This document shows positions 1 through 64,000 of a DNA stretch of 64,000 nt, one piece after another. Below the pieces are notes generated by a model, which was not told the DNA's origin, ran no database searches, and was given only the letters and a program-made list of their open reading frames with translations. Source of the stretch: a virus; the IMG/VR virus record IMGVR_UViG_3300044712_000815, positions 95,265 through 159,264 of that record. One strand, given 5' to 3'. Positions within the stretch are counted from its first letter, which is position 1. Every line of letters starts with the position of its first letter. The translations under genes and the position numbers were made by a program.

Positions 1-1706
1 TTACACCAAAAATGATCAAAATGATTTCGAGGATATCAGGACACAATCCATCAAGGGCAATGTCTGCAAAAGGTACACTTAAATTTAAACTTAAACAAGG
101 TATAAATATTGATCAACTCGTTTCTGGTGGGCAAGTAATAATTTACGATAATACATTAGTAAAAAATAAAACAAATAGTTTATATTATTCAATAAAAATC
201 GGAACAGATAAGAACTATTACCCTCTAACACCAGGTTGTCAATTTTTTGTAAATATTATACAAGGAAAATATGAAACACAAACGTTTACTGGTACAGGTA
301 AATATTCCCAATCATTTCAAGTTTCAGTTAGTAATAATGTAACAATTGATAATTTTGATTATCAGATTACATTAAATGGCATTAATTTAGAAATTAAAGA
401 TCATATTTATGATATGCTAGAAAATGAATATGCTTGTGTTACACGAACTGGGTTTAATGGAGATTTAGATATTTATTTTGGTAATGGCATAAATGGAATT
501 ATACCACCAATTGGTTCTATAATAAAAGTGACATATTTATTATCTAATGGATTAATTGGAAATATTTTAAATAATAAAGTTAATGATTTTTATTTTATAG
601 ATGATATTTATGATAGTGATGGAAATATATTACAACCATCAGCACTTTTTGATATTTTTGTGGAAACTGATATAAAATTTGCAAGTAATGGTGAAAGTGT
701 AGAATACACAAAAAGTGTTGTTCCTTATGTATCAAGAAATTTTGTACTAGCAACACCAGCACAATTTATTTATCATCTAAAAAAATTAAATATGTTTTCT
801 AAAGTCAATGCATTTAATACATTAGATATGGTTAAAATTGATATTGATAGTGATGGAAATTTAGATAATATTAATATTAATGAAATGTATTTGTATTTAA
901 TTCCAAGAATAACAGATTATTATTCAACTGACACTAATTATTTCAATGTTCCATTTTCTGCATTTTTATTAGATCAAGTTGAAAAAGATAGAATCATAAC
1001 ATATCTTAAAAAACAAGGAATATTAAGTATTACATCTACCATTAAAATAATTGATCCAATACCAAAATATTTTATTATAAATTTATTTATTAGAAAATAT
1101 GATGATATTGAAGAAGATAATATTAGAGAACAAGTTATAAATATTTTGTCTGATTATTTTTCAACATATGATAGATATGATCGAGTTATTAAAGCCGATT
1201 TAATAGCTAAATTAAAACAGATTGATGGTATAGATTCACTTAACCTAGAATTTGTTGGTAAAGATAATGAAGATTATCATAGGGATGGTGCATTATTGTC
1301 ATCAACTAAAAAAACTGTAATTGAATCAACTTATGCCACATCATCAAATTCAGTTAATGTATCATCAAATTCATATAGAAATATTGTTTCTACTTCAGGT
1401 TCAACTAACAGTGATAGTAGTGTAATGTTAGCTAATTCGATAACTATTAATGGTAATCCGGCATCGACATCAGTTGGTTCATCAACAATTGTAGCATATG
1501 ATAGCACAAGTCAATATGATGCAACTAAAATGGTTGGAATTGATCCAGTATTGGGTGATATTGTTATCGGAAGTAATGAATTAGTAATTTTAAGAGGTGG
1601 TTGGAATAATAGAAATGGTGTATATTTTAGTGAAGACCCAAAAACTACATCTGGATTAAATACAGTTAATATTATTTGGAAAGGTGTTACACCAAGAAAG
1701 AAATGA
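1..1706 (+). CDS. Baseplate wedge protein, T4 gp6-like (5' end cut by window)
   Basis: Likely a structural subunit of the contractile-tail baseplate wedge, the T4 gp6 / baseplate-J type protein. The frame is open to the window edge, and the first visible residues (ISGHNPSRAMSAKGTLKF) match the part of such proteins that follows a helical N-terminal region, so the true start lies upstream; the ATG at 12 is probably internal. The best family signal is the stretch FGNGINGIIPPIGSIIKVTY followed by GLIGNI, the conserved 'FGdG..G..P..G..I...Y' block. A second landmark is VPYVSRNFVLATPAQF. The C-terminal ~130 residues are Ser/Thr-rich and look like an added beta domain. The next gene overlaps its stop by ATGA. 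Confidence 0.75.
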   Translation, partial: TPKMIKMISRISGHNPSRAMSAKGTLKFKLKQGINIDQLVSGGQVIIYDNTLVKNKTNSLYYSIKIGTDKNYYPLTPGCQFFVNIIQGKYETQTFTGTGKYSQSFQVSVSNNVTIDNFDYQITLNGINLEIKDHIYDMLENEYACVTRTGFNGDLDIYFGNGINGIIPPIGSIIKVTYLLSNGLIGNILNNKVNDFYFIDDIYDSDGNILQPSALFDIFVETDIKFASNGESVEYTKSVVPYVSRNFVLATPAQFIYHLKKLNMFSKVNAFNTLDMVKIDIDSDGNLDNININEMYLYLIPRITDYYSTDTNYFNVPFSAFLLDQVEKDRIITYLKKQGILSITSTIKIIDPIPKYFIINLFIRKYDDIEEDNIREQVINILSDYFSTYDRYDRVIKADLIAKLKQIDGIDSLNLEFVGKDNEDYHRDGALLSSTKKTVIESTYATSSNSVNVSSNSYRNIVSTSGSTNSDSSVMLANSITINGNPASTSVGSSTIVAYDSTSQYDATKMVGIDPVLGDIVIGSNELVILRGGWNNRNGVYFSEDPKTTSGLNTVNIIWKGVTPRKK

Positions 1707-1984
1707 TTATGGAAGATTGGAAAAAAGATGCACCACTAATAAGACCTGAAGAAGAAGGATTAAACTATCCATATTTGCAAAGACTCAGATATAATCCAAA
1801 TTATTATTGTCCCAATGAAGAAGATTTAAATATTGGGGATGTTATTGTTATTGGAACATATAGATCGAGTCGTGATGGATCACCAAATATTGGATGGGTA
1901 GAAACAACAGTAAAAGGATTGCCGTTATGTAACTTTTATAGTGGTTATATAACTTGTATGAAATTGACATATTGTAACATTTGA
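1703..1984 (+). CDS. Small protein coupled to the gp6-like gene
   Basis: 93 residues, family not recognised. The ATG at 1703 overlaps the stop of the preceding baseplate gene (ATGA), so translational coupling is likely; an upstream in-frame ATG at 1676 lies inside that gene and is less likely. The sequence is rich in Pro, Tyr and Asn (RYNPNYYCPNEEDLNIGDV) and reads as a small beta protein with the segment GDVIVIGTYRSSRDG. Its place between two baseplate genes suggests a minor tail or baseplate component (inference). Confidence 0.6.
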   Translation: MIMEDWKKDAPLIRPEEEGLNYPYLQRLRYNPNYYCPNEEDLNIGDVIVIGTYRSSRDGSPNIGWVETTVKGLPLCNFYSGYITCMKLTYCNI

Positions 1985-2026
1985 TCCAATATCAAAATTC
2001 ATAGATAAAAATAATAATTTAAGACC

Positions 2027-2272
2027 TTATTTGGCAAATTTAAATAAACTATAATCAATTGTGTTATCGTATGTCCAACATTCTTTGCCAATATCATATT
2101 TACTATCTAATTCATTATTTTCGGCAGCAGTAATTATTGCACGACATTCTCTATATGTTAAATTGTATTTTTTCTTAATATCATATATTGATAAATAACT
2201 ATTATATGGTATTTTTAGTTGAATCATACAACTAGATAAAAGGAACAATAATACTATCAGTGTTTTTTTCAT
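2027..2272 (-). CDS. Small predicted lipoprotein
   Basis: 81 residues. The N-terminus MKKTLIVLLFLLSSC is a textbook lipoprotein signal peptide: two Lys, a hydrophobic run and a lipobox ending at Cys15. The mature part is about 66 residues with YDIKKKYNLTYRECRAII, a small helical domain. Phage lipoproteins of this size often act at the host envelope, for example in superinfection exclusion, but nothing in the sequence proves that. It runs opposite to the flanking baseplate genes and lies 12 bases downstream of the next minus-strand gene. Confidence 0.6.
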   Translation of the reverse strand: MKKTLIVLLFLLSSCMIQLKIPYNSYLSIYDIKKKYNLTYRECRAIITAAENNELDSKYDIGKECWTYDNTIDYSLFKFAK

Positions 2273-2284
2273 TTTTATGCGTTT

Positions 2285-2566
2285 TTATTTATTTAGAAAT
2301 TCATTAAAAATTTCTACTTTATTATATAATACAAACTTGTGAATATAATACGCTAGTGTCTTATAATTTTTATATTCATAAATATCTTTAATATTATAAT
2401 CAATTAAAAAATTATTATCTACTGCCATCATATAGTTATCATTTTGATCAAACCAATATGTCATTTCATATATTTTATCATTAATTTTCATAGAAAGTAT
2501 AACAGCAACACCATTATTTATTTCTCCAATATAATCTATAATTGATATAAAATTAGAATCTTCCAT
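2285..2566 (-). CDS. Hypothetical protein
   Basis: 93 residues, not recognised. Acidic and aromatic-rich with alternating short strands (NGVAVILSMKINDKIYEMTYWF) and a C-terminal helix. It forms a two-gene minus-strand unit with the small lipoprotein gene, embedded among plus-strand structural genes, which suggests a later insertion into the morphogenesis block. Confidence 0.5.
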   Translation of the reverse strand: MEDSNFISIIDYIGEINNGVAVILSMKINDKIYEMTYWFDQNDNYMMAVDNNFLIDYNIKDIYEYKNYKTLAYYIHKFVLYNKVEIFNEFLNK

Positions 2567-2586
2567 TAGGGAAAAATATTTTTTAA

Positions 2587-2600
2587 TATATATATAAATA
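2587..2600 (+). promoter_or_regulatory. TATATATA box, possible phage late promoter
   Basis: A TATATATAAATA stretch lies immediately before the start at 2605. Similar boxes occur 10-35 bases before several other genes in this window. The resemblance to the T4 late promoter (TATAAATA) is suggestive, but the background is so AT-rich that statistical testing is needed. Confidence 0.3.
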
Positions 2601-2604
2601 AAAT

Positions 2605-3003
2605 ATGGTTACTATGGTAGATATAGATAAATATGAAGAACAATTGTGGAATAGAATGACTCCACTTATATCATATCACGATTTACTTAAAATGAAAAAT
2701 GTTAAACATTGTGTATTATGCTTAGATCGTGATGGCGTTTGGAAACGATTAGAATTAAAATGGGCGTTAGCTTTTTTCGAAAATATTAATGATAATAAGA
2801 AAGCGGATAAAATTAAAAATATAATGAAAAAACATTATATCGCTGATGATAAAATACAAAAAAAATTAAATATAGAATTAAAAAAATATCACAAAAAATC
2901 ACCAGAAATACAAAAGGGCTTCTTTCAAACCTCCTACGATAAGGATGAAAAAGGCATGTTGTATGTGTATTGGGATCATCAAATTAAAATATATGTGAAA
3001 TGA
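2605..3003 (+). CDS. Hypothetical protein upstream of gp25-like gene
   Basis: 132 residues, not recognised. The N-terminal half is helical with an LxCLDRDGVWKRLELKWALAFF segment; the C-terminal half is Lys-rich and ends in an aromatic strand (GMLYVYWDHQIKIYVK). An ATG at 2614 is an equally possible start. The gene ends one base before the gp25-like gene, so the two are probably cotranscribed; a tail or baseplate role is inferred from position only. Confidence 0.6.
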   Translation: MVTMVDIDKYEEQLWNRMTPLISYHDLLKMKNVKHCVLCLDRDGVWKRLELKWALAFFENINDNKKADKIKNIMKKHYIADDKIQKKLNIELKKYHKKSPEIQKGFFQTSYDKDEKGMLYVYWDHQIKIYVK

Positions 3004-3004
3004 T

Positions 3005-3376
3005 ATGGCATTAAGAGATGTAAAAGATTTGGTCATTAGATATGATGGTCATCCTAAATATGAAAAAAATAGAATTGTTGAAGATGATGAAATTGAAGTC
3101 ATTGTTCAAAAGTTAGAAATGATATTATTTACCAATAAAGGTGAAGTGTTAGGTGACATCGAAATAGGTTGTAATTTAGAATATTATTTGTGGAAAACAC
3201 GAGTTACAACCGGAACATTAAAAAGCAAAGTAGAAGAACAAATTGCAAATTATATTCCAGAATTATCAGCATTAGGATATTTATTTAATATAGACCTTTA
3301 TGAAGGTACATTAAGAGATATTCTATATTTAAATTTTGTGATAAAAGGATATAATGTTCAATTTATTTTCGAATAA
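3005..3376 (+). CDS. Baseplate wedge protein, T4 gp25 / GPW family
   Basis: 123 residues, the usual size for T4 gp25, a small wedge protein with a lysozyme-like fold that helps start sheath assembly. The diagnostic stretch is MILFTNKGEVLGDIEIGCNL followed by an aromatic LEYYLW and then a helix (TLKSKVEEQIANYIPEL), matching the W/gp25 pattern of 'll.T..GE.......G..l...l' plus a C-terminal helix and strand. It follows the upstream gene by one base and precedes the terminase by 15 bases, a compact structural operon. Confidence 0.75.
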   Translation: MALRDVKDLVIRYDGHPKYEKNRIVEDDEIEVIVQKLEMILFTNKGEVLGDIEIGCNLEYYLWKTRVTTGTLKSKVEEQIANYIPELSALGYLFNIDLYEGTLRDILYLNFVIKGYNVQFIFE

Positions 3377-3391
3377 AAATTAAAAAATTGT

Positions 3392-3925
3392 ATGGCAGAA
3401 AAACAACCAGAAAAAAAAGAAAAAGTAGAAGAATTTATATTAACAACGGAATTAATAAAAGAAATAGAAGAAAAAGAAAATTTAGGAAAAATTTTAAAAC
3501 GATATGAAAAATTGTGGTTTTCAAATTTAAGGGGAATTCGAAAATCAAATTTAACATTTGCTATGACAGATGATGAATGGTTAGAATATATCAAATGTAA
3601 AATAAATATTCATTATTTCGCTGAAAATTATTGCCAAATTAAACGAGAAGATGGTACAATCGGACCAATGAAACTTCGAGATTATCAAAAAGATATTATT
3701 GATCTATATACTAAAAATCCACGAAGCATATTAATGGCATCAAGACAAACTGGAAAATGCAACTATTTCAATATCAACGTGTTAGTTAAAAATAATAATG
3801 GACAAGAATATAATATTTGTGTTGGGGAACTATATTATACTGAATTAAAGAAAGATAGAAAATTAACAATTTTAGAAAATTTAAAAATATTTTTATATAG
3901 AATATTAAATAAATTAGATAATTAA
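3392..3925 (+). CDS. Large terminase, N-terminal extein fused to split-intein N half
   Basis: 177 residues. Residues 1-122 are the start of a gp17-like packaging ATPase: YCQIKREDGTIGPMKLRDYQ is the adenine-binding Q-motif region, and SILMASRQTGK (112-122) is the Walker A loop cut exactly after its Lys. Residue 123 is Cys, the first residue of an intein; CNYFNINVLVKNNNGQEYNI fits intein block A. The 55-residue intein half ends in a hydrophobic helix (TILENLKIFLYRILNKL). The rest of Walker A (Thr) and of the terminase is encoded at 5400-7133. Protein trans-splicing would rebuild a terminase of about 699 residues. The normal stop and the intervening endonuclease gene argue against a sequencing error. 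Confidence 0.85.
   Translation: MAEKQPEKKEKVEEFILTTELIKEIEEKENLGKILKRYEKLWFSNLRGIRKSNLTFAMTDDEWLEYIKCKINIHYFAENYCQIKREDGTIGPMKLRDYQKDIIDLYTKNPRSILMASRQTGKCNYFNINVLVKNNNGQEYNICVGELYYTELKKDRKLTILENLKIFLYRILNKLDN
3758..3922 (+). other. Split intein, N-terminal half (IntN)
   Basis: Codes 55 intein residues beginning with the nucleophile Cys (TGC at 3758-3760) straight after the Walker A Lys codon. Only block A is present here; block B lies in the other half, so the split point is far upstream of that of most known split inteins. This layout resembles the short-IntN terminase inteins of the AceL-TerL type. Confidence 0.8.
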
Positions 3926-3986
3926 TTCTCTTTCCGCTTTGGCGAAAAGCCATAAAAAATAATTAATATATAGAAATAAAAATATT

Positions 3987-4946
3987 ATGGAAGAAGATTA
4001 TATAGAATGTAAAATTTGTGGATTTAAATCAAAAAGAATTTATGGTCGTCATTTGAAATCACATGGATTAACATCAAAAGAATATAAGGAAATGTATCCA
4101 GATGCATTGTTATATGCAGATTGTGATTATAAAAACACATCTAAAAATAGTGGATTGCATATGAAAACTGAAAAATATAAAAAAATATTTTCTGAAAAAA
4201 TAAAAGGTGAAAAAAACCCAAATCATAAATCTAATACAACAATAGAAAAACGACAAAAATGTTCACCATTTTCTAAAGAATTTAAAAATTATTCAGATGA
4301 TAAAGAACGAACAGTATTTATAAAAAATATATGTAATAATAAATCATATCAAGTAAGATTAAATTATTGGTTAAATAAAGGATTTAATGAAATTGATGCT
4401 GAATTAAAATTGAAAGAAAGACAATCCACATTTTCATTAGATATATGTATTAATAAATATGGTGATGAAAAAGGAACCGAAATATATAATAGTAGACAAC
4501 AAAAATGGCAAAAATCTTTAGTGGAAAATGGCAACTTGAAATGTGGATATTCTATGATATCGCAAGAATTGTTTTTTATTATATTAGAAAAATATAAATT
4601 TGAAAATAGAAAAAAAATATATTTTGCAACAAAAAACCAAGAATATTTTATTTGTAAAGGAAAAAGTGAATTTTATCAATTTGATTTTGTTGATTTGGAA
4701 AATAAAAAAATAATAGAATATAATGGTGATAAATATCATGCAAATCCAAAATTGTATGAAGCTACTGATCATCCCCACCCATTCAGAAAATGGATAACTG
4801 CACAAGAAATTTGGGATAAAGACAAACGAAAAGAATTAGTTGCGAATGATGAAGGATTTCAAGTTTTAACAATTTGGGATTCTGAATATAAAAAAAATAA
4901 ACAAGCTACATTAGAAAAATGCTTAATATTTTTAGATAAAAAATAA
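3987..4946 (+). CDS. Free-standing homing endonuclease, Vsr-like (EDxHD) type
   Basis: 319 residues, in the gap between the two split-intein halves. The N-terminus ECKICGFKSKRIYGRHLKSH is a CxxC...HxxxH zinc-finger-like module of the MucR type followed by LTSKEYKEMYP. A Lys/Asn-rich middle (GEKNPNH) resembles a NUMOD DNA-binding motif. The C-terminal ~100 residues look like a Vsr/PD-(D/E)XK nuclease: FDFVDLENKKIIEYNGDKYH, then IWDKDKRKELVANDEGF and VLTIWDSEY. Stand-alone nucleases of this family are known between halves of fractured, split-intein genes, where they are thought to spread the whole interrupted allele. It starts 61 bases after the IntN stop and ends 9 bases before the IntC gene. 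Confidence 0.8.
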   Translation: MEEDYIECKICGFKSKRIYGRHLKSHGLTSKEYKEMYPDALLYADCDYKNTSKNSGLHMKTEKYKKIFSEKIKGEKNPNHKSNTTIEKRQKCSPFSKEFKNYSDDKERTVFIKNICNNKSYQVRLNYWLNKGFNEIDAELKLKERQSTFSLDICINKYGDEKGTEIYNSRQQKWQKSLVENGNLKCGYSMISQELFFIILEKYKFENRKKIYFATKNQEYFICKGKSEFYQFDFVDLENKKIIEYNGDKYHANPKLYEATDHPHPFRKWITAQEIWDKDKRKELVANDEGFQVLTIWDSEYKKNKQATLEKCLIFLDKK

Positions 4947-4955
4947 TTTATTTAT

Positions 4956-5399
4956 ATGTTAAAAAACTATTTGAAAAATATAATATACTTCTTAATTCAA
5001 TTAATAGAAAAATATGAATTTAGACATTTCGATCCTAATGAAGATGATATAATGAAAAAATTTGTAAATACTATATTTTTAGAAAATGAAATATTAGTTG
5101 AAACTGATTATGGATTCGTTCCTGTGACAGAACTAAATATTACTCAACCATTTCAACGATATAAATTAGAATTAGAAAATGGAATATGGTTTGAAGGTGC
5201 TGACACACATACAATATTTACTAAAGATCATATTCAAAAAGCATTAATAGATTTAACAACAGATGATTTTGTTATAACTAAGTATGGATTAAGCAAAGTT
5301 AAATTAATAAAAAAAATGTACGGAAAGGTTAGTATGTTTGATTTATCCATCAATACACCTGAAATGAGTTATTATACAAATGATATATTGAGTCACAAC
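4956..5399 (+). other. Split intein, C-terminal half (IntC)
   Basis: Encodes 148 residues ending SHN, with the extein resuming at ACA (Thr) at 5400-5402. The segment DLSINTPEMSYYTNDILSHN has the spacing of intein blocks F and G. It also carries block B, unlike the C halves of canonical split inteins. Confidence 0.8.
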
Positions 5400-7133
5400 A
5401 CAGTGAGTGCTGCCATTGTTATTTTACATTTTGTTTTATTTAATGATGATAAGGGTTGTATGATCGTAGCAAATAAAGGTAAAACTGTAAAAGAAATTAT
5501 TAGAAAAATTAAAGATATTTATAAATTATTACCATTTTTCTTAAAAAAAGGTGTTGTAAACTGGAATGAAACTCAAATTGCATTTGAAAATAATTCTCGT
5601 ATCCAAACAGAAAACAGAACAAAAGACCCATCAATTGGTTTTACAATTGACCTACTATATCTTGATGAATTTGCACATATTCCAGATAATTTTATAAGGG
5701 AATATTATGGTGCGATAGTACCTGTTGTATCTTCTATATCCAATTCTAGGATAATAATAACATCAACCCCGTGTGGATATAATATGTTTTGGGAACTGAT
5801 AACTGCGGCAGAATTGCCTGATGATGATCCAAATAAAAGTCCATATAAAGCGATGCGAGTTCTTTGGACACAAGTACCTGGACGAGAAGATACAAATATA
5901 AAAATTATAGATGCTAAATTAAAGAAATTTAGTATATCTAAATCTCAAGTATTAAAGGATATAAGGGAAAAATATGATATAACATTATATAAAAAACACG
6001 TTGGGGATGACATTATAGATTGTGTTAAGTATGATGTAAAAGATGAAAAAACATATATTGATAATATACGAAAAATTAGAATAAATGGAATTCCTCTTCC
6101 TGAATTGGCAATAATTAACAATTGGCAAGAAGAAGAAACAAAATTGTTGGGTTCACCTGAAATTTTTGATCAGGAATATGGATTACATTTTGTGACAGGT
6201 GATAAAATTTTATTTGGTAAAGAAATAATAGATTTATTAAAAAGTCAACAAACACAATTTGATTATATGGAACTACCCGCATTTGGAAAATTGCCATTTC
6301 CATATGATTCTATGAAATGGATAAGAAATTTGAATCTTTTTAATCCACTTAAAGTAAAAGATTATTATATATTGATATCTATTGATTTGGCTGAAGGATT
6401 AGCAAAAGATTATTCGGTTATAAATATATTTAGATTGATGTTAAGAGATAAAGAAGAAATTGAAAAGTACAAATATGAAAATTTGTATGATTTATTTAAA
6501 CTTGAACAAATTGGATTATATCGTAATAATGTATATTCAATTAAGGAAATTGCACATATACTATATTGTATAGCATTTGAATTATTTGATCCAGAAAAAA
6601 TTAAAGTTAATTTAGAATATAATATGTTTGGTGGTGAATTTTTAACCCAATTACCACAAGTATTTAATGGTGAAAATAATTATTCAAATTCAATATTTTT
6701 AAGATATAAACATAATCGAGAAGATGTTGGTGCAAGAATAGGCTTGAAATTAAACAAAGATAAACATTTGATTATAGATAAAGAATTTCAACAAGCTATT
6801 AAGCAAAGAAAAATGATACTACATCATGAACTAAATATAAAAGAAATTACAACATTCAGCAAACACGAAACAGCAGCAGGTAATGTAACTTATAGGGCAG
6901 AAAGTGGTAATGATGATGTCGTTATGACTACAATAACATTATCTTGTTGTTTTGATAATATTGGTTATAAAAATCTTATTGATATGTATGTTAATTGTAA
7001 TTTACAAGGTGATGTGTTAAGATATATAGAAACAATCACAAATAAATCTAATAATGCTGAAAATATGATTGGTGCATATAATAGAATATATCGAAGAAGA
7101 CCAGAAATGTATAATTCTAGATATCCTAGATAA
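4956..7133 (+). CDS. Large terminase, split-intein C half fused to C-terminal extein
   Basis: 725 residues. Residues 1-148 are the intein C half: the block-B-like GADTHTIFTKDHI (about 81-93), the block F region MFDLSINTPEMSYY (127-140), and TNDILSHN ending in the catalytic His-Asn at 147-148. Residue 149 is Thr, which serves as the +1 nucleophile and as the missing Thr of Walker A. The extein (149-725) has Walker B (LLYLDEFAHIP), a coupling motif (IITSTPCG) and the RNase H-like packaging nuclease (LISIDLAEGLAKDYSVINIF, then NLEYNMFGGEF, then GNDDVVMT). A later start at Met33 (5052) would remove a hydrophobic extension and give a more standard IntC. The gene overlaps the convergent gene by 8 bases. 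Confidence 0.85.
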   Translation: MLKNYLKNIIYFLIQLIEKYEFRHFDPNEDDIMKKFVNTIFLENEILVETDYGFVPVTELNITQPFQRYKLELENGIWFEGADTHTIFTKDHIQKALIDLTTDDFVITKYGLSKVKLIKKMYGKVSMFDLSINTPEMSYYTNDILSHNTVSAAIVILHFVLFNDDKGCMIVANKGKTVKEIIRKIKDIYKLLPFFLKKGVVNWNETQIAFENNSRIQTENRTKDPSIGFTIDLLYLDEFAHIPDNFIREYYGAIVPVVSSISNSRIIITSTPCGYNMFWELITAAELPDDDPNKSPYKAMRVLWTQVPGREDTNIKIIDAKLKKFSISKSQVLKDIREKYDITLYKKHVGDDIIDCVKYDVKDEKTYIDNIRKIRINGIPLPELAIINNWQEEETKLLGSPEIFDQEYGLHFVTGDKILFGKEIIDLLKSQQTQFDYMELPAFGKLPFPYDSMKWIRNLNLFNPLKVKDYYILISIDLAEGLAKDYSVINIFRLMLRDKEEIEKYKYENLYDLFKLEQIGLYRNNVYSIKEIAHILYCIAFELFDPEKIKVNLEYNMFGGEFLTQLPQVFNGENNYSNSIFLRYKHNREDVGARIGLKLNKDKHLIIDKEFQQAIKQRKMILHHELNIKEITTFSKHETAAGNVTYRAESGNDDVVMTTITLSCCFDNIGYKNLIDMYVNCNLQGDVLRYIETITNKSNNAENMIGAYNRIYRRRPEMYNSRYPR

Positions 7134-7527
7134 TTATTTTTTTAAATTTCAAATTATATTTGTCGATATTTTTATTATAATTATTAATTTCTTTTTTTCT
7201 AGTTTCATCATCAAGTAACCAATAATTGTTACGTGATGATGGACCATGGAGATAGAAATTGTTTGATAGTTTTTTACATACCATTGCACAAACCTTTGAA
7301 TCAATTTTCGTTTTAATTGATAGTTCATATGATTTTTTTAATTTTATTTGTATTTGTTTTTCAATATTATTTGGAATATCCCAATTATTATATGGTGAAA
7401 CTATTACAAATCTTGAATAAGAATTATCTTTTTCTTTGTGAATTATTCGAGAATTGTTCAATAATTCTAATATTGATGTTTTTATATTATCAAGGTCTAT
7501 CGTTAAATTTTCTATATAAGTATTCAT
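7126..7527 (-). CDS. Hypothetical protein
   Basis: 133 residues, not recognised. Lys/Asn-rich, mostly helical, with SRFVIVSPYNNWDIPNNIEK in the middle and a basic C-terminus. It follows the RHH gene at 7533-7688 by 5 bases, so the two form a minus-strand pair, and it converges on the terminase gene with an 8-base overlap. Confidence 0.5.
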   Translation of the reverse strand: MNTYIENLTIDLDNIKTSILELLNNSRIIHKEKDNSYSRFVIVSPYNNWDIPNNIEKQIQIKLKKSYELSIKTKIDSKVCAMVCKKLSNNFYLHGPSSRNNYWLLDDETRKKEINNYNKNIDKYNLKFKKIII

Positions 7528-7532
7528 AATAT

Positions 7533-7688
7533 TTATTTTAATTTTTCTTTTATAATCTTTTCAATGTGTTCAGAATAATTTTCTATTCCATTATCCGAAC
7601 AGTATTTGACCCACAATTCATAAACATCCGGATCAATTGAAAATGACACCTTCTTTCTCTTCTTTTCATCTGAAATTTTTCTTCGCAT
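7533..7688 (-). CDS. Ribbon-helix-helix DNA-binding protein
   Basis: 51 residues read directly from the minus strand. The strand KKVSFSIDPDVYELWVKYC followed by two helices (NYSEHIEKIIKEKLK) is the classic RHH (Arc/MetJ/CopG) layout with a basic N-terminus (MRRKISDEKKRKK). Such proteins act as dimers on operator DNA. It diverges from a second RHH gene across a 148-base spacer that contains an inverted repeat. Confidence 0.6.
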   Translation of the reverse strand: MRRKISDEKKRKKVSFSIDPDVYELWVKYCSDNGIENYSEHIEKIIKEKLK

Positions 7689-7747
7689 AGCTTTTTTTAT
7701 TGTTATATAAAAAATTTTTAAAAAAGTTTTTTTTTATTAATTTATTG

Positions 7748-7767
7748 AACACTAACATCTTAGTGTT
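7748..7767. promoter_or_regulatory. Inverted repeat between divergent RHH genes
   Basis: AACACTAA and TTAGTGTT form a perfect 8-base inverted repeat around CATC, in the spacer between two divergently transcribed RHH genes. It could be the operator of one or both repressors. A T-run follows on the plus strand, so a terminator is an alternative reading. Confidence 0.4.
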
Positions 7768-7836
7768 TTTTCACTATAAAAATGGTATTTTTTGACTTTT
7801 TTATATTTATATATAATAAAAAAACAAATAAAAGTT

Positions 7837-8013
7837 ATGAAAGATGTAAATAAAAAAATCGTAGTGTCAATTTCATTAGAACCAGAACTATTGAAACTTG
7901 TGAATGATACAGTTTCAAATAGATCGAAATTCCTGGAAAATTGTATCATATCAGAATTATGCAAATCCGAAGATATCAAATCTGAACTAAAAAAGAAATT
8001 TATTATTTTATGA
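7837..8013 (+). CDS. Ribbon-helix-helix regulator coupled to a homing endonuclease
   Basis: 58 residues: KKIVVSISLEPELLKLVNDT then NRSKFLENCIISEL, a beta strand plus two helices with the typical strand pattern and Pro turn. The start at 7837 is preferred over the in-frame upstream ATG at 7792, because the RHH strand then begins near residue 7. Its stop overlaps the start of the GIY-YIG gene (ATGA at 8010-8013), so the repressor and nuclease are translationally coupled. A TATATATAA box lies about 20 bases upstream. Confidence 0.65.
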   Translation: MKDVNKKIVVSISLEPELLKLVNDTVSNRSKFLENCIISELCKSEDIKSELKKKFIIL

Positions 8014-9158
8014 AATGGACTTTAGAAAAACTTCAAGAAGAAGCTGATAAATATTTGACTCGTGGTGAATTTCAAAAAAACTGTTCAGGTGCATATACAT
8101 TTGCAAGAATACACAATTTATTGGATATATTATTTGACAAACACAAATATAATGGATATTACAATAATAATAAACCTAAAGGGTATTGGACATTAGAAAG
8201 ACTTCAAGAAGTAGCAAATAAATGTAAAACTAGAATGGAATTAAAACAAAATTTTTGTGGTGCATATTCTAATGCTGTAAAATCAAAATTGTTGGATTTT
8301 TTGTTTAAAAATCATAAAAATAATGGATATCTTAATGATGATGGTTGGATTAAAAATAATTATGTTATATATGTATATGAATTAGAAAAATTCAATATCG
8401 CATATGTTGGATTAACAAATAATATAAATCGAAGAGATAAAGAACATTTATTTAATCCAAATGAAAAACTTAGTCAATTTTGTAAAGATCAAAATGTATC
8501 CTATCCTGAATATAAAATACTAGAAATTGGATTAAATTCATATACAGTAAGAAATAGAGAATTGTTTTGGTTAAATTATTATAAAAATGATGGTTGGATA
8601 ATGTATAATATCGCAAAAACTGGGTCATTGGGAAATGTTGAAAAATATTCAAAATCAAAATTACAAAAAGAAGTAAATAAATATAAAACTAGATTGGAAT
8701 TTAGTATAAATAATATAAATATGTATAATTGTGCAAAAAATAGAAAATTACTTGATAATTTATTTAAAACCCATTATAATAGTGGATTTACTGAAGACAA
8801 ATGGACTTTTGAAATATTACAAATAGAAGCAAATAAATATGATACAAGAAATGAATTTTTTAATAATAATTATAATGCCTATCATGCTGCTAGAGATAAA
8901 AAACTAATTTCAGAATTATTTAAAAATCACAAAAATAATGGATATATAAAACAAAAAAATGTAAATATTCCTTATACATTTTGGTCAAAACATAAATTGC
9001 AAGAAGAATGTGACAAATACTTAACAAGATTAGAATTTAAAAAAAATAATAAAGCTGCATATAGTGCAGCATTAAGATATAAAATATTAGATGAATTATT
9101 CAAAAATCATAAAAATAATGGTTATATAAATAAAATAAACCCAAAAACCATCAAATGA
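8010..9158 (+). CDS. GIY-YIG homing endonuclease with repeated DNA-binding modules
   Basis: 382 residues. The nuclease core lies at about 118-210: YVIYVYELEKFNIAYVGLTN (a GIY-YIG variant), then NINRRDKEH and the Glu-bearing NRELFWLNYYK. It is flanked by five ~48-residue repeats of the form W(T/S)xxKLQEExxKYxTRxEF...AYxxAxxxKLLDxLFKNHKNNGY, two before the core and three after it. They look like small helical DNA-binding modules, a common way for GIY-YIG nucleases to gain target length. A strong terminator overlaps the 3' end. A similar isolated repeat occurs at 33228-33389. Confidence 0.75.
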   Translation: MKWTLEKLQEEADKYLTRGEFQKNCSGAYTFARIHNLLDILFDKHKYNGYYNNNKPKGYWTLERLQEVANKCKTRMELKQNFCGAYSNAVKSKLLDFLFKNHKNNGYLNDDGWIKNNYVIYVYELEKFNIAYVGLTNNINRRDKEHLFNPNEKLSQFCKDQNVSYPEYKILEIGLNSYTVRNRELFWLNYYKNDGWIMYNIAKTGSLGNVEKYSKSKLQKEVNKYKTRLEFSINNINMYNCAKNRKLLDNLFKTHYNSGFTEDKWTFEILQIEANKYDTRNEFFNNNYNAYHAARDKKLISELFKNHKNNGYIKQKNVNIPYTFWSKHKLQEECDKYLTRLEFKKNNKAAYSAALRYKILDELFKNHKNNGYINKINPKTIK

Positions 9159-9172
9159 TGGTTTTTGGGTTT
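9137..9172. terminator. Bidirectional rho-independent terminator
   Basis: A perfect 16-bp stem (9137-9152 with 9157-9172) around an AAAT loop, with A and T tracts on the two sides. It separates the convergent endonuclease and DnaK genes and would serve both. Confidence 0.85.
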
Positions 9173-9191
9173 TACTAGTTTTTATTCAGAA

Positions 9192-11072
9192 TCATTTTAC
9201 TTCTTCAAATTCTACATCGGTCACATCATCATTTTTTGATTGTGTCGATTCATTTTGGCAATTTTGATTACTTTGTTCACTTTGTTCACTTTGGCTGTAA
9301 ATTTTGGTGCTGATGTTATTCCACACATCAGTTAAACTTTTCGTATATTTTTCAACATCTACTAAGTTTTGTGCTTTATGCGATTCTTTCAATTTATTTA
9401 ATTCGGCATTTAATTCTGATTTATCAGTTTCTGTCAATTTTTCACCAAATTCTGTAATCTGTTTTTCTGTTTGAAAAATCAAAGAATCAGCTTGGTTTAA
9501 AGTATCAATTTTTTCTTTTTCTTTTTTATCAGATTCAGCATTTTCTTTTGCTTCCATTTTCATTTTTTCAATTTCATCTTTAGTAAGAGCTGTCGAACCT
9601 TCAATTCTAATTTTGTTTTCTTTATTTGTTGCTTTATCTTTTGCTTTTACTGTTAATATAGAATTCGCATCCAAACTAAATTCAACTTCTATTTGAGGAA
9701 CCCCACGCATAGCAGGCAAAATTCCGTCTAAATTAAAGGTTCCAAGATGTTTATTGTCCTTAAACATAGGTCTTTCCCCAGTTGCAATATTAATCTGAAC
9801 CCCAGGTTGGTTGTCTTGTGCCGTTGAAAAAATTTGGGTTTTACTTACAGGAATTGTTGTATTTGCTTCAATCATCACCTGAAAAAGTTGCCCTTGAACT
9901 TCAATCCCAAATGGAAGTGCAGTCACATCAAGTAATAAAATATCTGATGTTTCCCCTGCAATAATAGATCCCTGAATACAAGCACCTTGTGATATAGCGG
10001 TATCTGCATTTAAACTTCTGTTTGCTTTTTTACCAAAAAATTTTTCAACGCTTTCAACCAAATATGGAATTCTCGTGCTACCACCAACAAGCACAATGTC
10101 ATCAATATCCGATGCATTCTTTCCACTTTTCTTAAGTGATGATTTAATTAATTCCAAAGTTTTATCAATATAAAATTGAATTAATTGATTAAATTTAGCA
10201 ACATTTATAGTTTTAACTAAGTGTTTTGGAACATTATCAATTACTGTGATATATGGCAAATTTATTTCAGTTTGTGTTGTATTTGACAATTCGATTTTCG
10301 CTTTCTCCGATGATTCGGTCAATCGTTGTAATGCCATGGGATCAAGGCGAAGATCAACACCAAATTCTTTCTTAAAATCATCAGCAACATAATTGACTAT
10401 AGCTTCATCAATTAAATTTCCACCCAAATCCAATGAACCATCCGTTGCAATCACTTCAAAAATCCCATCATCTATATCCATGACAGAAAAATCCGAAGTG
10501 CATCCACCACTATCCACAATAAAATATAATTTACCTTTTTTATCTTTAATGTTTAGTGAAGCTGCTGTAGGTTCGGATATTATCCGGAGAACTTCAAGTC
10601 CAGCAATTTCACCAGCAACTTGGGTCGATTTTCTTTCATCGCTATTAAAGTACGCAGGAACAGTTATTATACATTGTTTAACTTCGAGTCCCAAATAATC
10701 TTCAGCAGTTTTTTTCATTTTTTGTAAGATCATTGCTGATATTTCTTCAGGTGAATATATTTTATCACCAATTTTAACTGCTGCTTTACCATTATTATCA
10801 ACAATATCATATGGTCGTTTAAGATGTTTTACATCATTATAACTACGACCCATCAATCTTTTAATATTAAAGATTGTGTTTTTTGGATTTAATGCTGCTT
10901 GTCTTTTTGCCGCATCTCCAACTTTAATTTCACCTGTTTTTGGATCAAAAGATACAATAGAAGATGTACTTGTTGATCCTTCTGAATTTGGTATAACAAT
11001 AGTTTGTCCACCTTCCATTACAGAAACCGTACTAAAATACGATCCCAAATCTATTCCGATTATTTTTCCCAT
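9192..11072 (-). CDS. dnaK: Hsp70 chaperone DnaK
   Basis: 626 residues, full length for DnaK, an ATP-driven cytoplasmic chaperone. The ATPase domain starts MGKIIGIDLG; NIKRLMGRSY holds the catalytic Lys, ISEPTAASLN the conserved Glu, and VLVGGSTRIPYLVESVE the adenosine loop. The substrate domain, a helical lid and the C-terminus DVTDVEFEEVK are present. Odd points: phosphate loop 1, normally GTTNS, is GSYFS, and loop 2, normally DLGGGTFD, is DSGGCTSD, so ATP handling may be altered. Full-length Hsp70 genes are rare in phages; capture from a Bacteroidota host is likely. Possible roles are virion protein folding or takeover of host chaperone functions. The gene stands alone between a terminator and small genes. 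Confidence 0.95.
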   Translation of the reverse strand: MGKIIGIDLGSYFSTVSVMEGGQTIVIPNSEGSTSTSSIVSFDPKTGEIKVGDAAKRQAALNPKNTIFNIKRLMGRSYNDVKHLKRPYDIVDNNGKAAVKIGDKIYSPEEISAMILQKMKKTAEDYLGLEVKQCIITVPAYFNSDERKSTQVAGEIAGLEVLRIISEPTAASLNIKDKKGKLYFIVDSGGCTSDFSVMDIDDGIFEVIATDGSLDLGGNLIDEAIVNYVADDFKKEFGVDLRLDPMALQRLTESSEKAKIELSNTTQTEINLPYITVIDNVPKHLVKTINVAKFNQLIQFYIDKTLELIKSSLKKSGKNASDIDDIVLVGGSTRIPYLVESVEKFFGKKANRSLNADTAISQGACIQGSIIAGETSDILLLDVTALPFGIEVQGQLFQVMIEANTTIPVSKTQIFSTAQDNQPGVQINIATGERPMFKDNKHLGTFNLDGILPAMRGVPQIEVEFSLDANSILTVKAKDKATNKENKIRIEGSTALTKDEIEKMKMEAKENAESDKKEKEKIDTLNQADSLIFQTEKQITEFGEKLTETDKSELNAELNKLKESHKAQNLVDVEKYTKSLTDVWNNISTKIYSQSEQSEQSNQNCQNESTQSKNDDVTDVEFEEVK

Positions 11073-11176
11073 ATAAATTTATTTATTTTTTTAACTGTTT
11101 TTTCAATCTTTGTGCCAATATAATTATTATGTCATATTGTCAGGTTATTTAGAAAATAATGCCAATATTGGTAAAA

Positions 11177-11473
11177 TTATCTTATTTTCGAATTATCAGG
11201 TTTATCATTTCTTGTTTGTTTCAAATGTTCAACAATACATAATAAAGATTCCAATACTATTTTTTGCAATTCTTTATTTTCATTAGAATAACTTACATCA
11301 AATTTATCAATATCATAATAGCTAATATTTCCAATTTCAGTAATATTATCAAACAAAAAATTATCAGATAGGTGTTTTGGATTTTCGATAAGACTGAAAT
11401 ATTTTCGATTATAACAAAATTCTATTTTTTCTACAAATCGTTTTTTCAAATCATCAAGTTGTTCTTTTTTCAT
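11177..11473 (-). CDS. Hypothetical protein
   Basis: 98 residues, not recognised. Charged helical N-terminus (KKEQLDDLKKRFVEKIEF), a beta-like middle and a C-terminal helix (LQKIVLESLLCIVEHLKQ). The start codon abuts a four-copy tandem repeat that fills the spacer to the preceding gene. Confidence 0.5.
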   Translation of the reverse strand: MKKEQLDDLKKRFVEKIEFCYNRKYFSLIENPKHLSDNFLFDNITEIGNISYYDIDKFDVSYSNENKELQKIVLESLLCIVEHLKQTRNDKPDNSKIR

Positions 11474-11507
11474 AATGTTTATAATGTTTATAATGTTTAT
11501 AATGTTT
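11472..11507. repeat. Four tandem copies of a 9-base unit
   Basis: Four perfect copies of ATAATGTTT fill the gap between two minus-strand genes, directly upstream of the start codon of the downstream gene. Copy-number change would alter the spacing of whatever leader signal lies here. Confidence 0.8.
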
Positions 11508-11796
11508 ATAAATGTGTATTTTCTTCAAAAAAACCTTCCCAAACACAAATTTCTTCACCTTGTTCATTTTCGACTTTCCAATATAAATATCTTTCACCAG
11601 AATCATCAGGTTCGACAAGATTAGTATCTTTATTTAATACATAAACCCGTTGCATACAGCATGAACCAATCACATTATATTTTTTACCTATTATTAATTC
11701 ATCAATATCGAATATTGACCATTTATAATTTTTTCCTAATCGAATAACATCGCATCCACCACTATATGTTATTTCTTTTATTTCTGTTCTGTCCAT
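11506..11796 (-). CDS. Hypothetical protein
   Basis: 96 residues, not recognised. Beta-rich, with NYKWSIFDIDELIIGKKYNV, a Cys pair (GSCCMQ) and ERYLYWKVENEQGEEICVWE; it reads as a small beta-barrel-like domain. It is 3 bases from the neighbouring upstream gene, part of the dense minus-strand early-type block. Confidence 0.5.
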   Translation of the reverse strand: MDRTEIKEITYSGGCDVIRLGKNYKWSIFDIDELIIGKKYNVIGSCCMQRVYVLNKDTNLVEPDDSGERYLYWKVENEQGEEICVWEGFFEENTHL

Positions 11797-11799
11797 TTT

Positions 11800-12012
11800 T
11801 TAAGATAGTTCATCTGTAAATATCAACCGATTTTGAACAAACTTATAAAACTTTCCACGTAATTCATATTTTTCCCTATTTATAATATCATCACTTGGTT
11901 CAACATTTGCAATTCCCCTAATCATACGAATTGCTTGCATTATTACTTCGACATCATCAATTCTAATGTCTTTTTCTAATGTTACTGTAAATCCTTTTAC
12001 TCGTTCTGTCAT
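11800..12012 (-). CDS. Hypothetical protein
   Basis: 70 residues from the ATG at 12012 (an in-frame ATG at 12027 would add five residues but overlaps the upstream gene). The body VEVIMQAIRMIRGIANVEP is a helix followed by ELRGKFYKF. This 'strand - helix - RGIxxVEP' layout is seen in small phage proteins of unknown role. Confidence 0.5.
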   Translation of the reverse strand: MTERVKGFTVTLEKDIRIDDVEVIMQAIRMIRGIANVEPSDDIINREKYELRGKFYKFVQNRLIFTDELS

Positions 12013-12016
12013 AATT

Positions 12017-12181
12017 TTAATTATCAAATATAAAATATACTGCTAATTTTATTAAACATATTAATAAAAATGCAACACCAAAACATCCAATAGCCACCAA
12101 AATATTTGATGCTAATGCCATAAATATAAATATTCCCAAAAATATGGAAATGATTATAAGCCATCCAATTACTTTTTTCAT
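12017..12181 (-). CDS. Small membrane protein
   Basis: 54 residues read from the minus strand: MKKVIGWLIIISIFLGIFIF and NILVAIGCFGVAFLLICLIK form two transmembrane helices with a very short loop. The start overlaps the stop of the upstream 235-residue gene (ATGA), which supports it being real. Function unknown; small phage membrane proteins often act on the host envelope. Confidence 0.5.
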   Translation of the reverse strand: MKKVIGWLIIISIFLGIFIFMALASNILVAIGCFGVAFLLICLIKLAVYFIFDN

Positions 12182-12885
12182 AATAAATCAGTTATATTTG
12201 TTGATTTTTTTTGTGTTAATATTGAATATGCATCAAATATTGTATATGTCATCCGACCAACTGGATCAATTTCCAATTCTGAATAATTATCAAAATGAAA
12301 TTCGAATTGAATACCACCACAAGCCATAGGATAAATATCAATTTTATCAGACAATAAATTATTTTTATTTAAATATGGTAATATATTTAAAGCTGAATTT
12401 ATTGCTATATCAGAAATGATTTCAGAATCATGAGAATTCCAGTTTTTTTCTAATTTAGCGAAACTATTTATTTTTTTAGTAAAAATTTCGATTATTTGAT
12501 AATTTACTATTCCATAATTTTTGATGATAGGATTTTCTTCAAATTCTTTTATATTATCGCCTAAACACATAAGTTGTGAAAACATTAAACTACCATCGAC
12601 ATTTTCATTAGAAATTGCAATTATTTTTTCACATATTTGTTTTAGGTTGTCAAAATTTTCTAATGTGAATGTTTTAGTTTCAAATTCTTTGACGAATTTA
12701 TTATAAAGTTTATGATTTTCATCAACAGTACAAGACATACCCCAAAATGAAACATCAAAACAATTACCATTTTTAGTAATTGTTGCGGACACATCATCTA
12801 AATTATAATTTGGACCAACATAGCCTTTTGATGCTAATGCACTAATGGCAAGTGATCTTAATTCGGTATTTGGTTTTGCTATCAT
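12178..12885 (-). CDS. Hypothetical protein (235 aa)
   Basis: Not firmly recognised. The C-terminal half has the order KNWNSHDSEIISDIAINSAL, then IYPMACGGIQFEFHFDNY and SELEIDP. This 'W.S....I...A' plus 'P...GGI.fE......leI' pattern recurs in small bacterial and phage proteins of unknown function. The N-terminal half is helical. It is coupled by ATGA to the small membrane protein downstream. Confidence 0.6.
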   Translation of the reverse strand: MIAKPNTELRSLAISALASKGYVGPNYNLDDVSATITKNGNCFDVSFWGMSCTVDENHKLYNKFVKEFETKTFTLENFDNLKQICEKIIAISNENVDGSLMFSQLMCLGDNIKEFEENPIIKNYGIVNYQIIEIFTKKINSFAKLEKNWNSHDSEIISDIAINSALNILPYLNKNNLLSDKIDIYPMACGGIQFEFHFDNYSELEIDPVGRMTYTIFDAYSILTQKKSTNITDLL

Positions 12886-12898
12886 ATTTTAGTTATAG

Positions 12899-13201
12899 TT
12901 AAACTATTTCATTAATTGATATTCCATTTTGAAAATATGTATCTAGTTGTGTACCAGTTTGAATTTTTTCAGAATTAGCTTTTTCCTTCCATTCAATCCA
13001 ATTGGTTATAAGGGATAAATCATAATCATTAAAAAAATCTGATAAAACAATACGTAATTTTTTTAATTGATCAACATCTTTATTCCAAATACTTAAACTA
13101 ATAATCGAATCATCGGGTTTACCATTTTTTTTATTTGTGGCAATTTCTTTTTCTAACTGATTCCATTCATCATCAGTATATTTGTTTCTTAAATTTCCCA
13201 T
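12899..13201 (-). CDS. Hypothetical protein
   Basis: 100 residues, not recognised. Starts MGNLRNKYTDDEWNQLEKEI, a charged helix; contains SIISLSIWNKDVDQLKKLRI and an acidic-aromatic segment. It follows the 68-residue gene by 5 bases in the same minus-strand array. Confidence 0.5.
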   Translation of the reverse strand: MGNLRNKYTDDEWNQLEKEIATNKKNGKPDDSIISLSIWNKDVDQLKKLRIVLSDFFNDYDLSLITNWIEWKEKANSEKIQTGTQLDTYFQNGISINEIV

Positions 13202-13206
13202 TATAA

Positions 13207-13413
13207 TTATTCACTTAAACGTTCCACCACATCAAACCCCATATCATAAAGAGCAAGTATTATCATTTTCAAATCACCAGTATCAATCCTATTGTTTGGG
13301 GTTTCTAACCCTAAGTTAGTTCGATACTTCTTTATCATTTCATTGCTTTTTACATCAAGCATAAATAAGTCCATTGGGTTTATCTTTCTACCGTAATTGT
13401 TTTTCATAGACAT
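13207..13413 (-). CDS. Hypothetical protein
   Basis: 68 residues, not recognised; mostly helical (LFMLDVKSNEMIKKYRTNLG) with a C-terminal MIILALYDMGFDVVERL. It overlaps the 3' end of the preceding gene by 10 bases, typical of this compressed block. Confidence 0.5.
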   Translation of the reverse strand: MSMKNNYGRKINPMDLFMLDVKSNEMIKKYRTNLGLETPNNRIDTGDLKMIILALYDMGFDVVERLSE

Positions 13414-13601
13414 ATACCCTTTACATCTTCTATTTTTTCGATTATACCAATTTGTTTTTTTGGTTCTAGATAATCATTCAATTTTTTTGGAATATCTTCG
13501 ATTTTTAAATCTGTAAAAAAATGATCAGTATCTTGTAGAATATTTCCTATTCTACCGTCATCCATTTTTGCTAGTGTGTGATAATTAACTTTGTAACTCA
13601 T
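13404..13601 (-). CDS. Hypothetical protein
   Basis: 65 residues, not recognised. MSYKVNYHTLAKMDDGRIGN followed by a linker and PKLNDYLEPKKQ-like helix. Nothing points to a function. Confidence 0.45.
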   Translation of the reverse strand: MSYKVNYHTLAKMDDGRIGNILQDTDHFFTDLKIEDIPKKLNDYLEPKKQIGIIEKIEDVKGICL

Positions 13602-13617
13602 AATTTTAATTTATTTT

Positions 13618-13818
13618 TTAATCTAATGTTAACATTTCTTCATCTATTTGTTCTAATGTTAAATTATGTTCTGATTGTAATTTTTCAACAACAAATTCTA
13701 ATCTTTCTACTGCAAATGTTTCTTTTTGTCCTTCTATTGTGGGAACTAAAACATTTCCCAAAGATTCAAGGATTGAAATTAATTTTTTAGTTTCTCGTAA
13801 TAAATGGTCTTTTGTCAT
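13618..13818 (-). CDS. Small helical protein
   Basis: 66 residues, predicted as two amphipathic helices (HLLRETKKLISILESLGN and FAVERLEFVVEKLQSEHN) with an acidic end, possibly a small coiled-coil hairpin. Not recognised. Confidence 0.5.
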   Translation of the reverse strand: MTKDHLLRETKKLISILESLGNVLVPTIEGQKETFAVERLEFVVEKLQSEHNLTLEQIDEEMLTLD

Positions 13819-13840
13819 AATTTTATTTTTAATTTTTTAT

Positions 13841-14071
13841 TTACCAAGCATCGTTTCTAGGTGGAATATATGATAAATCAGTTAAAACATAATCATGATT
13901 TTGTAAATCATCTTCGCTTGTTATTATGAAATTATAAAATCCATTATGAATAACTTCTTCTAATAAATTAGCTAATTCTGAATCTGACAATTCATCAATT
14001 TCATTAAGTTTCTTTTTTATTGCAGCTATTGCAAATTCCCGTGTAACAAAATGTGTAGATTTTATGCTCAT
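13841..14071 (-). CDS. Hypothetical protein
   Basis: 76 residues from the ATG at 14071. The longer in-frame start at 14116 lies inside the upstream gene. MSIKSTHFVTREFAIAAIKK is followed by an acidic helix (LSDSELANLLEEVIHNGF) and a C-terminal beta hairpin with PPRNDAW. Helical-bundle-like; not recognised. Confidence 0.5.
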   Translation of the reverse strand: MSIKSTHFVTREFAIAAIKKKLNEIDELSDSELANLLEEVIHNGFYNFIITSEDDLQNHDYVLTDLSYIPPRNDAW

Positions 14072-14072
14072 T

Positions 14073-14390
14073 TTACCATTTATTATCATATTTACACCAA
14101 TCATTATTATCTTCATCCCAATGTCTAGAATCTATATGACTATAACAGATATGTAGACCAAATAGATTAATAGTAAATCTAAATCCGGCATGATCAGTTT
14201 TATAATTTTTAGAAATATATAATCCTAAAATATTTAGAAAATCGACATTCAAAACATATTCTTTATTATATTCTCTTGGTAGTGCAATATTAAAGAATAT
14301 TTCGAATAATATTTCGAAATTTAAATAAATTTCAAATTCTTTAAATTTATTTTTTTTGACATTAGAAACCCAACAAAACAAATTTTTCAT
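14073..14390 (-). CDS. Hypothetical protein
   Basis: 105 residues, aromatic-rich beta protein (FRFTINLFGLHICYSHIDSR) with a C-terminal acidic-Trp segment (HWDEDNNDWCKYDNKW). Its start overlaps the upstream gene by ATGA. Not recognised. Confidence 0.5.
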   Translation of the reverse strand: MKNLFCWVSNVKKNKFKEFEIYLNFEILFEIFFNIALPREYNKEYVLNVDFLNILGLYISKNYKTDHAGFRFTINLFGLHICYSHIDSRHWDEDNNDWCKYDNKW

Positions 14391-14674
14391 ATTTTTTTAG
14401 TATTAATTGAATCAACAATATCGTGTGCTAATTTAATTCCAATATCTGATATGCTTCTTAAATACATAACAGAATGAAATTTACCATTACCTTTTCCAGG
14501 TTCATATGTATCAAGTAATATTGAAACTAATTTCGTTCTAACATCATCTTTAAGAATGAAATTTCCATTTACTATATCAAATATTTCTTTCAGTTCTATC
14601 ATTTCTTTCGATATTTCTTTTTTAAGTTCTGTTTTAAGAATGAAATATTTATCATTTATGTTAAAATTGTTCAT
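14387..14674 (-). CDS. Hypothetical protein
   Basis: 95 residues. Long charged N-terminal helix (LKTELKKEISKEMIELKEIF), then TYEPGKGNGKFHSVMYLRSI, a Gly-rich loop that could bind a ligand, then a helix. Linked by overlaps to both neighbours. Not recognised. Confidence 0.5.
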   Translation of the reverse strand: MNNFNINDKYFILKTELKKEISKEMIELKEIFDIVNGNFILKDDVRTKLVSILLDTYEPGKGNGKFHSVMYLRSISDIGIKLAHDIVDSINTKKI

Positions 14675-15047
14675 TTTCTTTCATTATTGTTAGTGCATCA
14701 ATAATACCTACTTCTAATGCTTGTTCGTATGTTCTATACAAAAGCCATTCTTGATTTTTGTGATGAATCCAACCCCATTCTTTTTCAGCTAGATCGTTTG
14801 GATTACCAAAGAATTGATCTATTCGATAACAGAATTTTGGTTCACATGTTTGATCTACTTCAACGATAACAAATATTTGTTTTTTTCTCAACCATTGTTG
14901 AAGTAAACTGATGTCCAATTGCCCAATTGATTTGTTCTTTATGATATATTCCAAATTCAGGTTCAAATTTTCTTCAAATTCACTATTTTCTGTCAAATGC
15001 AGGGATTGACAAGGAGGTAACTGAAACATTCGCACTCGTTTATTCAT
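14661..15047 (-). CDS. Hypothetical protein, first gene of a minus-strand run
   Basis: 128 residues, not recognised. Basic N-terminus (MNKRVRMFQLPPCQS), a helix (ISLLQQWLRKKQIFVIVEVD) and WGWIHHKNQEWLLYRTYEQA, which reads as an alpha/beta fold. A host-type promoter lies 27-57 bases upstream, so this probably heads the operon that runs down to about 11.2 kb. Confidence 0.5.
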   Translation of the reverse strand: MNKRVRMFQLPPCQSLHLTENSEFEENLNLNLEYIIKNKSIGQLDISLLQQWLRKKQIFVIVEVDQTCEPKFCYRIDQFFGNPNDLAEKEWGWIHHKNQEWLLYRTYEQALEVGIIDALTIMKENEQF

Positions 15048-15073
15048 AATTAATAATAATTATTTATTTTTTG

Positions 15074-15104
15074 CGAATATATGAATAGTTTTTAGATTAA
15101 CAAA
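15074..15104 (-). promoter_or_regulatory. Bacteroidota-type promoter (TTTG-N19-TATATTCG)
   Basis: Read on the minus strand, TTTG (15104-15101) is followed after 19 bases by TATATTCG (15081-15074), one base off the TAnnTTTG -7 element of Bacteroidota housekeeping sigma. It lies 27 bases before the start at 15047. Confidence 0.45.
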
Positions 15105-15465
15105 TTTTTTGTAGATTTTTTATTTTTTTAAGTTTGTTCTTTCTATTGAATCTAATATGTTCCACATCATCATTAAATTCATAAAGGATATCATCAATAA
15201 CTTCGTAATTGTCAAATTTCATATGAAATGTTTGTCTAGAATTATCCATAAAATCATACATTGTAACATTAAAACCATCATCAGTAATATGGAATATTTT
15301 TAATGTGTGATTAAAATATTGATTACATAGTGCCGCAATAATAGCAGAAAATTTTAATTCGTTTGTTTTAACATTCATAACAAAATCCATTGTAGCACAA
15401 TTTGATGGTATTCCCCATAAACCATTTTCTTGTTTATTTTGATTTATTTTAATTATTTTCATCAA
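15097..15465 (-). CDS. Hypothetical protein
   Basis: 122 residues. Contains FVMNVKTNELKFSAIIAALC and FHITDDGFNVTMYDFMDN, alternating strands that look like a compact beta sheet, ending in a Lys-rich tail. Not recognised. Confidence 0.5.
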   Translation of the reverse strand: MMKIIKINQNKQENGLWGIPSNCATMDFVMNVKTNELKFSAIIAALCNQYFNHTLKIFHITDDGFNVTMYDFMDNSRQTFHMKFDNYEVIDDILYEFNDDVEHIRFNRKNKLKKIKNLQKIC

Positions 15466-15476
15466 TTTAAATTGTA

Positions 15477-15668
15477 TTACAATTTACAATCAAAGCAAAG
15501 TTCAGCATTACGGGCTTCATCTAAACTGATTATAGATACTTCACATCCAGCATTTAATAATGCTAATTGTTCTTTTTTATCTTCTTTACTAAGTGGATTA
15601 TCATCAATAACACGCAATAATCTTGCTTTTCCACATTTACATTTAAACATTTGTATTTTAATTTCCAT
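15477..15668 (-). CDS. Small zinc-binding protein
   Basis: Up to 63 residues from the ATG at 15668; a shorter start at 15650 (MFKCKCGKARLL) also fits. CKCGKARLL near the N-terminus and CFDCKL at the very end form two CxC/CxxC pairs, a likely zinc ribbon. Not assigned to a family. Confidence 0.5.
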   Translation of the reverse strand: MEIKIQMFKCKCGKARLLRVIDDNPLSKEDKKEQLALLNAGCEVSIISLDEARNAELCFDCKL

Positions 15669-15867
15669 ATTTTTTAATTTTAACATATTTAAACCATTTC
15701 ATAGGCACATCATCACTATGGTATTTAATAATGGTATAATAATCTAAAATTACCCACAATAATCCATGATATTCAATATCAATTTGCCAATTATTATTTG
15801 ATAAATTTATTTTAAAATCCCAAATAAAGATGATATAAAATATTAGTAAATAAATAAATATTTTCAT
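15658..15867 (-). CDS. Small membrane-anchored protein
   Basis: 69 residues. The N-terminus KIFIYLLIFYIIFIWDF is one transmembrane helix or uncleaved signal anchor; the rest is an aromatic-rich soluble tail. Its start overlaps the stop of the upstream gene (ATGA), supporting translation. Function unknown. Confidence 0.5.
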   Translation of the reverse strand: MKIFIYLLIFYIIFIWDFKINLSNNNWQIDIEYHGLLWVILDYYTIIKYHSDDVPMKWFKYVKIKKYGN

Positions 15868-16367
15868 TCGTTATTTAAATCATTAATGGTTTGATTGAAT
15901 TTATTTCCAACTTCAGATAATAATTCCAATTGTTCTTTGATTTTATTAATATTTTCATTCAAATCTTGTTGAAAATCAAATGGTTTTTCTTCATTCGTAT
16001 GAAGTTCATTTAATCTTTCATATAATGTTGTCAATTTAATATTTTTTTTAACATGATCATCGTTATCTATATCATATTCAGTTTCTTCAAAAAATGTTTC
16101 TAGTTCAATTGCTTTATTTTTTACTTCTTGTATTTCGGATAATCGTTCATCAGAAAAACTACTAAATTTAAAATTAAATTCTTCATCTTTTAATGGACAA
16201 GATTCAATTACATTAAATTCGTTATATGGATCAATAATTTGTTCTTCAAATTCTACTTGTAAAAACCCAGATAATGAACATTCATATATTGATTTATTAT
16301 AATCTTCAAAATCATATATTGTATGTAAAAATGGGCAATTCCCACAAAAGTTAACTGTTTTTTTCAT
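15864..16367 (-). CDS. Cys-containing coiled-coil protein
   Basis: 167 residues. The N-terminal third has FCGNCPFLH, then YECSLSG and SCPLKDEEF, four Cys spaced to bind zinc or an Fe-S cluster. The remainder is a long acidic coiled coil (IQEVKNKAIELETFFEE and INKIKEQLELLSEVGN). It lies among several Cys-rich neighbours and downstream of the radical-SAM-like gene. Confidence 0.5.
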   Translation of the reverse strand: MKKTVNFCGNCPFLHTIYDFEDYNKSIYECSLSGFLQVEFEEQIIDPYNEFNVIESCPLKDEEFNFKFSSFSDERLSEIQEVKNKAIELETFFEETEYDIDNDDHVKKNIKLTTLYERLNELHTNEEKPFDFQQDLNENINKIKEQLELLSEVGNKFNQTINDLNNE

Positions 16368-16382
16368 ATTTTTTATTATTTT

Positions 16383-16637
16383 TTATAAGTCTTCTAAAAC
16401 TTTATAATTAATTAATTTTTCATATTCTTCATTTTTAAGAAATATTACATAATTAGCAGTATCTACATTTTCTTGTTCAGATAAATCTGCATTAACCAAA
16501 ATACCATTTCTTAGTTCACATAGTTTTAAAAGATAATTACACATATCTTCATCATCTTTTCTATCTACATGATAATTATCAGTAAAATCATAAAATTTCT
16601 GCCATAAAATTATTTTACTTCTTCTTATTATTTTCAT
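16383..16637 (-). CDS. Hypothetical protein
   Basis: 84 residues from the ATG at 16637, which overlaps the upstream stop by ATGA (an in-frame ATG lies two codons upstream). MKIIRRSKIILWQKFYDFTD followed by LLKLCELRNGILVNADL. Not recognised. Confidence 0.5.
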   Translation of the reverse strand: MKIIRRSKIILWQKFYDFTDNYHVDRKDDEDMCNYLLKLCELRNGILVNADLSEQENVDTANYVIFLKNEEYEKLINYKVLEDL

Positions 16638-17062
16638 AACCAATTATTTGATATATATTCCAATTCGTTAAATTCACAATCAACTGTGTATCCTGTTAAC
16701 CATTTAATTAATCTTACATCTGATGTTGTTATTTTATCATCAATTTTAATAAGTTTACCAGATATATTTTTACAATCATTGTGTGCAAATTTACACATAC
16801 CATTTTTATGTAATGTACAAATATGTTTATCTTTATATATTATAGAATGTTTAAATGGTATATCTACTTGTTCTACATCAGAATTATCGTGGGTTTTCTT
16901 AAAATCTAAACATTTATCTTTCATAATACATTTAGAACACCGCATATCATTAGGTCTATAATAATGTGCATTATAATCCCTATCCATAGAATGTAAATAG
17001 CTAATCAAACAAGATGTTTTTTTAAATGTAGGTACATTATATTTAAAATATATTTTCAACAT
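16634..17062 (-). CDS. Cys-rich protein next to radical-SAM-like gene
   Basis: 142 residues from the ATG at 17062 (longer in-frame starts run into the upstream gene). DMRCSKCIMKDKCLDF and ICTLHKNGMCKFAHNDCKN give six or seven Cys and two His arranged as two metal sites. The overlap with the radical-SAM-like gene suggests they work together. Family not recognised. Confidence 0.5.
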   Translation of the reverse strand: MLKIYFKYNVPTFKKTSCLISYLHSMDRDYNAHYYRPNDMRCSKCIMKDKCLDFKKTHDNSDVEQVDIPFKHSIIYKDKHICTLHKNGMCKFAHNDCKNISGKLIKIDDKITTSDVRLIKWLTGYTVDCEFNELEYISNNWL

Positions 17063-17711
17063 CATTTGAAATATATTTTTTAAGTCCAAAATCATATCCT
17101 TTATATGGTTCGAAACTTATATTCATTTCTAATAAATATTGTTTCAATTCATCATTTACTTGCAACCCACAAAATCCAATAGGTGCATTATATTTATTTG
17201 CTATTTTATAAATATTTTCGATTATATCAGATGAATCGTTTATATTTTTTATAACAGGTCTATATTCTATTGAATATTTATATTTTAATGTTGATGCAAT
17301 ATTAAGATTATTTTCAAATGTTTTTAAATTTCCACCATCATATTCAGAATCAATTCCAAATGTTGAAAAAGCAAAATGTAAATCTAAATTAAAATTTAAT
17401 TGTGGAAATTTTGAAAAGTCACCTTTTGTTATAATGACAACAGGTGCTTTATGTTGTGATTTTTCAAGTAATCTTAAATATTTTATTGTATTATCAATTT
17501 GCAATATTGGATCACCATAAAATAAATTAACAGCTACTGGTATATTTGTAAATAATGGATTTATATCAACTGGAATTTTATTGTAATTTATTTTTTTATT
17601 AGATTCACCAATCAATCGACAATAACAGCAATTATAACATTTTGGTAATGAATTTCCAATCATATAAAATGATTTGGTGAAGCAAGCATCTTTATATAAA
17701 TTATTTTTCAT
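17043..17711 (-). CDS. Radical-SAM-like protein
   Basis: 222 residues. LPKCYNCCYCRLIG is a Cys cluster near residue 25 that resembles the [4Fe-4S] loop of radical SAM and spore-photoproduct-lyase-like proteins, although the spacing (C-x2-C-C-x-C) is not the textbook Cx3Cx2C. Downstream NLFYGDPILQIDNTIKYLRL and APVVIITKGDFSKFP match the alternating strands and helices of a partial TIM barrel. At 222 residues it is short for the family. The substrate is unknown; the overlapping Cys-rich gene downstream may be a partner. Confidence 0.5.
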   Translation of the reverse strand: MKNNLYKDACFTKSFYMIGNSLPKCYNCCYCRLIGESNKKINYNKIPVDINPLFTNIPVAVNLFYGDPILQIDNTIKYLRLLEKSQHKAPVVIITKGDFSKFPQLNFNLDLHFAFSTFGIDSEYDGGNLKTFENNLNIASTLKYKYSIEYRPVIKNINDSSDIIENIYKIANKYNAPIGFCGLQVNDELKQYLLEMNISFEPYKGYDFGLKKYISNDVENIF

Positions 17712-17727
17712 AAATTATCATCCAAAT

Positions 17728-18060
17728 TTATAATTTGAAAAAATTATCTTCATAATTTTCATAAAAATGTTTTATTTTTTCAATTTGTTCATCTAGATTT
17801 ATATCTAAACCTTTTTTATATCTATAAAATGATCTAAGTATTATGCCACTCATATCATCAGGTTCTGTTATACCAATACTAATAAACCATTGTTTCAATT
17901 TACTATCAGTCCACAATCCCCAACTATTTCTAAGCCATCTACCTGTTGTGGAATGATATGCAGCAATTGCGCTATCTTCTGTTTCTGCTAACCATTGATC
18001 AAGACCTTCACTTTGATCTAATTCAATATAACATTCTTCTAATGTTTCTGGTATTTTCAT
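17728..18060 (-). CDS. DUF6794-like protein
   Basis: 110 residues. IPETLEECYIELDQ at the start and GRWLRNSWGLWTDSKLKQWF then GITEPDDMSGIILRSFYRY resemble a small family (DUF6794-like) found in Bacteroidota, often as immunity-like single-domain proteins; the assignment is from memory of the pattern. Its start overlaps the upstream membrane protein by ATGA. Confidence 0.5.
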   Translation of the reverse strand: MKIPETLEECYIELDQSEGLDQWLAETEDSAIAAYHSTTGRWLRNSWGLWTDSKLKQWFISIGITEPDDMSGIILRSFYRYKKGLDINLDEQIEKIKHFYENYEDNFFKL

Positions 18061-18269
18061 ATTTTAAATTTTTTTGTACCGTATGTAATAGTTGGACTAA
18101 ATGATAATTTTCCATCATTTTTAGAAACATATTTCCATATTTTATAAAATATGTAAAATATAATAAGACTAATTATAACCCCAACCCAACCCCACAATAT
18201 TCCAAACACAATTTGCATTGCCGGTGGACCGAATAAATTCATTAATATAAATAATGTTTTTTCAATCAT
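18057..18269 (-). CDS. Small membrane protein
   Basis: 70 residues with two hydrophobic helices (TLFILMNLFGPPAMQIVF and WGWVGVIISLIIFYIFYKIW) and a basic tail. Coupled by a 4-base overlap to the 110-residue gene. Not recognised. Confidence 0.5.
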   Translation of the reverse strand: MIEKTLFILMNLFGPPAMQIVFGILWGWVGVIISLIIFYIFYKIWKYVSKNDGKLSFSPTITYGTKKFKI

Positions 18270-18348
18270 TTTTGAATATAATTTTTTTAATTATATAAAT
18301 ATATACAACAAATGTTTAAAAATAATATTTATGTGTATAATTGCACTA

Positions 18349-19668
18349 CTAATTTTTAGCTAAAGAACAACCACATTCTTCATTTAATTCGTGTTTACTA
18401 ATTCCGTTGAAGGAACAAGATAAACTATAGTTAAATAAACTTAAATCTATTTTATTTAAAAAGTCCGTGCCAGACAACATTTCAATTTCTTTTTTACCAA
18501 TATTTACACTACTATTCAAATCTCTTTGATAAATTTTACCACAATTAGGACAAATATATTGTCTAATTGATGGATTTTTATATACCCGATCACCACAAAA
18601 ATAACAATCACTAGTTGTGTGTTTTTCACTATTAACTATTAATGTTTTACCACATTTTTTGGATTGATGTTCCAAAATATTTCTAAACATTCCAATCATT
18701 TCCTGATTTAACATACTTCTGTGCATTGTGTCAAATTTAGCAGTATTTAAATCTGGTGTATAATCACCAATAATAATTAAATCGTAATTTTTAAATAAAT
18801 AATTAGAAATAGTATTACAATATGTCTTTTTTTGTTCTCGAATTTTATCATATACTTTAATTAATTTATTTTTTAATCTATTGTATTCTTTTGTGTATTG
18901 TTTAAATTTTACATTATAATTTTTATCGCCATTAATTAAATATTTTTTCTTTTTATCCATTATTGATTTAATTTCATCTATTTGTTTATCACCATATTTT
19001 ATAAAATTGTTTTTATTAAAAATTATAGTTTTACCATTATTATCAACTGCACAAAAAAAGTTTTTGTGGTTTTGATCTATTGAAATCCAATTTTTAATAT
19101 CTTTCTTTATTGGATCAAGCATATCAAATGTTAAATTGATATAATATTTATTTGATTTTTTACAAATTCTTAATGTTTTTAGTTTACCCGATCTTAATTT
19201 ATTTTTTAATTGTGCTTTTATTTTTATTCGTTTACCATTAATATCTTTTCCACAAGATAAAATAAATTCATTATCATTTATTGAATAACCAATATATGGT
19301 TCATCATAATATAATGAAAACCATTTCTTTTTCCATGATCTAAAATGTGGATAACCTTTATTATTCTTAAAAAATCCCTTAAATGCAAATTCTAATCTTG
19401 TTGCTACTTCTTTAAGTGGTTTACTATATATTGTGTTAATGAAATTATAATCTGTTGTTTTTTTCATATTATTTACCATATAATTTCTCAACCCATTTCT
19501 TTTATTTAATAATGGTTTATTTAAATTAGTTAACTTAAATTCTTTATATTGATTTATGGATAATTCTAATAAATGATTATATAACCAATTTAATATTTTA
19601 CTTTGACCATCCAATATTAATTTATTTTCATTATCTAGTATTAATTCTATATTTTGACTATAAATCAT
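18349..19668 (-). CDS. tnpB: TnpB-like RNA-guided nuclease (IS200/IS605 accessory)
   Basis: 439 residues, normal TnpB length. The N-terminal half has the helical wedge region (AFKGFFKNNKGYPHFRSWKK). The RuvC parts are WISIDQNHKNFFCAVDNNG (first Asp), LIIIGDYTP (second strand) and YQRDLNSSVNIGK (third Asp). The zinc ribbon is CYFCGDR...YICPNCG. Odd: the second motif, usually 'VxEDL', has Gly where the catalytic Glu normally sits, with Asp next to it. No TnpA gene is nearby. The start overlaps the stop of an RHH gene (ATGA). The 80 bases after its stop (18270-18348) would be where a guide RNA 3' end should lie. Known TnpBs can act as homing-type nucleases. Confidence 0.8.
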   Translation of the reverse strand: MIYSQNIELILDNENKLILDGQSKILNWLYNHLLELSINQYKEFKLTNLNKPLLNKRNGLRNYMVNNMKKTTDYNFINTIYSKPLKEVATRLEFAFKGFFKNNKGYPHFRSWKKKWFSLYYDEPYIGYSINDNEFILSCGKDINGKRIKIKAQLKNKLRSGKLKTLRICKKSNKYYINLTFDMLDPIKKDIKNWISIDQNHKNFFCAVDNNGKTIIFNKNNFIKYGDKQIDEIKSIMDKKKKYLINGDKNYNVKFKQYTKEYNRLKNKLIKVYDKIREQKKTYCNTISNYLFKNYDLIIIGDYTPDLNTAKFDTMHRSMLNQEMIGMFRNILEHQSKKCGKTLIVNSEKHTTSDCYFCGDRVYKNPSIRQYICPNCGKIYQRDLNSSVNIGKKEIEMLSGTDFLNKIDLSLFNYSLSCSFNGISKHELNEECGCSLAKN

Positions 19669-19832
19669 AATATATTAATTTCATTTTTGTCGATCACATT
19701 GTATTCGATTAAATCTTTAAGTATTAGATACTCTACATATTTTGAAGAATTTTCCATATTTTCCAATAAATATTCTTTGATTTTTGGATTTACTGCTACC
19801 GAAATACTAACTTTAGTTTTAATCTTTTTCAT
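19665..19832 (-). CDS. Ribbon-helix-helix regulator coupled to TnpB
   Basis: 55 residues: KTKVSISVAVNPKIKEYLLE then SSKYVEYLILKDLIEY, an RHH strand with two helices. TGA stop and TnpB ATG share ATGA at 19668-19665. Same architecture as the RHH and GIY-YIG pair at 7837-9158. Confidence 0.6.
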   Translation of the reverse strand: MKKIKTKVSISVAVNPKIKEYLLENMENSSKYVEYLILKDLIEYNVIDKNEINIL

Positions 19833-19932
19833 TTTATTGTTGTTTTATTACTATATATAAATAAAATAAAGTCATATTTTTCTATTTTTAAACATTTTTA
19901 ATATTTAAGTATATATAAGTAAAAAAAATTAT
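19833..19932. promoter_or_regulatory. Divergent control region between two RHH genes
   Basis: A 100-base, almost pure A+T spacer that must carry two outward promoters. TATATA boxes occur about 20 bases before each start, and two RHH repressors are its first products, so it probably also holds their operators. No clean operator palindrome was identified by eye. Confidence 0.4.
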
Positions 19933-20085
19933 ATGGCAAGACCTAAAATAATAGACAAGAAAATAACTATGTCATTGACAATAAATGAATTATTGAATGA
20001 AAAATTAGAAAAATATCTTAATGAGAAAAAATTAAGTAAATCTGAATATATTGAAAATTTAATAAAAAAAGATAAAAATCTATGA
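19933..20085 (+). CDS. Ribbon-helix-helix regulator coupled to DUF1848 gene
   Basis: 50 residues: MARPKIIDKKITMSLTINEL, then LSKSEYIENLIKKDKN. The strand-helix-helix pattern is a good RHH fit. Stop and next start share ATGA (20082-20085), the third such RHH overlap in this window. Confidence 0.6.
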   Translation: MARPKIIDKKITMSLTINELLNEKLEKYLNEKKLSKSEYIENLIKKDKNL

Positions 20086-20849
20086 CACCATATATAATAT
20101 CAGCTTCTCGTCGTGAAGATATTCCAGCTTGGAAAGTTGAATGGTTTTTAGACCGAATTAAAGAAGGTAAAGTTGAAATGTGTAGTTCCTTCGCTGAATA
20201 TGAAATATCCTTTGAAAAGACCAAATTGATAGTATTTTGGACTAAAAACCCAAGACCACTAATGGAACATTTGAAAGAAATACCTTTCAAGTATTATTTT
20301 CATTATACATTAAATGATTATCCGGAATATGAATTGAATGTACCACCATTAAATGATAGAATTCAAACTTTTATAGATTTATCAAATATGATAGGTAAGA
20401 AAAAAGTAATTTGGAGATTCGATCCTATTATAATTAATGATCAAATATCAGTTGATGAAATAATAAAAAGAATTAAAAATATTGGTGACCAAATTTATCC
20501 ATATACTGAAAAATTAGTATTTAGTTTTGTTGATCCATATGTGAAACTTAAAAATCAATTTAATAGTATAAATAACGAAACACAATTAAAAATTGTAAAT
20601 GAACTAAAAAAACTTAATTTATCCTGGAATTTAGAATTGGCAACATGCGCTGAAAACAATGAATTTGAAGGAATTGAACACAATAAATGTATTGATCCCG
20701 AATTAATTAAACGGATATGTGGAAATAAACGATGGATTAGTGACACAAAAGATAAAGCACAACGAAAGTTATGTGGTTGTATAACATCAGGTGATATTGG
20801 ATCATTTAGAGAATGTTCACATTCATGTACATATTGTTACGCAAAATAA
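20082..20849 (+). CDS. DUF1848 family protein
   Basis: 255 residues, family length. Diagnostic blocks in order: ISASRREDIPAWKVEWFLDR at the N-terminus, IVFWTKNPRPLMEHL, FHYTLNDYPE, KVIWRFDPIIINDQIS, and a C-terminal CGCITSGDIGSFRECSHSC then TYCYAK. The C-terminal Cys cluster probably holds an Fe-S centre, and the fold is thought to be radical-SAM/SPL-like; the reaction is unknown. It starts an operon with a small gene and a DNA methyltransferase, under the control of an RHH gene by position. Confidence 0.8.
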   Translation: MTPYIISASRREDIPAWKVEWFLDRIKEGKVEMCSSFAEYEISFEKTKLIVFWTKNPRPLMEHLKEIPFKYYFHYTLNDYPEYELNVPPLNDRIQTFIDLSNMIGKKKVIWRFDPIIINDQISVDEIIKRIKNIGDQIYPYTEKLVFSFVDPYVKLKNQFNSINNETQLKIVNELKKLNLSWNLELATCAENNEFEGIEHNKCIDPELIKRICGNKRWISDTKDKAQRKLCGCITSGDIGSFRECSHSCTYCYAK

Positions 20850-20858
20850 AAATAAAAT

Positions 20859-21068
20859 ATGACACAAAAAGAAATTGATTTAGTATATGAATTAACTATA
20901 AGCATATATCAAGATAAGTGGTTTAAAGAAAAAAAAAGAACCCGTGATGAAGTACAAGACTGGGTTAGAAAACAACTAGCATCATTTGAAATATACACTA
21001 TGCCATGTGGTATGAGTTGGGGTGTTTTATGTAGTGAAGAATTATATAATGAAATTGGTAATATATGA
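20859..21068 (+). CDS. Hypothetical protein
   Basis: 69 residues, helical and charged (KKRTRDEVQDWVRKQLASFE), ending in YTMPCGMSWGVLCSEELYNE. Overlaps the methyltransferase start by ATGA. Not recognised. Confidence 0.5.
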   Translation: MTQKEIDLVYELTISIYQDKWFKEKKRTRDEVQDWVRKQLASFEIYTMPCGMSWGVLCSEELYNEIGNI

Positions 21069-21960
21069 TAAATTTAACCAAAATAAAAAATCAGGAATTA
21101 TATTTTAATGATTGTTTTGATGTATTTCCAACAATTTCAGATAAATCGGTTGATGCTATTATGGCAGATTTACCATTCGGTACAACCAATTGTCCTTGGG
21201 ATAGTGTTTTACCATTAAATAAGCATATTAAATTAACTAAAAGAAATAAAATAATTTATATTAATGAAAATGATTTTTTAATTAATCAGTATAAATTGGG
21301 AATTTCTTATAATGAAGCAAAAGAATATTTCGATAACAATTGTTCTTTAGGTTTATGGGATCATTACAAAAGAATAATTAAAGATAATGGTGTGATATTA
21401 TTGTTTGGTCAAACGCCATTTGTTGAAGTTCTTGGCAACTCCAATATTGATATGCTTAAATATGAATGGGTATGGGAAAAAACCCAAGCAACTGGTTATT
21501 TTAATGCAAAAAAGTGTCCAATGAAAGCACATGAAAATATTTTAGTGTTTTATAATAATCCACCAACATATAATTATCAGAAAACCGAAGGACATAGCCC
21601 AATAAATACATATACGAAAAAAGTTGATGTGTGCAACAAAACCCATGTTTATGGTAAGGTAAAAAAGGATGTTAGTGGTGGTGGTGAAACTGATAGATAT
21701 CCAAGGAGTGTACAATTATTTTCTTCTGATAAACAAAAAATAAACTAAATGGTACAATTCATTCGACACAAAAACCATTAGAATTAATGAAATATTTCAT
21801 CAAAACATATACCAATGAAGGTGATTTAATATTGGATAACACAATGGGATCAGGGACAACAAATTTGGGGTCATTTATATTAAATAGGAGATCAATAGGA
21901 ATTGATAATGATAAGACATCTTTTGATAAAGCAGTAAAAAGAATTACTGATTATATTTAA
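21065..21960 (+). CDS. DNA methyltransferase (N6-A/N4-C beta class), frameshifted
   Basis: Reading frame 1 (21065-21748, 227 residues) has motif IV as IMADLPFGTTNCPWDS, then NGVILLFGQTPFVEVL and NAKKCPMKAHENILVFYNN, and stops just after the A-run at 21735-21740. The missing end is present in the -1 frame up to the stop at 21958-21960: GTIHSTQKPLELMKYF, then LDNTMGSGTTNLGSF (SAM-binding motif I) and SIGIDNDK. Motif IV before motif I is the beta-class order. A single -1 slip in the six-A run rebuilds a complete enzyme of about 298 residues; otherwise it is a recent pseudogene or a sequencing error. Likely role: protecting phage DNA from host restriction. Confidence 0.8.
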
Positions 21961-21990
21961 AAATAAATGAAAAAATATTACCAAATATAG

Positions 21991-22020
21991 TTGATAATCA
22001 AATTATTTTTCGTATCTTTG
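21991..22020 (+). promoter_or_regulatory. Bacteroidota-type promoter
   Basis: TTG (21991-21993), a 19-base spacer and TATCTTTG (22013-22020), an exact TAnnTTTG -7 element. It lies 23 bases before the start at 22044, with an AAAACAACAAAAA leader. Confidence 0.65.
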
Positions 22021-22043
22021 TAGCATAATTAAAACAACAAAAA

Positions 22044-22433
22044 ATGAAAGATCGTATTGAATTACTAATAAAATTAGGATTATCTGAAAAACAAGCAACA
22101 GATTTTGTTGAAAATATCGCAAATGAAGCATATTCTGATGGTTATGTGGAAGGTATGACAGATGAACCTGCAATAATTGGTGAAAGTTTAGGAAAATCTG
22201 GTATGGATTTTTTTGAATGGTGGAACATTAAAATGAAAAATGAAAATAAACCACTTTCTTATTCAGATATAGCATTACATATGTTAGTAAAAGATGAACT
22301 TGGTAGAATCGGAAAAGTCATTATAAATGATGATATTGATAATATTAAAATATCATTTAGTAAAGATCACTGTGAATACTTTTCACTTAGGTCCGATAAT
22401 AATGATGGTTTATCCAAATTATATAAAGCATAA
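22044..22433 (+). CDS. Hypothetical protein under host-type promoter
   Basis: 129 residues, not recognised. Starts with a helical-hairpin-like segment (IELLIKLGLSEKQATDFVEN), then FFEWWNIKMKNENKPLSYSD, and a C-terminal beta part. The exact host-type promoter upstream suggests expression by host RNA polymerase early in infection. Confidence 0.55.
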   Translation: MKDRIELLIKLGLSEKQATDFVENIANEAYSDGYVEGMTDEPAIIGESLGKSGMDFFEWWNIKMKNENKPLSYSDIALHMLVKDELGRIGKVIINDDIDNIKISFSKDHCEYFSLRSDNNDGLSKLYKA

Positions 22434-22448
22434 TTAAAAACAACGAAA

Positions 22449-22718
22449 ATGACTTACGAATCAGAACAAGTATTTGTGTATCTTTTTGATAGGGGATGGG
22501 TTGATAATGATGGTGTTTGTTACAGAACTGGCAAATATTTAAACAACACCGGATATTATAGTGAAACGTTTAAGGATAATAAAATATACCATTGTGGAAA
22601 CGGTGATTGGGATAATATTCCAAAACCAATTTCTAAAAAATTAGTAGCAGAACATATTGACCAATATAATTCAGAAAACTTAGATAGAGACATATACGAA
22701 CAGTGGAATCTTCTTTAA
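22449..22718 (+). CDS. Hypothetical protein
   Basis: 89 residues, aromatic-rich (SEQVFVYLFDRGWVDNDG and KIYHCGNGDWDNIPKP). Cotranscribed with the preceding gene (15-base gap) and followed by a strong terminator. Not recognised. Confidence 0.55.
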   Translation: MTYESEQVFVYLFDRGWVDNDGVCYRTGKYLNNTGYYSETFKDNKIYHCGNGDWDNIPKPISKKLVAEHIDQYNSENLDRDIYEQWNLL

Positions 22719-22724
22719 AGGCAT

Positions 22725-22752
22725 AAAAAAAAGCTTCAAATTGAAGCTTTTT
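22725..22752. terminator. Rho-independent terminator
   Basis: AAAAAAGCTTCAA pairs with TTGAAGCTTTTTT, a nearly loop-less perfect hairpin with A and T tracts, between convergent genes ending at 22718 and 22762. A close copy occurs at 41921-41946. Confidence 0.8.
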
Positions 22753-22761
22753 TATTTTTTA

Positions 22762-23094
22762 TTATCCTAGATTACTTTTTAATTTTTTTATTAAATTAAG
22801 TCGTCTTAATAATTTTTTTTCTTTTTTATTTAGATCACCATCATTATCCATTTTAGCGTGTAATTCATCAATTTTATCACTAATTTTATCCATTGGAATA
22901 ATTTCATCTTCGGATACATCCAACAATTTTTTAAGTTTTGTTGGTTCATCCAAATTTCGTTTAGCCCAATCAGCGTCTTTTTGTGCTTGTTTTTTTAATT
23001 TATTGGCTTTTTTAGCTTTCTTTTTGAGTTTTTTTTCTGAATCGTCATCACTATTTTCAAAAATAAAGTTTTCATATATTTCTACGTGTTTCAT
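22762..23094 (-). CDS. Lys-rich protein with capsid-targeting-like N-terminus
   Basis: 110 residues. MKHVEIYENFIFEN resembles the T4 capsid-targeting peptide (MKTYQEFIAEA type). The body is extremely Lys-rich (KKLKKKAKKANKLKKQAQKD) and helical with KLLDVSEDEIIPMDKISDKI. A small, basic protein with such a leader fits a DNA-associated internal or prohead core protein (inference). Confidence 0.5.
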   Translation of the reverse strand: MKHVEIYENFIFENSDDDSEKKLKKKAKKANKLKKQAQKDADWAKRNLDEPTKLKKLLDVSEDEIIPMDKISDKIDELHAKMDNDGDLNKKEKKLLRRLNLIKKLKSNLG

Positions 23095-23105
23095 AAAATT
23101 GAAAA

Positions 23106-23543
23106 TTATTTTTTCTTACCAATTGGTTTTTTGGTAATTTTTCTATCATCATCATAGATTTTACATTTTTTGTCTTTTTTACAATCTTTATCTTTAACTT
23201 TTACATCATCATCTTCATCATCAATATCATCTAATCTAACTTTTTTTTCATTGATAATGTCTTTACCAGTTTCTGTACGTTTAGAATGTTTTTGATCATT
23301 CTTTGGTAAATCACTTTTACCAAAATCATCAAGACTAATTAAATTATGCAATTTGCCATTAGAAATAACATCTTTTGATTTTGGTTTTTCATTTACATCT
23401 TTAGACCAATCTTTAGGATAATCATTTGATTCAGCTAATATATCTTTAGCCACTTCAGTGTGTTTTGTTGGTTTTGCTTTTTTGCAAACCTTGTCACAAG
23501 AAAATTCTTCTATTCCAAGAAGGTTATTTAATTTTTTGTCCAT
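23106..23543 (-). CDS. Charged repeat protein, possible prohead or virion internal protein
   Basis: 145 residues of low complexity. Two copies of a motif are visible: LNNLLGIEEF...TKHTEVAKDILAES, and LHNLISLDDF...SKRTETGKDIINEK. A third copy occurs in the 40643-41911 protein. The C-terminal third is Asp/Lys-rich (DDIDDEDDDVKVKDKDCK). Four Cys occur in two pairs. No catalytic motif. Confidence 0.5.
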   Translation of the reverse strand: MDKKLNNLLGIEEFSCDKVCKKAKPTKHTEVAKDILAESNDYPKDWSKDVNEKPKSKDVISNGKLHNLISLDDFGKSDLPKNDQKHSKRTETGKDIINEKKVRLDDIDDEDDDVKVKDKDCKKDKKCKIYDDDRKITKKPIGKKK

Positions 23544-23579
23544 TGTCTTTAATTATTTTTTTGTATATATAAATATTTT

Positions 23580-23840
23580 TTAATTTTTTTCTTCTTTACC
23601 ACAAATTTCATCTTTAATCTGATCTAAATCTTTAGATGCACCTTTACCTTTAACCCAATATTTATTGATGTTATCGAAAAATTCTTTCTTTTTTTCTTCT
23701 GATAATTTAGCAGGTGATTTTTCATCATAACAATTATTAAGAATAAATTTAAAAAATTCTCTATATTCTTTTTGCAAATCAGATAATTGTTGTTCATTTA
23801 CACTATCCATATATTGTCCAAAATCTTTAATCTTGTTCAT
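23580..23840 (-). CDS. Small helical protein
   Basis: 86 residues; MNKIKDFGQYMDSVNEQQ is a possible capsid-targeting-type leader, followed by helices (LQKEYREFFKFILNNCYD) and a Lys/Asp-rich end. Same block and style as its neighbours. Confidence 0.5.
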   Translation of the reverse strand: MNKIKDFGQYMDSVNEQQLSDLQKEYREFFKFILNNCYDEKSPAKLSEEKKKEFFDNINKYWVKGKGASKDLDQIKDEICGKEEKN

Positions 23841-23878
23841 ACGTTATTCTTTTTTTTATTATATATTAATTTTTAAAA

Positions 23879-24100
23879 TCATTTTTTTTTATCATATAAT
23901 TTTAAATTTCTCGTGATTAAATTACCTTTTAATTTTTCAGTTTTCTTTGATCCATCTTCAAAATATATTTCAATTTCAAATTCATCAAATTTAAGACCAA
24001 AATCTTGATATTCAATAATATCATAATTTGTTGATAATATAATCACATTTTTGTTGTGATATAATCCACGTCTACCTATGTAATATTCTTTAAATAACAT
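23879..24100 (-). CDS. Hypothetical beta protein
   Basis: 73 residues with strands GRRGLYHNKNVIILSTNY and FEIEIYFEDGSKKTEKLKG; a small beta-barrel-like domain. Overlaps the upstream gene by 11 bases. Confidence 0.45.
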   Translation of the reverse strand: MLFKEYYIGRRGLYHNKNVIILSTNYDIIEYQDFGLKFDEFEIEIYFEDGSKKTEKLKGNLITRNLKLYDKKK

Positions 24101-24443
24101 TATATTTTTTTCCTTTTTGTATCATATTATATTTTTCCATTTCAATATTTGTTGGAAATTTTAAATTTTTAATATATGCAGTAAAAATTTCACCTTGATG
24201 TTTTAAACCTATTGGTGGATTTGAACCCATAAATCGAGTATATAATAATAAATCAGTTGGCACATCATCATATTTAACATTATAAAAATAATCGTAATCA
24301 CCCAATTCTTTACTATATATTATACCAATATTATTATTTAAAAATTTTTTAATTTCTTCCAACCAATTATCATCAGGAATTATTTTTACAATATCCCCAA
24401 CTTGATATAATATATCATTTTCAAATTTTTTAATATATTTCAT
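24090..24443 (-). CDS. Hypothetical protein
   Basis: 117 residues from the ATG at 24443, which shares one base with the upstream stop (TAATG). MKYIKKFENDILYQVGDIVK then FYNVKYDDVPTDLLLY, an SH3-like beta start. The leader has the Lys-aromatic pattern of neighbouring genes. Not recognised. Confidence 0.5.
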   Translation of the reverse strand: MKYIKKFENDILYQVGDIVKIIPDDNWLEEIKKFLNNNIGIIYSKELGDYDYFYNVKYDDVPTDLLLYTRFMGSNPPIGLKHQGEIFTAYIKNLKFPTNIEMEKYNMIQKGKKYNVI

Positions 24444-24985
24444 TATTGACAAATAGTATCAATTGTTTTTGCAACTTTCATCATCGAGTTGTATCTTGCT
24501 TTTTCAAACATTTCTAATGAAACATAATCGACATCATTAAAATTAACTGTTTCATTTATATTTTTTAATTCTTTTTCTTCTTGCATTTTTTCACGCATTT
24601 GTTGCATAACTTCATTTAATCTAGCTTCTTTTTCTTCTTTACGAATTTGACGTATTTCATTTATATTTTCACCATTTATTCTTGTTTCGATATTAAATTC
24701 GTTAAGATTATAATCCTGGGAATAATTTTGTCTTTGTACTTCATTAATATTACCATATTGATTATTCTTATAAGTTTCATAATTCGCATAATTTGGTGTT
24801 TCATTTAAGCTTATATATGAATTTATATTCATAGAATTTCCCCTAATTTGATCATATGAATTTATATTTGATGTATTCCCCCGCAATTGTTCAAATGTAT
24901 ATTCTTTCTTTTCAACATTCTGATATTCATCTACTTGATTTATTTTCTTAAATAAATTAAGATAATCTTGTTCACTTTGTTCCAT
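24443..24985 (-). CDS. Asn/Gln-rich coiled-coil protein
   Basis: 180 residues. The first half is low-complexity and rich in Asn, Tyr, Gln and Ser with an imperfect repeat (QLRGNTSNINSY / QIRGNSMNINSY). The second half is a charged coiled coil (IRQIRKEEKEARLNEVMQQM). It could be a scaffold or internal protein. No known domain. Confidence 0.5.
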   Translation of the reverse strand: MEQSEQDYLNLFKKINQVDEYQNVEKKEYTFEQLRGNTSNINSYDQIRGNSMNINSYISLNETPNYANYETYKNNQYGNINEVQRQNYSQDYNLNEFNIETRINGENINEIRQIRKEEKEARLNEVMQQMREKMQEEKELKNINETVNFNDVDYVSLEMFEKARYNSMMKVAKTIDTICQ

Positions 24986-25072
24986 ATCTATTTAATTGAT
25001 TTTTAATGTATATATTAAAATTTTCATTTTAACTCTAATATATTTATATATATTAAAATTTAAAAATAAAAT

Positions 25073-25672
25073 ATGGCAACAAAAGCGGATAAAGAAGAAT
25101 TTCAAGAAAGTATAGAAAGACTTAAAAATGAAATAGTGGAAACTCAAGATGAGTTGGATTTTGATCCAACTGATTTTTTTCCAGATACACAAAATGTAGA
25201 TTTAAATTTAAAAATTGAAATGCATGATTATGAAAAAGATTTAGAACTTATTAGATCAGAATCAAAAGAAACATTAGAATGTCTTGCTAATCTTTATTTA
25301 AATGATGAAACTATGAATAATAAAAACATTAATAATATTATAACCCAAGATGCACTTGCACTATCAGATTTAAAATTTTCAATATCATGTTCAAAAAGGG
25401 GCTTAATTAATTTAATGAAGCAAATTGATAATGGTAGTACTGATGCTGATTTATTTCAAGCAGTATCAATGTTTCAGAGGGAAATGAAAGAAGGCATTAA
25501 TATGCTTTATAAATTACAAAAAGATATGAAAGATTTTTTTAAAGACCTTAAAGGTGAACTTAAAGAAATAAATATTGGTGATGTTGAAGTCCAAGATAAA
25601 TATAAAGGACTTAGAATCACTGATCGGGATATTAACAAATCGTTAGATAAAATAATGAAAGAAAAAAAATAA
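25073..25672 (+). CDS. Helical protein, possible small terminase or scaffold
   Basis: 199 residues, nearly all helical: a charged coiled coil at the start (KADKEEFQESIERLKNEIVE), LSDLKFSISCSKRGLINLMK, then EMKEGINMLYKLQKDMKDFF. The layout of a central helical hairpin flanked by variable ends recalls T4 gp16-type small terminases, but no specific motif settles it. It lies alone on the plus strand within a minus block, with a TATATATA box upstream. Confidence 0.5.
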   Translation: MATKADKEEFQESIERLKNEIVETQDELDFDPTDFFPDTQNVDLNLKIEMHDYEKDLELIRSESKETLECLANLYLNDETMNNKNINNIITQDALALSDLKFSISCSKRGLINLMKQIDNGSTDADLFQAVSMFQREMKEGINMLYKLQKDMKDFFKDLKGELKEINIGDVEVQDKYKGLRITDRDINKSLDKIMKEKK

Positions 25673-25676
25673 TTTA

Positions 25677-25994
25677 TCAGTTTAAATTTTCTTTCGCATT
25701 AAAATATTTATCATATAAAAATTCTGCGGTATATTGATATCTCTTATCGTTCATTTTATCAATATCTAACAATATATCCTGATTGTTATCAAAATATTTT
25801 TCAAGATATGCTTTGGTATCATCTAATTGTTTAAAGGATTTTTCACTAATTCCATTAACTTCACAAATTATATTCATTAAATGATCAAATACATCATCTA
25901 CATAATTTCTTACACCATATTTAAAGCCAAATGAATTTGTTTTATATTCTTTTGGTTCTTTATATCTTTCATTTATAGATTCTAAATATTTCAT
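25677..25994 (-). CDS. Hypothetical protein
   Basis: 105 residues, charged and helical: MKYLESINERYKEPKEYK, then YVDDVFDHLMNIICEVNG and YLEKYFDNNQDILLDIDK. The N-terminus could be another targeting leader. It follows the next minus gene (25996-26331) by 1 base. Confidence 0.5.
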   Translation of the reverse strand: MKYLESINERYKEPKEYKTNSFGFKYGVRNYVDDVFDHLMNIICEVNGISEKSFKQLDDTKAYLEKYFDNNQDILLDIDKMNDKRYQYTAEFLYDKYFNAKENLN

Positions 25995-25995
25995 T

Positions 25996-26331
25996 TTAAT
26001 TTTGTATAATTAATACATTTACAGTACCTTGCGACACCACATTTATTTCACCACCAAATTTTTCTTTCAATTCTGCTAATAATTTAGATGTTGTGGTTAC
26101 ACCAACAGTAACATCACGCTTCATATATACTGATACTTTTTTACCAGTAGCATAATTTGCAATAAATATCACATAATCATTTGCATCCAATTGTTTTTCT
26201 GGATAGTTTTCATTTTTGTCTATAATAATACCATTTAATTTATTATTATCAAAAAACATTTTAATTTGATCTACTATACTAGTATTTGTATTCTCTTTTA
26301 AGAAATCAAAAAAATTTTTAATTGTTTTCAT
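25996..26331 (-). CDS. Protein with capsid-targeting-like leader
   Basis: 111 residues. MKTIKNFFDFLKEN is the closest match in this window to the T4 internal-protein leader. The rest is alpha/beta (NDYVIFIANYATGKKVSVYM and GGEINVVSQGTVNVLIIQ). A virion-internal role is inferred only from the leader. Confidence 0.5.
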   Translation of the reverse strand: MKTIKNFFDFLKENTNTSIVDQIKMFFDNNKLNGIIIDKNENYPEKQLDANDYVIFIANYATGKKVSVYMKRDVTVGVTTTSKLLAELKEKFGGEINVVSQGTVNVLIIQN

Positions 26332-26343
26332 ATATATTTCATA

Positions 26344-26784
26344 TTATTTTTTCTTTGATAGTAATGATGTTAAATCGTTAATAAATTTATCTTGTAATTT
26401 TAAATTTTCAATTATTACAAAGTTATTATTACCTTTAACTTTAATACCTTCTATTATTTTTTTCATATCAGGTTTTGATGTATAATATTTAAACAAACCA
26501 TTAACAAATTCATTTAAATTAACATTTAAACTTTCATTATATTTAACAATGTGCAATTCATTATCTTTTTTTCTAATAAAATAATCGGTATTAGAATATT
26601 TTGTTTTTATTGTTTCCATAATATCCTTAATATTTCCATCATTAAATTTAATAATTCTTTCTTCTAATATTTCAATACCTATATTAGTAGATTTTGGTGT
26701 TAATAAAACTTCTTCTTTGATTTGTTCATCATTTCTGATTGACACCTTAACACTGTTTGTTTGTTCACTATATTTTTTAATCAT
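26344..26784 (-). CDS. Hypothetical protein, paralogue of the 45772-46155 product
   Basis: 146 residues. KKDNELHIVKYNESLNVNLN, then EFVNGLFKYYTSKP and GIKVKGNNNFVIIENL line up with the plus-strand gene at 45772 (ENELQCIKYNNKMGVDLTEF, VIEGNDKFSIIKGI). This indicates an ancient duplication. Function unknown. Confidence 0.5.
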   Translation of the reverse strand: MIKKYSEQTNSVKVSIRNDEQIKEEVLLTPKSTNIGIEILEERIIKFNDGNIKDIMETIKTKYSNTDYFIRKKDNELHIVKYNESLNVNLNEFVNGLFKYYTSKPDMKKIIEGIKVKGNNNFVIIENLKLQDKFINDLTSLLSKKK

Positions 26785-26836
26785 TGTCCTTTTTTATTTT
26801 TATTATATATTAATAAATAATAGTCATTTTTTTAAA

Positions 26837-26884
26837 AACTAAAAAAGGGACTTTCATTAAAAATGAAAATCCCTTCTTTTTAGT
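26837..26884. terminator. Bidirectional terminator-like hairpin
   Basis: ACTAAAAAAGGGA pairs with TCCCTTCTTTTTTAGT around a weaker inner stem (TTTCAT/ATGAAA). It lies downstream of the minus gene ending at 26895. Confidence 0.75.
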
Positions 26885-26894
26885 TTCAATATTT

Positions 26895-27335
26895 TTAATA
26901 ATGTGTAATTGTTATATCACCCACACCATTTTTATATTGTGAATTAGGATTGATTACAGATACGATCTTACTCAATATTCTTGCATCTTTTCTTGTTACC
27001 TCAACACCATAAGCTTTAGGTATAATCAATTTATCTTTATTTATATCATATTTTATTGTATAATCTTTTGAATTATTCATCCATTTACGATTATAATCAA
27101 TTACAATATTTAAATAATCAGTATCAGATTTAAATATTGATTTTTCAGATTTTTTTGATATATCTTTTATTTTACCCAAACACAATTCAGAATCAATAAA
27201 TTCAGAAAAAACACTATTTTTTAATAGTTTATTTGATCTATTATTTTGTTTTAAATCATCCATCTTTCTTGCGGCACTAAGAATTGTATCGCTAGATAAT
27301 TCTGTAATAAAATCTTCGAATAGTTTAATTTTCAT
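26895..27335 (-). CDS. Protein with capsid-targeting-like leader
   Basis: 146 residues; MKIKLFEDFITELSSDT has the Lys-aromatic-acidic pattern and an I-T-E tripeptide like a T4 prohead protease site. The body is helical then beta (YTIKYDINKDKLIIPKAYGV). Not recognised otherwise. Confidence 0.5.
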   Translation of the reverse strand: MKIKLFEDFITELSSDTILSAARKMDDLKQNNRSNKLLKNSVFSEFIDSELCLGKIKDISKKSEKSIFKSDTDYLNIVIDYNRKWMNNSKDYTIKYDINKDKLIIPKAYGVEVTRKDARILSKIVSVINPNSQYKNGVGDITITHY

Positions 27336-27349
27336 ATTTAAATTTAAAT

Positions 27350-27886
27350 TTAAATTTCTTGTGCAGGCACTTGTGCTGCTGCTGTTTGTGCTTGTTGTTG
27401 TCCTTGTACTTGAACTGCTGGTTTTTGTGCATCTGTATTTTGTACAGGTGCAGTTTGTGCTGCTGCAGTATCAACATCGTCTGTTCCTGCTGGTTGTGCT
27501 TGAACTTGTGATTGTGCTTGTGTTTGTGCTTGTGTTTGTGCTGGAACTTTGTCACTACCTGTTACAATTTCAACAGGAAGATTTTCAATATTCAAATAAT
27601 TTTCATTTGCCCATTGTACCAATCTTTCTGCCAATCTTTTTTCACCCATATCAGCACGTAAATCTTTACCTGTTTGATCTTTTACTTTTTTAATGTAAGT
27701 ACTAACTAAAGATTTTGGAAGATCAACATCAACTGACACACGATAGAAATCATCAATAGCATCAACCATTTCATTTACTTGTGTTGTTTCACCATTAATT
27801 GCAACATCTTCATTTGTTATTGATTCTTGTATAGAAGATTTCTTTTTACCTTTGAAATCGTCAAAACTAAAAATATTATTTACCAT
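27350..27886 (-). CDS. Ala/Gln/Pro-rich tailed protein, possible scaffold
   Basis: 178 residues. The N-terminal ~115 residues are folded-looking (IFSFDDFKGKKKSSIQES; VSVDVDLPKSLVSTYIKK). The C-terminal ~65 residues are a low-complexity Gln/Ala/Val/Pro tail (QTQAQTQAQSQVQAQPAG). Several other frames are open here only because of the repeats. A disordered tail fits a scaffolding or core protein. Confidence 0.55.
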   Translation of the reverse strand: MVNNIFSFDDFKGKKKSSIQESITNEDVAINGETTQVNEMVDAIDDFYRVSVDVDLPKSLVSTYIKKVKDQTGKDLRADMGEKRLAERLVQWANENYLNIENLPVEIVTGSDKVPAQTQAQTQAQSQVQAQPAGTDDVDTAAAQTAPVQNTDAQKPAVQVQGQQQAQTAAAQVPAQEI

Positions 27887-27997
27887 TTTATCTAAATTAT
27901 TTTTTATGTATATATTAATTTTTTATTGTTATTTTTTCATTTTAGAAAAACAACTTAAAATTAGTTTGATCTATATATAAAATTAATTTTTCATTTT

Positions 27998-28029
27998 TTT
28001 GAATTATTTAAAATAAATTATTATCTTTG
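27998..28029 (+). promoter_or_regulatory. Bacteroidota-type promoter
   Basis: TTTG (27998-28001), a 20-base spacer and TATCTTTG (28022-28029), an exact TAnnTTTG. The NAD synthetase start lies 15 bases downstream. Confidence 0.6.
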
Positions 28030-28043
28030 TCAAAAAATTAGAT

Positions 28044-29957
28044 ATGAAAATTTCCGTAGCACAGTTAGATATTATTGCAGGACATCCTGATGTTAATGTA
28101 TCTAAAATCTTATTAGAAATTGAAAAAGCAAGAAATAATAATGTTGACATTATTGTTTTTTCCGAAATGACCGTTCCTGGATATTTGATTGGTGATGAGT
28201 GGGAAAATGCATCTTTTATAAAAGATTGCTTTTCATACAACGAAACAATTAAAAATGCAACAGAAGGAATCATTGCAATTTGGGGAAATGTTGATATTGA
28301 TTTTGATCTAAAAAATGAAGATGGTCGTATTCGTAAATATAATGCTGCTTTCATTGCCCAAAATTGTGAATATGTTAAAAAAATAATACCACATTCAACA
28401 AAAGGTGTTGAAAATTTATCAAATGGTAGAACATATAAAACATTAATGCCAAAATATAGGGAATTCGATGATGAACGACATTTTTATTCTCTACGTAAAT
28501 TAGTACAAGATAAGGGTTCTGATATTGATAATAATATATTACCATTTTTAGTCAATATAAATGGTGAATATAAAAGAATTGGTATTATATTATGTGAAGA
28601 TATGTGGTCAGATGATTACACGATTAATCCAATTGACATATTACTCAAATATAATTCGGATGTTATAGTAAATTTATCTTGTTCACCTTGGACATGGAGG
28701 AAAAATAATAAACGACATTCGGTTGTTCGTGGAAGAATTAAAAACAAACCAACATATTTTGTTTATTGTAACAATACAGGAACACAAAATAACGGAAAGA
28801 ATATATTCTTATTTGATGGTGGTTCTACTATTTATAATCCGGATGGATCATTATTGTGTGTAGCTAAAGATTACACAGAAGAAACAATAACAGCTACATT
28901 ATTTGCTGATAAAATATCATTATCAAATCCTGAAATTACAACAGATCAAGATAAAAAAGAATTATTTAACGGTTTAGTATATGGCATTAAAAAATTCTTT
29001 GATACTTTACCTAGCAAAAAAGCTGTAATTGGATTGAGTGGTGGTGTGGATTCTGCATTAGATATATGTTTACTTGTTGAAGCTCTTGGTGCTGAAAATG
29101 TTTATGCTATCAATATGCCTAGTAAATTTAATTCTAATACAACCAAAGATGCCGCACTATTACTAGCAAAAAATCTTGGTGTTCATTATAGTGTAATTTC
29201 AATTCAAAAAACTGTCGAAAACACTATTTCTGAAATAAATAATAGTCATTTTGTTCGATTAAATGATACTGGTGCAATAACACCACTCAATTTATCAGGA
29301 TTGAATATCGAAAATATTCAAGCACGTGATCGTGGTTCACGAGTTTTAGCTGGTGTGGCATCAGCATTGGGTGCAGTTTTTATTAATAACGGAAATAAAA
29401 CTGAAACAGCATTTGGATATGCAACATTATATGGTGATATTAATGGTGCAATAGCACCATTAGCGGATTTATATAAACACGAAGTTTATGAATTAGCTAA
29501 GTATTACAATATATTAAAAAGAAAAGAAATTATACCTTCTATCATATTGAATATTGTGGCATCAGCAGAATTAAGTGATGATCAGAATGTGGATGAAGGT
29601 AAAGGGGATCCTATCATTTATCCATATCACGATAAATTAGTACGTGCATTTGTTGAATTTAGACTTGATCCTGAAGATATTCTTCGTTTATATAGTGAAA
29701 GAAAATTGGCTGAAACCTTTTTATGTGATCAAAAATTAATTGACAATTTTAGTGTTGAAAATTTTATTATTGATCTAGAACAAAAATGGAAAGCTTACAA
29801 ATTAGCAATATTCAAAAGAATACAAGCACCACCGATTATTGCAGTTTCAAGAAGGGCATTTGGATTTGATTTGCGTGAATCACAAAATAGTGTTCATTTT
29901 ACTCAAGAATATTATAAATTAAAAAAATTGTTACTTGAAAAATATAAATTAAACTAA
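28044..29957 (+). CDS. nadE: Glutamine-dependent NAD+ synthetase
   Basis: 637 residues, full length. It makes NAD+ from deamido-NAD+, ATP and glutamine-derived ammonia. The N-terminal nitrilase-type glutaminase domain has its Glu in VFSEMTVPGYLIGD and its Cys in IILCEDMWSDD. The C-terminal synthetase domain has the PP-loop VIGLSGGVDSALD, and further conserved blocks NIQARDRGSRVLAG and GYATLYGDINGAIAPLADLY. All catalytic residues looked for are present. A host-type promoter precedes it. In a phage it could restore NAD+ drained by host defences, or support biosynthesis; both are inferences. Confidence 0.95.
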   Translation: MKISVAQLDIIAGHPDVNVSKILLEIEKARNNNVDIIVFSEMTVPGYLIGDEWENASFIKDCFSYNETIKNATEGIIAIWGNVDIDFDLKNEDGRIRKYNAAFIAQNCEYVKKIIPHSTKGVENLSNGRTYKTLMPKYREFDDERHFYSLRKLVQDKGSDIDNNILPFLVNINGEYKRIGIILCEDMWSDDYTINPIDILLKYNSDVIVNLSCSPWTWRKNNKRHSVVRGRIKNKPTYFVYCNNTGTQNNGKNIFLFDGGSTIYNPDGSLLCVAKDYTEETITATLFADKISLSNPEITTDQDKKELFNGLVYGIKKFFDTLPSKKAVIGLSGGVDSALDICLLVEALGAENVYAINMPSKFNSNTTKDAALLLAKNLGVHYSVISIQKTVENTISEINNSHFVRLNDTGAITPLNLSGLNIENIQARDRGSRVLAGVASALGAVFINNGNKTETAFGYATLYGDINGAIAPLADLYKHEVYELAKYYNILKRKEIIPSIILNIVASAELSDDQNVDEGKGDPIIYPYHDKLVRAFVEFRLDPEDILRLYSERKLAETFLCDQKLIDNFSVENFIIDLEQKWKAYKLAIFKRIQAPPIIAVSRRAFGFDLRESQNSVHFTQEYYKLKKLLLEKYKLN

Positions 29958-29968
29958 TTTTTTACATT

Positions 29969-30145
29969 ATGACTAAAATAATAATATCAATTGTACTATT
30001 GATTGCTGGTATAGGTTTAGGTTTTGTATCATTCAATCATGTTAATCCTTGGTTAGGACTTTTAATAACAATATCCAGTATTGGATTATTTTTAATCTAC
30101 ATTTATAAACAAATAATAAAAACAAAAACAAATGAAAAAAAGTAA
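29969..30145 (+). CDS. Small membrane protein
   Basis: 58 residues: two hydrophobic helices (IIISIVLLIAGIGLGFVSF and LGLLITISSIGLFLIYIY) and a basic tail. It starts 11 bases after nadE and overlaps the SPFH gene by 14 bases, so it is likely cotranscribed and may act with that lipoprotein in the membrane. Confidence 0.55.
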   Translation: MTKIIISIVLLIAGIGLGFVSFNHVNPWLGLLITISSIGLFLIYIYKQIIKTKTNEKK

Positions 30146-30962
30146 ATTTATTTTTATGCTATCTATGGTTGCCTTAATGACAATCATTACAAGTTGTGAA
30201 CGTGTTGCACCAAATTATCAAGGTGTATTGATGGAAAATTATGGTAAAAACGGAAAAGCTGATTTTTCTCTTCAAAAAGGTCGTGTTTGGACTGCTGCAC
30301 CAGGAACTGAACTATTTCAAGTACCTTTATGGGAACAACGTGGCGATTACGGTGATAGAATTCTCCATCTTAAATCTGCTGATAATACCGAATTTTCTAG
30401 CCGTCCAATGTATTCATTTAAAGCTATCGAAAATCGTTGTGTTGATTTAGTATTTCAAAATAAACAATTGGGTGCTAATTCTGATTTTATGACAACTTTG
30501 ATGGATAATATCTTAGAAACTAAAATTTATGATGTAATGAAGGAAGTTTCCCGTAGTTATACAACACAAGCACTCATGGAAACCACCACATTACCTGATG
30601 GCACAACTACTAGTGGATCACTTAAATATGAAAAAGCTGTACAAGAAATTATATTGAAAGAATTTGAAAGCAAAGGATTAGAACTTATGACATTTAGTTG
30701 TCAACTTGAATTTACCGCAGCAGTTACAGCTAAAATAGATAATCGTAACGAAGTAAATACAAATATTTCAGTTATTGAACAAAAAATTGTTGAACAAACA
30801 AAACAACTTGAATTATCTAGAATTCTAGCAGAAATTGAAATGGTTCCACTTATTGTTGCAAAAAAGAATAATGTTCTTGATGAATATATCAAATTAAGAG
30901 CATATCAAATTTGGGATGGTAAACAACCACTTTATGGCAATACACCATTCTTGATAAAATAA
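30132..30962 (+). CDS. SPFH/Band-7 (prohibitin-like) lipoprotein
   Basis: 276 residues. FIFMLSMVALMTIITSC is a lipoprotein signal with the lipid Cys at about residue 22. The mature part looks like an SPFH domain (VAPNYQGVLMENYGKNGKAD, a strand-rich core, ILETKIYDVMKEVSRSYTTQ). A helical region follows (NRNEVNTNISVIEQKIVEQT...LAEIEMVPLIVAKKNNVLDEY). These proteins form membrane-associated rings or scaffolds. Related proteins occur in some Bacteroidota phages. A strong terminator follows. Confidence 0.7.
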   Translation: MKKSKFIFMLSMVALMTIITSCERVAPNYQGVLMENYGKNGKADFSLQKGRVWTAAPGTELFQVPLWEQRGDYGDRILHLKSADNTEFSSRPMYSFKAIENRCVDLVFQNKQLGANSDFMTTLMDNILETKIYDVMKEVSRSYTTQALMETTTLPDGTTTSGSLKYEKAVQEIILKEFESKGLELMTFSCQLEFTAAVTAKIDNRNEVNTNISVIEQKIVEQTKQLELSRILAEIEMVPLIVAKKNNVLDEYIKLRAYQIWDGKQPLYGNTPFLIK

Positions 30963-30980
30963 TCAAAATCAAAAATATTG

Positions 30981-31013
30981 AAAAGACCCGAATATCTGAT
31001 ATTCGGGTCTTTT
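30981..31013 (+). terminator. Rho-independent terminator
   Basis: A perfect 15-bp GC-containing stem (AAAAGACCCGAATAT / ATATTCGGGTCTTTT) with a 3-base loop and a T run, after the SPFH gene. Confidence 0.9.
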
Positions 31014-31061
31014 TTATTAAACTTATTTATAAAATAATTATAAATAAACATAAAAATTAAT

Positions 31062-31901
31062 ATGCATTTTTTAAATATTAAAATAAATATAATCGTTTCT
31101 GTATCAGAAAATTGGGTTATTGGTAAGAATAATAAATTATTGTGGAATTTGAAAAGTGATCTTAAACGATTTAAAGAACTTACGACAGGTCATCCAATAA
31201 TAATGGGTCAAAGAACATTTGAATCACTACCTAATGGTGCATTACCAAATAGAACAAATATCGTATTAACTGATGATCTTAATTTTACCGCACCAAATGT
31301 TGTAATTGTACACGATATTGATGATGCTTTACATTTAGCAGAAGGATTTTGTGGTGATAGTGATGATGTCTTTATAATTGGTGGTGGTATGATTTATAAA
31401 CAATTTTTAGAAATTGCAGATTTTGTTTATTTAACTACTGTACACGTAACATTAGATGGTGATACAACATTCCCAGAACTTGATAATACATGGAAATTAC
31501 TTTCAGAAGAATTTAAATCAAAAGATGATAAAAATGATTATGACCATACATATAAAATATATAAACACATAAAATATCTTTATGATGATGATGAAATATA
31601 CCAAAAAATGTTAAATGAAGAATTAACCATAAACGAAAAAGAAGAACGAAAAAATTGTCCACTATGTATGGGTAAAGGGGAATATTATACTGGTGGTAGT
31701 TTTGGTGGATCAACAATATTACACAAATGTCCATGTGAACAAAATAACAAACTTGTGGATTGGAATAATTTTTCATTAGATGAACTAGCTGATTATTTAG
31801 AAAAAAAATGGATGTTTAATAGTAGTGGTGAAGCATTAGCTATATTTAAATTGGTAGATTTTTATAGAAAACATAAAAATATAAAAAATAATAATAATTA
31901 A
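31062..31901 (+). CDS. folA: Dihydrofolate reductase fused to a zinc-binding tail
   Basis: 279 residues. Residues ~8-170 are DHFR (reduces dihydrofolate to tetrahydrofolate with NADPH for dTMP synthesis): IIVSVSENWVIGKNNKLLWN, HPIIMGQRTFESLP, VFIIGGGMIYKQFL and VTLDGDTTFPEL are the conserved blocks. After a linker, residues ~195-228 hold C199-x2-C202 with GKGEYY and C223-x-C225, a DnaJ/RNA-polymerase-like zinc knuckle, followed by a helical end. The tail is not part of usual DHFR, which is about 160 residues. No thymidylate synthase is in the window. The gene ends directly at the PhoH start. Confidence 0.85.
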   Translation: MHFLNIKINIIVSVSENWVIGKNNKLLWNLKSDLKRFKELTTGHPIIMGQRTFESLPNGALPNRTNIVLTDDLNFTAPNVVIVHDIDDALHLAEGFCGDSDDVFIIGGGMIYKQFLEIADFVYLTTVHVTLDGDTTFPELDNTWKLLSEEFKSKDDKNDYDHTYKIYKHIKYLYDDDEIYQKMLNEELTINEKEERKNCPLCMGKGEYYTGGSFGGSTILHKCPCEQNNKLVDWNNFSLDELADYLEKKWMFNSSGEALAIFKLVDFYRKHKNIKNNNN

Positions 31902-33236
31902 ATGACTAAAAACAAAGAAAAAGGTAAAATTTTTGTAATTGACACGTCTGTAATCCTTTATGATCATAATGCGATTTATAATTTTGAAGAACACGATGTT
32001 GCAATACCAATTACAGTATTAGAAGAATTGGATGATTTTAAAAAAGGGAATGATACTATTAATTATGAAGCAAGAGAATTTATTAGAAACGTTGATAAAC
32101 TTGCGGAAAATAATACATTAACTAATTGGATCGAAATAAACGGAAATAAAGGTAAATTAAAAGTTATAATGACATCCGAAAATCCTACAATTGATGCAAC
32201 TAAGATTTTTCAAGACAGAAAAGCAGATCACAGAATTTTAAATTCTGCCATATCATTACAAAATGAATACCAAAATAAAAGTATTATTTTAGTATCAAAA
32301 GATGTTAATTTAAGATTAAAAGCAAAATCTTTAAATTTAATTGCTGAAGATTATTTAACTGGGAAAGTTGAAGATACCGAAAATCTATTTACAGGGAAAT
32401 TAATTATAGATGATGTCGATGAAAATGCAATATCAGAATTATATCAAAGTGGATTTTGTTCACCTGATAGTATTGGTCTTACAAAATTAGAAAGTAATTT
32501 ATATTTAATATTAAAAAATGATAAATCATCAGCGTTAGCATATTATAATAAATTAACCAATAAAATAGAACGGGTCGATAAAAAAACTTGTTATAAAATT
32601 GCACCTAGAAATTCCGAACAAGCTTTTGCATTTCATGCACTATTAAACGATGATGTAAAATTAATAACGCTTCAAGGTAAAGCCGGAACAGGAAAAACAT
32701 TATTAGCACTTGCAGCAGCATTACAACAAAAGAAAACATATAGACAAATTTATTTGGCAAGACCAATTGTACCATTGAGTAACAAAGACTTAGGGGCGTT
32801 ACCTGGAAACGTTCAGGATAAGATAGAACCGTATATCCTGCCATTGTTCGATAACCTGAAATTTATTCAAAGTCAATTCAAAGAATCCGATAAAGAATAT
32901 AAATTTATTACTGATTGTATTAAAGAAGAAAAAATAATCATTACACCACTTGCATATATTCGTGGTCGTAGTATTTCTAATACACTATTTATCATCGACG
33001 AAGCCCAGAATTTAACACCACACGAAGTAAAAACCATTGTAACCCGTGCGGGTGAAGGTTCAAAAATTATATTTACTGGTGATATTCATCAAATTGATAC
33101 CCCATACTTAGACACACAAAGTAATGGGTTATCACACATAATAGATAGAATGAATAAACAATCTATTTATTCACATATGACCTTAGTTAAAGGTGAACGG
33201 TCAGAATTGGCTGATATTGCAAATGAATTACTTTAA
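31902..33236 (+). CDS. PIN-PhoH fusion ATPase (PhoH2-type)
   Basis: 444 residues. The N-terminal PIN RNase domain (~8-150) has acidic residues in FVIDTSVILYDHNAI, LEELDDFKKG, DRKADHRILNSAI and LVSKDVNLRLKA. The C-terminal PhoH ATPase has Walker A GKAGTGKT at 259-266, Walker B FIIDEAQNLTP (363-373) and KIIFTGDIHQID. PIN-PhoH proteins are thought to unwind and cut RNA; phages often carry PhoH genes. It starts at the base after the DHFR stop, in the same operon. Confidence 0.9.
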   Translation: MTKNKEKGKIFVIDTSVILYDHNAIYNFEEHDVAIPITVLEELDDFKKGNDTINYEAREFIRNVDKLAENNTLTNWIEINGNKGKLKVIMTSENPTIDATKIFQDRKADHRILNSAISLQNEYQNKSIILVSKDVNLRLKAKSLNLIAEDYLTGKVEDTENLFTGKLIIDDVDENAISELYQSGFCSPDSIGLTKLESNLYLILKNDKSSALAYYNKLTNKIERVDKKTCYKIAPRNSEQAFAFHALLNDDVKLITLQGKAGTGKTLLALAAALQQKKTYRQIYLARPIVPLSNKDLGALPGNVQDKIEPYILPLFDNLKFIQSQFKESDKEYKFITDCIKEEKIIITPLAYIRGRSISNTLFIIDEAQNLTPHEVKTIVTRAGEGSKIIFTGDIHQIDTPYLDTQSNGLSHIIDRMNKQSIYSHMTLVKGERSELADIANELL

Positions 33237-33389
33237 TTTATCTAATAAATAATTTAATTTATTACGTATAATGAATTTATAACAGCTATGTGATTTTTCT
33301 CTAAATTCTTTTAATGAACCATATTTTTTTATTTCATTTTCAATATCAGAAATAAAAAAATGTGGTTTTTTTCTTTTTAAATTTTTCAT
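33228..33389 (-). pseudogene. Isolated helical repeat like those of the GIY-YIG endonuclease
   Basis: 53 residues read from the minus strand; the frame stays open upstream of the ATG without another start. FFISDIENEIKKYGSLKEF and YKFIIRNKLNYLLDKL match the W..LQEE..KY.TR.EF...AY..A...KLLD.LF module repeated in the 8010-9158 nuclease. It is probably a remnant of a degraded homing endonuclease; a small stand-alone DNA-binding protein is the alternative. It overlaps the PhoH 3' end by 9 bases. The rest of the gap up to 33600 holds a terminator hairpin and no other convincing gene. Confidence 0.4.
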
Positions 33390-33489
33390 CAAATATTTAT
33401 GCTTAATTATAAACCTATAATATTTTTGATTAGATTTTTTAAAGTCAATTAAATATTCAAATTTTTTAATTTCATTTTTAAAAATAAAA

Positions 33490-33518
33490 AATGGGGAAAT
33501 ATTAGTTATTCCCCCATT
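33490..33518 (-). terminator. Terminator for minus-strand genes
   Basis: AATGGGG pairs with CCCCATT around a 15-base AT loop; on the minus strand a T-rich run follows. It lies downstream of the gene ending at 33601. Confidence 0.6.
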
Positions 33519-33600
33519 GAATGATTTTTAAGTTTTTTAGTAGTTTTATTTTTTAACTTCATCCTTTTTAAAGTATGATACTAAAATTGTTTCGATCATA

Positions 33601-33981
33601 TTATATTAAATTTAAAAGTTTAGCGTGTGATACTTTAACATCAAATATTTCCCTATCTGACACAGTAAATTCCTTTAACATATAATGATTTGAACCAGTA
33701 ACATCACAATATTCGTTCCATCCACATTTATTTCTAATTATACCTAATGTAACTGGAATTGTTTCTTCTATTTCAGGTTTATTGTATTTATTTTCAAACC
33801 AATCATCCAAATCACCTATCCACGAATCATCTAATGAATCATCAAACCAACTACAAAAATCAAATATTGCACCTTTAACATCAATATCAGATTGTGCTAA
33901 TTTAATTGCGGCTTCAATTGAATCTAATGTCCGATCATCATCAACAATTTTTAAATAATCTTTAGCTTCTTTCATCATCAA
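33601..33981 (-). CDS. Acidic hypothetical protein
   Basis: 126 residues, very acidic and Trp-rich (FCSWFDDSLDDSWIGDLDDW) with an N-terminal helix (TLDSIEAAIKLAQSDIDVKG). Possibly a DNA-mimic-like or protein-binding small protein. Not recognised. Confidence 0.5.
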   Translation of the reverse strand: MMMKEAKDYLKIVDDDRTLDSIEAAIKLAQSDIDVKGAIFDFCSWFDDSLDDSWIGDLDDWFENKYNKPEIEETIPVTLGIIRNKCGWNEYCDVTGSNHYMLKEFTVSDREIFDVKVSHAKLLNLI

Positions 33982-34135
33982 TTTTTATATTATTAACATT
34001 TTCTTGCATTATATCCCGAAAGTTTTCAATTTCTTCTTTTGGCATAATTAAAGCATAAGCTCCCGAACCTTCGTGTTCTTCTTCTAGAATTCGAAATATT
34101 ACCTTTCGCCAATTTTCTATTTGTATATCGGTCAT
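33962..34135 (-). CDS. Small hypothetical protein
   Basis: 57 residues read from the sequence: MTDIQIENWRKVIFRILEEE then GAYALIMPKEEIENFRDIMQ, helical and acidic. The start overlaps the upstream stop by ATGA and the 3' end overlaps the next gene by 20 bases, both consistent with a real coupled gene. Confidence 0.5.
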   Translation of the reverse strand: MTDIQIENWRKVIFRILEEEHEGSGAYALIMPKEEIENFRDIMQENVNNIKIDDERS

Positions 34136-34368
34136 CTTTTTAATTGATAAAATTTAATAGTCCAACCATTATCATAAACCCTAAATGAAAATGATATATC
34201 ACTTTCATAAATTTCAGAAACTGTTATATTGTTCGATGAAATTTTTAAAATTTCAATTTCACGTTTATCATTAAGTTCTTGTAAATTTTGAACTGTTATT
34301 ATTTCTATTTCTGGTAACATACATCTTTTTAACAAAGATAGGTTTTTATTTTTATAAAAACAAAACAT
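34132..34368 (-). CDS. Small hypothetical protein
   Basis: 78 residues; a shorter start at Met17 (34320, MLPEIEIITVQNL) is possible. Beta-rich C-terminus (ISFSFRVYDNGWTIKFYQL). Not recognised. Confidence 0.45.
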   Translation of the reverse strand: MFCFYKNKNLSLLKRCMLPEIEIITVQNLQELNDKREIEILKISSNNITVSEIYESDISFSFRVYDNGWTIKFYQLKR

Positions 34369-34389
34369 TTTTTAAAATATATAACAATT

Positions 34390-34617
34390 ATGGATGAAAA
34401 CTGTTTATATAATAAAATAATTCAGGCATGTGATGCTATAGAAAATAATAATCGTAAAGGTGTTGGTGATTATATTGTATTGGGGTCAAGAACTGTAAAT
34501 ATTTTAAATAAACTATTTGATGAATATGAAAATAGAGAAAATATTAAAGCACTTAGAAAACTTAGAAAACAAAAGTTGGAAAAAATAAAAAAAGTTAGAA
34601 ATTCTAATCCATATTAA
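34390..34617 (+). CDS. Small helical protein
   Basis: 75 residues: NKIIQACDAIENNNRKGVGD, then ILNKLFDEYENRENIKALRK and a Lys-rich end. It resembles the short helical tail-type proteins common in large phages; not recognised. It overlaps the convergent glycosyltransferase gene by 14 bases. Confidence 0.5.
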   Translation: MDENCLYNKIIQACDAIENNNRKGVGDYIVLGSRTVNILNKLFDEYENRENIKALRKLRKQKLEKIKKVRNSNPY

Positions 34618-35731
34618 ATTGTTTATTGTATGTAATTCTTTCTATATCGTTTTCATCAACCAATCCTTTTTCAACTTGTTTCCATAATAGTTTAAAGGTT
34701 TCTTTTGCTTCTTCAATTCTTCCAGTCCACCAACAAGATATATTATGCAAATCATAAATTTTCCAAATATAAACTGAATGATCAAGTAAAACAAAAGAAT
34801 TATTTGGTAACTTTCCCGCAAATTTCATAGCATATGAAGAATAAACATACGCTATATTATATTGCCCTATTGAATTATAATATTGGATTATTTGTGCGAT
34901 ATGTTCAAGTCTATTTGGATTTTCTTCATGACATTGTAAATATATATTCATAGCTTCATTATAATATCCTAAATGTGATTTTATTTGTGCTAATTTAAAT
35001 AATGATATATAAACTTCTTCATTATTAGAAATTGTGCCAAATTTTATTCGTTTTTCATAATATTCTATTGCTTTATCATATTTTTCAGCTTCAGCACAAG
35101 TTTGTGCAAAATAAAATAACCATCTTGAATATAATGGATCACTTTCATCAATGGTTAACATAAAATCACTTATCATATTATAATAATCTTGCCATTTATT
35201 AGGATTTGACCAAGAATTACCATTAGAATGTTGAATTATTTTAAGTCCATTTGCTATACCCAAATTAAAATCATCATTACATATTAAAACTTCGTGTAAT
35301 GCGCCAAACCATTTCCACGGTTTTTTTGATGAAAAAAATGATATTTTTTTAAATTCATATGTAGAATTAAAATATTGACAATCTAAAGCATCATAATTCA
35401 ATATTTGTTGTTTAAATATATCCACATTAAAATTTGAATCAATAATAAGTTCATCATCAGCATCTATCCAAAAATTATAATCAGCTTTATTTTTTGTTAC
35501 TTCAATAGCAACGTTTCTAGCATCACCATAATTTTTCCAAGTATGATCAACAATTTCACCAGGAATACCTTTTTCATCAAAAAATTTTTTAATAATTTCT
35601 TTTGTGTTATCAATTGATCCAGTATCCACTATCACATAATAATCTAATAATGTATACACAGAATTTAACATTGTGAGTATAACTTTAGATTCATTTCTAA
35701 CTATAATAGAAAGTGATATTGTTGCTTTCAA
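34604..35731 (-). CDS. Family 2 glycosyltransferase with TPR-like tail
   Basis: 375 residues. The N-terminal GT-A domain has ISLSIIVRNESKVILTMLNS, YVIVDTGSIDNTKEIIKKFF and the nucleotide-metal site FWIDADDELII. The C-terminal half (~180-340) is a series of helical pairs (EKYDKAIEYYEKRIKFG, GYYNEAMNIYLQCHEENP) typical of TPR, which could hold a protein acceptor as in SPINDLY/OGT-like and bactofilin-type enzymes. It is the last gene of a minus-strand sugar/methyl block (40578-34604) with 2-4 base gaps. Confidence 0.8.
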   Translation of the reverse strand: MKATISLSIIVRNESKVILTMLNSVYTLLDYYVIVDTGSIDNTKEIIKKFFDEKGIPGEIVDHTWKNYGDARNVAIEVTKNKADYNFWIDADDELIIDSNFNVDIFKQQILNYDALDCQYFNSTYEFKKISFFSSKKPWKWFGALHEVLICNDDFNLGIANGLKIIQHSNGNSWSNPNKWQDYYNMISDFMLTIDESDPLYSRWLFYFAQTCAEAEKYDKAIEYYEKRIKFGTISNNEEVYISLFKLAQIKSHLGYYNEAMNIYLQCHEENPNRLEHIAQIIQYYNSIGQYNIAYVYSSYAMKFAGKLPNNSFVLLDHSVYIWKIYDLHNISCWWTGRIEEAKETFKLLWKQVEKGLVDENDIERITYNKQFNMD

Positions 35732-35733
35732 TT

Positions 35734-36660
35734 TTAATAATTTTTTTCTTGCAATAATATTTCATTATTTAAATCATATATCGTAAATATGTAGTTGTCT
35801 TTAATTCCAGTTTGTATATAAAAACTAATATTGTGTGGTAATTCCATTGTGTTAGAATATATAATTTGATTATGGGTATTTTTAATTTCAGCATAGACAG
35901 CAATATTATCATAATTTGATGAATTCATAAAATTAATTCCCATTTTATCTTCGACAAAACCCAAAAATGTTATTATTTGTTCGTAATCAAATAATTTTTT
36001 TAAAATTGATTTACCACTACCATTACCATGAAACACACACGGAAAAGTATTTGTTGCTTTATTCTTTTTTCTATCATTAACTTCTTCGAATTCATTGACA
36101 TCATATCCCCATAAACATTGAAAAATATTATTTAATTTATCCAATTTTGTTTTAACATTCAATGAATTTATTGTTACAAAAAGGGTATGATAATATTGAT
36201 CACAAATATTAGATCTTTGGTGTATTATACTTAAAACTTCTAATATTTCTTGATATTTTTTATTTTTGAATATTATTGTACCTGAATTTACAAAATAATT
36301 ATCTGAAAAATATTTACGAAAATTTTCGCTAGGCCAACAACATCTTTCACAAGAATATAATACATCAACACCAAAATCTAAAAATTTATTTTCTATTTCA
36401 GAATCATCAGCAACTACAATTGTGTCAAAGGCATCAATATACATTATTATTTCATTATCATCATATTGTCTTAATATTTCAAGTAATTTTATGATTTTTA
36501 ATCTAGTATATGCACCACCATCATCTTTATTAAAATCGTTATCATCTATATGGATATTATAATTATTTTTATTTCTATCCATCCTTTCTATATTTTTAGA
36601 TAATAAATAATAATTTGAATTGTTTTTATAATTTCTATCAGCTTGAATAATTGTTATCAT
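35734..36660 (-). CDS. PLOD-like glycosyltransferase
   Basis: 308 residues. MYIDAFDTIVVADDSEIENK is the acidic donor site, then FVNSGTIIFKNKKYQEILEV and FPCVFHGNGSGKS. This 'D.fD........NSG...G......HgNG' order resembles the glycosyltransferase domain of procollagen-lysine hydroxylases (PLOD) and relatives in giant viruses. The family call is by pattern and should be tested. The same genome segment encodes collagen-like Gly-X-Y fibres, making them plausible substrates. Confidence 0.65.
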   Translation of the reverse strand: MITIIQADRNYKNNSNYYLLSKNIERMDRNKNNYNIHIDDNDFNKDDGGAYTRLKIIKLLEILRQYDDNEIIMYIDAFDTIVVADDSEIENKFLDFGVDVLYSCERCCWPSENFRKYFSDNYFVNSGTIIFKNKKYQEILEVLSIIHQRSNICDQYYHTLFVTINSLNVKTKLDKLNNIFQCLWGYDVNEFEEVNDRKKNKATNTFPCVFHGNGSGKSILKKLFDYEQIITFLGFVEDKMGINFMNSSNYDNIAVYAEIKNTHNQIIYSNTMELPHNISFYIQTGIKDNYIFTIYDLNNEILLQEKNY

Positions 36661-36663
36661 ATT

Positions 36664-37920
36664 TCATTCATTTAATTTTAAATAATATTCTATAACACTA
36701 CTCGGATTTGGACCCAACCAATCATTATTAACAATTTTAATATTTATTTTTTCATTCCAATACATTAATATATTTGAATTATTATCCATTTTTGCATTTT
36801 TATCAAATATACTATTTTCAATAAAACTAATTTTAGGATAACCAACAAGACAATCATTTTCAATATTAAATATCCATCTGTGATGTATATTTCCTCTATA
36901 TTGTGTAGATTCGTGTTTAGATAATTCATAAAATTTTGATGGGACTACTATTACACCAGATTTAGATATTTTTTCAATTTTATGACAAACAAATAATGGT
37001 GATGATATATCTTCTAATGTATGAGTACAAATCGAAAAATCAAATTTGCCATTAACACTGACATATGATTCAACTTCATCCCAAACATTAGAATCACATA
37101 TATTTCCAGTAAAACATAATTTATTTTTCACATCTAAAATATCAACAACAGCATCTATATATTTTGAACTCCAATTATATGGTGGTTCAGCAGAACCCCC
37201 AATATCAATTATTGTTTTTTTATCATTCTTTAATAATTTTAAAACATTTATAATTTCAGGTTTATATTCTGGTGCATATGATATTTGATTTAAAATTTTA
37301 TTTATTTTTCTTTTGAATAGAATATCTATTTGTGATAAAGTTTTATTTAAATAGTGCAATTCTATTACATCAATCATCATATAATTATTAGATATCATAA
37401 AATTTAAAACATCATTAATTAATGGTGCATCAATATTATAATTAATAAGTGATGCTTCTATAATAATATATTGAGATTTACTTATCAAATTTAACCCCCC
37501 CTTTAAAATATCAATCTCAGAACCTTGTGTATCTATTTTTATCAAATCAAATTGTTGATCTTCAAACAAATTATCTAATGTATTTGATGTTAATTTTATA
37601 ACATCTAAATTTTCATCAGAAAAATATAACGTATCTTCTCGATATATTGAACAACCAGTTGAATTAATATCAGTTTTATTTAAATAAAAATCATATACAC
37701 TTATTTTATCTGACAATAAAGATATAATATAGTCATACCCTGTATTTTTTAAAAATTGTTCATTGTGGGGATTAGCTTCAACCATAAACACATCAACTTC
37801 AGACCATATTTCTTTTATCATTTTGGAATAATTGCCTATATTTGCACCAATATCTAAAAATCTTTTTGGTGTAAAATTTTCATTTTTTAATATATTTAGT
37901 CTATCTATTAAATTTATCAT
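36664..37920 (-). CDS. Double methyltransferase: FkbM domain plus second SAM domain
   Basis: 418 residues. Residues ~15-215 are an FkbM-type SAM methyltransferase: RFLDIGANIGNYSKMIKEIW, VFMVEANPHNEQFL and FDLIKIDTQGSEIDILKGG. Residues ~235-400 look like a second Rossmann domain (TIIDIGGSAEPPYNW, FDFSICTHTLEDISSPLFV, GVIVVPSKFYEL). FkbM enzymes often O-methylate sugars, and the neighbours are glycosyltransferases. Confidence 0.75.
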   Translation of the reverse strand: MINLIDRLNILKNENFTPKRFLDIGANIGNYSKMIKEIWSEVDVFMVEANPHNEQFLKNTGYDYIISLLSDKISVYDFYLNKTDINSTGCSIYREDTLYFSDENLDVIKLTSNTLDNLFEDQQFDLIKIDTQGSEIDILKGGLNLISKSQYIIIEASLINYNIDAPLINDVLNFMISNNYMMIDVIELHYLNKTLSQIDILFKRKINKILNQISYAPEYKPEIINVLKLLKNDKKTIIDIGGSAEPPYNWSSKYIDAVVDILDVKNKLCFTGNICDSNVWDEVESYVSVNGKFDFSICTHTLEDISSPLFVCHKIEKISKSGVIVVPSKFYELSKHESTQYRGNIHHRWIFNIENDCLVGYPKISFIENSIFDKNAKMDNNSNILMYWNEKINIKIVNNDWLGPNPSSVIEYYLKLNE

Positions 37921-37921
37921 A

Positions 37922-38710
37922 TTATAATATTTTTATTAACCAACTCCAACCAAAAATATTTATTTTATAGTTAGGAAAATTTTCTTTAACAGCTTTAATT
38001 AAATCATGTCGATTTTCAACATAATCATGTCCTCCAATATAACCACCATGCTTGACCTTATTTTTCCATTTGACAATATCCAATGTAACACCATCATATG
38101 AATGATCACCATCAATATAAACAAAATCTATACTATTATCAGAAATTATATTGGAAAATTTTTCTGATGATAATTTTATTTTAATAATATTATTGTAATT
38201 TTTTGTTATTATATCAAAATTATTTTCAACATCTTTCGGATTATTTGTATTTATAATAACTTCCGATTCATCATAATTGTTTACCCAAATATCAACAGCA
38301 AATATTAAAGAATTTTTAAAATTATTTGAAAAAATTGTTGTTGATTCACCTTGATATGACCCTATTTCAACGATATTTTCTATATTATAATTATCATTTT
38401 TTATGAAATCACATAAATCATTTAATTCAGATTTACCTAATCGCATAAAAGTCCCAGTATAAACTAATGGTACTGTCGAATAAAATATATTTCCATTTGT
38501 TTCTTTAAGTGTAACTATTATTTTTGATACATCTGTAATTTTCGTATATGGTGAATACCATAATATAGAATCTGTCACCAATTCAATATTATTTTTATAC
38601 ACAATTTCATTATGATATTCAATTATTATTTCACCAATAAATTGTTCTTCATATATGTTGTTAACATATATGCGATTATTAAATATATCTACAGATATTA
38701 ATACTTTCAT
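37922..38710 (-). CDS. SAM-dependent methyltransferase (class I, type 24-like)
   Basis: 262 residues. An N-terminal beta domain (~1-95) precedes a Rossmann methyltransferase: NIVEIGSYQGESTTIFSNNF, IFAVDIWVNNYDES, IDFVYIDGDHSYDGVTLDIV and HGGYIGGHDYVENRH. This is the pattern of small 'IDGdHsYegv' methyltransferases in polysaccharide loci. Overlaps the upstream glycosyltransferase by 4 bases. Confidence 0.75.
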   Translation of the reverse strand: MKVLISVDIFNNRIYVNNIYEEQFIGEIIIEYHNEIVYKNNIELVTDSILWYSPYTKITDVSKIIVTLKETNGNIFYSTVPLVYTGTFMRLGKSELNDLCDFIKNDNYNIENIVEIGSYQGESTTIFSNNFKNSLIFAVDIWVNNYDESEVIINTNNPKDVENNFDIITKNYNNIIKIKLSSEKFSNIISDNSIDFVYIDGDHSYDGVTLDIVKWKNKVKHGGYIGGHDYVENRHDLIKAVKENFPNYKINIFGWSWLIKIL

Positions 38711-40578
38711 TCTATTTTTATTATTTTGTTGAAAATAATATTATTAAAATTATCTTCTATTTGAATTATATATAAACCATTCACTAAGATACAATTACTA
38801 ATATAAAATAACCAATATCCATATATATTTTGATTATTAAGTTCATATAATATATCACCATTTATATTTTTTATATTAAAATGAACTGGAATTTGTATTT
38901 TTTTATCTGAAAATAAACTATATTTTTTAATCAATAATGTTTTATTTTCATAACTTATTGATAATCTTTTATGTTCTATAACCGTTGGTAGATAATCAAC
39001 ATTCGTTTTTTGAATCGTTTTAATGTTTTTAAAACCATGAAAAACTAATATTTCATTAGTATTATGGGGTAATATCGCAAATTTTGATAGCTGTGTCGAA
39101 TTATATGAATAATTTTTGAATTTATTTATATCAATTACCGAAGATTCTTCCATATCTATTACGGGTAAAGAATTTCTAAAATCATATTTAGATAATAATA
39201 TATTTGCTGAATCTTCATCTGTACATCTAAATATTCCAATCCTACTATTTTTATATTGATCGTATAATTTCATTTGTTCATCGAAAAACCATTTACAATC
39301 ACAATTAAAAAGCATAACATTTGTTTTTCTTCTAGGAAAAATTATTATAGGAATTTCTGTTGCTTCTGATAATACATCTAATGGACTTATCCATTCTTTT
39401 GTTGGTAATATATCATTTATATATATTCTATCGTGAATATGTGAATTGATTAATGGATAGTTTTCAATATTTTCAAAATATTTTACAATATTATCAGCCG
39501 TGACAGTTAAATAAATATCACTATCAACATAAACAAATTTATCATTTGGTTTAAATGTAATAACATCAGATAAAACTAATGGTTTAGAAACAAGTATGTT
39601 GGCATATCCAGAACAATGTAAACCATTTTCATATTTTTCACCTGTGGGTATATCAAGTCTCCTAAATATAAATTGTTCATTTTTTTGATATATAATATCA
39701 GGATTATAATTAATAGTATATACTATACATTTTCGATTTGAAAAATTATAAATTGATTCCAATAATGCATATTTAGCAACATCTTCGTAATTTTCAGTGA
39801 AATATGTTACCCAAAAAAAATCTTCAATTAAATCTTTTCTATGAAATGTAATAATCGAATTCCCAATATTATAAAAATTAATATTTTTTTTATCTATAAA
39901 ATGATGTATCAATTTTTCATTACCATTAATAAATAATTTCCCGCCAGACCATAATGAATCATAAACTGGATATCCCTTATCCATTAAAAAATTGCAAACA
40001 TCATATAATATTTTAATCCTTAATTTTTCATCAGTTACAATTGTATTAAATTCTGTTTCATCAAACGAATCAACATCATAATTATATAATTTATATACAA
40101 AATCGGAAAATTTTATTTTATACAATTTATTATTTTTTTCACAGTTTTTGATTATTGTTAATGGTCCAGATATTCTATCATGAACATTTTTAACACCAAA
40201 TGAAACTATATCATATTCATTTAATATTGGTAATACAAATGAATTGAAATCACCTAAAAGGGTATCTATATCATAATATCCCCAATAATCATAATCTTTG
40301 ATTTCTTCATAAAATATGTCACCCAAACCACATTTAAGTTGGCAAATGTTTCTATTATTCGAATAAATATAATCAATGTCTAGTTTACATTTTATCCGAT
40401 CTTTTAAATTTTGTAAATCTATTTTAATTATTTTATAATTAGAAGAATATAATTCTATATTTTGGTCAGTTATAAATAAAAAATTAACATTCTTATTAGA
40501 TATTGCGGTTTCGTAATGATATTTAAAGTAATCAGGTATTTTACCAAACCAAAGGCATATTAATATTATTTTATTCAT
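38707..40578 (-). CDS. Two-domain glycosyltransferase (DUF6625-like N-terminal half)
   Basis: 623 residues from the ATG at 40578; the open frame extends further upstream, but only antisense to the repeat gene. N-terminal half: ILICLWFGKIPDYFKYHYET, then DYDYWGYYDIDTLLGDF with a donor-binding acidic site. C-terminal half (~320-530): NPDIIYQKNEQFIFRRLDIP, NDKFVYVDSDIYLTVTADNI and a separate GT-A-like core. A C-terminal beta domain ends the protein. It probably adds two sugars or acts as a polymerase-like enzyme; acceptor unknown. First gene of the minus-strand glycan block. Confidence 0.7.
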   Translation of the reverse strand: MNKIILICLWFGKIPDYFKYHYETAISNKNVNFLFITDQNIELYSSNYKIIKIDLQNLKDRIKCKLDIDYIYSNNRNICQLKCGLGDIFYEEIKDYDYWGYYDIDTLLGDFNSFVLPILNEYDIVSFGVKNVHDRISGPLTIIKNCEKNNKLYKIKFSDFVYKLYNYDVDSFDETEFNTIVTDEKLRIKILYDVCNFLMDKGYPVYDSLWSGGKLFINGNEKLIHHFIDKKNINFYNIGNSIITFHRKDLIEDFFWVTYFTENYEDVAKYALLESIYNFSNRKCIVYTINYNPDIIYQKNEQFIFRRLDIPTGEKYENGLHCSGYANILVSKPLVLSDVITFKPNDKFVYVDSDIYLTVTADNIVKYFENIENYPLINSHIHDRIYINDILPTKEWISPLDVLSEATEIPIIIFPRRKTNVMLFNCDCKWFFDEQMKLYDQYKNSRIGIFRCTDEDSANILLSKYDFRNSLPVIDMEESSVIDINKFKNYSYNSTQLSKFAILPHNTNEILVFHGFKNIKTIQKTNVDYLPTVIEHKRLSISYENKTLLIKKYSLFSDKKIQIPVHFNIKNINGDILYELNNQNIYGYWLFYISNCILVNGLYIIQIEDNFNNIIFNKIIKIE

Positions 40579-40642
40579 TCTTAATATATACAAAAAAATG
40601 AATTTTGTTTTTTTATATATATGTAAAAAATTAAATATTTTT

Positions 40643-41911
40643 ATGTTACCAAGGGAATCATCTGCGAAACAATTAAAAAAATTAAGAGAACTTACAAAAG
40701 GTACTGATATTGGTGATTTAACTAGTAAAACAGGTGAATTTGGTAATATACCTAATTTAACATATATTGGTAATCCTATTGATAGACACGTTGATACATA
40801 TGAAGAATTTGCAGAAAAGGATAGTAAATTACAAACTATTGCATTTAAATCTAAATTAGTTAATAAACCAATACATGAAAAAAATAAATATAAAAAAATG
40901 AGTGATAAAGTAAATAATTTGTTGAATTTTGAAGATTTTGAAAAAAATTGGAAAGCAGAAATAGCATCAAAAACAAAAAGAACTGATGTTGCTAAAGATA
41001 TTATCAAAGAAAAAGATAATAAAACTCTAAGCTTTGATGACTTCATCAAAGAAAATGTTGAAGAAATTGATGAATTATCAAGTGATGATAATTTAGAACC
41101 TGGAATTGAACCAATATTAGATGCAGATGTTGATGCAGATGTTGATGCAGATGTTGATGCAGATGTTGATGCAGATGTTGATGCAGATGTTGATGCAGTT
41201 AAAGTTAATGTTAATAGAAGCAATATTAAAACTTTCGATGAATTTGATGATCTTGAAGATAGAATAGATGATCTTGAAGATAGAATTAATAATCTTGAAG
41301 ATGATAATGACATTGAAGAAGTTCAAGATGATGATGATGACATTGAAGAAGTTCAAGATGATGATGACATTGAAGAAGTTCAAGATGATGATGATGACAT
41401 TGAAGAAGTTCAAGATGATGATGATGACATTGAAGAAGTTCAAGATGATGATGATGACATTGAAGAAGTTCAAGATGATGATGACGACATTGAAGAAGTT
41501 CAAGATGATGATGATGACATTGAAGAAGTTCAAGATAAATTTGAATCTATTAAATCATTTGAATCTTTCAATTTAAGAGAAGTATCACCAAAAAAAAAAG
41601 AAAAAGAACAACCTAAATACACGATGTTAGGTGAAGAAAAAGAACCAAAATCTAATCCTAATTTTGGTTATGCTTCTGTAAAAGATCAAGAAATTAAAAA
41701 AATCGCATGGTTTAACAATTACGTTATTGATCCACCAACACCTAAAGAAAGACCAATTTTAAATGCTGGTCAATTTATAGAAAATGATGTTGTTAAAGGA
41801 TATGTTAATAGAATCGAAGGAAAAAATGTTTATGTTGAATCTTTAGATGAACCAATGACAATAAAAAAATTCAGCATAAAAGATGCTGTTAAACTAAAAA
41901 ATGAAAAATAA
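40643..41911 (+). CDS. Acidic repeat protein, possible virion or core protein
   Basis: 422 residues from the ATG at 40643 (MLPRESSAKQLKKLRELTKG); an in-frame ATG at 40598 would add 15 residues. The middle holds about six VDAD units and then eight DIEEVQDDDD units. Upstream of them lies VNNLLNFEDF...SKTKRTDVAKDIIKEK, a motif shared with the 23106-23543 protein. The C-terminal ~100 residues look folded (KGYVNRIEGKNVYVESLDEP). The very negative middle could act as a spacer, a DNA mimic or a metal binder. A terminator follows. Confidence 0.6.
   Translation: MLPRESSAKQLKKLRELTKGTDIGDLTSKTGEFGNIPNLTYIGNPIDRHVDTYEEFAEKDSKLQTIAFKSKLVNKPIHEKNKYKKMSDKVNNLLNFEDFEKNWKAEIASKTKRTDVAKDIIKEKDNKTLSFDDFIKENVEEIDELSSDDNLEPGIEPILDADVDADVDADVDADVDADVDADVDAVKVNVNRSNIKTFDEFDDLEDRIDDLEDRINNLEDDNDIEEVQDDDDDIEEVQDDDDIEEVQDDDDDIEEVQDDDDDIEEVQDDDDDIEEVQDDDDDIEEVQDDDDDIEEVQDKFESIKSFESFNLREVSPKKKEKEQPKYTMLGEEKEPKSNPNFGYASVKDQEIKKIAWFNNYVIDPPTPKERPILNAGQFIENDVVKGYVNRIEGKNVYVESLDEPMTIKKFSIKDAVKLKNEK
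41120..41198 (+). repeat. 12-base tandem repeat coding VDAD
   Basis: About six and a half perfect tandem copies of GATGCAGATGTT inside the acidic repeat gene, encoding alternating Asp-Ala-Asp-Val. Confidence 0.85.
41309..41535 (+). repeat. 27/30-base tandem repeat coding DIEEVQDDDD
   Basis: Eight nearly identical units beginning GACATTGAAGAAGTTCAAG, differing by one Asp codon in length and one silent change. All stay in frame. Confidence 0.85.
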
Positions 41912-41920
41912 AAATATTTA

Positions 41921-41946
41921 AAAAAAGCTTCAACTGAAGCTTTTTT
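41921..41946. terminator. Rho-independent terminator
   Basis: AAAAAAGCTTCA pairs with TGAAGCTTTTTT around AC. Nearly the same hairpin as at 22725-22752. Confidence 0.85.
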
Positions 41947-41966
41947 CATTTTTGACCCAATCCAAC

Positions 41967-41977
41967 TTTATATATAA
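41967..41977 (+). promoter_or_regulatory. TATATATA box, possible phage late promoter
   Basis: TTTATATATAA, 14 bases before the start at 41992 and directly after a terminator, so a promoter is needed here. The same 11-mer occurs at 45742-45752 before another plus-strand gene. Confidence 0.35.
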
Positions 41978-41991
41978 TTAAAAAATATTAT

Positions 41992-42249
41992 ATGAAAAGA
42001 TCAGTAATCGTAAGTAAAGCTTCCATCGAAAATGAATTTAAACGTATAAAAGATAAATTCTATAAAAAAAACATTACAAATAATGTGGATCAAGCATTTA
42101 TATTAAAAAAATATTTTAATATAGAAAATATGTATGTGGATGATATCAGAGATGAAAATCGTAGTGGTAAAACTATTTATATTACATATTGTGATGGACA
42201 CGAAGAACAAGTTAGCGTTAGTCAGATAATTAAAAATAAAATATCATAA
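41992..42249 (+). CDS. Hypothetical protein
   Basis: 85 residues. KRSVIVSKASIENEFKRIKD is followed by VDQAFILKKYFNIENMYVDD and ending in GHEEQVSVSQIIKNK. Bracketed by its own promoter-like box and terminator. Not recognised. Confidence 0.55.
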   Translation: MKRSVIVSKASIENEFKRIKDKFYKKNITNNVDQAFILKKYFNIENMYVDDIRDENRSGKTIYITYCDGHEEQVSVSQIIKNKIS

Positions 42250-42250
42250 A

Positions 42251-42276
42251 AAAAAGAGGATTTAATTCTCTTTTTT
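42251..42276 (+). terminator. Rho-independent terminator
   Basis: AAAAAGAG pairs with CTCTTTTT around a 9-base AT loop, followed by more T. Confidence 0.7.
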
Positions 42277-42445
42277 CAAAATACCGTTGTGACATCGAAT
42301 CACGACAAATTTTCATTTGTTTTTACCCGTTTTATTGCTGTAAGTATTTTTTGAGCAAGTTGTCTGTTTTGATCAGAATCTTTTTACTGGAAGTAAAACA
42401 CATTACTTATGCTACAACTGCATTTTAATATTATATATTAATAAA
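42277..42445 (-). other. Non-coding stretch with several predicted hairpins
   Basis: 169 bases without a convincing gene, richer in G+C than its surroundings, downstream of the minus-strand homing endonuclease. On the minus strand it can form TTTTAC/GTAAAA, a GNRA-capped ACAAAT-GAAA-ATTTGT stem, and GTGA-TTCGATG-TCAC, whose 7-base loop resembles a tRNA T-loop. The 42421-42355 part can also be drawn as a poor cloverleaf with a 7-base loop CTTCCAG. No canonical tRNA fits (no GG in the D loop). It may be a structured RNA or an intron remnant. Confidence 0.25.
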
Positions 42446-44071
42446 TTAAAATAGTTTAATAAATTTTAAATTTCCAGAATTATAAATTCTATATATTTTT
42501 CGTTCTAGCATAATTTCACGTTCAGTTTTATTTGAATCGAATCCTTGTTTAACTAATTTGTCTTTTCTATAATTAAATCTATGATGTCTAATGCCATCTA
42601 CTACATAATAATAATTTGGTTCTGTTTTGCCAAAAAAATTAAACCCCAATGTTTCATAAAGTTTACCTCGACTAATTGATCTATCAGCATATGTAGTAAT
42701 TTCTTTTGGCTTATAATTTTTTATGAAATATTTGAATAATTTACTAGCACCACCAACAACATTCACATTTAATTTATTACAAAAACGAAGTAATTCATAT
42801 TCACCTTCATTTGTAGACTTTTTACCCATAGCAACCCTACGATTACCGAATGTCATTAAGCTAACTAATTCATTATCGAAAAATAATCCAATTTTTATGT
42901 TCGAACCGACATATCCACTAATGTGATTTGTTTCTAAAAAATTTTTAATATCTATAATATTGATATCGGTTTTTATTTCACATTTTCTAGCAAATATTTT
43001 ATTTTGTGTTTTACCAAGTTTATTTAATATTATAGATTTAATAATATCTTGTTTATAAATCCAATCATCTTCATAAATATGTATCAATTGAATTCCTAGT
43101 TTTTCACAAATATTAGTCTTATTTAGATGATAATTTTTATCTTTGTTTATTTCATTGTGCCACCACATCCCATTAAATTCAAATGCTAAGTTTAATTCAG
43201 GAAGATATATATCTAATTCATTTGGATTTAATATTTTTCTATTATTTGATATGATATCACCATAATAATTTTCTTTAATATAATTTAATAATTGTGTTTC
43301 TAATCCACTTACATTTTTAGAAATTGGATTACATTCTGTGCATAATATTGTGTTTAAATTATTTCTGTGCCACAATAATTTATAATCTATTATAAATGTG
43401 TGATTTTTGTTACAATCACAATTAAATTCATATTTACCATTTATGTTATATGATTTAAAAATATGATTATATTTTTTTATTAATTCTGATTTATATAATC
43501 CATTATCAAATGTATTTTTATAACTTAAAAATTGATTTTCTTTCATTTTAAGTGATATATCATAATTTTGACTAACGTATTCTACACCATATCGTTCTAA
43601 ATTTGTTTTTTTTGTTTTTTCAGGATTTATATAATTTTCATCACCATATTTTTCTAATTTAGTTTTTTTTGATTTATTAAAAATATAATTTGATTGTTGT
43701 GGATATTCTACCCCAAAATTAACCAAACACGTTTTTATTTTTTTATCTTTAATGATTTGCATATTTGAAATATTATCAACACCATATTTATCTAAAATAG
43801 TATCTTTATTTTTTTGTTCTGCACATTTTCTACTACAAGCATAATAAATTGTTGAATTTTTTGTATTAATGTTGTAATTGTTTAATGATATATCCTTTTC
43901 TTTTTCGCAAATATCACATTTAGCTTTTATTTTAACACCACTATTATTAGGCAAATCAAAAACATCAATAGAAACAACTTCATTCCCACCTTTAACATCA
44001 TATCCTAATTCTTTATAATATTTAATTTGATTATTGGATATTTTAACATTAACACACTTAGATAAAATCAT
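42446..44071 (-). CDS. Homing-endonuclease-like protein (DUF7487-type repeats plus Vsr-like nuclease)
   Basis: 541 residues. The N-terminal ~30-170 has a zinc-knuckle-like part (KCDICEKEKD...CSRKC) and repeats of the form 'KYGVDN....K.K.T' (DKYGVDNISN, NFGVEYPQQS, EKYGDENYIN, ERYGVEYVSQ), as in DUF7487-type phage proteins. A Vsr-like nuclease part follows (~285-330): LDIYLPELNLAFEFNGMWWH and LGIQLIHIYEDDW. The C-terminal ~160 residues look like a GNAT-type fold (LVSLMTFGNRRVAMGKKSTN; ELLRFCNKLNVNVVGGASKL). Its position directly behind a broken polymerase gene fits a mobile element. Confidence 0.65.
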   Translation of the reverse strand: MILSKCVNVKISNNQIKYYKELGYDVKGGNEVVSIDVFDLPNNSGVKIKAKCDICEKEKDISLNNYNINTKNSTIYYACSRKCAEQKNKDTILDKYGVDNISNMQIIKDKKIKTCLVNFGVEYPQQSNYIFNKSKKTKLEKYGDENYINPEKTKKTNLERYGVEYVSQNYDISLKMKENQFLSYKNTFDNGLYKSELIKKYNHIFKSYNINGKYEFNCDCNKNHTFIIDYKLLWHRNNLNTILCTECNPISKNVSGLETQLLNYIKENYYGDIISNNRKILNPNELDIYLPELNLAFEFNGMWWHNEINKDKNYHLNKTNICEKLGIQLIHIYEDDWIYKQDIIKSIILNKLGKTQNKIFARKCEIKTDINIIDIKNFLETNHISGYVGSNIKIGLFFDNELVSLMTFGNRRVAMGKKSTNEGEYELLRFCNKLNVNVVGGASKLFKYFIKNYKPKEITTYADRSISRGKLYETLGFNFFGKTEPNYYYVVDGIRHHRFNYRKDKLVKQGFDSNKTEREIMLERKIYRIYNSGNLKFIKLF

Positions 44072-44095
44072 AACAGCTTTTTCATTTATATATTA

Positions 44096-44122
44096 AACAA
44101 AAAAAGTGGTTTTTTGCCACTT
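44096..44122 (-). terminator. Terminator at the end of the polymerase fragment
   Basis: On the minus strand, AAGTGG pairs with CCACTT around CAAAAAA, followed by TTTTT. The stem begins in the stop codon of the polymerase fragment. Confidence 0.75.
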
Positions 44123-45602
44123 ATAATGTTTCTTCCAATTTTTTCAGTTCTTCTTTTAATTTTTCAAGTTCTTCGTGTTTTTCCATCATAACTTTTTTCC
44201 ACTTTTTTCTGTCTGAATAAATTTCACCCATTACTTGTGTTACAACACCATCTTCTTTCTTAAATACTGATCCATTTATAGTTATAATGTCATCTGGATC
44301 AATTGGCAATTGATGACCATTAAAAATTGAATAATCTTTACCTTTTACTTGTTGTCCTTTATATGAATCCGCACTTATATTAAATTGCCTCATTGTTGTT
44401 GGATAAAGGCTTGCAAAGTCAAAACAACAAGTCCAAGTCGCCATCCCCCGAACTGGTTCTTTTACCCAACCACCTTTAATTGAACTACCACCATTGTCAC
44501 CATATTCATCTTGTTCTTCTCTGACAAGGACAATGTTTTTTTGATCTCTTAATTTTTCACGTAAAATACCTTCAGTTAATGCTAATGTTGACATCGCATC
44601 TTTAATTTTAATTTTTCCTAAAACTGCCATACCATACAAAATATCTATATATTTCATTTTATAATGTATTTGCTGCACAAGGCAACTGTCAACTGCATTA
44701 TAAAATACAAACTTTTTATAATCTTCTCTGTGTAATCTTTTTAAATCACCTTCATAATTAACCTTTTTTACTTCAGCACCAAGTAATTTTTCAGATGCAA
44801 AATCTAATGATATACTTTCTTTAACTTTAATAGATTGATCCCATTTATCAAATAATTCCATATAATCAACAATAACCCGATGTGCAGGAATTTCAGCATA
44901 ATTTAATTTACCATGAACATTTTTACCATTCCAAGGTTGATTCATTTTTCTAGTAAATGATGCAACTGATGGATCAATTCCCAACTTTCTTGCCCTCGCA
45001 ACTAAAAATACCCAGTCATATTCAACAAAAAACCAACCAGTTATAATTGGCATTTTAGGTACTATTTTATTAAAAAAATTATTCAACATATCAAATTCAT
45101 TTTTATATTGAATATATTTAAATTGATAATTTGTTTCAAACTTTTTAAAGTGATTGTTAATATCTTTTTCAATAGATTGAACTTGTTCTGAATCTAACGG
45201 TTCAGTACCTATAACCAAAACTTTATTTTTATTTACTATCGAAATTGATTGAATCGCACTTTCTGCTAAATGTGGTTCTGCTTTCTTATCTAAAATTTCA
45301 TTTTCGATATCCACAAAAAATATATCAGGTTCAGCATAACCATAAATTTCTTCTTTTTCATCTTCGGGTAAATTATCTATAAAATCAAAAATTGAATATT
45401 TGTTTGGATACTTAGAATATATTTCTTTAACCGAACTTCCATCCCATGTTACATATTGCCCCGATTTTTCAGGATCATCATCACCAGTTTTAATAAATTT
45501 CGTTGGTCTTGACCAATTTTTATATTTCAATTTAATTTGACCATTTTTATCTATGTAACTAATGATCAGATTATTGCTTCTGAATTCTGTATCTACTAAC
45601 AA
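44121..45602 (-). CDS. DNA polymerase family B, T4 gp43-like, N-terminal fragment
   Basis: 493 residues; full gp43 is about 900. Present: the N-terminal domain (LKYKNWSRPTKFIKTGDDD) and the 3'-5' exonuclease with Exo I IFFVDIENEI, an Exo II region ITGWFFVEYDWVFLVARARK and Exo III FYNAVDSCLVQQI. Polymerase motif A is also present as CFDFASLYPTTMRQFNIS (near residue 395). The protein ends after a charged coiled coil (KKVMMEKHEELEKLKEELKK), before motif B (KxxxNSxYG) and motif C (DTD), so it cannot polymerise alone. The stop is followed at once by a terminator, and the next gene is a homing endonuclease. The C-terminal part must lie outside this window, as with the split gene 43 of some T4 relatives. 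Confidence 0.85.
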   Translation of the reverse strand: MLVDTEFRSNNLIISYIDKNGQIKLKYKNWSRPTKFIKTGDDDPEKSGQYVTWDGSSVKEIYSKYPNKYSIFDFIDNLPEDEKEEIYGYAEPDIFFVDIENEILDKKAEPHLAESAIQSISIVNKNKVLVIGTEPLDSEQVQSIEKDINNHFKKFETNYQFKYIQYKNEFDMLNNFFNKIVPKMPIITGWFFVEYDWVFLVARARKLGIDPSVASFTRKMNQPWNGKNVHGKLNYAEIPAHRVIVDYMELFDKWDQSIKVKESISLDFASEKLLGAEVKKVNYEGDLKRLHREDYKKFVFYNAVDSCLVQQIHYKMKYIDILYGMAVLGKIKIKDAMSTLALTEGILREKLRDQKNIVLVREEQDEYGDNGGSSIKGGWVKEPVRGMATWTCCFDFASLYPTTMRQFNISADSYKGQQVKGKDYSIFNGHQLPIDPDDIITINGSVFKKEDGVVTQVMGEIYSDRKKWKKVMMEKHEELEKLKEELKKLEETL

Positions 45603-45741
45603 GTTATTTTTATTATTTTTTTAATGCAATATTTATAGTCTTTTAACATTTTTGACTTTTTTTATTTTATATACATATAAAAAATAAAAGTTTATGAAAT
45701 TAAATTAAAAAAAAATTTTAGAAAAATAAGACCATTCGGAG

Positions 45742-45752
45742 TTTATATATAA
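45742..45752 (+). promoter_or_regulatory. TATATATA box, possible phage late promoter
   Basis: TTTATATATAA, 19 bases before the start at 45772. Identical to the box at 41967-41977. Confidence 0.35.
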
Positions 45753-45771
45753 CATAAAATAAAAAGTATTA

Positions 45772-46155
45772 ATGAGCGAAGAAAAAAATGTTCAATTTAT
45801 AGGCAAAGTTGCTAAAATGCCAAAAAATATAAAAGCCAAAAGTGCATATAATTTTTTAGAAAACATTAAAGTAAATAAAAAGAAACTATGGTATATTCTT
45901 ATTGAAAAAGATGAAAATGAATTACAGTGCATTAAATACAACAATAAAATGGGTGTTGATTTAACTGAATTCGTTAAACAATTAAAAGAATATTATAAAA
46001 AAGATGAAACCATTAAAGAATATATTAATAAACTCGTAATTGAAGGGAATGATAAATTTTCTATAATAAAAGGTATATCTAATGTCGATATTAAACCTGG
46101 AAAAAAAATGATCACCTTTCTAACTGAAAATTTAATAAAATTACTATGTGATTGA
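45772..46155 (+). CDS. Hypothetical protein, paralogue of the 26344-26784 product
   Basis: 127 residues. LWYILIEKDENELQCIKYNN, GVDLTEFVKQLKEYYKKDE and LVIEGNDKFSIIKGI align with the C-terminal two-thirds of the minus-strand protein at 26344-26784. Alpha/beta, basic. Overlaps the convergent gene by 12 bases. Function unknown. Confidence 0.55.
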   Translation: MSEEKNVQFIGKVAKMPKNIKAKSAYNFLENIKVNKKKLWYILIEKDENELQCIKYNNKMGVDLTEFVKQLKEYYKKDETIKEYINKLVIEGNDKFSIIKGISNVDIKPGKKMITFLTENLIKLLCD

Positions 46156-46914
46156 TTTATATATCAATGTATTATAATATTGTCTTATTTCACAATTTAT
46201 ATCACGATCTATTTTTTTACTAAAATAATCGTGATTTTTTTTTAATAATTCTTTAAATTCAGATAAATTTACAGATTTAAAATATAATAATGATTCCGAT
46301 ACATTTGTTGTTAAATTACACGCAATAGTCGGAATTATTTTTTCTTCTAGACAATGAATATGATCAATTTTACTATTATAGTATTTTTTATAAAAATAAC
46401 AAATCTTATCCATTATATTAGAATTTACATAAGTACCATCAATTATACAACCATATTTTTTATCAGTTTCTAATTCTTCTAAAATACCTAAATATCTATA
46501 ATCTTTCAAAACATCTGAAAGCCAATCAATCTGATAAGATTCAATTAATAGTGGTGGTGTAAGTTTTATATTATTATTTTGTTGTTCACTAAATCCACAA
46601 TCATAATTTTTTATAAAATCTGATGGACTTTTTATCATCAACATATTTGAAGTTAAAAATATAACATACGTTATATCCCAAATATCTTTAACATATAAAT
46701 AATTAGATATATGAATCTTAGTAAAATCACAACCCCAATTGGTTTCATATTGTGTTGGATTAATAAATATTCTATCATTGGAATATAGATTAATATCTTG
46801 ATTTGAAGAAATATGTAAAACAACTATCGCATCATTATCGAAAAATAATATTCCATCACACATTTGTTTTACGCATTCTGGACATTCATGAATTGGTATA
46901 GAATATAAATTCAT
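46144..46914 (-). CDS. Putative glycosyltransferase (core-2/I-branching-like)
   Basis: 256 residues. HECPECVKQMCDGILFFDND, then IVVLHISSNQDINLYSNDRI and IFINPTQYETNWGC give a Rossmann-like start, and CLEEKIIPTIACNLT sits where GT14-type enzymes have 'dEsffqTi'. The family is uncertain. It lies 3 bases after a clear glycosyltransferase gene, which supports a role in the same glycan pathway. Confidence 0.45.
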   Translation of the reverse strand: MNLYSIPIHECPECVKQMCDGILFFDNDAIVVLHISSNQDINLYSNDRIFINPTQYETNWGCDFTKIHISNYLYVKDIWDITYVIFLTSNMLMIKSPSDFIKNYDCGFSEQQNNNIKLTPPLLIESYQIDWLSDVLKDYRYLGILEELETDKKYGCIIDGTYVNSNIMDKICYFYKKYYNSKIDHIHCLEEKIIPTIACNLTTNVSESLLYFKSVNLSEFKELLKKNHDYFSKKIDRDINCEIRQYYNTLIYKSIT

Positions 46915-46917
46915 TTT

Positions 46918-47829
46918 CTACCACATAATTTCTTTAAAATTTTCTTCTGTTTCTTTTATTTCTTTTAAATAATTGAATGTACAATTATCATCATTAACTT
47001 TTATATCTTGGTTAAATGGTGAATTTTGATACATTATTTTACTAAAATGTGTCTGGCTTTCACCAACAATACCAGCATTATGAAAGATATAAGTTTCATC
47101 CCAACGTTTAATATTATCCGTTGCCCAACAAAAATCTAAATCTTTATGTATTTTGATATTATGACCGAAATATAAACCATTCCAAAAAACTGACCACATA
47201 TCAGCAGTCCAAGATTGAATTGGATGCTGTGGATTATATATTGATTCAGTATCTTTCATATGACAATAAAGCCTTTCCATATCATCAAAACATTTTTTCC
47301 AAAAATTTGAATTAATACCTTTCATTAAATATTGAGCACCACCAGCATTATTATCATTAGCAGTAACAATATATGGTGATATTTTTACAATATCACACAT
47401 TTCATTAAATAATTTTTCGCTTTTACTTTTTATATATTTACTATCAAGATATGATCTAGTATCACTCACATACCAATTTTGATCATTTTCCATTTCAGTA
47501 AAATCTAATTTTTTAGTAAAGATAACATCCGGATCGGTATAAAAAATATTTTCATTTTCATATTCTGGGTGTTCTATAAAAAATTTTTCTATAATATGTG
47601 GTCTTTGGGAAGATGGATATCTTGATCCTTGACGTAAATCTTGATAAATATAAAATTTGGATTTAATTTTAGGATTAGTCATTATCGCCTGTAATACTGG
47701 ACTTGGATTAGATGTTGCTATAATATACACAGTATCTTCATCATATCCATATTTCATAAAATTATTAATTTGAACTAGACATTGCCATAAATAATAATTG
47801 TGATCAAATGTTGCTATTAAAATTTTCAT
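46918..47829 (-). CDS. Glycosyltransferase with DxD site (O-arabinosyltransferase-like)
   Basis: 303 residues. MKILIATFDHNYYLWQCLVQ, SSQRPHIIEKFFIEHPEYEN, IFYTDPDVIFTKKLDF (the metal-donor DPD site), NNAGGAQYLMKGINSNFW and YIFHNAGIVGESQTHF. The 'RP......YI...DPD.IF.kpl.....HNA' order resembles hydroxyproline O-arabinosyltransferases and viral relatives, enzymes that modify proteins. Adjacent to the tail-fibre genes, so virion glycosylation is a reasonable inference. Confidence 0.65.
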   Translation of the reverse strand: MKILIATFDHNYYLWQCLVQINNFMKYGYDEDTVYIIATSNPSPVLQAIMTNPKIKSKFYIYQDLRQGSRYPSSQRPHIIEKFFIEHPEYENENIFYTDPDVIFTKKLDFTEMENDQNWYVSDTRSYLDSKYIKSKSEKLFNEMCDIVKISPYIVTANDNNAGGAQYLMKGINSNFWKKCFDDMERLYCHMKDTESIYNPQHPIQSWTADMWSVFWNGLYFGHNIKIHKDLDFCWATDNIKRWDETYIFHNAGIVGESQTHFSKIMYQNSPFNQDIKVNDDNCTFNYLKEIKETEENFKEIMW

Positions 47830-47867
47830 TTATTATTAATTTTTAACATAATATATAACCGAAAATA

Positions 47868-47902
47868 AAAAATGTTTATTATTTTTAGTAATAAACATTT
47901 TT
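47868..47902. terminator. Terminator-like hairpin after fibre gene
   Basis: A 14-bp stem (47868-47881 with 47889-47902) around TTTTTAG, just beyond the stop of the 650-residue fibre gene on the minus strand. Confidence 0.65.
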
Positions 47903-47906
47903 ATTT

Positions 47907-49859
47907 TCATATATTAAACATTTGTCCAAATAATTCAAAAATCATTGGACTTGGTGTTGTCGTTGGCATTAATGTTGTCGTTGGCATTAATGTTGTCGTT
48001 GGTGCTAATGTTGTCGTTGGTGCTAATGTTGTCGTTGTCGTTGTCGTAGAATAACCATTAAATATTTCATACATTGTTGACCCAGAATTATAATTTTTAT
48101 TTATATTATATATTTCTAGAATCGTACTAGGTATATCAATAAGATATCTTATATTTGATAAAACAACATTATTTCTAATATTTGGACCAATAGCAACAAA
48201 AAGAACATTCAATTCTGATTCAGTACTACCACCATGATCCCAAAAATTAGGATCAGCATGTCGTCCATGATCATTGGTTATCATCAATGTAGTTTTCCCT
48301 GCCATTTTTGGATGTGATTGAATAATATTCCAAAGTTCACCAATATATATATCTGTTTGTACGATTGCATTAACATACGCACTAAAATCTTGGGTGTGTG
48401 CATATGAATCTGGTTCTCTATAAGAAATCATAGAAATTGCTGGTGGATTTACACCTAAACATTCAGTTTTAAATAATTCATGGGTTGTTATATCATCCCG
48501 ATATCCACCAGTTCCATCACCATTCACCCCAGCATTACAATATGGTAAATAATTATTTAATAATGATGATGATTTGCGTATGCAATATAATTTATCTTTT
48601 GAAAAAAACATTTTTGCTGCTTCGGTATTACCACTAGATACAATACCATAATAATATAACCATTCTTGCATATATGTTGGATATGTTGGATTTACTGAAC
48701 CATCATTTGGTATATTTTCAAATAAACCAGTTGTCATTGCAGCATGACCTAGTATTGTTTCAGATGGTACAGATGTATACATATGAGGATTTGTAACACC
48801 ACTTTCTGATAAACTAATTATATATGGTATATTAGATGGTGTACCCCAAGTTTCACCTGTTCTTGCACCATCCATTGACACCAATACGACATATTGATCA
48901 TATATCATCGTTGTAGTTGTTGTGGTTGTTGGTGGTAACGTTGTGGTTGTTGTGGTTGTTGGTGTTATGCAAGTCCCTCTAATATATTTCATCTTTCCTT
49001 GTATTGTGGTAGTACCATTATCATCACCAACTGTATTTAATGTAACTTGACTTCCAATTGGAACATAATTATAATAATATGCATTAGTTTCGGTTATACT
49101 ATTTGTTATATCTATTGATGTTGTAAGCCCAGACCACATTATAGGTGTATTATCAATTTGAACTTCAACATTATTTATAGATTCATCACTTTTTAATATT
49201 ATTGAAATAATTCTATAATCAAATGATGATTTTAAGTCAATATAGTATACTTGTGATGTACCCGAAATTATATCATTGTAATAAAAATAAATATCTTCAA
49301 AATGACAATTAAATGTAATTGCACTATTAACCCAATAACCATCATTAAAAACCAAAATATCACCATTTGTAACACCAGACAATCCATCATCATTTCCGAA
49401 TATAGCAATTTCATAATGTCCATCTTCAAGCGTTTCATATTCCATAATGCCCCTAGGTGGATCAAAAATAAAACTACCTGGTAAAATTAATTTATTTGAA
49501 ACATCCCAAGTATTTCCAGACCAAACTATGATTTGATAGTCTGTATTACCTGTAAGACTAAGACTATTTGTGCCAGATGTTCCTGAAGTACCTGCTGTAC
49601 CGGATGATCCTGATGACCCATTACAATTTATTACTTTAACATATATTTGATCATTAGATTCCAATGATGTCAAAGTTAAGCCACTTCCAATCCCAACTAA
49701 TGTTGTAATCAAATCTCGAATTAAATACCATTCATATGTTACTAATATTCCATCAGTTATACCTGAAATTATTGAAAAATTTACAGTTTGCCCAGTATTT
49801 ATATAACAATAACCACTAAGTGATATCGGAGAACTTTCTATTTTTATAATTGAATCCAT
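47907..49859 (-). CDS. Tail fibre-type protein with alkaline-phosphatase-superfamily phosphodiesterase domain
   Basis: 650 residues. N-terminal beta domains are followed by a short collagen-like block (GSSGSSGTAGTSGTSGTNS, ~residue 82-100) and further beta domains. A Thr-Pro linker (TTTTTTTLPPTTTTTTT) precedes the enzyme domain (~320-620). Its metal and nucleophile motifs look intact: VVLVSMDGARTGETW, VPSETILGHAAMTTGL (Thr nucleophile region), SYREPDSYAHTQDFSAYV, LMITNDHGRH and WDHGGST. These match type I phosphodiesterase/nucleotide pyrophosphatases. The end has more Thr-Pro repeats (APTTTLAPTTTLMP) and a short tail. It could act on surface polymers (capsule, teichoic or LPS phosphodiesters) during adsorption (inference). 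Confidence 0.7.
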   Translation of the reverse strand: MDSIIKIESSPISLSGYCYINTGQTVNFSIISGITDGILVTYEWYLIRDLITTLVGIGSGLTLTSLESNDQIYVKVINCNGSSGSSGTAGTSGTSGTNSLSLTGNTDYQIIVWSGNTWDVSNKLILPGSFIFDPPRGIMEYETLEDGHYEIAIFGNDDGLSGVTNGDILVFNDGYWVNSAITFNCHFEDIYFYYNDIISGTSQVYYIDLKSSFDYRIISIILKSDESINNVEVQIDNTPIMWSGLTTSIDITNSITETNAYYYNYVPIGSQVTLNTVGDDNGTTTIQGKMKYIRGTCITPTTTTTTTLPPTTTTTTTMIYDQYVVLVSMDGARTGETWGTPSNIPYIISLSESGVTNPHMYTSVPSETILGHAAMTTGLFENIPNDGSVNPTYPTYMQEWLYYYGIVSSGNTEAAKMFFSKDKLYCIRKSSSLLNNYLPYCNAGVNGDGTGGYRDDITTHELFKTECLGVNPPAISMISYREPDSYAHTQDFSAYVNAIVQTDIYIGELWNIIQSHPKMAGKTTLMITNDHGRHADPNFWDHGGSTESELNVLFVAIGPNIRNNVVLSNIRYLIDIPSTILEIYNINKNYNSGSTMYEIFNGYSTTTTTTTLAPTTTLAPTTTLMPTTTLMPTTTPSPMIFELFGQMFNI

Positions 49860-49899
49860 TTACATATTTTATTTTTACTATCTATATATATTTATTTAT

Positions 49900-52098
49900 T
49901 TAATATAAATTATTTAAGCCAATAGGTTCAAAGTTACTTAACATACCATAAGGATATATTGTCGTTGTTGTTGTTGTTATTGGTGCTACTGTTGTCGTGG
50001 TTGTTGTCGCTGGACCAATATAGGTTGTTGTCGTGGTTGTTGTCGCTGGACCAATATAGGTTGTTGTCGTGGTTGTTGTTGGTGCTACTGTTGTCGTTGT
50101 CGTTGTTGTTGGTGCTATAATTGTAAATGCCGCTTTTTGATCACTTCCAATAGGTGTTGTTACTTTAATTGTAGCTGAACCCAAATTACCTATATTTGGT
50201 ATATATCCATTAATTTCATTATTTGATATAAAATTTTGTGAATTTAAAATATAAAATACCCCACCAATATAAATACTCACATCTGTCCAATATTTTGTAA
50301 ATGATGTGCCACTTATTGTAATAAGCGTTGATGTCGGACCACTTATTGGTGTAAATGATAATATTTTTGGTGATACATCAGGTAATGCATAAACTTCAAA
50401 AGGTGAATAAACACATGTTCCTGATAATCCAGTTGCATAAATATCCACTATTTTATTTTCACCCGAACTTACAAGACCAATTGGAATTGTTGTTCTTAGA
50501 TGATTATCATCAACAACTGTTGTTGAATTAGTTAAACCTGGATAATAATTACCAAAACTAATAGTAGCAAATTGTAAATTTGTACCATATATATCTATTG
50601 TATCTCCAACTTTTGCGAAAATTGGCGAAACACTACTTATTGTTGGTGATGTTGATCCTGATACTAAAACCGTAAAACCAGACATAGTATAACTACCACT
50701 AGAATTTACAACTTTAACATCAACAATACCCGTTGGTGTTGAATTTGATATACTAGTTAAAATATCAGATGCACTTTGATAATGTGTTGCATTAGCTGCA
50801 ACCCCACCAAAATATGCAACATTTGATGTGTTTCCAACCTTAAAATTAGTACCATAAATATGTAAATTATGATTTCTATATTGTGATTGTCTACTAAAAC
50901 TTGTTATTGTCGGTCCACCATTGGGTCCAGATACATTATATCCAAATGGTGCAGATGAACTATATTGATTGGTGACAATTACTGAATTAGAACCCTGAAC
51001 CACATTACCTAATTTGAGTGTACATGATGTTGAACTATTTGATAAAATCGTTGATATAACCCCGCTAAAAGTAACAGTTATAGTCCCATTTAAATTAGTA
51101 CCAGTCAATGTTACGGTTTCACCACTTGATGAACTTAATGGTAATATTGATGTAATTGTAGGTATATGACCAATTATAGTTCCCAATACCGTAAAACCAG
51201 ACAATGCAATATTGTGGACTCGTATTTTTGTATTCCCCAATGATGTATCTGATGCAATGATAGCTGTTATATATCTAGAATTATGTACTGTTATTTCTGA
51301 TGCTTGAACACTACCAAAACGAACTTGAATTTGACCATCAGCAAAATTTGTTCCTGATATATGAATAGTATCACCAACATATCCTGATGTTGGATAGAAA
51401 TCAGTGAATGTTATATTTGTATCTGTAACATAAAAATCAACAATATTACTTTGTAAACCTGTTGATACATTTTCTAAAAAAACAATAGTTGAACCACTGT
51501 TTGTTTGTGGTATAGTAACTGTTAATAATGTGGAATTTATCACATTTGTAATTCCTGAGTCACCATTAAACCAAGTTATAGTATCATTTTGTATAAAATT
51601 AGAACCATTAATTGTAATAGTCGAACCAATTGATGCAGTAGATGGTGCAATTGATATTATTATTGGATCATTACTCACATGTACAATTGTATGGAAAAAA
51701 GGTGAACTAAAGCCATTGGATGTTGTTACAACAACTGAAGCATTTATAGTTTCCGTTGATATATCTGGCACAACAACTGTTAATTGTGTATATGATAAAA
51801 CCGTAACATAAGTTCCTGGAATACTATTAAAACTTACGCTAGTATCACCAGGGACAAAATTAGAACCATATATTGTTATAATTTTACCGTTATTTGATGT
51901 AAATGGATAAATACTACTAATTGTTGGTGCCGATGAATTTTGTCCAACAATATAAGATACTGTACCATCATCATCTTTTACCCAAAATCCACTACTTTCC
52001 CCACCAACACTAACATCATCATAACCAAAATAAATATAACCCTTTTCTGGTGTTTCAACTAATTCTTTTTTTATTTTTTGTAATTTTATATAACTCAC
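49900..52098 (-). CDS. Adhesin-like tail protein with seven IPT/TIG domains
   Basis: 732 residues; the start codon is GTG at 52098. After an N-terminal adaptor-like part, seven Ig-like IPT/TIG domains repeat the pattern 'PTIxSIxPxSxxxGxxITIxGxNF' (PTISSIYPFTSNNGKIITIY, PIIISIAPSTASIGSTITIN and so on) from ~58 to ~660. A Thr-rich tract with YIGPA and VAP spacers follows, then a 16-residue end (YGMLSNFEPIGLNNLY). TIG domains are common in phage receptor-binding and decoration proteins. A TATATATAA box lies upstream. Confidence 0.75.
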   Translation of the reverse strand: MSYIKLQKIKKELVETPEKGYIYFGYDDVSVGGESSGFWVKDDDGTVSYIVGQNSSAPTISSIYPFTSNNGKIITIYGSNFVPGDTSVSFNSIPGTYVTVLSYTQLTVVVPDISTETINASVVVTTSNGFSSPFFHTIVHVSNDPIIISIAPSTASIGSTITINGSNFIQNDTITWFNGDSGITNVINSTLLTVTIPQTNSGSTIVFLENVSTGLQSNIVDFYVTDTNITFTDFYPTSGYVGDTIHISGTNFADGQIQVRFGSVQASEITVHNSRYITAIIASDTSLGNTKIRVHNIALSGFTVLGTIIGHIPTITSILPLSSSSGETVTLTGTNLNGTITVTFSGVISTILSNSSTSCTLKLGNVVQGSNSVIVTNQYSSSAPFGYNVSGPNGGPTITSFSRQSQYRNHNLHIYGTNFKVGNTSNVAYFGGVAANATHYQSASDILTSISNSTPTGIVDVKVVNSSGSYTMSGFTVLVSGSTSPTISSVSPIFAKVGDTIDIYGTNLQFATISFGNYYPGLTNSTTVVDDNHLRTTIPIGLVSSGENKIVDIYATGLSGTCVYSPFEVYALPDVSPKILSFTPISGPTSTLITISGTSFTKYWTDVSIYIGGVFYILNSQNFISNNEINGYIPNIGNLGSATIKVTTPIGSDQKAAFTIIAPTTTTTTTVAPTTTTTTTYIGPATTTTTTTYIGPATTTTTTVAPITTTTTTIYPYGMLSNFEPIGLNNLY

Positions 52099-52147
52099 GA
52101 CAAATACTTTTTTTGTTATATATAAAAAATTTTTACTACAATTTTAA

Positions 52148-52357
52148 TATATAAACAAAATATCAAATCTTAAAATATTGAAACTTGGTAGTTGGGTCAC
52201 TGAAAATATTGAAACTGCTAAATCTTTTGGTGATTTTTTATATAAAATACATGTAAATGAAGATGAAGTCAATTGGGAGTATTTATCACCTGAAATGATT
52301 GATGGGGAATGGCGAGGTGTATTAAAAAATAATACACCTTGCGAACAAATATTATAA
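52148..52357 (+). pseudogene. Gene fragment without start codon
   Basis: An open plus-strand frame encoding a protein-like sequence (ILKLGSWVTENIETAKSFGD, FLYKIHVNEDEVNWEYLSPE, MIDGEWRGVLKNNTPCEQIL) but with no ATG or GTG upstream; the only candidate is TTG at 52178, and a stop lies at 52145. Lone insertion between two minus-strand genes. It looks like the tail end of a lost gene; the minus-strand frame here is less protein-like. Family not recognised. Confidence 0.4.
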
Positions 52358-54847
52358 TTCAAATTCTAAATCTAGAATCTTATTTTTTTGATAAAACGAT
52401 ATAATAATTTTATTTGTAAGTTTTTCTTTTGGTACAGCCCAAATTACATATCGTTTACTTAAAATTACATCTGTTATTGTGTGGTATATTTTTTTTGTAT
52501 TAAAATCCATTAAATCTATATTTAATTGTGGGGTATCTTCACCATTATACGAAATCATAATTTTATTATTTTCTTTTGCATATGATATTTTTATATCATC
52601 TACATTTAACTTAAAATCTTTTGTATATTTTTCAAAATCGAAATCTTTTTGATTTTCAATTAATTTGGATGCTATTATTCTGTCCGTTATCATTTTTGGT
52701 GTAATGTTTGTTGTACATTCGAATTGTCTATCAGTGTCTTTATGTTCAGGACACCAATTCCAATCCCCCCTATCAAAAATATGTTTATTAAAACATCCAT
52801 TACAAACATTGAAATTATGCACATTAATAATATTTGACTGAAATTCACAAATTGGATTAGAAAAACCAGAAATCATTACAACTTTTTTGCCTGTTGCCCA
52901 TGCTAACCAACTTAATCCTGAACCAACACCAATAAAAAATTCACAATGTTTTAATTCATTAATTCTATGTTCAATTGGAAAATTGCCTGTTCGATCTATA
53001 ATATTTTTTAAATTAGTTTTTTGCTTACTTATAACCATTACTTTATAACCTTGTTCATTTAACCAATCAACAATTAATTGCCATCCAATATTAGAATCCT
53101 TACACGGATAATGCCAATGTTTAGCGTTAGCTGTTGAAAATTGAGCAATACAAATATATTTATCTTCAATTGGTCTTGATCCATCAGGTATATTTATTTT
53201 TGGGACAATTTCTTTATAATCTAATCCTAGTATGTCAGATGCAGTTTTTTGTAATGGTATTTTTTTATAATCTATGGGATTTCTATTTTGATCAATAGGC
53301 AAATACCAACCAATATTATATTTAGCATAAATATCTTTATCTTTAATATTTGTTCCAGGTTCTAAAAATACAATTTCGGGATATTGTTCAATAAACCAAT
53401 TATTCCAAAATGTACTGCAAAAAACTTTACAATTATGTTTTTTCCTAAATTCTTCTACATATGGAAACCACGCTAAGGTATCACCTATTGATCTACTATC
53501 AAGTTGAATTAAGACATTTTTATTCGTTAAATCAAAATCTTGTGTAGCTATAATTTTATCTTGTAATTTAATATGAATTCTATATTCTTTATAACATTTA
53601 TTATTAGTTGCACACCAATTATTTACACCCAATTGTGTATAATATATTAATTCGTTTGTATTTTTATCAAAAATATCAACACCAAATTTTAATGATGATT
53701 TACCATTTATTTCAACTTTTGCACCATCAATAAAACTAATACTATAATCAATATAATCATCATCTTTTATTTCAAGTTTATTTTCTTCTTCTATATTTTC
53801 TTCTATATTTTCTTCTTCTATATTTCCCAATAAATTTATATATTCATCTGATAGTACTTTTGTATAATAAAGATTTTCATCAAGTTTCTTTATATTAAAA
53901 TTATCTAAAATTAACTGAATATCAATATCTATATCCATAGATAAAAATTTTATATTTTTATAATTATCATACATATTTAAATACGTAGACAATTTATTTA
54001 AAAATATTGGTAAATCATATGATGTCGCTTCTTTTATAGCCAATGGATTAAGTTCTAATAATGATGGATGTATAAGCAAATCACTTGCCTGATAAAACAA
54101 ATCGACATCTTCTCGTTCACCATAAACATAACAATTAGTTAATTTTTTTTCCATTAATGGCTTCCATGAATCAGAAAAATTTTCTGCTAGATTACCAACA
54201 AAATGAAAATTTATTTTATATTCTTTTAATTTTTCAGCAATTTCAAATAAATAAGCTTGATTTTTATCTTTTGTAAATAACCCAACATTTAAAATATGAA
54301 AATAATTTGGATCAAAATTTAATATCTTTCTTGCTTGACCTTGATTTTTTTCTAATTCTTCAATTGGATATTCTATTACTGATGAAGGAATATTGAATTT
54401 ACTATATTCTTTCTTTGAATATTCTGATACAAATATGAATTTATCTGGAAAATATATTTTATGATAAATATCAAAAGTTGAAGTATGTGTAGTTTCAACA
54501 ATTTTATATGGTCTATCTTTGCGATACAACCAATCTGCGTGTTCTTTTCTCATTCCAAAAATAAATTTTTCGGGAATTTCTTCCATATGAACAATATCGG
54601 GATTAATTTTTTCTACAATTTCTTGAAAATGATCTCTAATTTCTTCTTTATCTGTCCAACCTAAAGAAATGAATTTATTTCCTAAAATATTTTTTAATTT
54701 ATTTCGTTGAACAACAAAACTCCAAGCAATTTCCCTATATTCTATAACATAAACATCGTGTATATTTATTAACGCTTCTACACGTTTTAATGCTACTTGA
54801 GGCATCCCACCAGTTGAAACGTGGGGTAAAATCATCAAAATTTTCAT
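52352..54847 (-). CDS. Fusion of GT4-type glycosyltransferase and autotransporter-type O-heptosyltransferase
   Basis: 831 residues. Residues 1-~340 are a GT-B glycosyltransferase: MKILMILPHVSTGGMPQVAL, HILNVGLFTKDKNQAYLFEI, and SDLLIHPSLLELNPLAIKEA. An acidic linker (EENIEENIEEENK) and a beta module follow. Residues ~440-720 resemble GT9 and the bacterial autotransporter heptosyltransferase (BAHT) family: VLIQLDSRSIGDTLAWFPYV, FFIGVGSGLSWLAWATGKKV, then the Cys signature VCNGCFNKHIFDRGDWNWCP and RQFECTTNITPKMI (the Fe-binding Cys of TibC-like enzymes). BAHT enzymes glycosylate Ser in repeat adhesins. Neighbouring fibres are Ser/Thr repeats, so they are likely acceptors. Confidence 0.8.
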   Translation of the reverse strand: MKILMILPHVSTGGMPQVALKRVEALINIHDVYVIEYREIAWSFVVQRNKLKNILGNKFISLGWTDKEEIRDHFQEIVEKINPDIVHMEEIPEKFIFGMRKEHADWLYRKDRPYKIVETTHTSTFDIYHKIYFPDKFIFVSEYSKKEYSKFNIPSSVIEYPIEELEKNQGQARKILNFDPNYFHILNVGLFTKDKNQAYLFEIAEKLKEYKINFHFVGNLAENFSDSWKPLMEKKLTNCYVYGEREDVDLFYQASDLLIHPSLLELNPLAIKEATSYDLPIFLNKLSTYLNMYDNYKNIKFLSMDIDIDIQLILDNFNIKKLDENLYYTKVLSDEYINLLGNIEEENIEENIEEENKLEIKDDDYIDYSISFIDGAKVEINGKSSLKFGVDIFDKNTNELIYYTQLGVNNWCATNNKCYKEYRIHIKLQDKIIATQDFDLTNKNVLIQLDSRSIGDTLAWFPYVEEFRKKHNCKVFCSTFWNNWFIEQYPEIVFLEPGTNIKDKDIYAKYNIGWYLPIDQNRNPIDYKKIPLQKTASDILGLDYKEIVPKINIPDGSRPIEDKYICIAQFSTANAKHWHYPCKDSNIGWQLIVDWLNEQGYKVMVISKQKTNLKNIIDRTGNFPIEHRINELKHCEFFIGVGSGLSWLAWATGKKVVMISGFSNPICEFQSNIINVHNFNVCNGCFNKHIFDRGDWNWCPEHKDTDRQFECTTNITPKMITDRIIASKLIENQKDFDFEKYTKDFKLNVDDIKISYAKENNKIMISYNGEDTPQLNIDLMDFNTKKIYHTITDVILSKRYVIWAVPKEKLTNKIIISFYQKNKILDLEFEL

Positions 54848-54900
54848 ACTTTTAATTTACTTTTTATTATTTATTATCTATTTTAAAATAAGTTTAAATA

Positions 54901-54927
54901 AAAAAACCTGTTATAAACAGGTTTTTT
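54901..54927. terminator. Rho-independent terminator
   Basis: AAAAAACCTGTT pairs with AACAGGTTTTTT around ATA, just downstream of the minus-strand structural gene ending at 54945. Confidence 0.85.
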
Positions 54928-54944
54928 ATTTAATTTTTGTAATG

Positions 54945-57830
54945 TTACCACCACAATAAATTTCTAAACATTTCTGCACCAGAATGCCTCATCACATAAA
55001 TATATTTTAAACCATCTGATGTTTCAATAATTTCCATCCTATTTCCAATCAAGGCTGTTCCATGACCATATGGTATTGTACTTGCATTAGAAATTTTATT
55101 AGTGTTTATATCATATACATATATTCTACCTGTTGAATCTTTGGTAAAATAAATTTTATCATCCCCATCATATGAATACATTGATCCTGTTGTTAAAGTT
55201 TCTGATTGTGGACTAAAAAAACTACCATATTCATAAACTTCAGTTGGTATATCTAACCTATCTGCTGTAGTTGATCCACCACCCCTTGGAAAAAATAAAA
55301 ATCTACCTTTAATATCCAATCGTTTAGGATTATAAACATGTAATAATGCGATTCCGGCACCCCTTGCAGGTATGCCTAAAATTGTATATGTCGAATCTGT
55401 TGTTGGTGATCCCATACCTGCTGCGGCGGTTAATTGTGTTGCTGTATTTGAAGTTATAGTTGTTTCATTCATAACACCAGTACCCGATGTTATTCGAACA
55501 CGTTTTCCCGCCCATTGGTTAACTTTCCAGTTTTTAGTAGTGTCATTAAGTACGGTAGCAGAACCTGCTGATGTACATAAACCAAATGAATCCATAATTA
55601 TATATTTTGTTGTGGTATCAGGTGTGAATGTTTGGGTTGCATAGTTTAATGTTGATCCAGAATTAGATATAATTGTAATTTCATTTTTATCAAATCCTGT
55701 TCCTGAAATTATTCTAAATTTATAACCAGCCCATTGATTAGCGTTCCAGTTTTTAGTTGAGTCTACTAATGATGACACTGATCCACTCGTTGCCCAACCA
55801 GTATTACCTTTTTGTGTTTTGTTAAATTTATATTGTTCATCCCTACCAATCATCGAAGGGTCATATATAACATATCTAGCTTGAACAGGCAAAAAACTAA
55901 TAGCACTTTGTAATGTTAATGTTGTTTGTGTATTTGCTGTAATTCTTCTTATTTGTGCTGTTGGTGTTGTAGCAGTAGCACCAGATAACGCAATTTGAAC
56001 TAATTTCCCAACATGTTCACCTGCATCCCAATTTGCTGCGGAATCAACCATTAAACTTACTGTAGAAGTATTTGCAATAACTGCATTCCCTGTCGCTGTT
56101 GTTTCAACATCTATGGTCGTCAATGAATCTACACCAAATACTGTGTATGTTGTATTCCACGCTGCTTCAACAGCACCTGTAAATGTTATCACATCACCAA
56201 TTTTAATATTGTGATTTATCCCAGTTGTTGTAATTCTACCACATGTTGTTCTTGCCGTTATAGCAATTTGTAAACCTGTACCTGCACCACTAGTTGCTGA
56301 TTGTGATGCAGTTGCCACATTATATCCTGTTCCCATAGCATACAACGATACTCGAGTAGCAGCACCATTTGGCAAAACTTCTTCAATATAAACTTTACCG
56401 TTAGTACCCGTACCTAAAGTTACAATATCGCCAACAGCATGACCTGTACCACCCGCAACAGGAACAAATGTTATTCCGGATATACCATTAACATTTCTAA
56501 CCGCTGTAACCACACCAATATCTTCCCAACCTTCCATTCTTATTGCCATATTTCGAACTATTCCATAATCTGAAACACTTCCTTGACACAATAAATCAGC
56601 TTCAGCGTGATAGTTATATAATGAAGCTGATGCCATACCACCAACATACATCGCAAAAACATCATCCCAAATTTCATATTGACTAGTATTATCTGGAACA
56701 ATATCCCATTTTCTATTAACCCACAGTGTGGTTAAATTATTTGCAACAATTCTTCGTCTTTGCCCCAATCCTGTACCACCCATTATTCTAACTTGATAAT
56801 TGACAAATCTATCAATAGTCGTATTTCCACTTGTTACACCTGTTAAATTAGTATCAATTAACGCTCTTGTTGTACCAGTTGTAGCAACAGAAACACAATA
56901 TGAACCACCCCTATTAGATATTCGTTCCATCGCAATATCTGTTCCTGGTGCAGCAGCTAATAATCCAGCCACTGTTGTTCTGTTAAACCATGTATCAGAA
57001 GCTATATCATAATATTGTAATGAATGAAATGCGCCAGATGCTGTTTGTGAAATTAACCATACACCACCACTATGTGTAGAAAATCTTGAATTTGTATTAG
57101 GTGATACAATCCAAGGTGAATCAACAGTTATTATACTAGCTTCAATTAAATATGTTGTTTGTGATCCTGCTGTGGATGCAGGTATTGCATATGGTGCAAT
57201 CGCACTAAACCCTGTATTATTCCAACTATCTCGTTGTTGATAATTCACATCATAAAAATATAAAGTTTGTGTGTCATTATATAACACTTTTCTAATTTGT
57301 GTTGCACCAAGTCCATAAACTAATCTAACTTGATATCCAACCCATTGATTTACTTTCCATTTTTTTGTTGTATCTTGTATTTGATTTGCATTAGTCGTCG
57401 CAGTAGCTAATCCTTGATCATAAACAATCGGATCACTCACATCTACTATGGTTTTTGTTTGATTTGCGCCAACACCTGAATATATTCTAATTGTTTCACC
57501 ACTCAATACATCACCTGACAAAGCAGGAATAACCAATTGTGTTGTACCAGATAAACCCAAAATTCTACCTCGAAACCCACCATATGATGAATATCGCATT
57601 GCAGTAAAAACCAAAGGTGTTGTATTTGGTGATGCTAATTGACACCAACTATCAGTCCACGTATCATATCTATAAAAAGCGGCTGATACTATATAATACA
57701 TATATCTACTATCTTTTGGTAAATCACCACATGCTAATGTTGATATTGCTGTTGTTGCTGCTGGTGCAAATCTTGTCCATTCCCATACAGGTGTATCTAT
57801 TTGTTTTTTTAAATTCATTGTTACTGCCAT
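54945..57830 (-). CDS. Large virion structural protein with internal repeats
   Basis: 961 residues. At least five copies of a ~45-residue unit, 'DxTKNWxxNQWAGYxxRIxSGTGxxxxxxIxSNTxTxL' (for example NWNANQWAGYKFRIISGTGF and NWKVNQWAGKRVRITSGTGV), alternate with blade-like segments (MYYIVSAAFYRYDTWTDSWC). A middle part (GGTGHAVGDIVTLGTGTNGK, MGTGYNVATASQSATSGAGT) is shared with the 57846-58691 protein. It ends HSGAEMFRNLLWW. Beta-propeller or beta-solenoid architecture is likely. Probably a tail, neck or fibre component; no enzyme motif. Confidence 0.65.
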   Translation of the reverse strand: MAVTMNLKKQIDTPVWEWTRFAPAATTAISTLACGDLPKDSRYMYYIVSAAFYRYDTWTDSWCQLASPNTTPLVFTAMRYSSYGGFRGRILGLSGTTQLVIPALSGDVLSGETIRIYSGVGANQTKTIVDVSDPIVYDQGLATATTNANQIQDTTKKWKVNQWVGYQVRLVYGLGATQIRKVLYNDTQTLYFYDVNYQQRDSWNNTGFSAIAPYAIPASTAGSQTTYLIEASIITVDSPWIVSPNTNSRFSTHSGGVWLISQTASGAFHSLQYYDIASDTWFNRTTVAGLLAAAPGTDIAMERISNRGGSYCVSVATTGTTRALIDTNLTGVTSGNTTIDRFVNYQVRIMGGTGLGQRRRIVANNLTTLWVNRKWDIVPDNTSQYEIWDDVFAMYVGGMASASLYNYHAEADLLCQGSVSDYGIVRNMAIRMEGWEDIGVVTAVRNVNGISGITFVPVAGGTGHAVGDIVTLGTGTNGKVYIEEVLPNGAATRVSLYAMGTGYNVATASQSATSGAGTGLQIAITARTTCGRITTTGINHNIKIGDVITFTGAVEAAWNTTYTVFGVDSLTTIDVETTATGNAVIANTSTVSLMVDSAANWDAGEHVGKLVQIALSGATATTPTAQIRRITANTQTTLTLQSAISFLPVQARYVIYDPSMIGRDEQYKFNKTQKGNTGWATSGSVSSLVDSTKNWNANQWAGYKFRIISGTGFDKNEITIISNSGSTLNYATQTFTPDTTTKYIIMDSFGLCTSAGSATVLNDTTKNWKVNQWAGKRVRITSGTGVMNETTITSNTATQLTAAAGMGSPTTDSTYTILGIPARGAGIALLHVYNPKRLDIKGRFLFFPRGGGSTTADRLDIPTEVYEYGSFFSPQSETLTTGSMYSYDGDDKIYFTKDSTGRIYVYDINTNKISNASTIPYGHGTALIGNRMEIIETSDGLKYIYVMRHSGAEMFRNLLWW

Positions 57831-57845
57831 ATTAATTTATTATTT

Positions 57846-58691
57846 TTAAAAAGTTAAGTTATTTCTAATCATATCTGAATATAACCATCTTGATTCATCA
57901 AATTGTAAAAAATTTGTATTTCCATTATCTGTATTGGTATTTAAAACTGAAACTACTAACCCAACACCAAAATTGTTGGTTTGTATTTGTGGATAATCAC
58001 CAACCACATAATTCAACCCACCACTTAATAATGAAACATATTTAGCTGCACCAATTCCAATATTTATTGATGTTATATTTACAATTAATCCTGAACCTGA
58101 TCCTGTGCTATATATTTGTTGTGCTAAACCAACATTATAACCGTAACCTGGTTCTAAAATTGCAATTTCAATTGCCATTCCACTATTATCCACTGACATA
58201 ATTTGTATTGTGCCATTTACACCATTATCAATACTAACTATTTCGCCACTTATATATCCAGTACCACCTGATATTGGATTACTATCAATATTTAAAATAT
58301 TACCATCATAAATATCATATACAACAACTGTTGCATTAATTGTACCACCAGATAAAGTAACAATATCACCAATCTGATAATTAAACCCATTAGATAGTGG
58401 GACATTGTTTATAATTGATACACTATTCAAATTTATATTACCAATTCCACAGCCACCTAATTGACTAATTGATGTAACCGTTGGAACTGTTCCACTAATA
58501 CTTGACATTAATGTTATATTATCCATTTGTGATGATGCTGCTGTTGCTTCAATTCTTAATGCAAATGGGGTTGATATAACTGACTTTGGTTGTAATATCA
58601 TTATTAATTTTTTTAATAATGATATAGTTTCATCAGCTAATCCATTAATTTGATTTTCTGTACTATTAAATATTTTATTTTCTACTTTCAT
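57846..58691 (-). CDS. Structural protein, expanded paralogue of its neighbour
   Basis: 281 residues. The start (NGLADETISLLKKLIMILQP) and end (FDESRWLYSDMIRNNLTF) match those of the 108-residue protein upstream. Between them is an insertion of Gly-rich repeats (YQIGDIVTLSGGTINATVVV, GGTGYISGEIVSIDNGVNGT, EPGYGYNVGLAQQIYSTGSG) related to part of the 961-residue protein. Likely a tail or fibre-attachment subunit. Confidence 0.6.
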   Translation of the reverse strand: MKVENKIFNSTENQINGLADETISLLKKLIMILQPKSVISTPFALRIEATAASSQMDNITLMSSISGTVPTVTSISQLGGCGIGNINLNSVSIINNVPLSNGFNYQIGDIVTLSGGTINATVVVYDIYDGNILNIDSNPISGGTGYISGEIVSIDNGVNGTIQIMSVDNSGMAIEIAILEPGYGYNVGLAQQIYSTGSGSGLIVNITSINIGIGAAKYVSLLSGGLNYVVGDYPQIQTNNFGVGLVVSVLNTNTDNGNTNFLQFDESRWLYSDMIRNNLTF

Positions 58692-58693
58692 GT

Positions 58694-59020
58694 TTACGTG
58701 AACGATATTCTACTTCTTATATGTTGATTATATAGTAATCTTGCTGTATCCATTTGTATATATTTCGCATCAACACCTGATAATTGATTTACTGTTGTTA
58801 CGATTGGTAATGTTGCAGAACCACCAAACCCTGATAGTGTTGTTACTGTACCAATTGTCCCAGAATCAATAGCAACCCTAAGTCTATTATTTGCATCTTG
58901 TGTGGCTAATGGTTGTAAAATTTCTATTAATTTTCGAAGATACATAACAGTATCTTCTGTTGCTGGATTTACTTGTTGACCATTAGTGTTCATCAAATTG
59001 ATATTTTCTGAATATGACAT
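58694..59020 (-). CDS. Small structural protein, short paralogue
   Basis: 108 residues: NPATEDTVMYLRKLIEILQP, a short Gly/Thr middle, and KYIQMDTARLLYNQHIRSRI at the end. It appears to be the minimal form of the family to which the next gene belongs. Two bases separate the genes. Position among fibre genes suggests an adaptor or attachment protein. Confidence 0.6.
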   Translation of the reverse strand: MSYSENINLMNTNGQQVNPATEDTVMYLRKLIEILQPLATQDANNRLRVAIDSGTIGTVTTLSGFGGSATLPIVTTVNQLSGVDAKYIQMDTARLLYNQHIRSRISFT

Positions 59021-59035
59021 ATTTTTATTTTATTT

Positions 59036-62000
59036 TTAAATTATAATCCAACCAACATTAGTTATTGGCACTATGATTATTGATGTATTGTGATATTGTA
59101 ATTCAATATTAGAATATCCATTTATTTTTTCATTATTATATATATTTATATTTACTGAGCCAAATCCGATATTGGTTATTGTGTATCCATTTTGATTACT
59201 CGATGCCATTGATATCATATTAATATCTATTGTGGTTGTACCTGATACTAAAATAATATCATCGTTAGTTTGCAATGTCGTTGTTCCAGTAACAATTCTA
59301 AATGTTCTAATTGATGGTCCACCACCACCTGATGTACCCGAACTACCTGAACTACCCGATGTACCATTTTCACCACTTGAACCCGATGTACCATTTTCAC
59401 CACTTGAACCCGATGTACCATTTTCACCACTTGAACCCGATGTACCATTTTCACCACTTGAACCCGATGTACCATTTTCACCACTTGAACCCGATGTACC
59501 ATTTTCACCACTTGAACCTGAACTTCCTGATGTACCATTCACACCACTTGATCCTGAACTTCCCGAACCAATATCATATTCTGTTGCTAACCCATTACTA
59601 TCAAATCCAGCTAATTTATTAATTGTTCCAATATGACCAGAATCTGTCCAATTTAAATTTGATAAACTTTGATGGTTATTCGCAGTAAAACCTGCAATAC
59701 TAACCTGTGTTGACCTATTTCCTAAAATATAACTGATACCATCTGTTGCTATTCTACATTTACCATAATTATTATCATTTTGTGTCCAATATGTTATTCT
59801 CGTATAAATTACAAATTCGGGTGAGAATGATGTCAAATTACCTAAACTTAATGTTCGAATATCTTCTGCTTGCGCTGATATTAGTGTAGTATATGTATTT
59901 TGTGGTTGCAAAAATATCATTCTATATGATTGTGATACTATATCATTTGTGGTTGGAATAATAATTTGATATACATTATAATATCTATTGTTTGCACCTG
60001 GTGTTAATGTCCCATTAGTTACATTATTAACATACATTATTACATTTGTAGTACCAGTAAATGGAAATGATCCATCTATAAATATTGATGTTGTACCACT
60101 AATATACATCAATTTATAAGTTAATGATGACAATGATGGTATCACTGTTGATAAATCTTCATCTTTTATAATAGCTACATCGAATTGTGGTTTTTTATTG
60201 TTGTCAACTGCACTATTTTCAAGATATGTCCCACCAATTGCACCACCCCCACTAACTCGATATGTTCCAATTTGACTATGTAATTCTTTATGTGTTTCAT
60301 AATCCATTGTGCCGTGTGTTTCTCTAGTTGCAAATGTGTTTGCTGATGAACTTGATATATAATTAACATATGTTACTTGTATATCACTAAACAACCACAC
60401 ATTTGTTGACCAATGAAAATTTATTCCATCGTTTGAATGTAAAAAATAACTATCAGTTATACCTGAATGTGATTCAGATGTCCATGGACTCGTTAATGTG
60501 TATTTATGACCCCTCCAATAATATGTTAAATCACCAGTTAATGTAGTAGTACGTCCAGTATAATCATATGACACATCTATATTATCACAATCTAAAAATC
60601 CAGTAATTTGACCAGTATCTTCAAGTGAAGTATATGGAACATACAAATTTAAATCTGGTGTTGTACCTGAACTACCTGATGTACCATTTACACCACTTGA
60701 TCCTGATGTACCATTTACACCACTTGATCCTGAACTACCTGATGTACCATTTACACCACTTGATCCTGATGTACCATTTACACCACTTGATCCTGATGTG
60801 CCATTTACACCACTTGATCCTGATGTACCATTTACACCACTTGATCCTGAACTACCTGATGTACCATTTACACCACTTGATCCTGAACTACCTGATGTAC
60901 CATTTACACCACTTGATCCTGAACTACCTGATGTGCCATTTACACCACTTGACCCTGATGTGCCATCCACACCACTTGACCCTGATGTACCATTTACACC
61001 ACTTGATCCTGAACTACCTGATGTGCCATTTACACCACTTGATCCTGATGTACCATCCACACCACTTGATCCTGATGTACCATTTACACCACTTGATCCT
61101 GAACTACCTGATGTACCATCCACACCACTTGATCCTGAACTACCTGATGTACCATCCACACCACTTGATCCTGAACTACCTGATGTACCATCCACACCAC
61201 TTGATCCTGAACTACCTGATGTACCATTTACACCACTTGACCCTGAACTACCTGATGTGCCATTTACACCACTTGACCCTGAACTACCTGATGTGCCATT
61301 TACACCACTTGACCCTGAACTACCTGATGCACCATCCACACCACTTGATCCTGAACTACCTGATGCACCATTCACACCACTTGATCCTGAACTACCTGAT
61401 GCACCATTCACACCACTTGATCCTGAACTACCTGATGCACCATTCACACCACTTGATCCTGAACTACCTGATGTACCTGAACTTCCAGCTGGACCTGGAG
61501 CACCAGTTAATGAAATTTCCCAAAAACCGAATGTCCCACTTCCACCAAATGATTTAATTGTTGCTTCTATTCCACCTGTTAGTTTATTATACATTGAAAT
61601 AGTTGCAATCATATAATTTGTAACACCCGATGATATTATTATATCTTGACCAGTACTTAATGCTAATCCAGTTTCACCTGTCAATTGAATAGTACCACTA
61701 CCCGCAATTGTTAATGTAGTATGAGATATTGTTGAATATTTATCACCCGATAGTCCATCTGTACCTGATGTACCTGAAGTTCCTGGATAATTTGTTTGAT
61801 AATAAGTTTCACCATCATTATCAACTACTACATATTTTGTCAATCCAGTATTGCTTGTTATTCCTGTGATATTTAAATATGTTGTAATAGTACGACCACT
61901 ACCATCTATTGAAAATATATTTCCATCCCCATATGATTGTACTTCAAATATTGTATTTGTGTACCCAGTTAACCCATTTTTAATTGTAAATGCACCTAAA

Positions 62001-64000
62001 CTTGAATTTGTAATTATTTCTGGTTGTGTTGAATTGTTATATGCTTGTTGTAATGATGTAATAGATTGTCCAGCAGCAGATGCAACAGATTCACCAAACT
62101 TAGATGTCATTAAAAATCTTGCTTTTGTAGTATCTGATAAATCGGTACAAGTAATATCGACAGATAATATTCCGATCAATACGGTCACACCCAAAAATGG
62201 TGGGAATATATTAAATTGTTCTGATGATGCTCCAGCAACAACATCAGCGAGTGTTTGATTATTTTCAGATGAATATATTGTTTGACCATATTGAATTTTA
62301 ATATCCCCATTTTGTAATAGATATATTCTTTGATTTGTACCTCTAAACTTTTGACCACTTACTGGAATAGTCGTAACTATACCATTAAGATCATATTTTG
62401 TGGGATCAATTGTATCTACATTCGTAGTTATTCCACTACTTTGTGTTCTATATTGGAATGTTGCTGGTGTTTTTGCAGACAATATCAATCTATTTGGATT
62501 TTTAACATCATTAATAAAATTAATCCCCAATCCATATAATATTCCACTACTTACATTAATTTTCAAATCAGAATTAGATGTTGCATTAGGATAAATACCA
62601 TCATTTATAAGTGGAATTGATTGAAACATATCACGTAATTGAGATACTGCTGATTGTGTAAAGTCTACTTGATTTAAAACAGTATTAATGTAATCTTTAT
62701 TTACATGTGCAATTAATCCCAAATATATATTATCTCGTCTTTCTTGTTCTGTTGGATACGTTATCTGTTGATATAATATTCCATTTTCATTTAATAATAA
62801 ATATGTTAAATATGCTGTAGATATATTTGCTACTGTATCACCTGTAACACCCGAAAATGATATATGAACAATATTTGGATTTGCTGAAAATATTCCAGTA
62901 TTTTTAACTATCCAACCTTTAGCTTCACCAACACTAAATGTTGTGCCACCCGTTAATACTGATATTCCATTAAAGCTATAAACACCTGTAGATGTAACAT
63001 CACCAATTGCAACATTATGTTCTAATAAAGATAATGATGATGCTGTACATTCATTATTAATATCAATATAAATAATACCATCAGTTGTGCCTGATTTGAC
63101 AACAAACCCTATTTTATTCAATCTTGATCCCAATTGTAATGTTGATGAATCATTTATATATTCACCCGATATAGTATCTGATAAATATAATTGATCACTA
63201 ATAGCAAATCCATTAGTATTTAATTCGTGTACTAATCCTCTTGATGTTACAATTCCGGTATGACCACTAAAAATATTTTGTGTAGCCATACCTAACACAA
63301 CAGATGTTGTGTCATTTGAAGCATTAGCTAACGATACAACTAGAACATCATTATAAGCACCTGTTACATACACTAATTGTCCATTTAATATATTATAATT
63401 ATTATTATTATAAACTTGAACAATACTTTCTTCACCAACCTGTAATGTCACATTATCATCAATCATTACAGATAATGTTTTATGTTCTTCATCATAAAAC
63501 ATTTTACCAGTTTCAAAAATTATTTCAGATGTAACACCAGTCATCAAATGAACAAATCTTGTTTTTAATGATCCTTCTAAATTTAAAACATCATTAATAT
63601 ATGATAATCCGGTGTTGGTATTATATCCATATGTTGCTGAATTTTCCCTATATAATATCTGACCATCGTTACCTATTGATGGTAATAATCCTGATGTACC
63701 TGAACTGCCTGAACTTCCTGATGTACCTGAACTGCCTGAACTTCCTGATGTACCTGAACTGCCTGAACTTCCTGATGTACCTGAACTGCCTGAAGTCCCG
63801 TTTGTGCCATTCGTGCCTGAACTTCCTGAACTACCTGAAGTCCCGTTTGTGCCTGAACTACCTGATGTTCCGTTCGTGCCTGAACTACCTGAAGTTCCGT
63901 TCGTGCCTGAACTACCTGATGTTCCGTTCGTGCCTGAACTACCTGATGTTCCGTTCGTGCCTGAACTACCTGATGTTCCGTTCGTGCCTGAACTACCTGA
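59036..64000 (-). CDS. Giant collagen-like tail fibre protein (N-terminus beyond window)
   Basis: At least 1654 visible residues. The frame stays open to the right edge through further Gly-X-Y codons; a TTG at 63547 is only an internal codon (VHLMTGVTSE), so the real start is outside. Three collagen-like blocks are present: about 63690 to the edge, 60660-61500 (~280 residues of GSSGVNGTSGSSG units after GAPGPAGSSG) and 59330-59570 (GENGTSGSSG units). Between them lie beta-rich domains (QLVYVTGAYNDVLVVSLANA; SGDKYSTISHTTLTIAGSGT). The end (SIIIVPITNVGWIII) looks like a compact tip domain. The repeats are extraordinarily rich in Ser and Thr, good O-glycan acceptors. Confidence 0.75.
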   Translation of the reverse strand, partial: SGSSGTNGTSGSSGTNGTSGSSGTNGTSGSSGTNGTSGSSGTNGTSGSSGTNGTSGSSGSSGTNGTNGTSGSSGTSGSSGSSGTSGSSGSSGTSGSSGSSGTSGLLPSIGNDGQILYRENSATYGYNTNTGLSYINDVLNLEGSLKTRFVHLMTGVTSEIIFETGKMFYDEEHKTLSVMIDDNVTLQVGEESIVQVYNNNNYNILNGQLVYVTGAYNDVLVVSLANASNDTTSVVLGMATQNIFSGHTGIVTSRGLVHELNTNGFAISDQLYLSDTISGEYINDSSTLQLGSRLNKIGFVVKSGTTDGIIYIDINNECTASSLSLLEHNVAIGDVTSTGVYSFNGISVLTGGTTFSVGEAKGWIVKNTGIFSANPNIVHISFSGVTGDTVANISTAYLTYLLLNENGILYQQITYPTEQERRDNIYLGLIAHVNKDYINTVLNQVDFTQSAVSQLRDMFQSIPLINDGIYPNATSNSDLKINVSSGILYGLGINFINDVKNPNRLILSAKTPATFQYRTQSSGITTNVDTIDPTKYDLNGIVTTIPVSGQKFRGTNQRIYLLQNGDIKIQYGQTIYSSENNQTLADVVAGASSEQFNIFPPFLGVTVLIGILSVDITCTDLSDTTKARFLMTSKFGESVASAAGQSITSLQQAYNNSTQPEIITNSSLGAFTIKNGLTGYTNTIFEVQSYGDGNIFSIDGSGRTITTYLNITGITSNTGLTKYVVVDNDGETYYQTNYPGTSGTSGTDGLSGDKYSTISHTTLTIAGSGTIQLTGETGLALSTGQDIIISSGVTNYMIATISMYNKLTGGIEATIKSFGGSGTFGFWEISLTGAPGPAGSSGTSGSSGSSGVNGASGSSGSSGVNGASGSSGSSGVNGASGSSGSSGVDGASGSSGSSGVNGTSGSSGSSGVNGTSGSSGSSGVNGTSGSSGSSGVDGTSGSSGSSGVDGTSGSSGSSGVDGTSGSSGSSGVNGTSGSSGVDGTSGSSGVNGTSGSSGSSGVNGTSGSSGVDGTSGSSGVNGTSGSSGSSGVNGTSGSSGSSGVNGTSGSSGSSGVNGTSGSSGVNGTSGSSGVNGTSGSSGVNGTSGSSGSSGVNGTSGSSGVNGTSGSSGTTPDLNLYVPYTSLEDTGQITGFLDCDNIDVSYDYTGRTTTLTGDLTYYWRGHKYTLTSPWTSESHSGITDSYFLHSNDGINFHWSTNVWLFSDIQVTYVNYISSSSANTFATRETHGTMDYETHKELHSQIGTYRVSGGGAIGGTYLENSAVDNNKKPQFDVAIIKDEDLSTVIPSLSSLTYKLMYISGTTSIFIDGSFPFTGTTNVIMYVNNVTNGTLTPGANNRYYNVYQIIIPTTNDIVSQSYRMIFLQPQNTYTTLISAQAEDIRTLSLGNLTSFSPEFVIYTRITYWTQNDNNYGKCRIATDGISYILGNRSTQVSIAGFTANNHQSLSNLNWTDSGHIGTINKLAGFDSNGLATEYDIGSGSSGSSGVNGTSGSSGSSGENGTSGSSGENGTSGSSGENGTSGSSGENGTSGSSGENGTSGSSGENGTSGSSGSSGTSGGGGPSIRTFRIVTGTTTLQTNDDIILVSGTTTIDINMISMASSNQNGYTITNIGFGSVNINIYNNEKINGYSNIELQYHNTSIIIVPITNVGWIII
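59330..59570 (-). repeat. Collagen-like Gly-X-Y repeat block (distal)
   Basis: Near-identical 30-base units coding GENGTSGSSG, at least six copies, flanked by related GSSGVNGTSG units; part of the fibre gene. Confidence 0.85.
60660..61500 (-). repeat. Collagen-like Gly-X-Y repeat block (main)
   Basis: About 840 bases of 27- and 36-base units coding GSSGVNGTS/GVDGTS/GVNGAS triplets. Unit variants are clustered (GVNGAS at one end, GVNGTS and GVDGTS mixed in the middle), the sign of recent unequal duplication. Confidence 0.85.
63690..64000 (-). repeat. Collagen-like Gly-X-Y repeat block (proximal, cut by window)
   Basis: Units coding GSSGSSGTSG and GTNGTSGSSG run to the edge of the window in the same frame as the fibre gene. 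Confidence 0.85.

Follow-up and report, generated by a model that had tools for sequence, protein, structure and literature searches.

A terminase gene fractured inside Walker A by an atypically split intein, with a Vsr-fold nuclease gene between its halves, as predicted from a phage sequence and its relatives

Introduction

Fractured genes, reportedly described by Dassa et al. 2009, consist of a split intein and a free-standing nuclease gene placed between the halves of an essential phage gene. Atypically split inteins of the terminase large subunit (TerL) include AceL-TerL, with an IntN of 25 aa, and GOS-TerL, with an IntN of 37 aa and Ser1/Cys+1 (PMC11766414). The TerL1-a inteins of mycobacteriophages occupy the classic P-loop site between Lys and Thr, and several of them splice in assays (PMC5050341). 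In the PolB1 locus of the Aeromonas phage Aes123 (JN377899) the gene order is host-N/IntN, VSR endonuclease, IntC/host-C; the atypical split of this intein was made solely by engineering (PMC11923092).

Here we analyze a terL locus, from a relative of the huge phages, that brings these elements together. We read it as a fractured gene in which a trans-splicing split intein interrupts Walker A at GK/T (the slash marks the insertion point) and is accompanied by a free-standing Vsr-fold homing nuclease, a reading to which we assign a probability of about 0.87.

Results

Anatomy of the terL locus

Three ORFs, encoding 177, 319 and 725 aa, occupy positions 3392-7133 of the window, i.e. the whole stretch of 64,000 nucleotides that was analyzed. 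Their features, with the evidence in brackets, are:

3392-3925, + strand: ORF 1, 177 aa; MASRQTGK, then a segment of 55 residues opening with Cys at 3758-3760; TAA at 3923-3925
3392-3757, + strand: TerL N-extein, 122 aa, ending with the first part of Walker A (sequence; PHROG terminase matches)
3740-3757, + strand: SRQTGK, Walker A up to the invariant Lys, insertion point after K (sequence; uninterrupted relatives)
3758-3922, + strand: IntN, 55 aa, with Cys1; block A, then a C-terminal amphipathic helix (sequence; family alignment)
3857-3922, + strand: the amphipathic helix of IntN, aa 34-55
3987-4946, + strand: free-standing nuclease of predicted Vsr fold, 319 aa (domain profiles, AlphaFold2, Foldseek)
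4956-7133, + strand: ORF 3, 725 aa; its first 148 residues end in DILSHN, followed by TVSAAI from 5400
4956-5399, + strand: IntC, 148 aa (hmmsearch to gp41-1, CatC and VidaL; predicted Hint fold of the homologue L155; purifying selection)
about aa 1-22 of IntC, + strand: N-terminal hydrophobic helix
5199-5210, + strand: block B of IntC, ADTH, aa 82-85
5385-5399, + strand: ILSHN, C-terminal splice motif of IntC with penultimate His and terminal Asn (sequence; relatives)
5400-7133, + strand: TerL C-extein, 577 aa, beginning at the Thr+1 that completes Walker A GKT; stop at 7131-7133

The first-pass annotation had drawn the same outline, with SRQTGK followed by Cys and an intein-like segment that stops after 55 residues, a separate 319-residue nuclease gene, and a next gene that opens with the remainder of an intein ending in SHN and resumes at Thr; all three elements are present at the coordinates listed here. 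When joined, the terminase parts (122 + 577) make 699 aa with the break exactly at Walker A GK/T, and the C-extein opens with TVSAAIVILH. Matches to TerL families are in register on both flanks (PHROG 5989 and 36964; Terminase_6N, PF03237, 9.4e-7), as expected of a T4-type terminase large subunit, and the N-extein is about 70-87% identical to its IMG/VR relatives. The locus has the arrangement of a fractured gene, a host gene divided by a split intein with a free-standing nuclease gene between its two parts. This layout is not due to chance, because the flanks match TerL in register, empty relatives read SRQTGK/TVSAAI, and the IntC family has matches among solved inteins.

Identity of the split intein

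The residues of a class 1 intein (C1, H85 of IntC, SHN and T+1) are present in the window and in most relatives. Cys1 is invariant across all split alleles of the family, and Thr+1 is found in the whole close family and is nearly invariant over about 50 alleles. The C-terminus reads mostly SHN among split alleles; the penultimate His is missing in some relatives (LNLN, SLN), and others end in SSQ or in Gln (LR756500). The break falls between blocks A and B, leaving a short IntN and placing block B in IntC. The earlier remark that this is an unusual split point is correct, and the split is of the known atypical (S1) type.

When PDB sequences were searched with hmmsearch, the IntC family matched the solved inteins gp41-1 (4e-9), CatC (4e-8; 6dsl) and VidaL (5e-8), and 26 of its 30 members matched Pfam Intein_splicing at E-values of up to 0.1. 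The profile search against intein families that the first-pass annotation had proposed thus succeeded for IntC by way of a family profile, but, taken singly, neither window half had a significant match to an intein in Pfam and NCBIfam. For IntN, no match was obtained with the window segment alone against Pfam inteins, with the IntN profile against PDB sequences, or against a mixed cis alignment. The window IntN is identified because its family aligns with an unsplit homologue, L155 (residues 1-46, hhalign E 8e-6). L155 is a natural form of the same element in one 192-aa frame, and its IntC part is 79% identical to the IntC of the split allele L154. Together these alignments uphold the original reading of both segments as the halves of a split intein.

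The AlphaFold2 model of L155 (pLDDT 83) was built with IntC alignment rows only; aligning both halves jointly to the unsplit homologue misplaced the IntN rows, and that alignment was dropped from folding. Foldseek matched this model to the VidaL, gp41-1, Cat and GyrA inteins in the PDB at probability 1.00, which points to a Hint fold for the unsplit homologue, less firmly so in its IntN part because the first 27 residues of the model are of low confidence. In the same model the helix that closes IntN and the helix at the start of IntC form one helix of 36 residues, and the natural break is therefore predicted to lie inside a helical linker. We know of no helical linker at the break in AceL-type split inteins.

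Alleles at a single insertion point

A scan with the C gene retrieved 33 viral contigs, and the five query parts were re-mapped onto the relatives. Uninterrupted relatives read SRQTGK/TVSAAI, with no insert. Alleles of several kinds occur at this single point: empty ones; split ones that hold the nuclease, in some cases only as a remnant (L002, L015) or in broken form (L029); split ones with other genes; and one with a contiguous LAGLIDADG intein. The other cargo between the halves comprises an uncharacterized gene of 198 aa, a gene with a metalloprotease-like HEFSH motif, and genes with weak MTES_1575 or significant DUF7487 matches; 11 split alleles are without the nuclease. The contiguous intein (L019) is unrelated, has 344 aa with Ala first, and carries LAGLIDADG motifs. 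In the TerL tree it forms one clade with the split allele L006 and the empty allele L020 (100/100 support), and the state changes at least 9 times over 24 rows. When the scans were widened, both flanks could be read in 80 distinct alleles, of which 51 are split and 29 are uninterrupted; mapped on the TerL tree, these states require no fewer than 15 changes. In one further viral contig (L208) TerL is divided among three genes by a second split intein at Walker B, which has its own nuclease-like gene.

The nuclease and the case for homing

The product of the middle gene begins with a Ros/MucR-like zinc finger region (aa 2-37; ROS_MUCR 5.2e-6), has a DUF559 match at 0.0014, and ends in a Vsr-like domain at approximately aa 190-315. 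Its AlphaFold2 model (pLDDT 83) best matched Vsr (1vsr/1cw0, probability 1.00) and I-Bth0305I (3r3p, 0.97) in Foldseek, with E-values of just 0.006-0.06 despite the high probability, in agreement with the Vsr-like label given at first pass. D233, E244 and H251 are invariant in an alignment of 22 sequences, so the predicted structure combines a Vsr-like fold with conserved acidic and His residues, as in nucleases of the Vsr/EDxHD type. We consider it likely, from the model and the comparisons below, that this is a free-standing Vsr-fold homing endonuclease.

The nuclease profile led to 64 loci, in a search that was seeded from TerL-associated nucleases and returned partly redundant contigs; a split TerL accounts for 62 of them, and the remaining two (L214, L215) belong to a split replicative helicase. 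Homologues lie between the split-intein halves of the L214 helicase and of Aes123 PolB. These associations, together with the decay of the nuclease in some carriers, which fits a homing cycle, speak against the proposal that the split intein is real but that the nuclease serves repair, packaging or interference rather than homing. That proposal draws on the split alleles that do without the nuclease and on phage Cr30, in which a free-standing homologue adjoins an intact TerL; we regard it as unlikely.

Codons beside the insertion point also differ between allele classes. The Ser-6 codon is AGY in 30 of 51 split and 4 of 29 empty alleles, and the Arg-5 codon ends in G in 27 of 51 and 3 of 29 (Fisher p about 1e-4 for each). 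Over 11 independent tree pairs the trait tracks the split state at ~6.5:0.1 for Ser-6 and 6.9:0.5 for Arg-5 (sign test, median p 0.03), a comparison that is exploratory because five codons were inspected post hoc. Such a footprint would agree with homing in which donor flanks are co-converted, or with a recoded nuclease target. Polymorphism among the alleles, carriers with a decayed nuclease and the synonymous footprint are all consistent with homing.

The window allele itself has kept TCA AGA, the pair of codons often seen in empty alleles.

Joining the terminase halves

We infer the splicing chemistry, helix docking, DNA cleavage and homing of the following model. A class 1 atypically split intein with a short IntN and a long IntC lies between Lys and Thr of Walker A, and neither half alone holds a complete P-loop. 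The halves would first meet, probably through the helices at the end of IntN and the start of IntC, and then fold into a Hint domain. Cys1 would form a thioester, Thr+1 of the C-extein would receive the N-extein, and cyclisation of the Asn that ends SHN would free a TerL of 699 aa with GKT intact. The nuclease would most likely cut intein-less terL near GK/T; repair of the cut allele would therefore copy IntN, nuclease and IntC as one.

The same two genes might instead encode two stable subunits that assemble without splicing and carry vestigial intein parts, much as a ribonucleotide reductase cut by an endonuclease gene works as two peptides, according to a passage of PMC10448857 that cites the case. 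The altered terminal residues of some relatives, such as LNLN and SSQ, would suit such an arrangement. Against it, the P-loop Lys and Thr would be on separate chains, each with intein sequence at its terminus, and Cys1 and Thr+1 are essentially invariant across about 50 alleles. Selection points the same way: omega (NG86) is 0.08-0.19 for IntC, mostly 0.13-0.40 for IntN (0.87 for the pair of the window and L002) and 0.26-0.40 for the nuclease, ratios that are rough because many synonymous sites are near saturation, and by this measure both intein halves are under purifying selection. Assembly without splicing thus seems distinctly improbable to us.

Several relatives have moved the halves apart. 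In the 735-kb genome LR756501 some 12.4 kb of DNA with genes in both orientations separates them, and a gap of ~12 kb that includes opposite-strand genes is syntenic in three independent assemblies (LR756501, G001 and G004). Most genes between the halves of G004 are 81-100% protein-identical to, and in the same order as, those of LR756501; G001 shares the order, its C gene is 74% identical over the part within its stretch, and its nuclease is still beside the N half. On the single contig G003 the halves are ~24 kb apart on opposite strands, and in the isolate VmeM-32, a Vibrio phage, they are ~79 kb apart and again on opposite strands. The Delftia phage isolate PhiW-14 has no nuclease, and its N and C genes are parted by tandem stops and a terminator-like palindrome; a simple sequencing error was rejected as the cause of this split in view of the tandem stops (TGATAA), the GC-rich palindrome and a new start preceded by GGAG. 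Each isolate grows on its host, and inteins go unmentioned in the papers that describe the two.

Because the halves are up to tens of kb apart in some relatives, sequence comparison indicates that their joining is almost certainly required to make virus. The suggestion, made at first pass, that the phage depends on protein trans-splicing thereby gains strong comparative support. The accompanying idea of a three-gene homing unit holds for the layout in the window but not as an obligatory arrangement: in some carriers the nuclease is missing, other genes have come in or the halves have come to lie apart, and trans-splicing therefore appears to persist without the homing unit.

Distant and opposite-strand halves, the splits in isolates and the signs of selection also make assembly error, a pseudogene or RNA splicing unlikely. 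One might suspect that the split stems from faulty assembly or sequencing, or that this terL is a decayed copy, given that the record is a partial metagenomic contig and that a few relatives have broken nucleases; since the record is a fragment of 159 kb, a second TerL may be encoded elsewhere in the phage, and none was found in G000. The same split recurs in many independent contigs and two isolates, both the flanks and the two parts of the intein are undamaged and under constraint, and the 12-kb separation is shared among assemblies, so we give very little credence to an artefact. An intron joining the halves at the RNA level, for which there is precedent in phage TerL introns (ICP1 terL, PMC10448857), is scarcely credible with conserved intein halves under selection encoded in the segment, halves 12-79 kb apart or on opposite strands in relatives, and no group I/II intron in Rfam searches of the window and six relatives.

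Discussion

What appears to be new is the combination of features, its spread in huge phages, the length of its helix-tagged IntN, and the occurrence of separated, three-part and unsplit forms within one family. Atypically split TerL inteins, a VSR nuclease between split-intein halves and the GK/T intein site are already known. We found no report of split terminases in huge phages in the open-access literature, and the word intein is absent from the main text of the 2020 huge-phage survey, in which the largest genome is 735 kb (PMC7162821).

The alleles amount to a large natural series in which a single selfish element can be followed at a single codon position (empty, split with or without nuclease, occupied by a rival intein, with halves apart, unsplit), and the steps from a homing element to a permanently trans-spliced essential gene can be compared along it. 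Some huge phages, apparently including the largest of the 2020 survey, build their packaging motor from two genes, and a two-gene TerL can escape gene finding and terminase phylogenies that rely on one intact gene. We raise, tentatively and as a minority expectation, that in several huge-phage lineages including that of the 735-kb LR756501 the split terminase may have become a fixed part of the phage rather than a homing element, with the nuclease gone, the halves in separate transcription units, and trans-splicing acting as a built-in checkpoint on the timing and amount of the packaging motor. The family is also a source of dozens of natural split inteins that are new and whose break is helix-tagged in an unusual way, and PhiW-14 and VmeM-32 are direct test systems for viral dependence on protein trans-splicing.

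The locus resembles AceL-TerL, GOS-TerL and Cat in its split between blocks A and B, its short IntN and long IntC, its TerL host, and an IntC homologous to CatC. It differs from all three in the additional helices that flank its break on each side, and from AceL and GOS in an IntN of 55 aa rather than 25 or 37, atypical inteins having been reported with 15-37 aa. GOS-TerL also has Ser1/Cys+1, unlike the Thr+1 at GK/T here, and is presumably at another site for that reason. Aes123 PolB1 shares the three-gene order and a homologous nuclease, but its host is a DNA polymerase and its intein is cysteine-less (PMC11923092). The TerL mini-inteins of Ackermannviridae (for example Maynard, Cys110-Asn268; 2050H1) are at the same GK/T site with a homologous IntC region, whereas they are contiguous, have 159 aa and are without endonuclease. 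The mycobacteriophage TerL1-a inteins are likewise inserted between the P-loop Lys and Thr, but act in cis and belong to another terminase family. The C-terminal domain of the nuclease is predicted to have the fold of I-Bth0305I and Vsr endonucleases, to which the window protein adds its Ros/MucR-like finger region. Relative to the fractured genes of Dassa et al., the present case is a new TerL family at Walker A, in which the halves have been separated, or the nuclease lost or replaced, in several cases.

Additional inteins and cargo in split terminase loci

Some relatives carry more than the single split intein in the terminase large subunit (TerL). The two TerL genes of the isolate Vibrio phage VmeM-32 lie ~79 kb apart, and the C half holds an additional, contiguous mini-intein preceding a Cys at Walker B.

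L051 1102-3216 and L059 2948-3625, opposite strands: TerL halves of VmeM-32 (KU160494.1)

In another relative (L208, 4306-8870), two split inteins divide TerL into three genes, each intein having its own nuclease-like gene between its halves, one Vsr-like and the other HNH-like as judged by sequence reading. At a further locus (L217, 3700-6200), a LAGLIDADG Ala1 intein appears to share the TerL insertion site with a split IntN and to lie directly 5' of it, an apparent double insertion.

Other genes also occur between TerL halves, including a tRNA gene that adjoins a second nuclease-like gene, and genes with HExxH metalloprotease-like motifs, of which the one in L003 has no Pfam match.

L027 4438-4503, minus strand: tRNA gene
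L003 2443-3372: HExxH gene
L156 about 6000-7000: HExxH gene

Terminase paralogues and splice junctions

Two huge phages with split TerL encode an additional short, ATPase-only TerL paralogue.

L049 649-1821: paralogue in LR756501
L036 3333-4145: paralogue in LR756500

Walker A of these paralogues (SRQMGIT, SRQMGIS) is without Lys, a loss that coincides exactly with the intein site. The IntC ends of these phages read LNLN|T (LR756501, L035) and SSQ|T (LR756500, L036) in place of SHN|T.

Genes downstream of TerL in the window

Downstream of TerL is a protein with repeated motifs that matches GIY-YIG weakly, short of the Pfam cut-off; the chaperone assignment below comes from sequence reading.

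8010-9158: 382-aa protein
9192-11072, minus strand: phage-encoded DnaK/Hsp70-like protein, 626 aa

Vsr-like nucleases outside split TerL

Two loci (L214, 3361-6182, and L215) contain a Vsr-like nuclease flanked by the two parts of a replicative helicase, whose break falls at the P-loop (GVGK^C..LLSHN^SHFL). In Caulobacter phage Cr30 (L221, 796-3514), TerL is without an intein, its site reading SRQSAKS, and a gene for a homologous Vsr-like nuclease lies directly upstream, an arrangement that possibly represents a nuclease-only form.

What the first reader, a model, noticed from the sequence alone, without database searches (positions are those of the whole stretch)
42446..45602. DNA polymerase split after motif A, with its own terminator and a homing nuclease at the break
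The gene has exonuclease motifs and motif A but stops before motifs B and C. A terminator hairpin starts within its stop codon, so the short product is not an artefact of one indel. The following gene is a homing-endonuclease-like protein and the next genes run the other way, so the C-terminal half is not adjacent. The end of the fragment is a charged coiled coil that could join the partner. No intein residues are seen at the break, unlike the terminase.
Basis: partly seen in the sequence, partly recalled or inferred. Interest (0 to 1): 0.7.

Follow-up and report, generated by a model that had tools for sequence, protein, structure and literature searches.

The report
Two-piece DNA polymerase of giant phages
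This giant bacterial virus, like all its sequenced relatives, makes its DNA-copying enzyme as separate proteins whose genes can lie 80,000 bases or more apart, so the gene here is a working half and not a broken gene, and the DNA-cutting gene beside it looks like a later guest.

Summary
Confirmed and extended. Window 44121-45602 (-) encodes the N-terminal half of a T4-type family B polymerase: exonuclease motifs, motif A and the first finger helix, ending at the fingertip (about T4 residue 505-530). A terminator overlaps its stop codon, and a free-standing homing endonuclease gene follows (42446-44071, -). The C-terminal half is not in this 159-kb record. Every close relative is split at the same place. 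Eight records (219-735 kb) carry both halves and no detectable whole PolB, PolA or PolIII-alpha. In kin of about 77-81% identity the C-half lies 85-98 kb away on the opposite strand. N-halves are under strong purifying selection (dN/dS about 0.1), and the two halves co-diverge (r = 0.98). The product is therefore most likely one chain of a heterodimeric replicative polymerase. In some relatives the C-half is cut again, at motif C, by a split intein, giving three genes. The endonuclease belongs to a dispersed multicopy family, is absent beside many split genes, and sits in either orientation where present: a later guest, not shown to be the cause. The same fingertip split is known from Aeromonas T4-like phages. 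What looks new is its depth, its unlinked halves and the nested trans-splicing.

The parts
44121..45602 (-). N-terminal half of split T4-type family B DNA polymerase (493 aa, TTG start): 3'-5' exonuclease domain, palm motif A (DFASLYP) and finger helix 1
   Evidence: dN/dS about 0.08-0.15 against relatives
44104..44122 (-). intrinsic-terminator-like hairpin overlapping the stop codon (AAGTGG-CAAAAAA-CCACTT then T run)
   Evidence: analogous hairpins of different sequence in L038, L042, LR756504
42446..44071 (-). free-standing homing endonuclease gene (541 aa; phrog_3339 / phrog_559, DUF7487), member of a dispersed family
   Evidence: 4 matching stretches in this record, up to 16 in relatives

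Best explanation
The gene encodes one subunit of a heterodimeric (in some relatives three-gene) replicative PolB. The N-subunit carries the exonuclease, the N-terminal domain, half of the palm (motif A aspartate) and finger helix 1. The C-subunit carries finger helix 2 with motif B, motif C and the thumb. The break lies in the variable loop at the tip of the antiparallel finger hairpin, so the two chains can re-pair along finger helices 1 and 2 and across the palm without splicing. In this lineage the C-gene is unlinked (85-98 kb away, convergent, in close kin) and simply lies outside the 159-kb record. The homing endonuclease gene invaded next to an already split gene. Shown by sequence: the split, its conservation, selection on it, and the partner genes in relatives. 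Inferred: assembly, activity, and the partner's existence in this particular genome.
For: All 8 relatives with long records (LR756501, LR745206, LR756502, LR756504, LR756500, Lak-B5, MA9V-2, pT24) have separate N- and C-genes. No whole PolB, PolA or PolIII-alpha was detected in them or in this record (the PolA and PolIII models each rang in 10 of 14 control genomes). G020, G021 and G013, with N-halves about 77-81% identical to this one, carry the C-gene 85-98 kb away on the opposite strand. N-half dN/dS is about 0.07-0.16 among six close homologues, and the last 110 codons are about equally constrained. N and C distance matrices correlate, Mantel r 0.977, 0 of 5000 permutations as high. The break maps to the fingertip, T4 about 505-530, as in 44RR gp43A/43B. 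Precedent: the split 43A/43B of phage 25 co-purify and have polymerase activity (PMC2988022).
Against: No C-half lies in the 159-kb record, although 139 kb on the side where close kin have it is present; gene order shared with G021 ends at about 104 kb. AlphaFold models of both halves were too poor to use (mean pLDDT 37 and 52). No biochemical data exist for these proteins. A divergent split PolIII-alpha reported for group 2.2 jumbo phages (PMC7824862) could be a second polymerase that Pfam models miss.
Confidence: 0.88

Rival explanations
1. Decayed or truncated copy: the gene lost its 3' half through endonuclease insertion, and a complete polymerase elsewhere does the work.
For: An endonuclease gene lies directly downstream, and the C-half is not in the record.
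Against: dN/dS about 0.1 along the whole length including the 3' end. The same endpoint is kept in all close homologues from different samples. No whole polymerase in any long relative.
Confidence: 0.03
2. The halves are joined covalently: an N-side split intein, RNA trans-splicing or recoding makes one polypeptide.
For: Split inteins appear to join C-half fragments in relatives, so trans-splicing elements exist in this phage group.
Against: No intein match in N-halves. N-halves end in finger helix 1 with a stop and often a terminator. C-halves begin with ATG and finger helix 2. The genes are often on opposite strands 80-280 kb apart, which excludes read-through.
Confidence: 0.03
3. The homing endonuclease caused the split: it cut or inserted into an intact polB at the fingertip, and the C-half later moved away.
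For: Members of the same endonuclease family lie directly downstream of the N-half here, in L038, in the L041 group and in LR756500, and 22-113 bp upstream of the C-half in L079, L083, L085 and L086. An endonuclease insertion split nrdA in phage Aeh1 (PMC2988022).
Against: Split N-halves of LR756501, LR745206, LR756502, LR756504, Lak, MA9V-2, pT24 and L046 have no such neighbour. L040 and G021 carry a different family member there, in the opposite orientation. The family is multicopy. For phage 25, PMC2988022 also judged it unclear whether the seg gene caused the split or invaded it.
Confidence: 0.15

Closest known systems
Split gene 43 (43A/43B) of Aeromonas T4-like phages 44RR2.8t and 25
   Same: Break at the same fingertip position; N-fragment of 498 aa (493 here); a hairpin-forming intergenic stretch in 44RR; an endonuclease gene (seg) associated with the split in phage 25.
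   Different: In 44RR the halves are neighbours in one cluster. In the lineage studied here they are unlinked, up to hundreds of kb apart and often on opposite strands. 44RR groups with T4 in the tree (support 100/99), so its split is a separate event. The associated endonuclease is of a different kind (seg, GIY-YIG, in phage 25).
Pseudomonas jumbo phage MIJ3 split PolB with intein (PMC6892783) and 'fractured genes' with split inteins
   Same: PolB in two genes with a split intein and an endonuclease gene between; the same kind of second fracture is seen at motif C of the C-half in G013, L075-L080, Lak and LR756500.
   Different: The N/C break in the window has no intein, so its chains must associate non-covalently.
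PHROG families phrog_2062 (N-half, 502 positions) and phrog_1918 (C-half, 382 positions)
   Same: The window N-half matches phrog_2062 nearly end to end, and relatives' C-halves match phrog_1918, so both halves already exist as separate public families named DNA polymerase.
   Different: The family entries as returned here do not say that they are two subunits of one enzyme or where the break lies.

Membership tests
T4-type (gp43-like) family B DNA polymerase, N-terminal part | Exo I-III and motif A | tested here: met
   Invariant D98/E100, D196, Y301/D305, D395-FxSLYP; RB69 gp43 73-504 matched at E 2e-56
T4-type (gp43-like) family B DNA polymerase, N-terminal part | Motifs B and C in the same chain | tested here: not met
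   The frame ends before motif B; PF00136 matched 22-147 of 453 only. Present as a separate gene in relatives
Split gp43A/gp43B polymerase | Break at the fingertip | tested here: met
   The end aligns with 44RR 43A at the tip loop, T4 about 505-530
Split gp43A/gp43B polymerase | A C-half gene with motifs B and C in the same genome | tested here: inconclusive
   Absent from the 159-kb record; present in all 8 long relatives and in kin G013, G020 and G021
Split gp43A/gp43B polymerase | The halves associate and polymerise DNA | not testable with these tools
   Reported for phage 25 (PMC2988022); no assay here, and structure models too poor
Split gp43A/gp43B polymerase | Halves adjacent in one cluster | tested here: not met
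   85-98 kb apart in G013, G020 and G021; about 101-281 kb in LR745206, LR756502 and LR756504
Fractured gene joined by a split intein | IntN/IntC at the break | tested here: not met
   No intein match in the N-half; C-halves start at finger helix 2. Met only at a different break, inside the C-half of relatives
Pseudogene | Relaxed selection | tested here: not met
   dN/dS 0.07-0.16
Free-standing homing endonuclease (phrog_3339) | Family match and dispersed copies | tested here: met
   phrog_3339 E 5.5e-120; 4 matching stretches in this record
Free-standing homing endonuclease (phrog_3339) | Cuts the empty site and promotes its own inheritance | not testable with these tools
   Needs an activity assay

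The most novel reading that the evidence does not exclude
In a deep clade of huge phages the sole replicative polymerase is an obligate assembly of two or three separately encoded chains from unlinked genes. It is assembled first by split-intein trans-splicing at the catalytic motif C, in members that have it, and then by non-covalent pairing of the finger helices. This could tie replication start to the joint expression of distant operons.
Probability: 0.3. Interest if true: 0.7.

Novelty: new variant of a known kind. Interest (0 to 1): 0.5.

Why it matters
A polymerase cut through its active site, with motif A on one protein and motif C on another, that has persisted across a broad set of large phages shows how far an essential enzyme can be fragmented. 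Annotation pipelines that call the short gene truncated, or that build trees from one PolB gene, will misread these genomes. The natural pairs (for example G021 N and C) are ready-made split polymerases for assembly studies, and the intein-bearing and intein-free versions of the C-half allow a direct test of what a second fracture costs.

Tried and rejected
Search of the own record with PF00136, with the LR756501 C-half and with 13 further C-half pieces by tblastn: only the N-half found, best C-half score at chance level. PolA and PolIII-alpha models: nothing in this record or in 8 relatives. AlphaFold of the N-half and a C-half: pLDDT 37 and 52, not used, and no fold search run. Gene-order comparison with G021: shared order covers G000 104-150 kb around the N-half, then breaks; an apparent anchor near 7 kb proved to be an endonuclease-plus-small-ORF cassette, not the C-half neighbourhood. 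AU test of one clade of non-Aeromonas splits: rejected (p 2e-5), but the set included V6Aob, and the only whole polymerase nested inside (Flavobacterium phage MaF61) is a long branch, so single origin versus re-fusion stays open. Vibrio phage V6Aob appears broken too, but its C-piece as annotated starts after motif B, so I do not count it as the same break.

Full report
What is there. Window 44121-45602 (-) encodes 493 aa with the exonuclease motifs and motif A of a family B polymerase, stopping before motifs B and C. It matches RB69 gp43 residues 73-504 (E 2e-56). A terminator-like hairpin begins in its stop codon. Fifty bp on, a homing-endonuclease-family gene runs in the same direction (42446-44071), and beyond it genes run the other way.

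Where the break lies. Aligned with the whole polymerases of T4, Vibrio phage F86 and cyanophages, the N-half ends with finger helix 1 (RKKWKKVMMEKHEELEKLKEELKKLEETL). Relatives' C-halves begin with finger helix 2 followed by motif B (K..NGTYG). The gap is the fingertip loop, which varies even among whole polymerases, about T4 505-530. Aeromonas phage 44RR gp43A ends at the same place.

The partner. Nothing resembling a C-half lies in the 159,264-bp record that holds the window; the same search method finds C-halves in the relatives. All eight relatives with long records have the split and both halves: LR756501 (735 kb), LR745206, LR756502, LR756504, LR756500, Prevotella phage Lak-B5, Chryseobacterium phage MA9V-2 and Tenacibaculum phage pT24. 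No whole PolB, PolA or PolIII-alpha was detected in them. Iyer et al. report a divergent split PolIII-alpha in related jumbo phages (PMC7824862), so 'only polymerase' is limited to what these models detect. Sphingomonas phage PAU is split as well. In G020, G021 and G013, whose N-halves are about 77-81% identical to the window's, the C-gene is about 85, 86 and 98 kb away on the opposite strand. In LR745206, LR756502 and LR756504 the halves are about 101, 132 and 281 kb apart. The window's record is a fragment, so a missing C-half is expected, though it does hold 139 kb on the side where close kin carry it; shared gene order ends at about 104 kb.

Is it functional? N-half dN/dS is 0.07-0.16 among six close homologues, with the 3' end about equally constrained, and C-halves behave alike. 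N and C distance matrices over 11 phages correlate at r = 0.977, with none of 5000 permutations as high, as expected for two parts of one enzyme inherited together even when unlinked. Terminators recur after N-halves with different stem sequences. Activity itself is inferred, resting on the phage 25 precedent in which split 43A and 43B co-purify and polymerise DNA (PMC2988022).

A second fracture. In G013, L075, L077-L080, Lak and LR756500 the C-half is itself in two genes, interrupted at motif C (YGDTD|S) by a split intein (PF14890 matches in both G013 parts, the C-side one below the curated cut-off), usually with an unrelated endonuclease-like gene (phrog_22677 in G013) between. G020 and G021, 88-94% identical in these parts, have the C-half in one piece with the site empty. 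So some of these phages encode PolB in three genes. That the intein starts with Ser and sits at the site known from archaeal PolB inteins is my reading from general knowledge, not a test. Whether this window's phage has the one-gene or two-gene C-half is unknown.

The endonuclease. Its family is multicopy: 4 matching stretches in this record and up to 16 in relatives. It follows the N-half here, in L038 and in the L041 group (73% and 64% identical) and, distantly (37%), in LR756500. It is absent in L046, LR756501, LR745206, LR756502, LR756504, Lak, MA9V-2 and pT24. L040 and G021 carry different members there in the opposite orientation. Members also sit 22-113 bp upstream of some C-halves. This pattern fits repeated invasion around an already split gene, though an endonuclease origin of the ancient split cannot be excluded.

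Origins. On an N-half tree, 44RR groups with T4 (100/99), separate from the huge-phage splits, so the fingertip was broken at least twice. The tree needs at least three changes between split and whole. One whole polymerase (Flavobacterium phage MaF61, long branch) falls inside the split clade with modest support, so re-fusion or several splits remain possible.

Novelty. Both halves already exist as separate PHROG families, and split PolB is known in Aeromonas phages and MIJ3. In the open literature I could search (10 searches) I found no description of this clade-wide, unlinked fingertip split or of the nested intein fracture in Lak and its relatives; subscription papers were not searched. I rate it a new variant of a known kind.

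Noticed in passing
L066:5192-9147 (G013), L075, L077-L080; L018; L023 and L030: The C-half of PolB is fractured at motif C by a split intein, in two genes; closely related G020 and G021 have the uninterrupted version, giving occupied and empty alleles for comparison.
   Followed up: partly
G000 6887-8815; L038 downstream of the N-half; G021 20457-20798: An ORF of about 110 aa (MKLKEEEYELLYKKLEYTFKKSGNEL...) recurs next to or near members of the endonuclease family, as if the two travel as one cassette.
   Followed up: no
L079, L083, L085, L086: Endonuclease genes of the same family lie 22-113 bp upstream of the C-half gene, mirroring the one after the N-half.
   Followed up: partly
L128:5288-8272 (Flavobacterium phage MaF61): A whole 994-aa polymerase that groups inside the split clade on a long branch: a possible re-fusion.
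   Followed up: partly
L124 (Vibrio phage V6Aob): PolB appears to be in pieces here too, with a different second break; the annotated C-piece starts after motif B.
   Followed up: no
window 40598-41911: The neighbouring + strand gene carries long acidic tandem repeats (DVDADVDA..., DDDDIEEVQ...).
   Followed up: no
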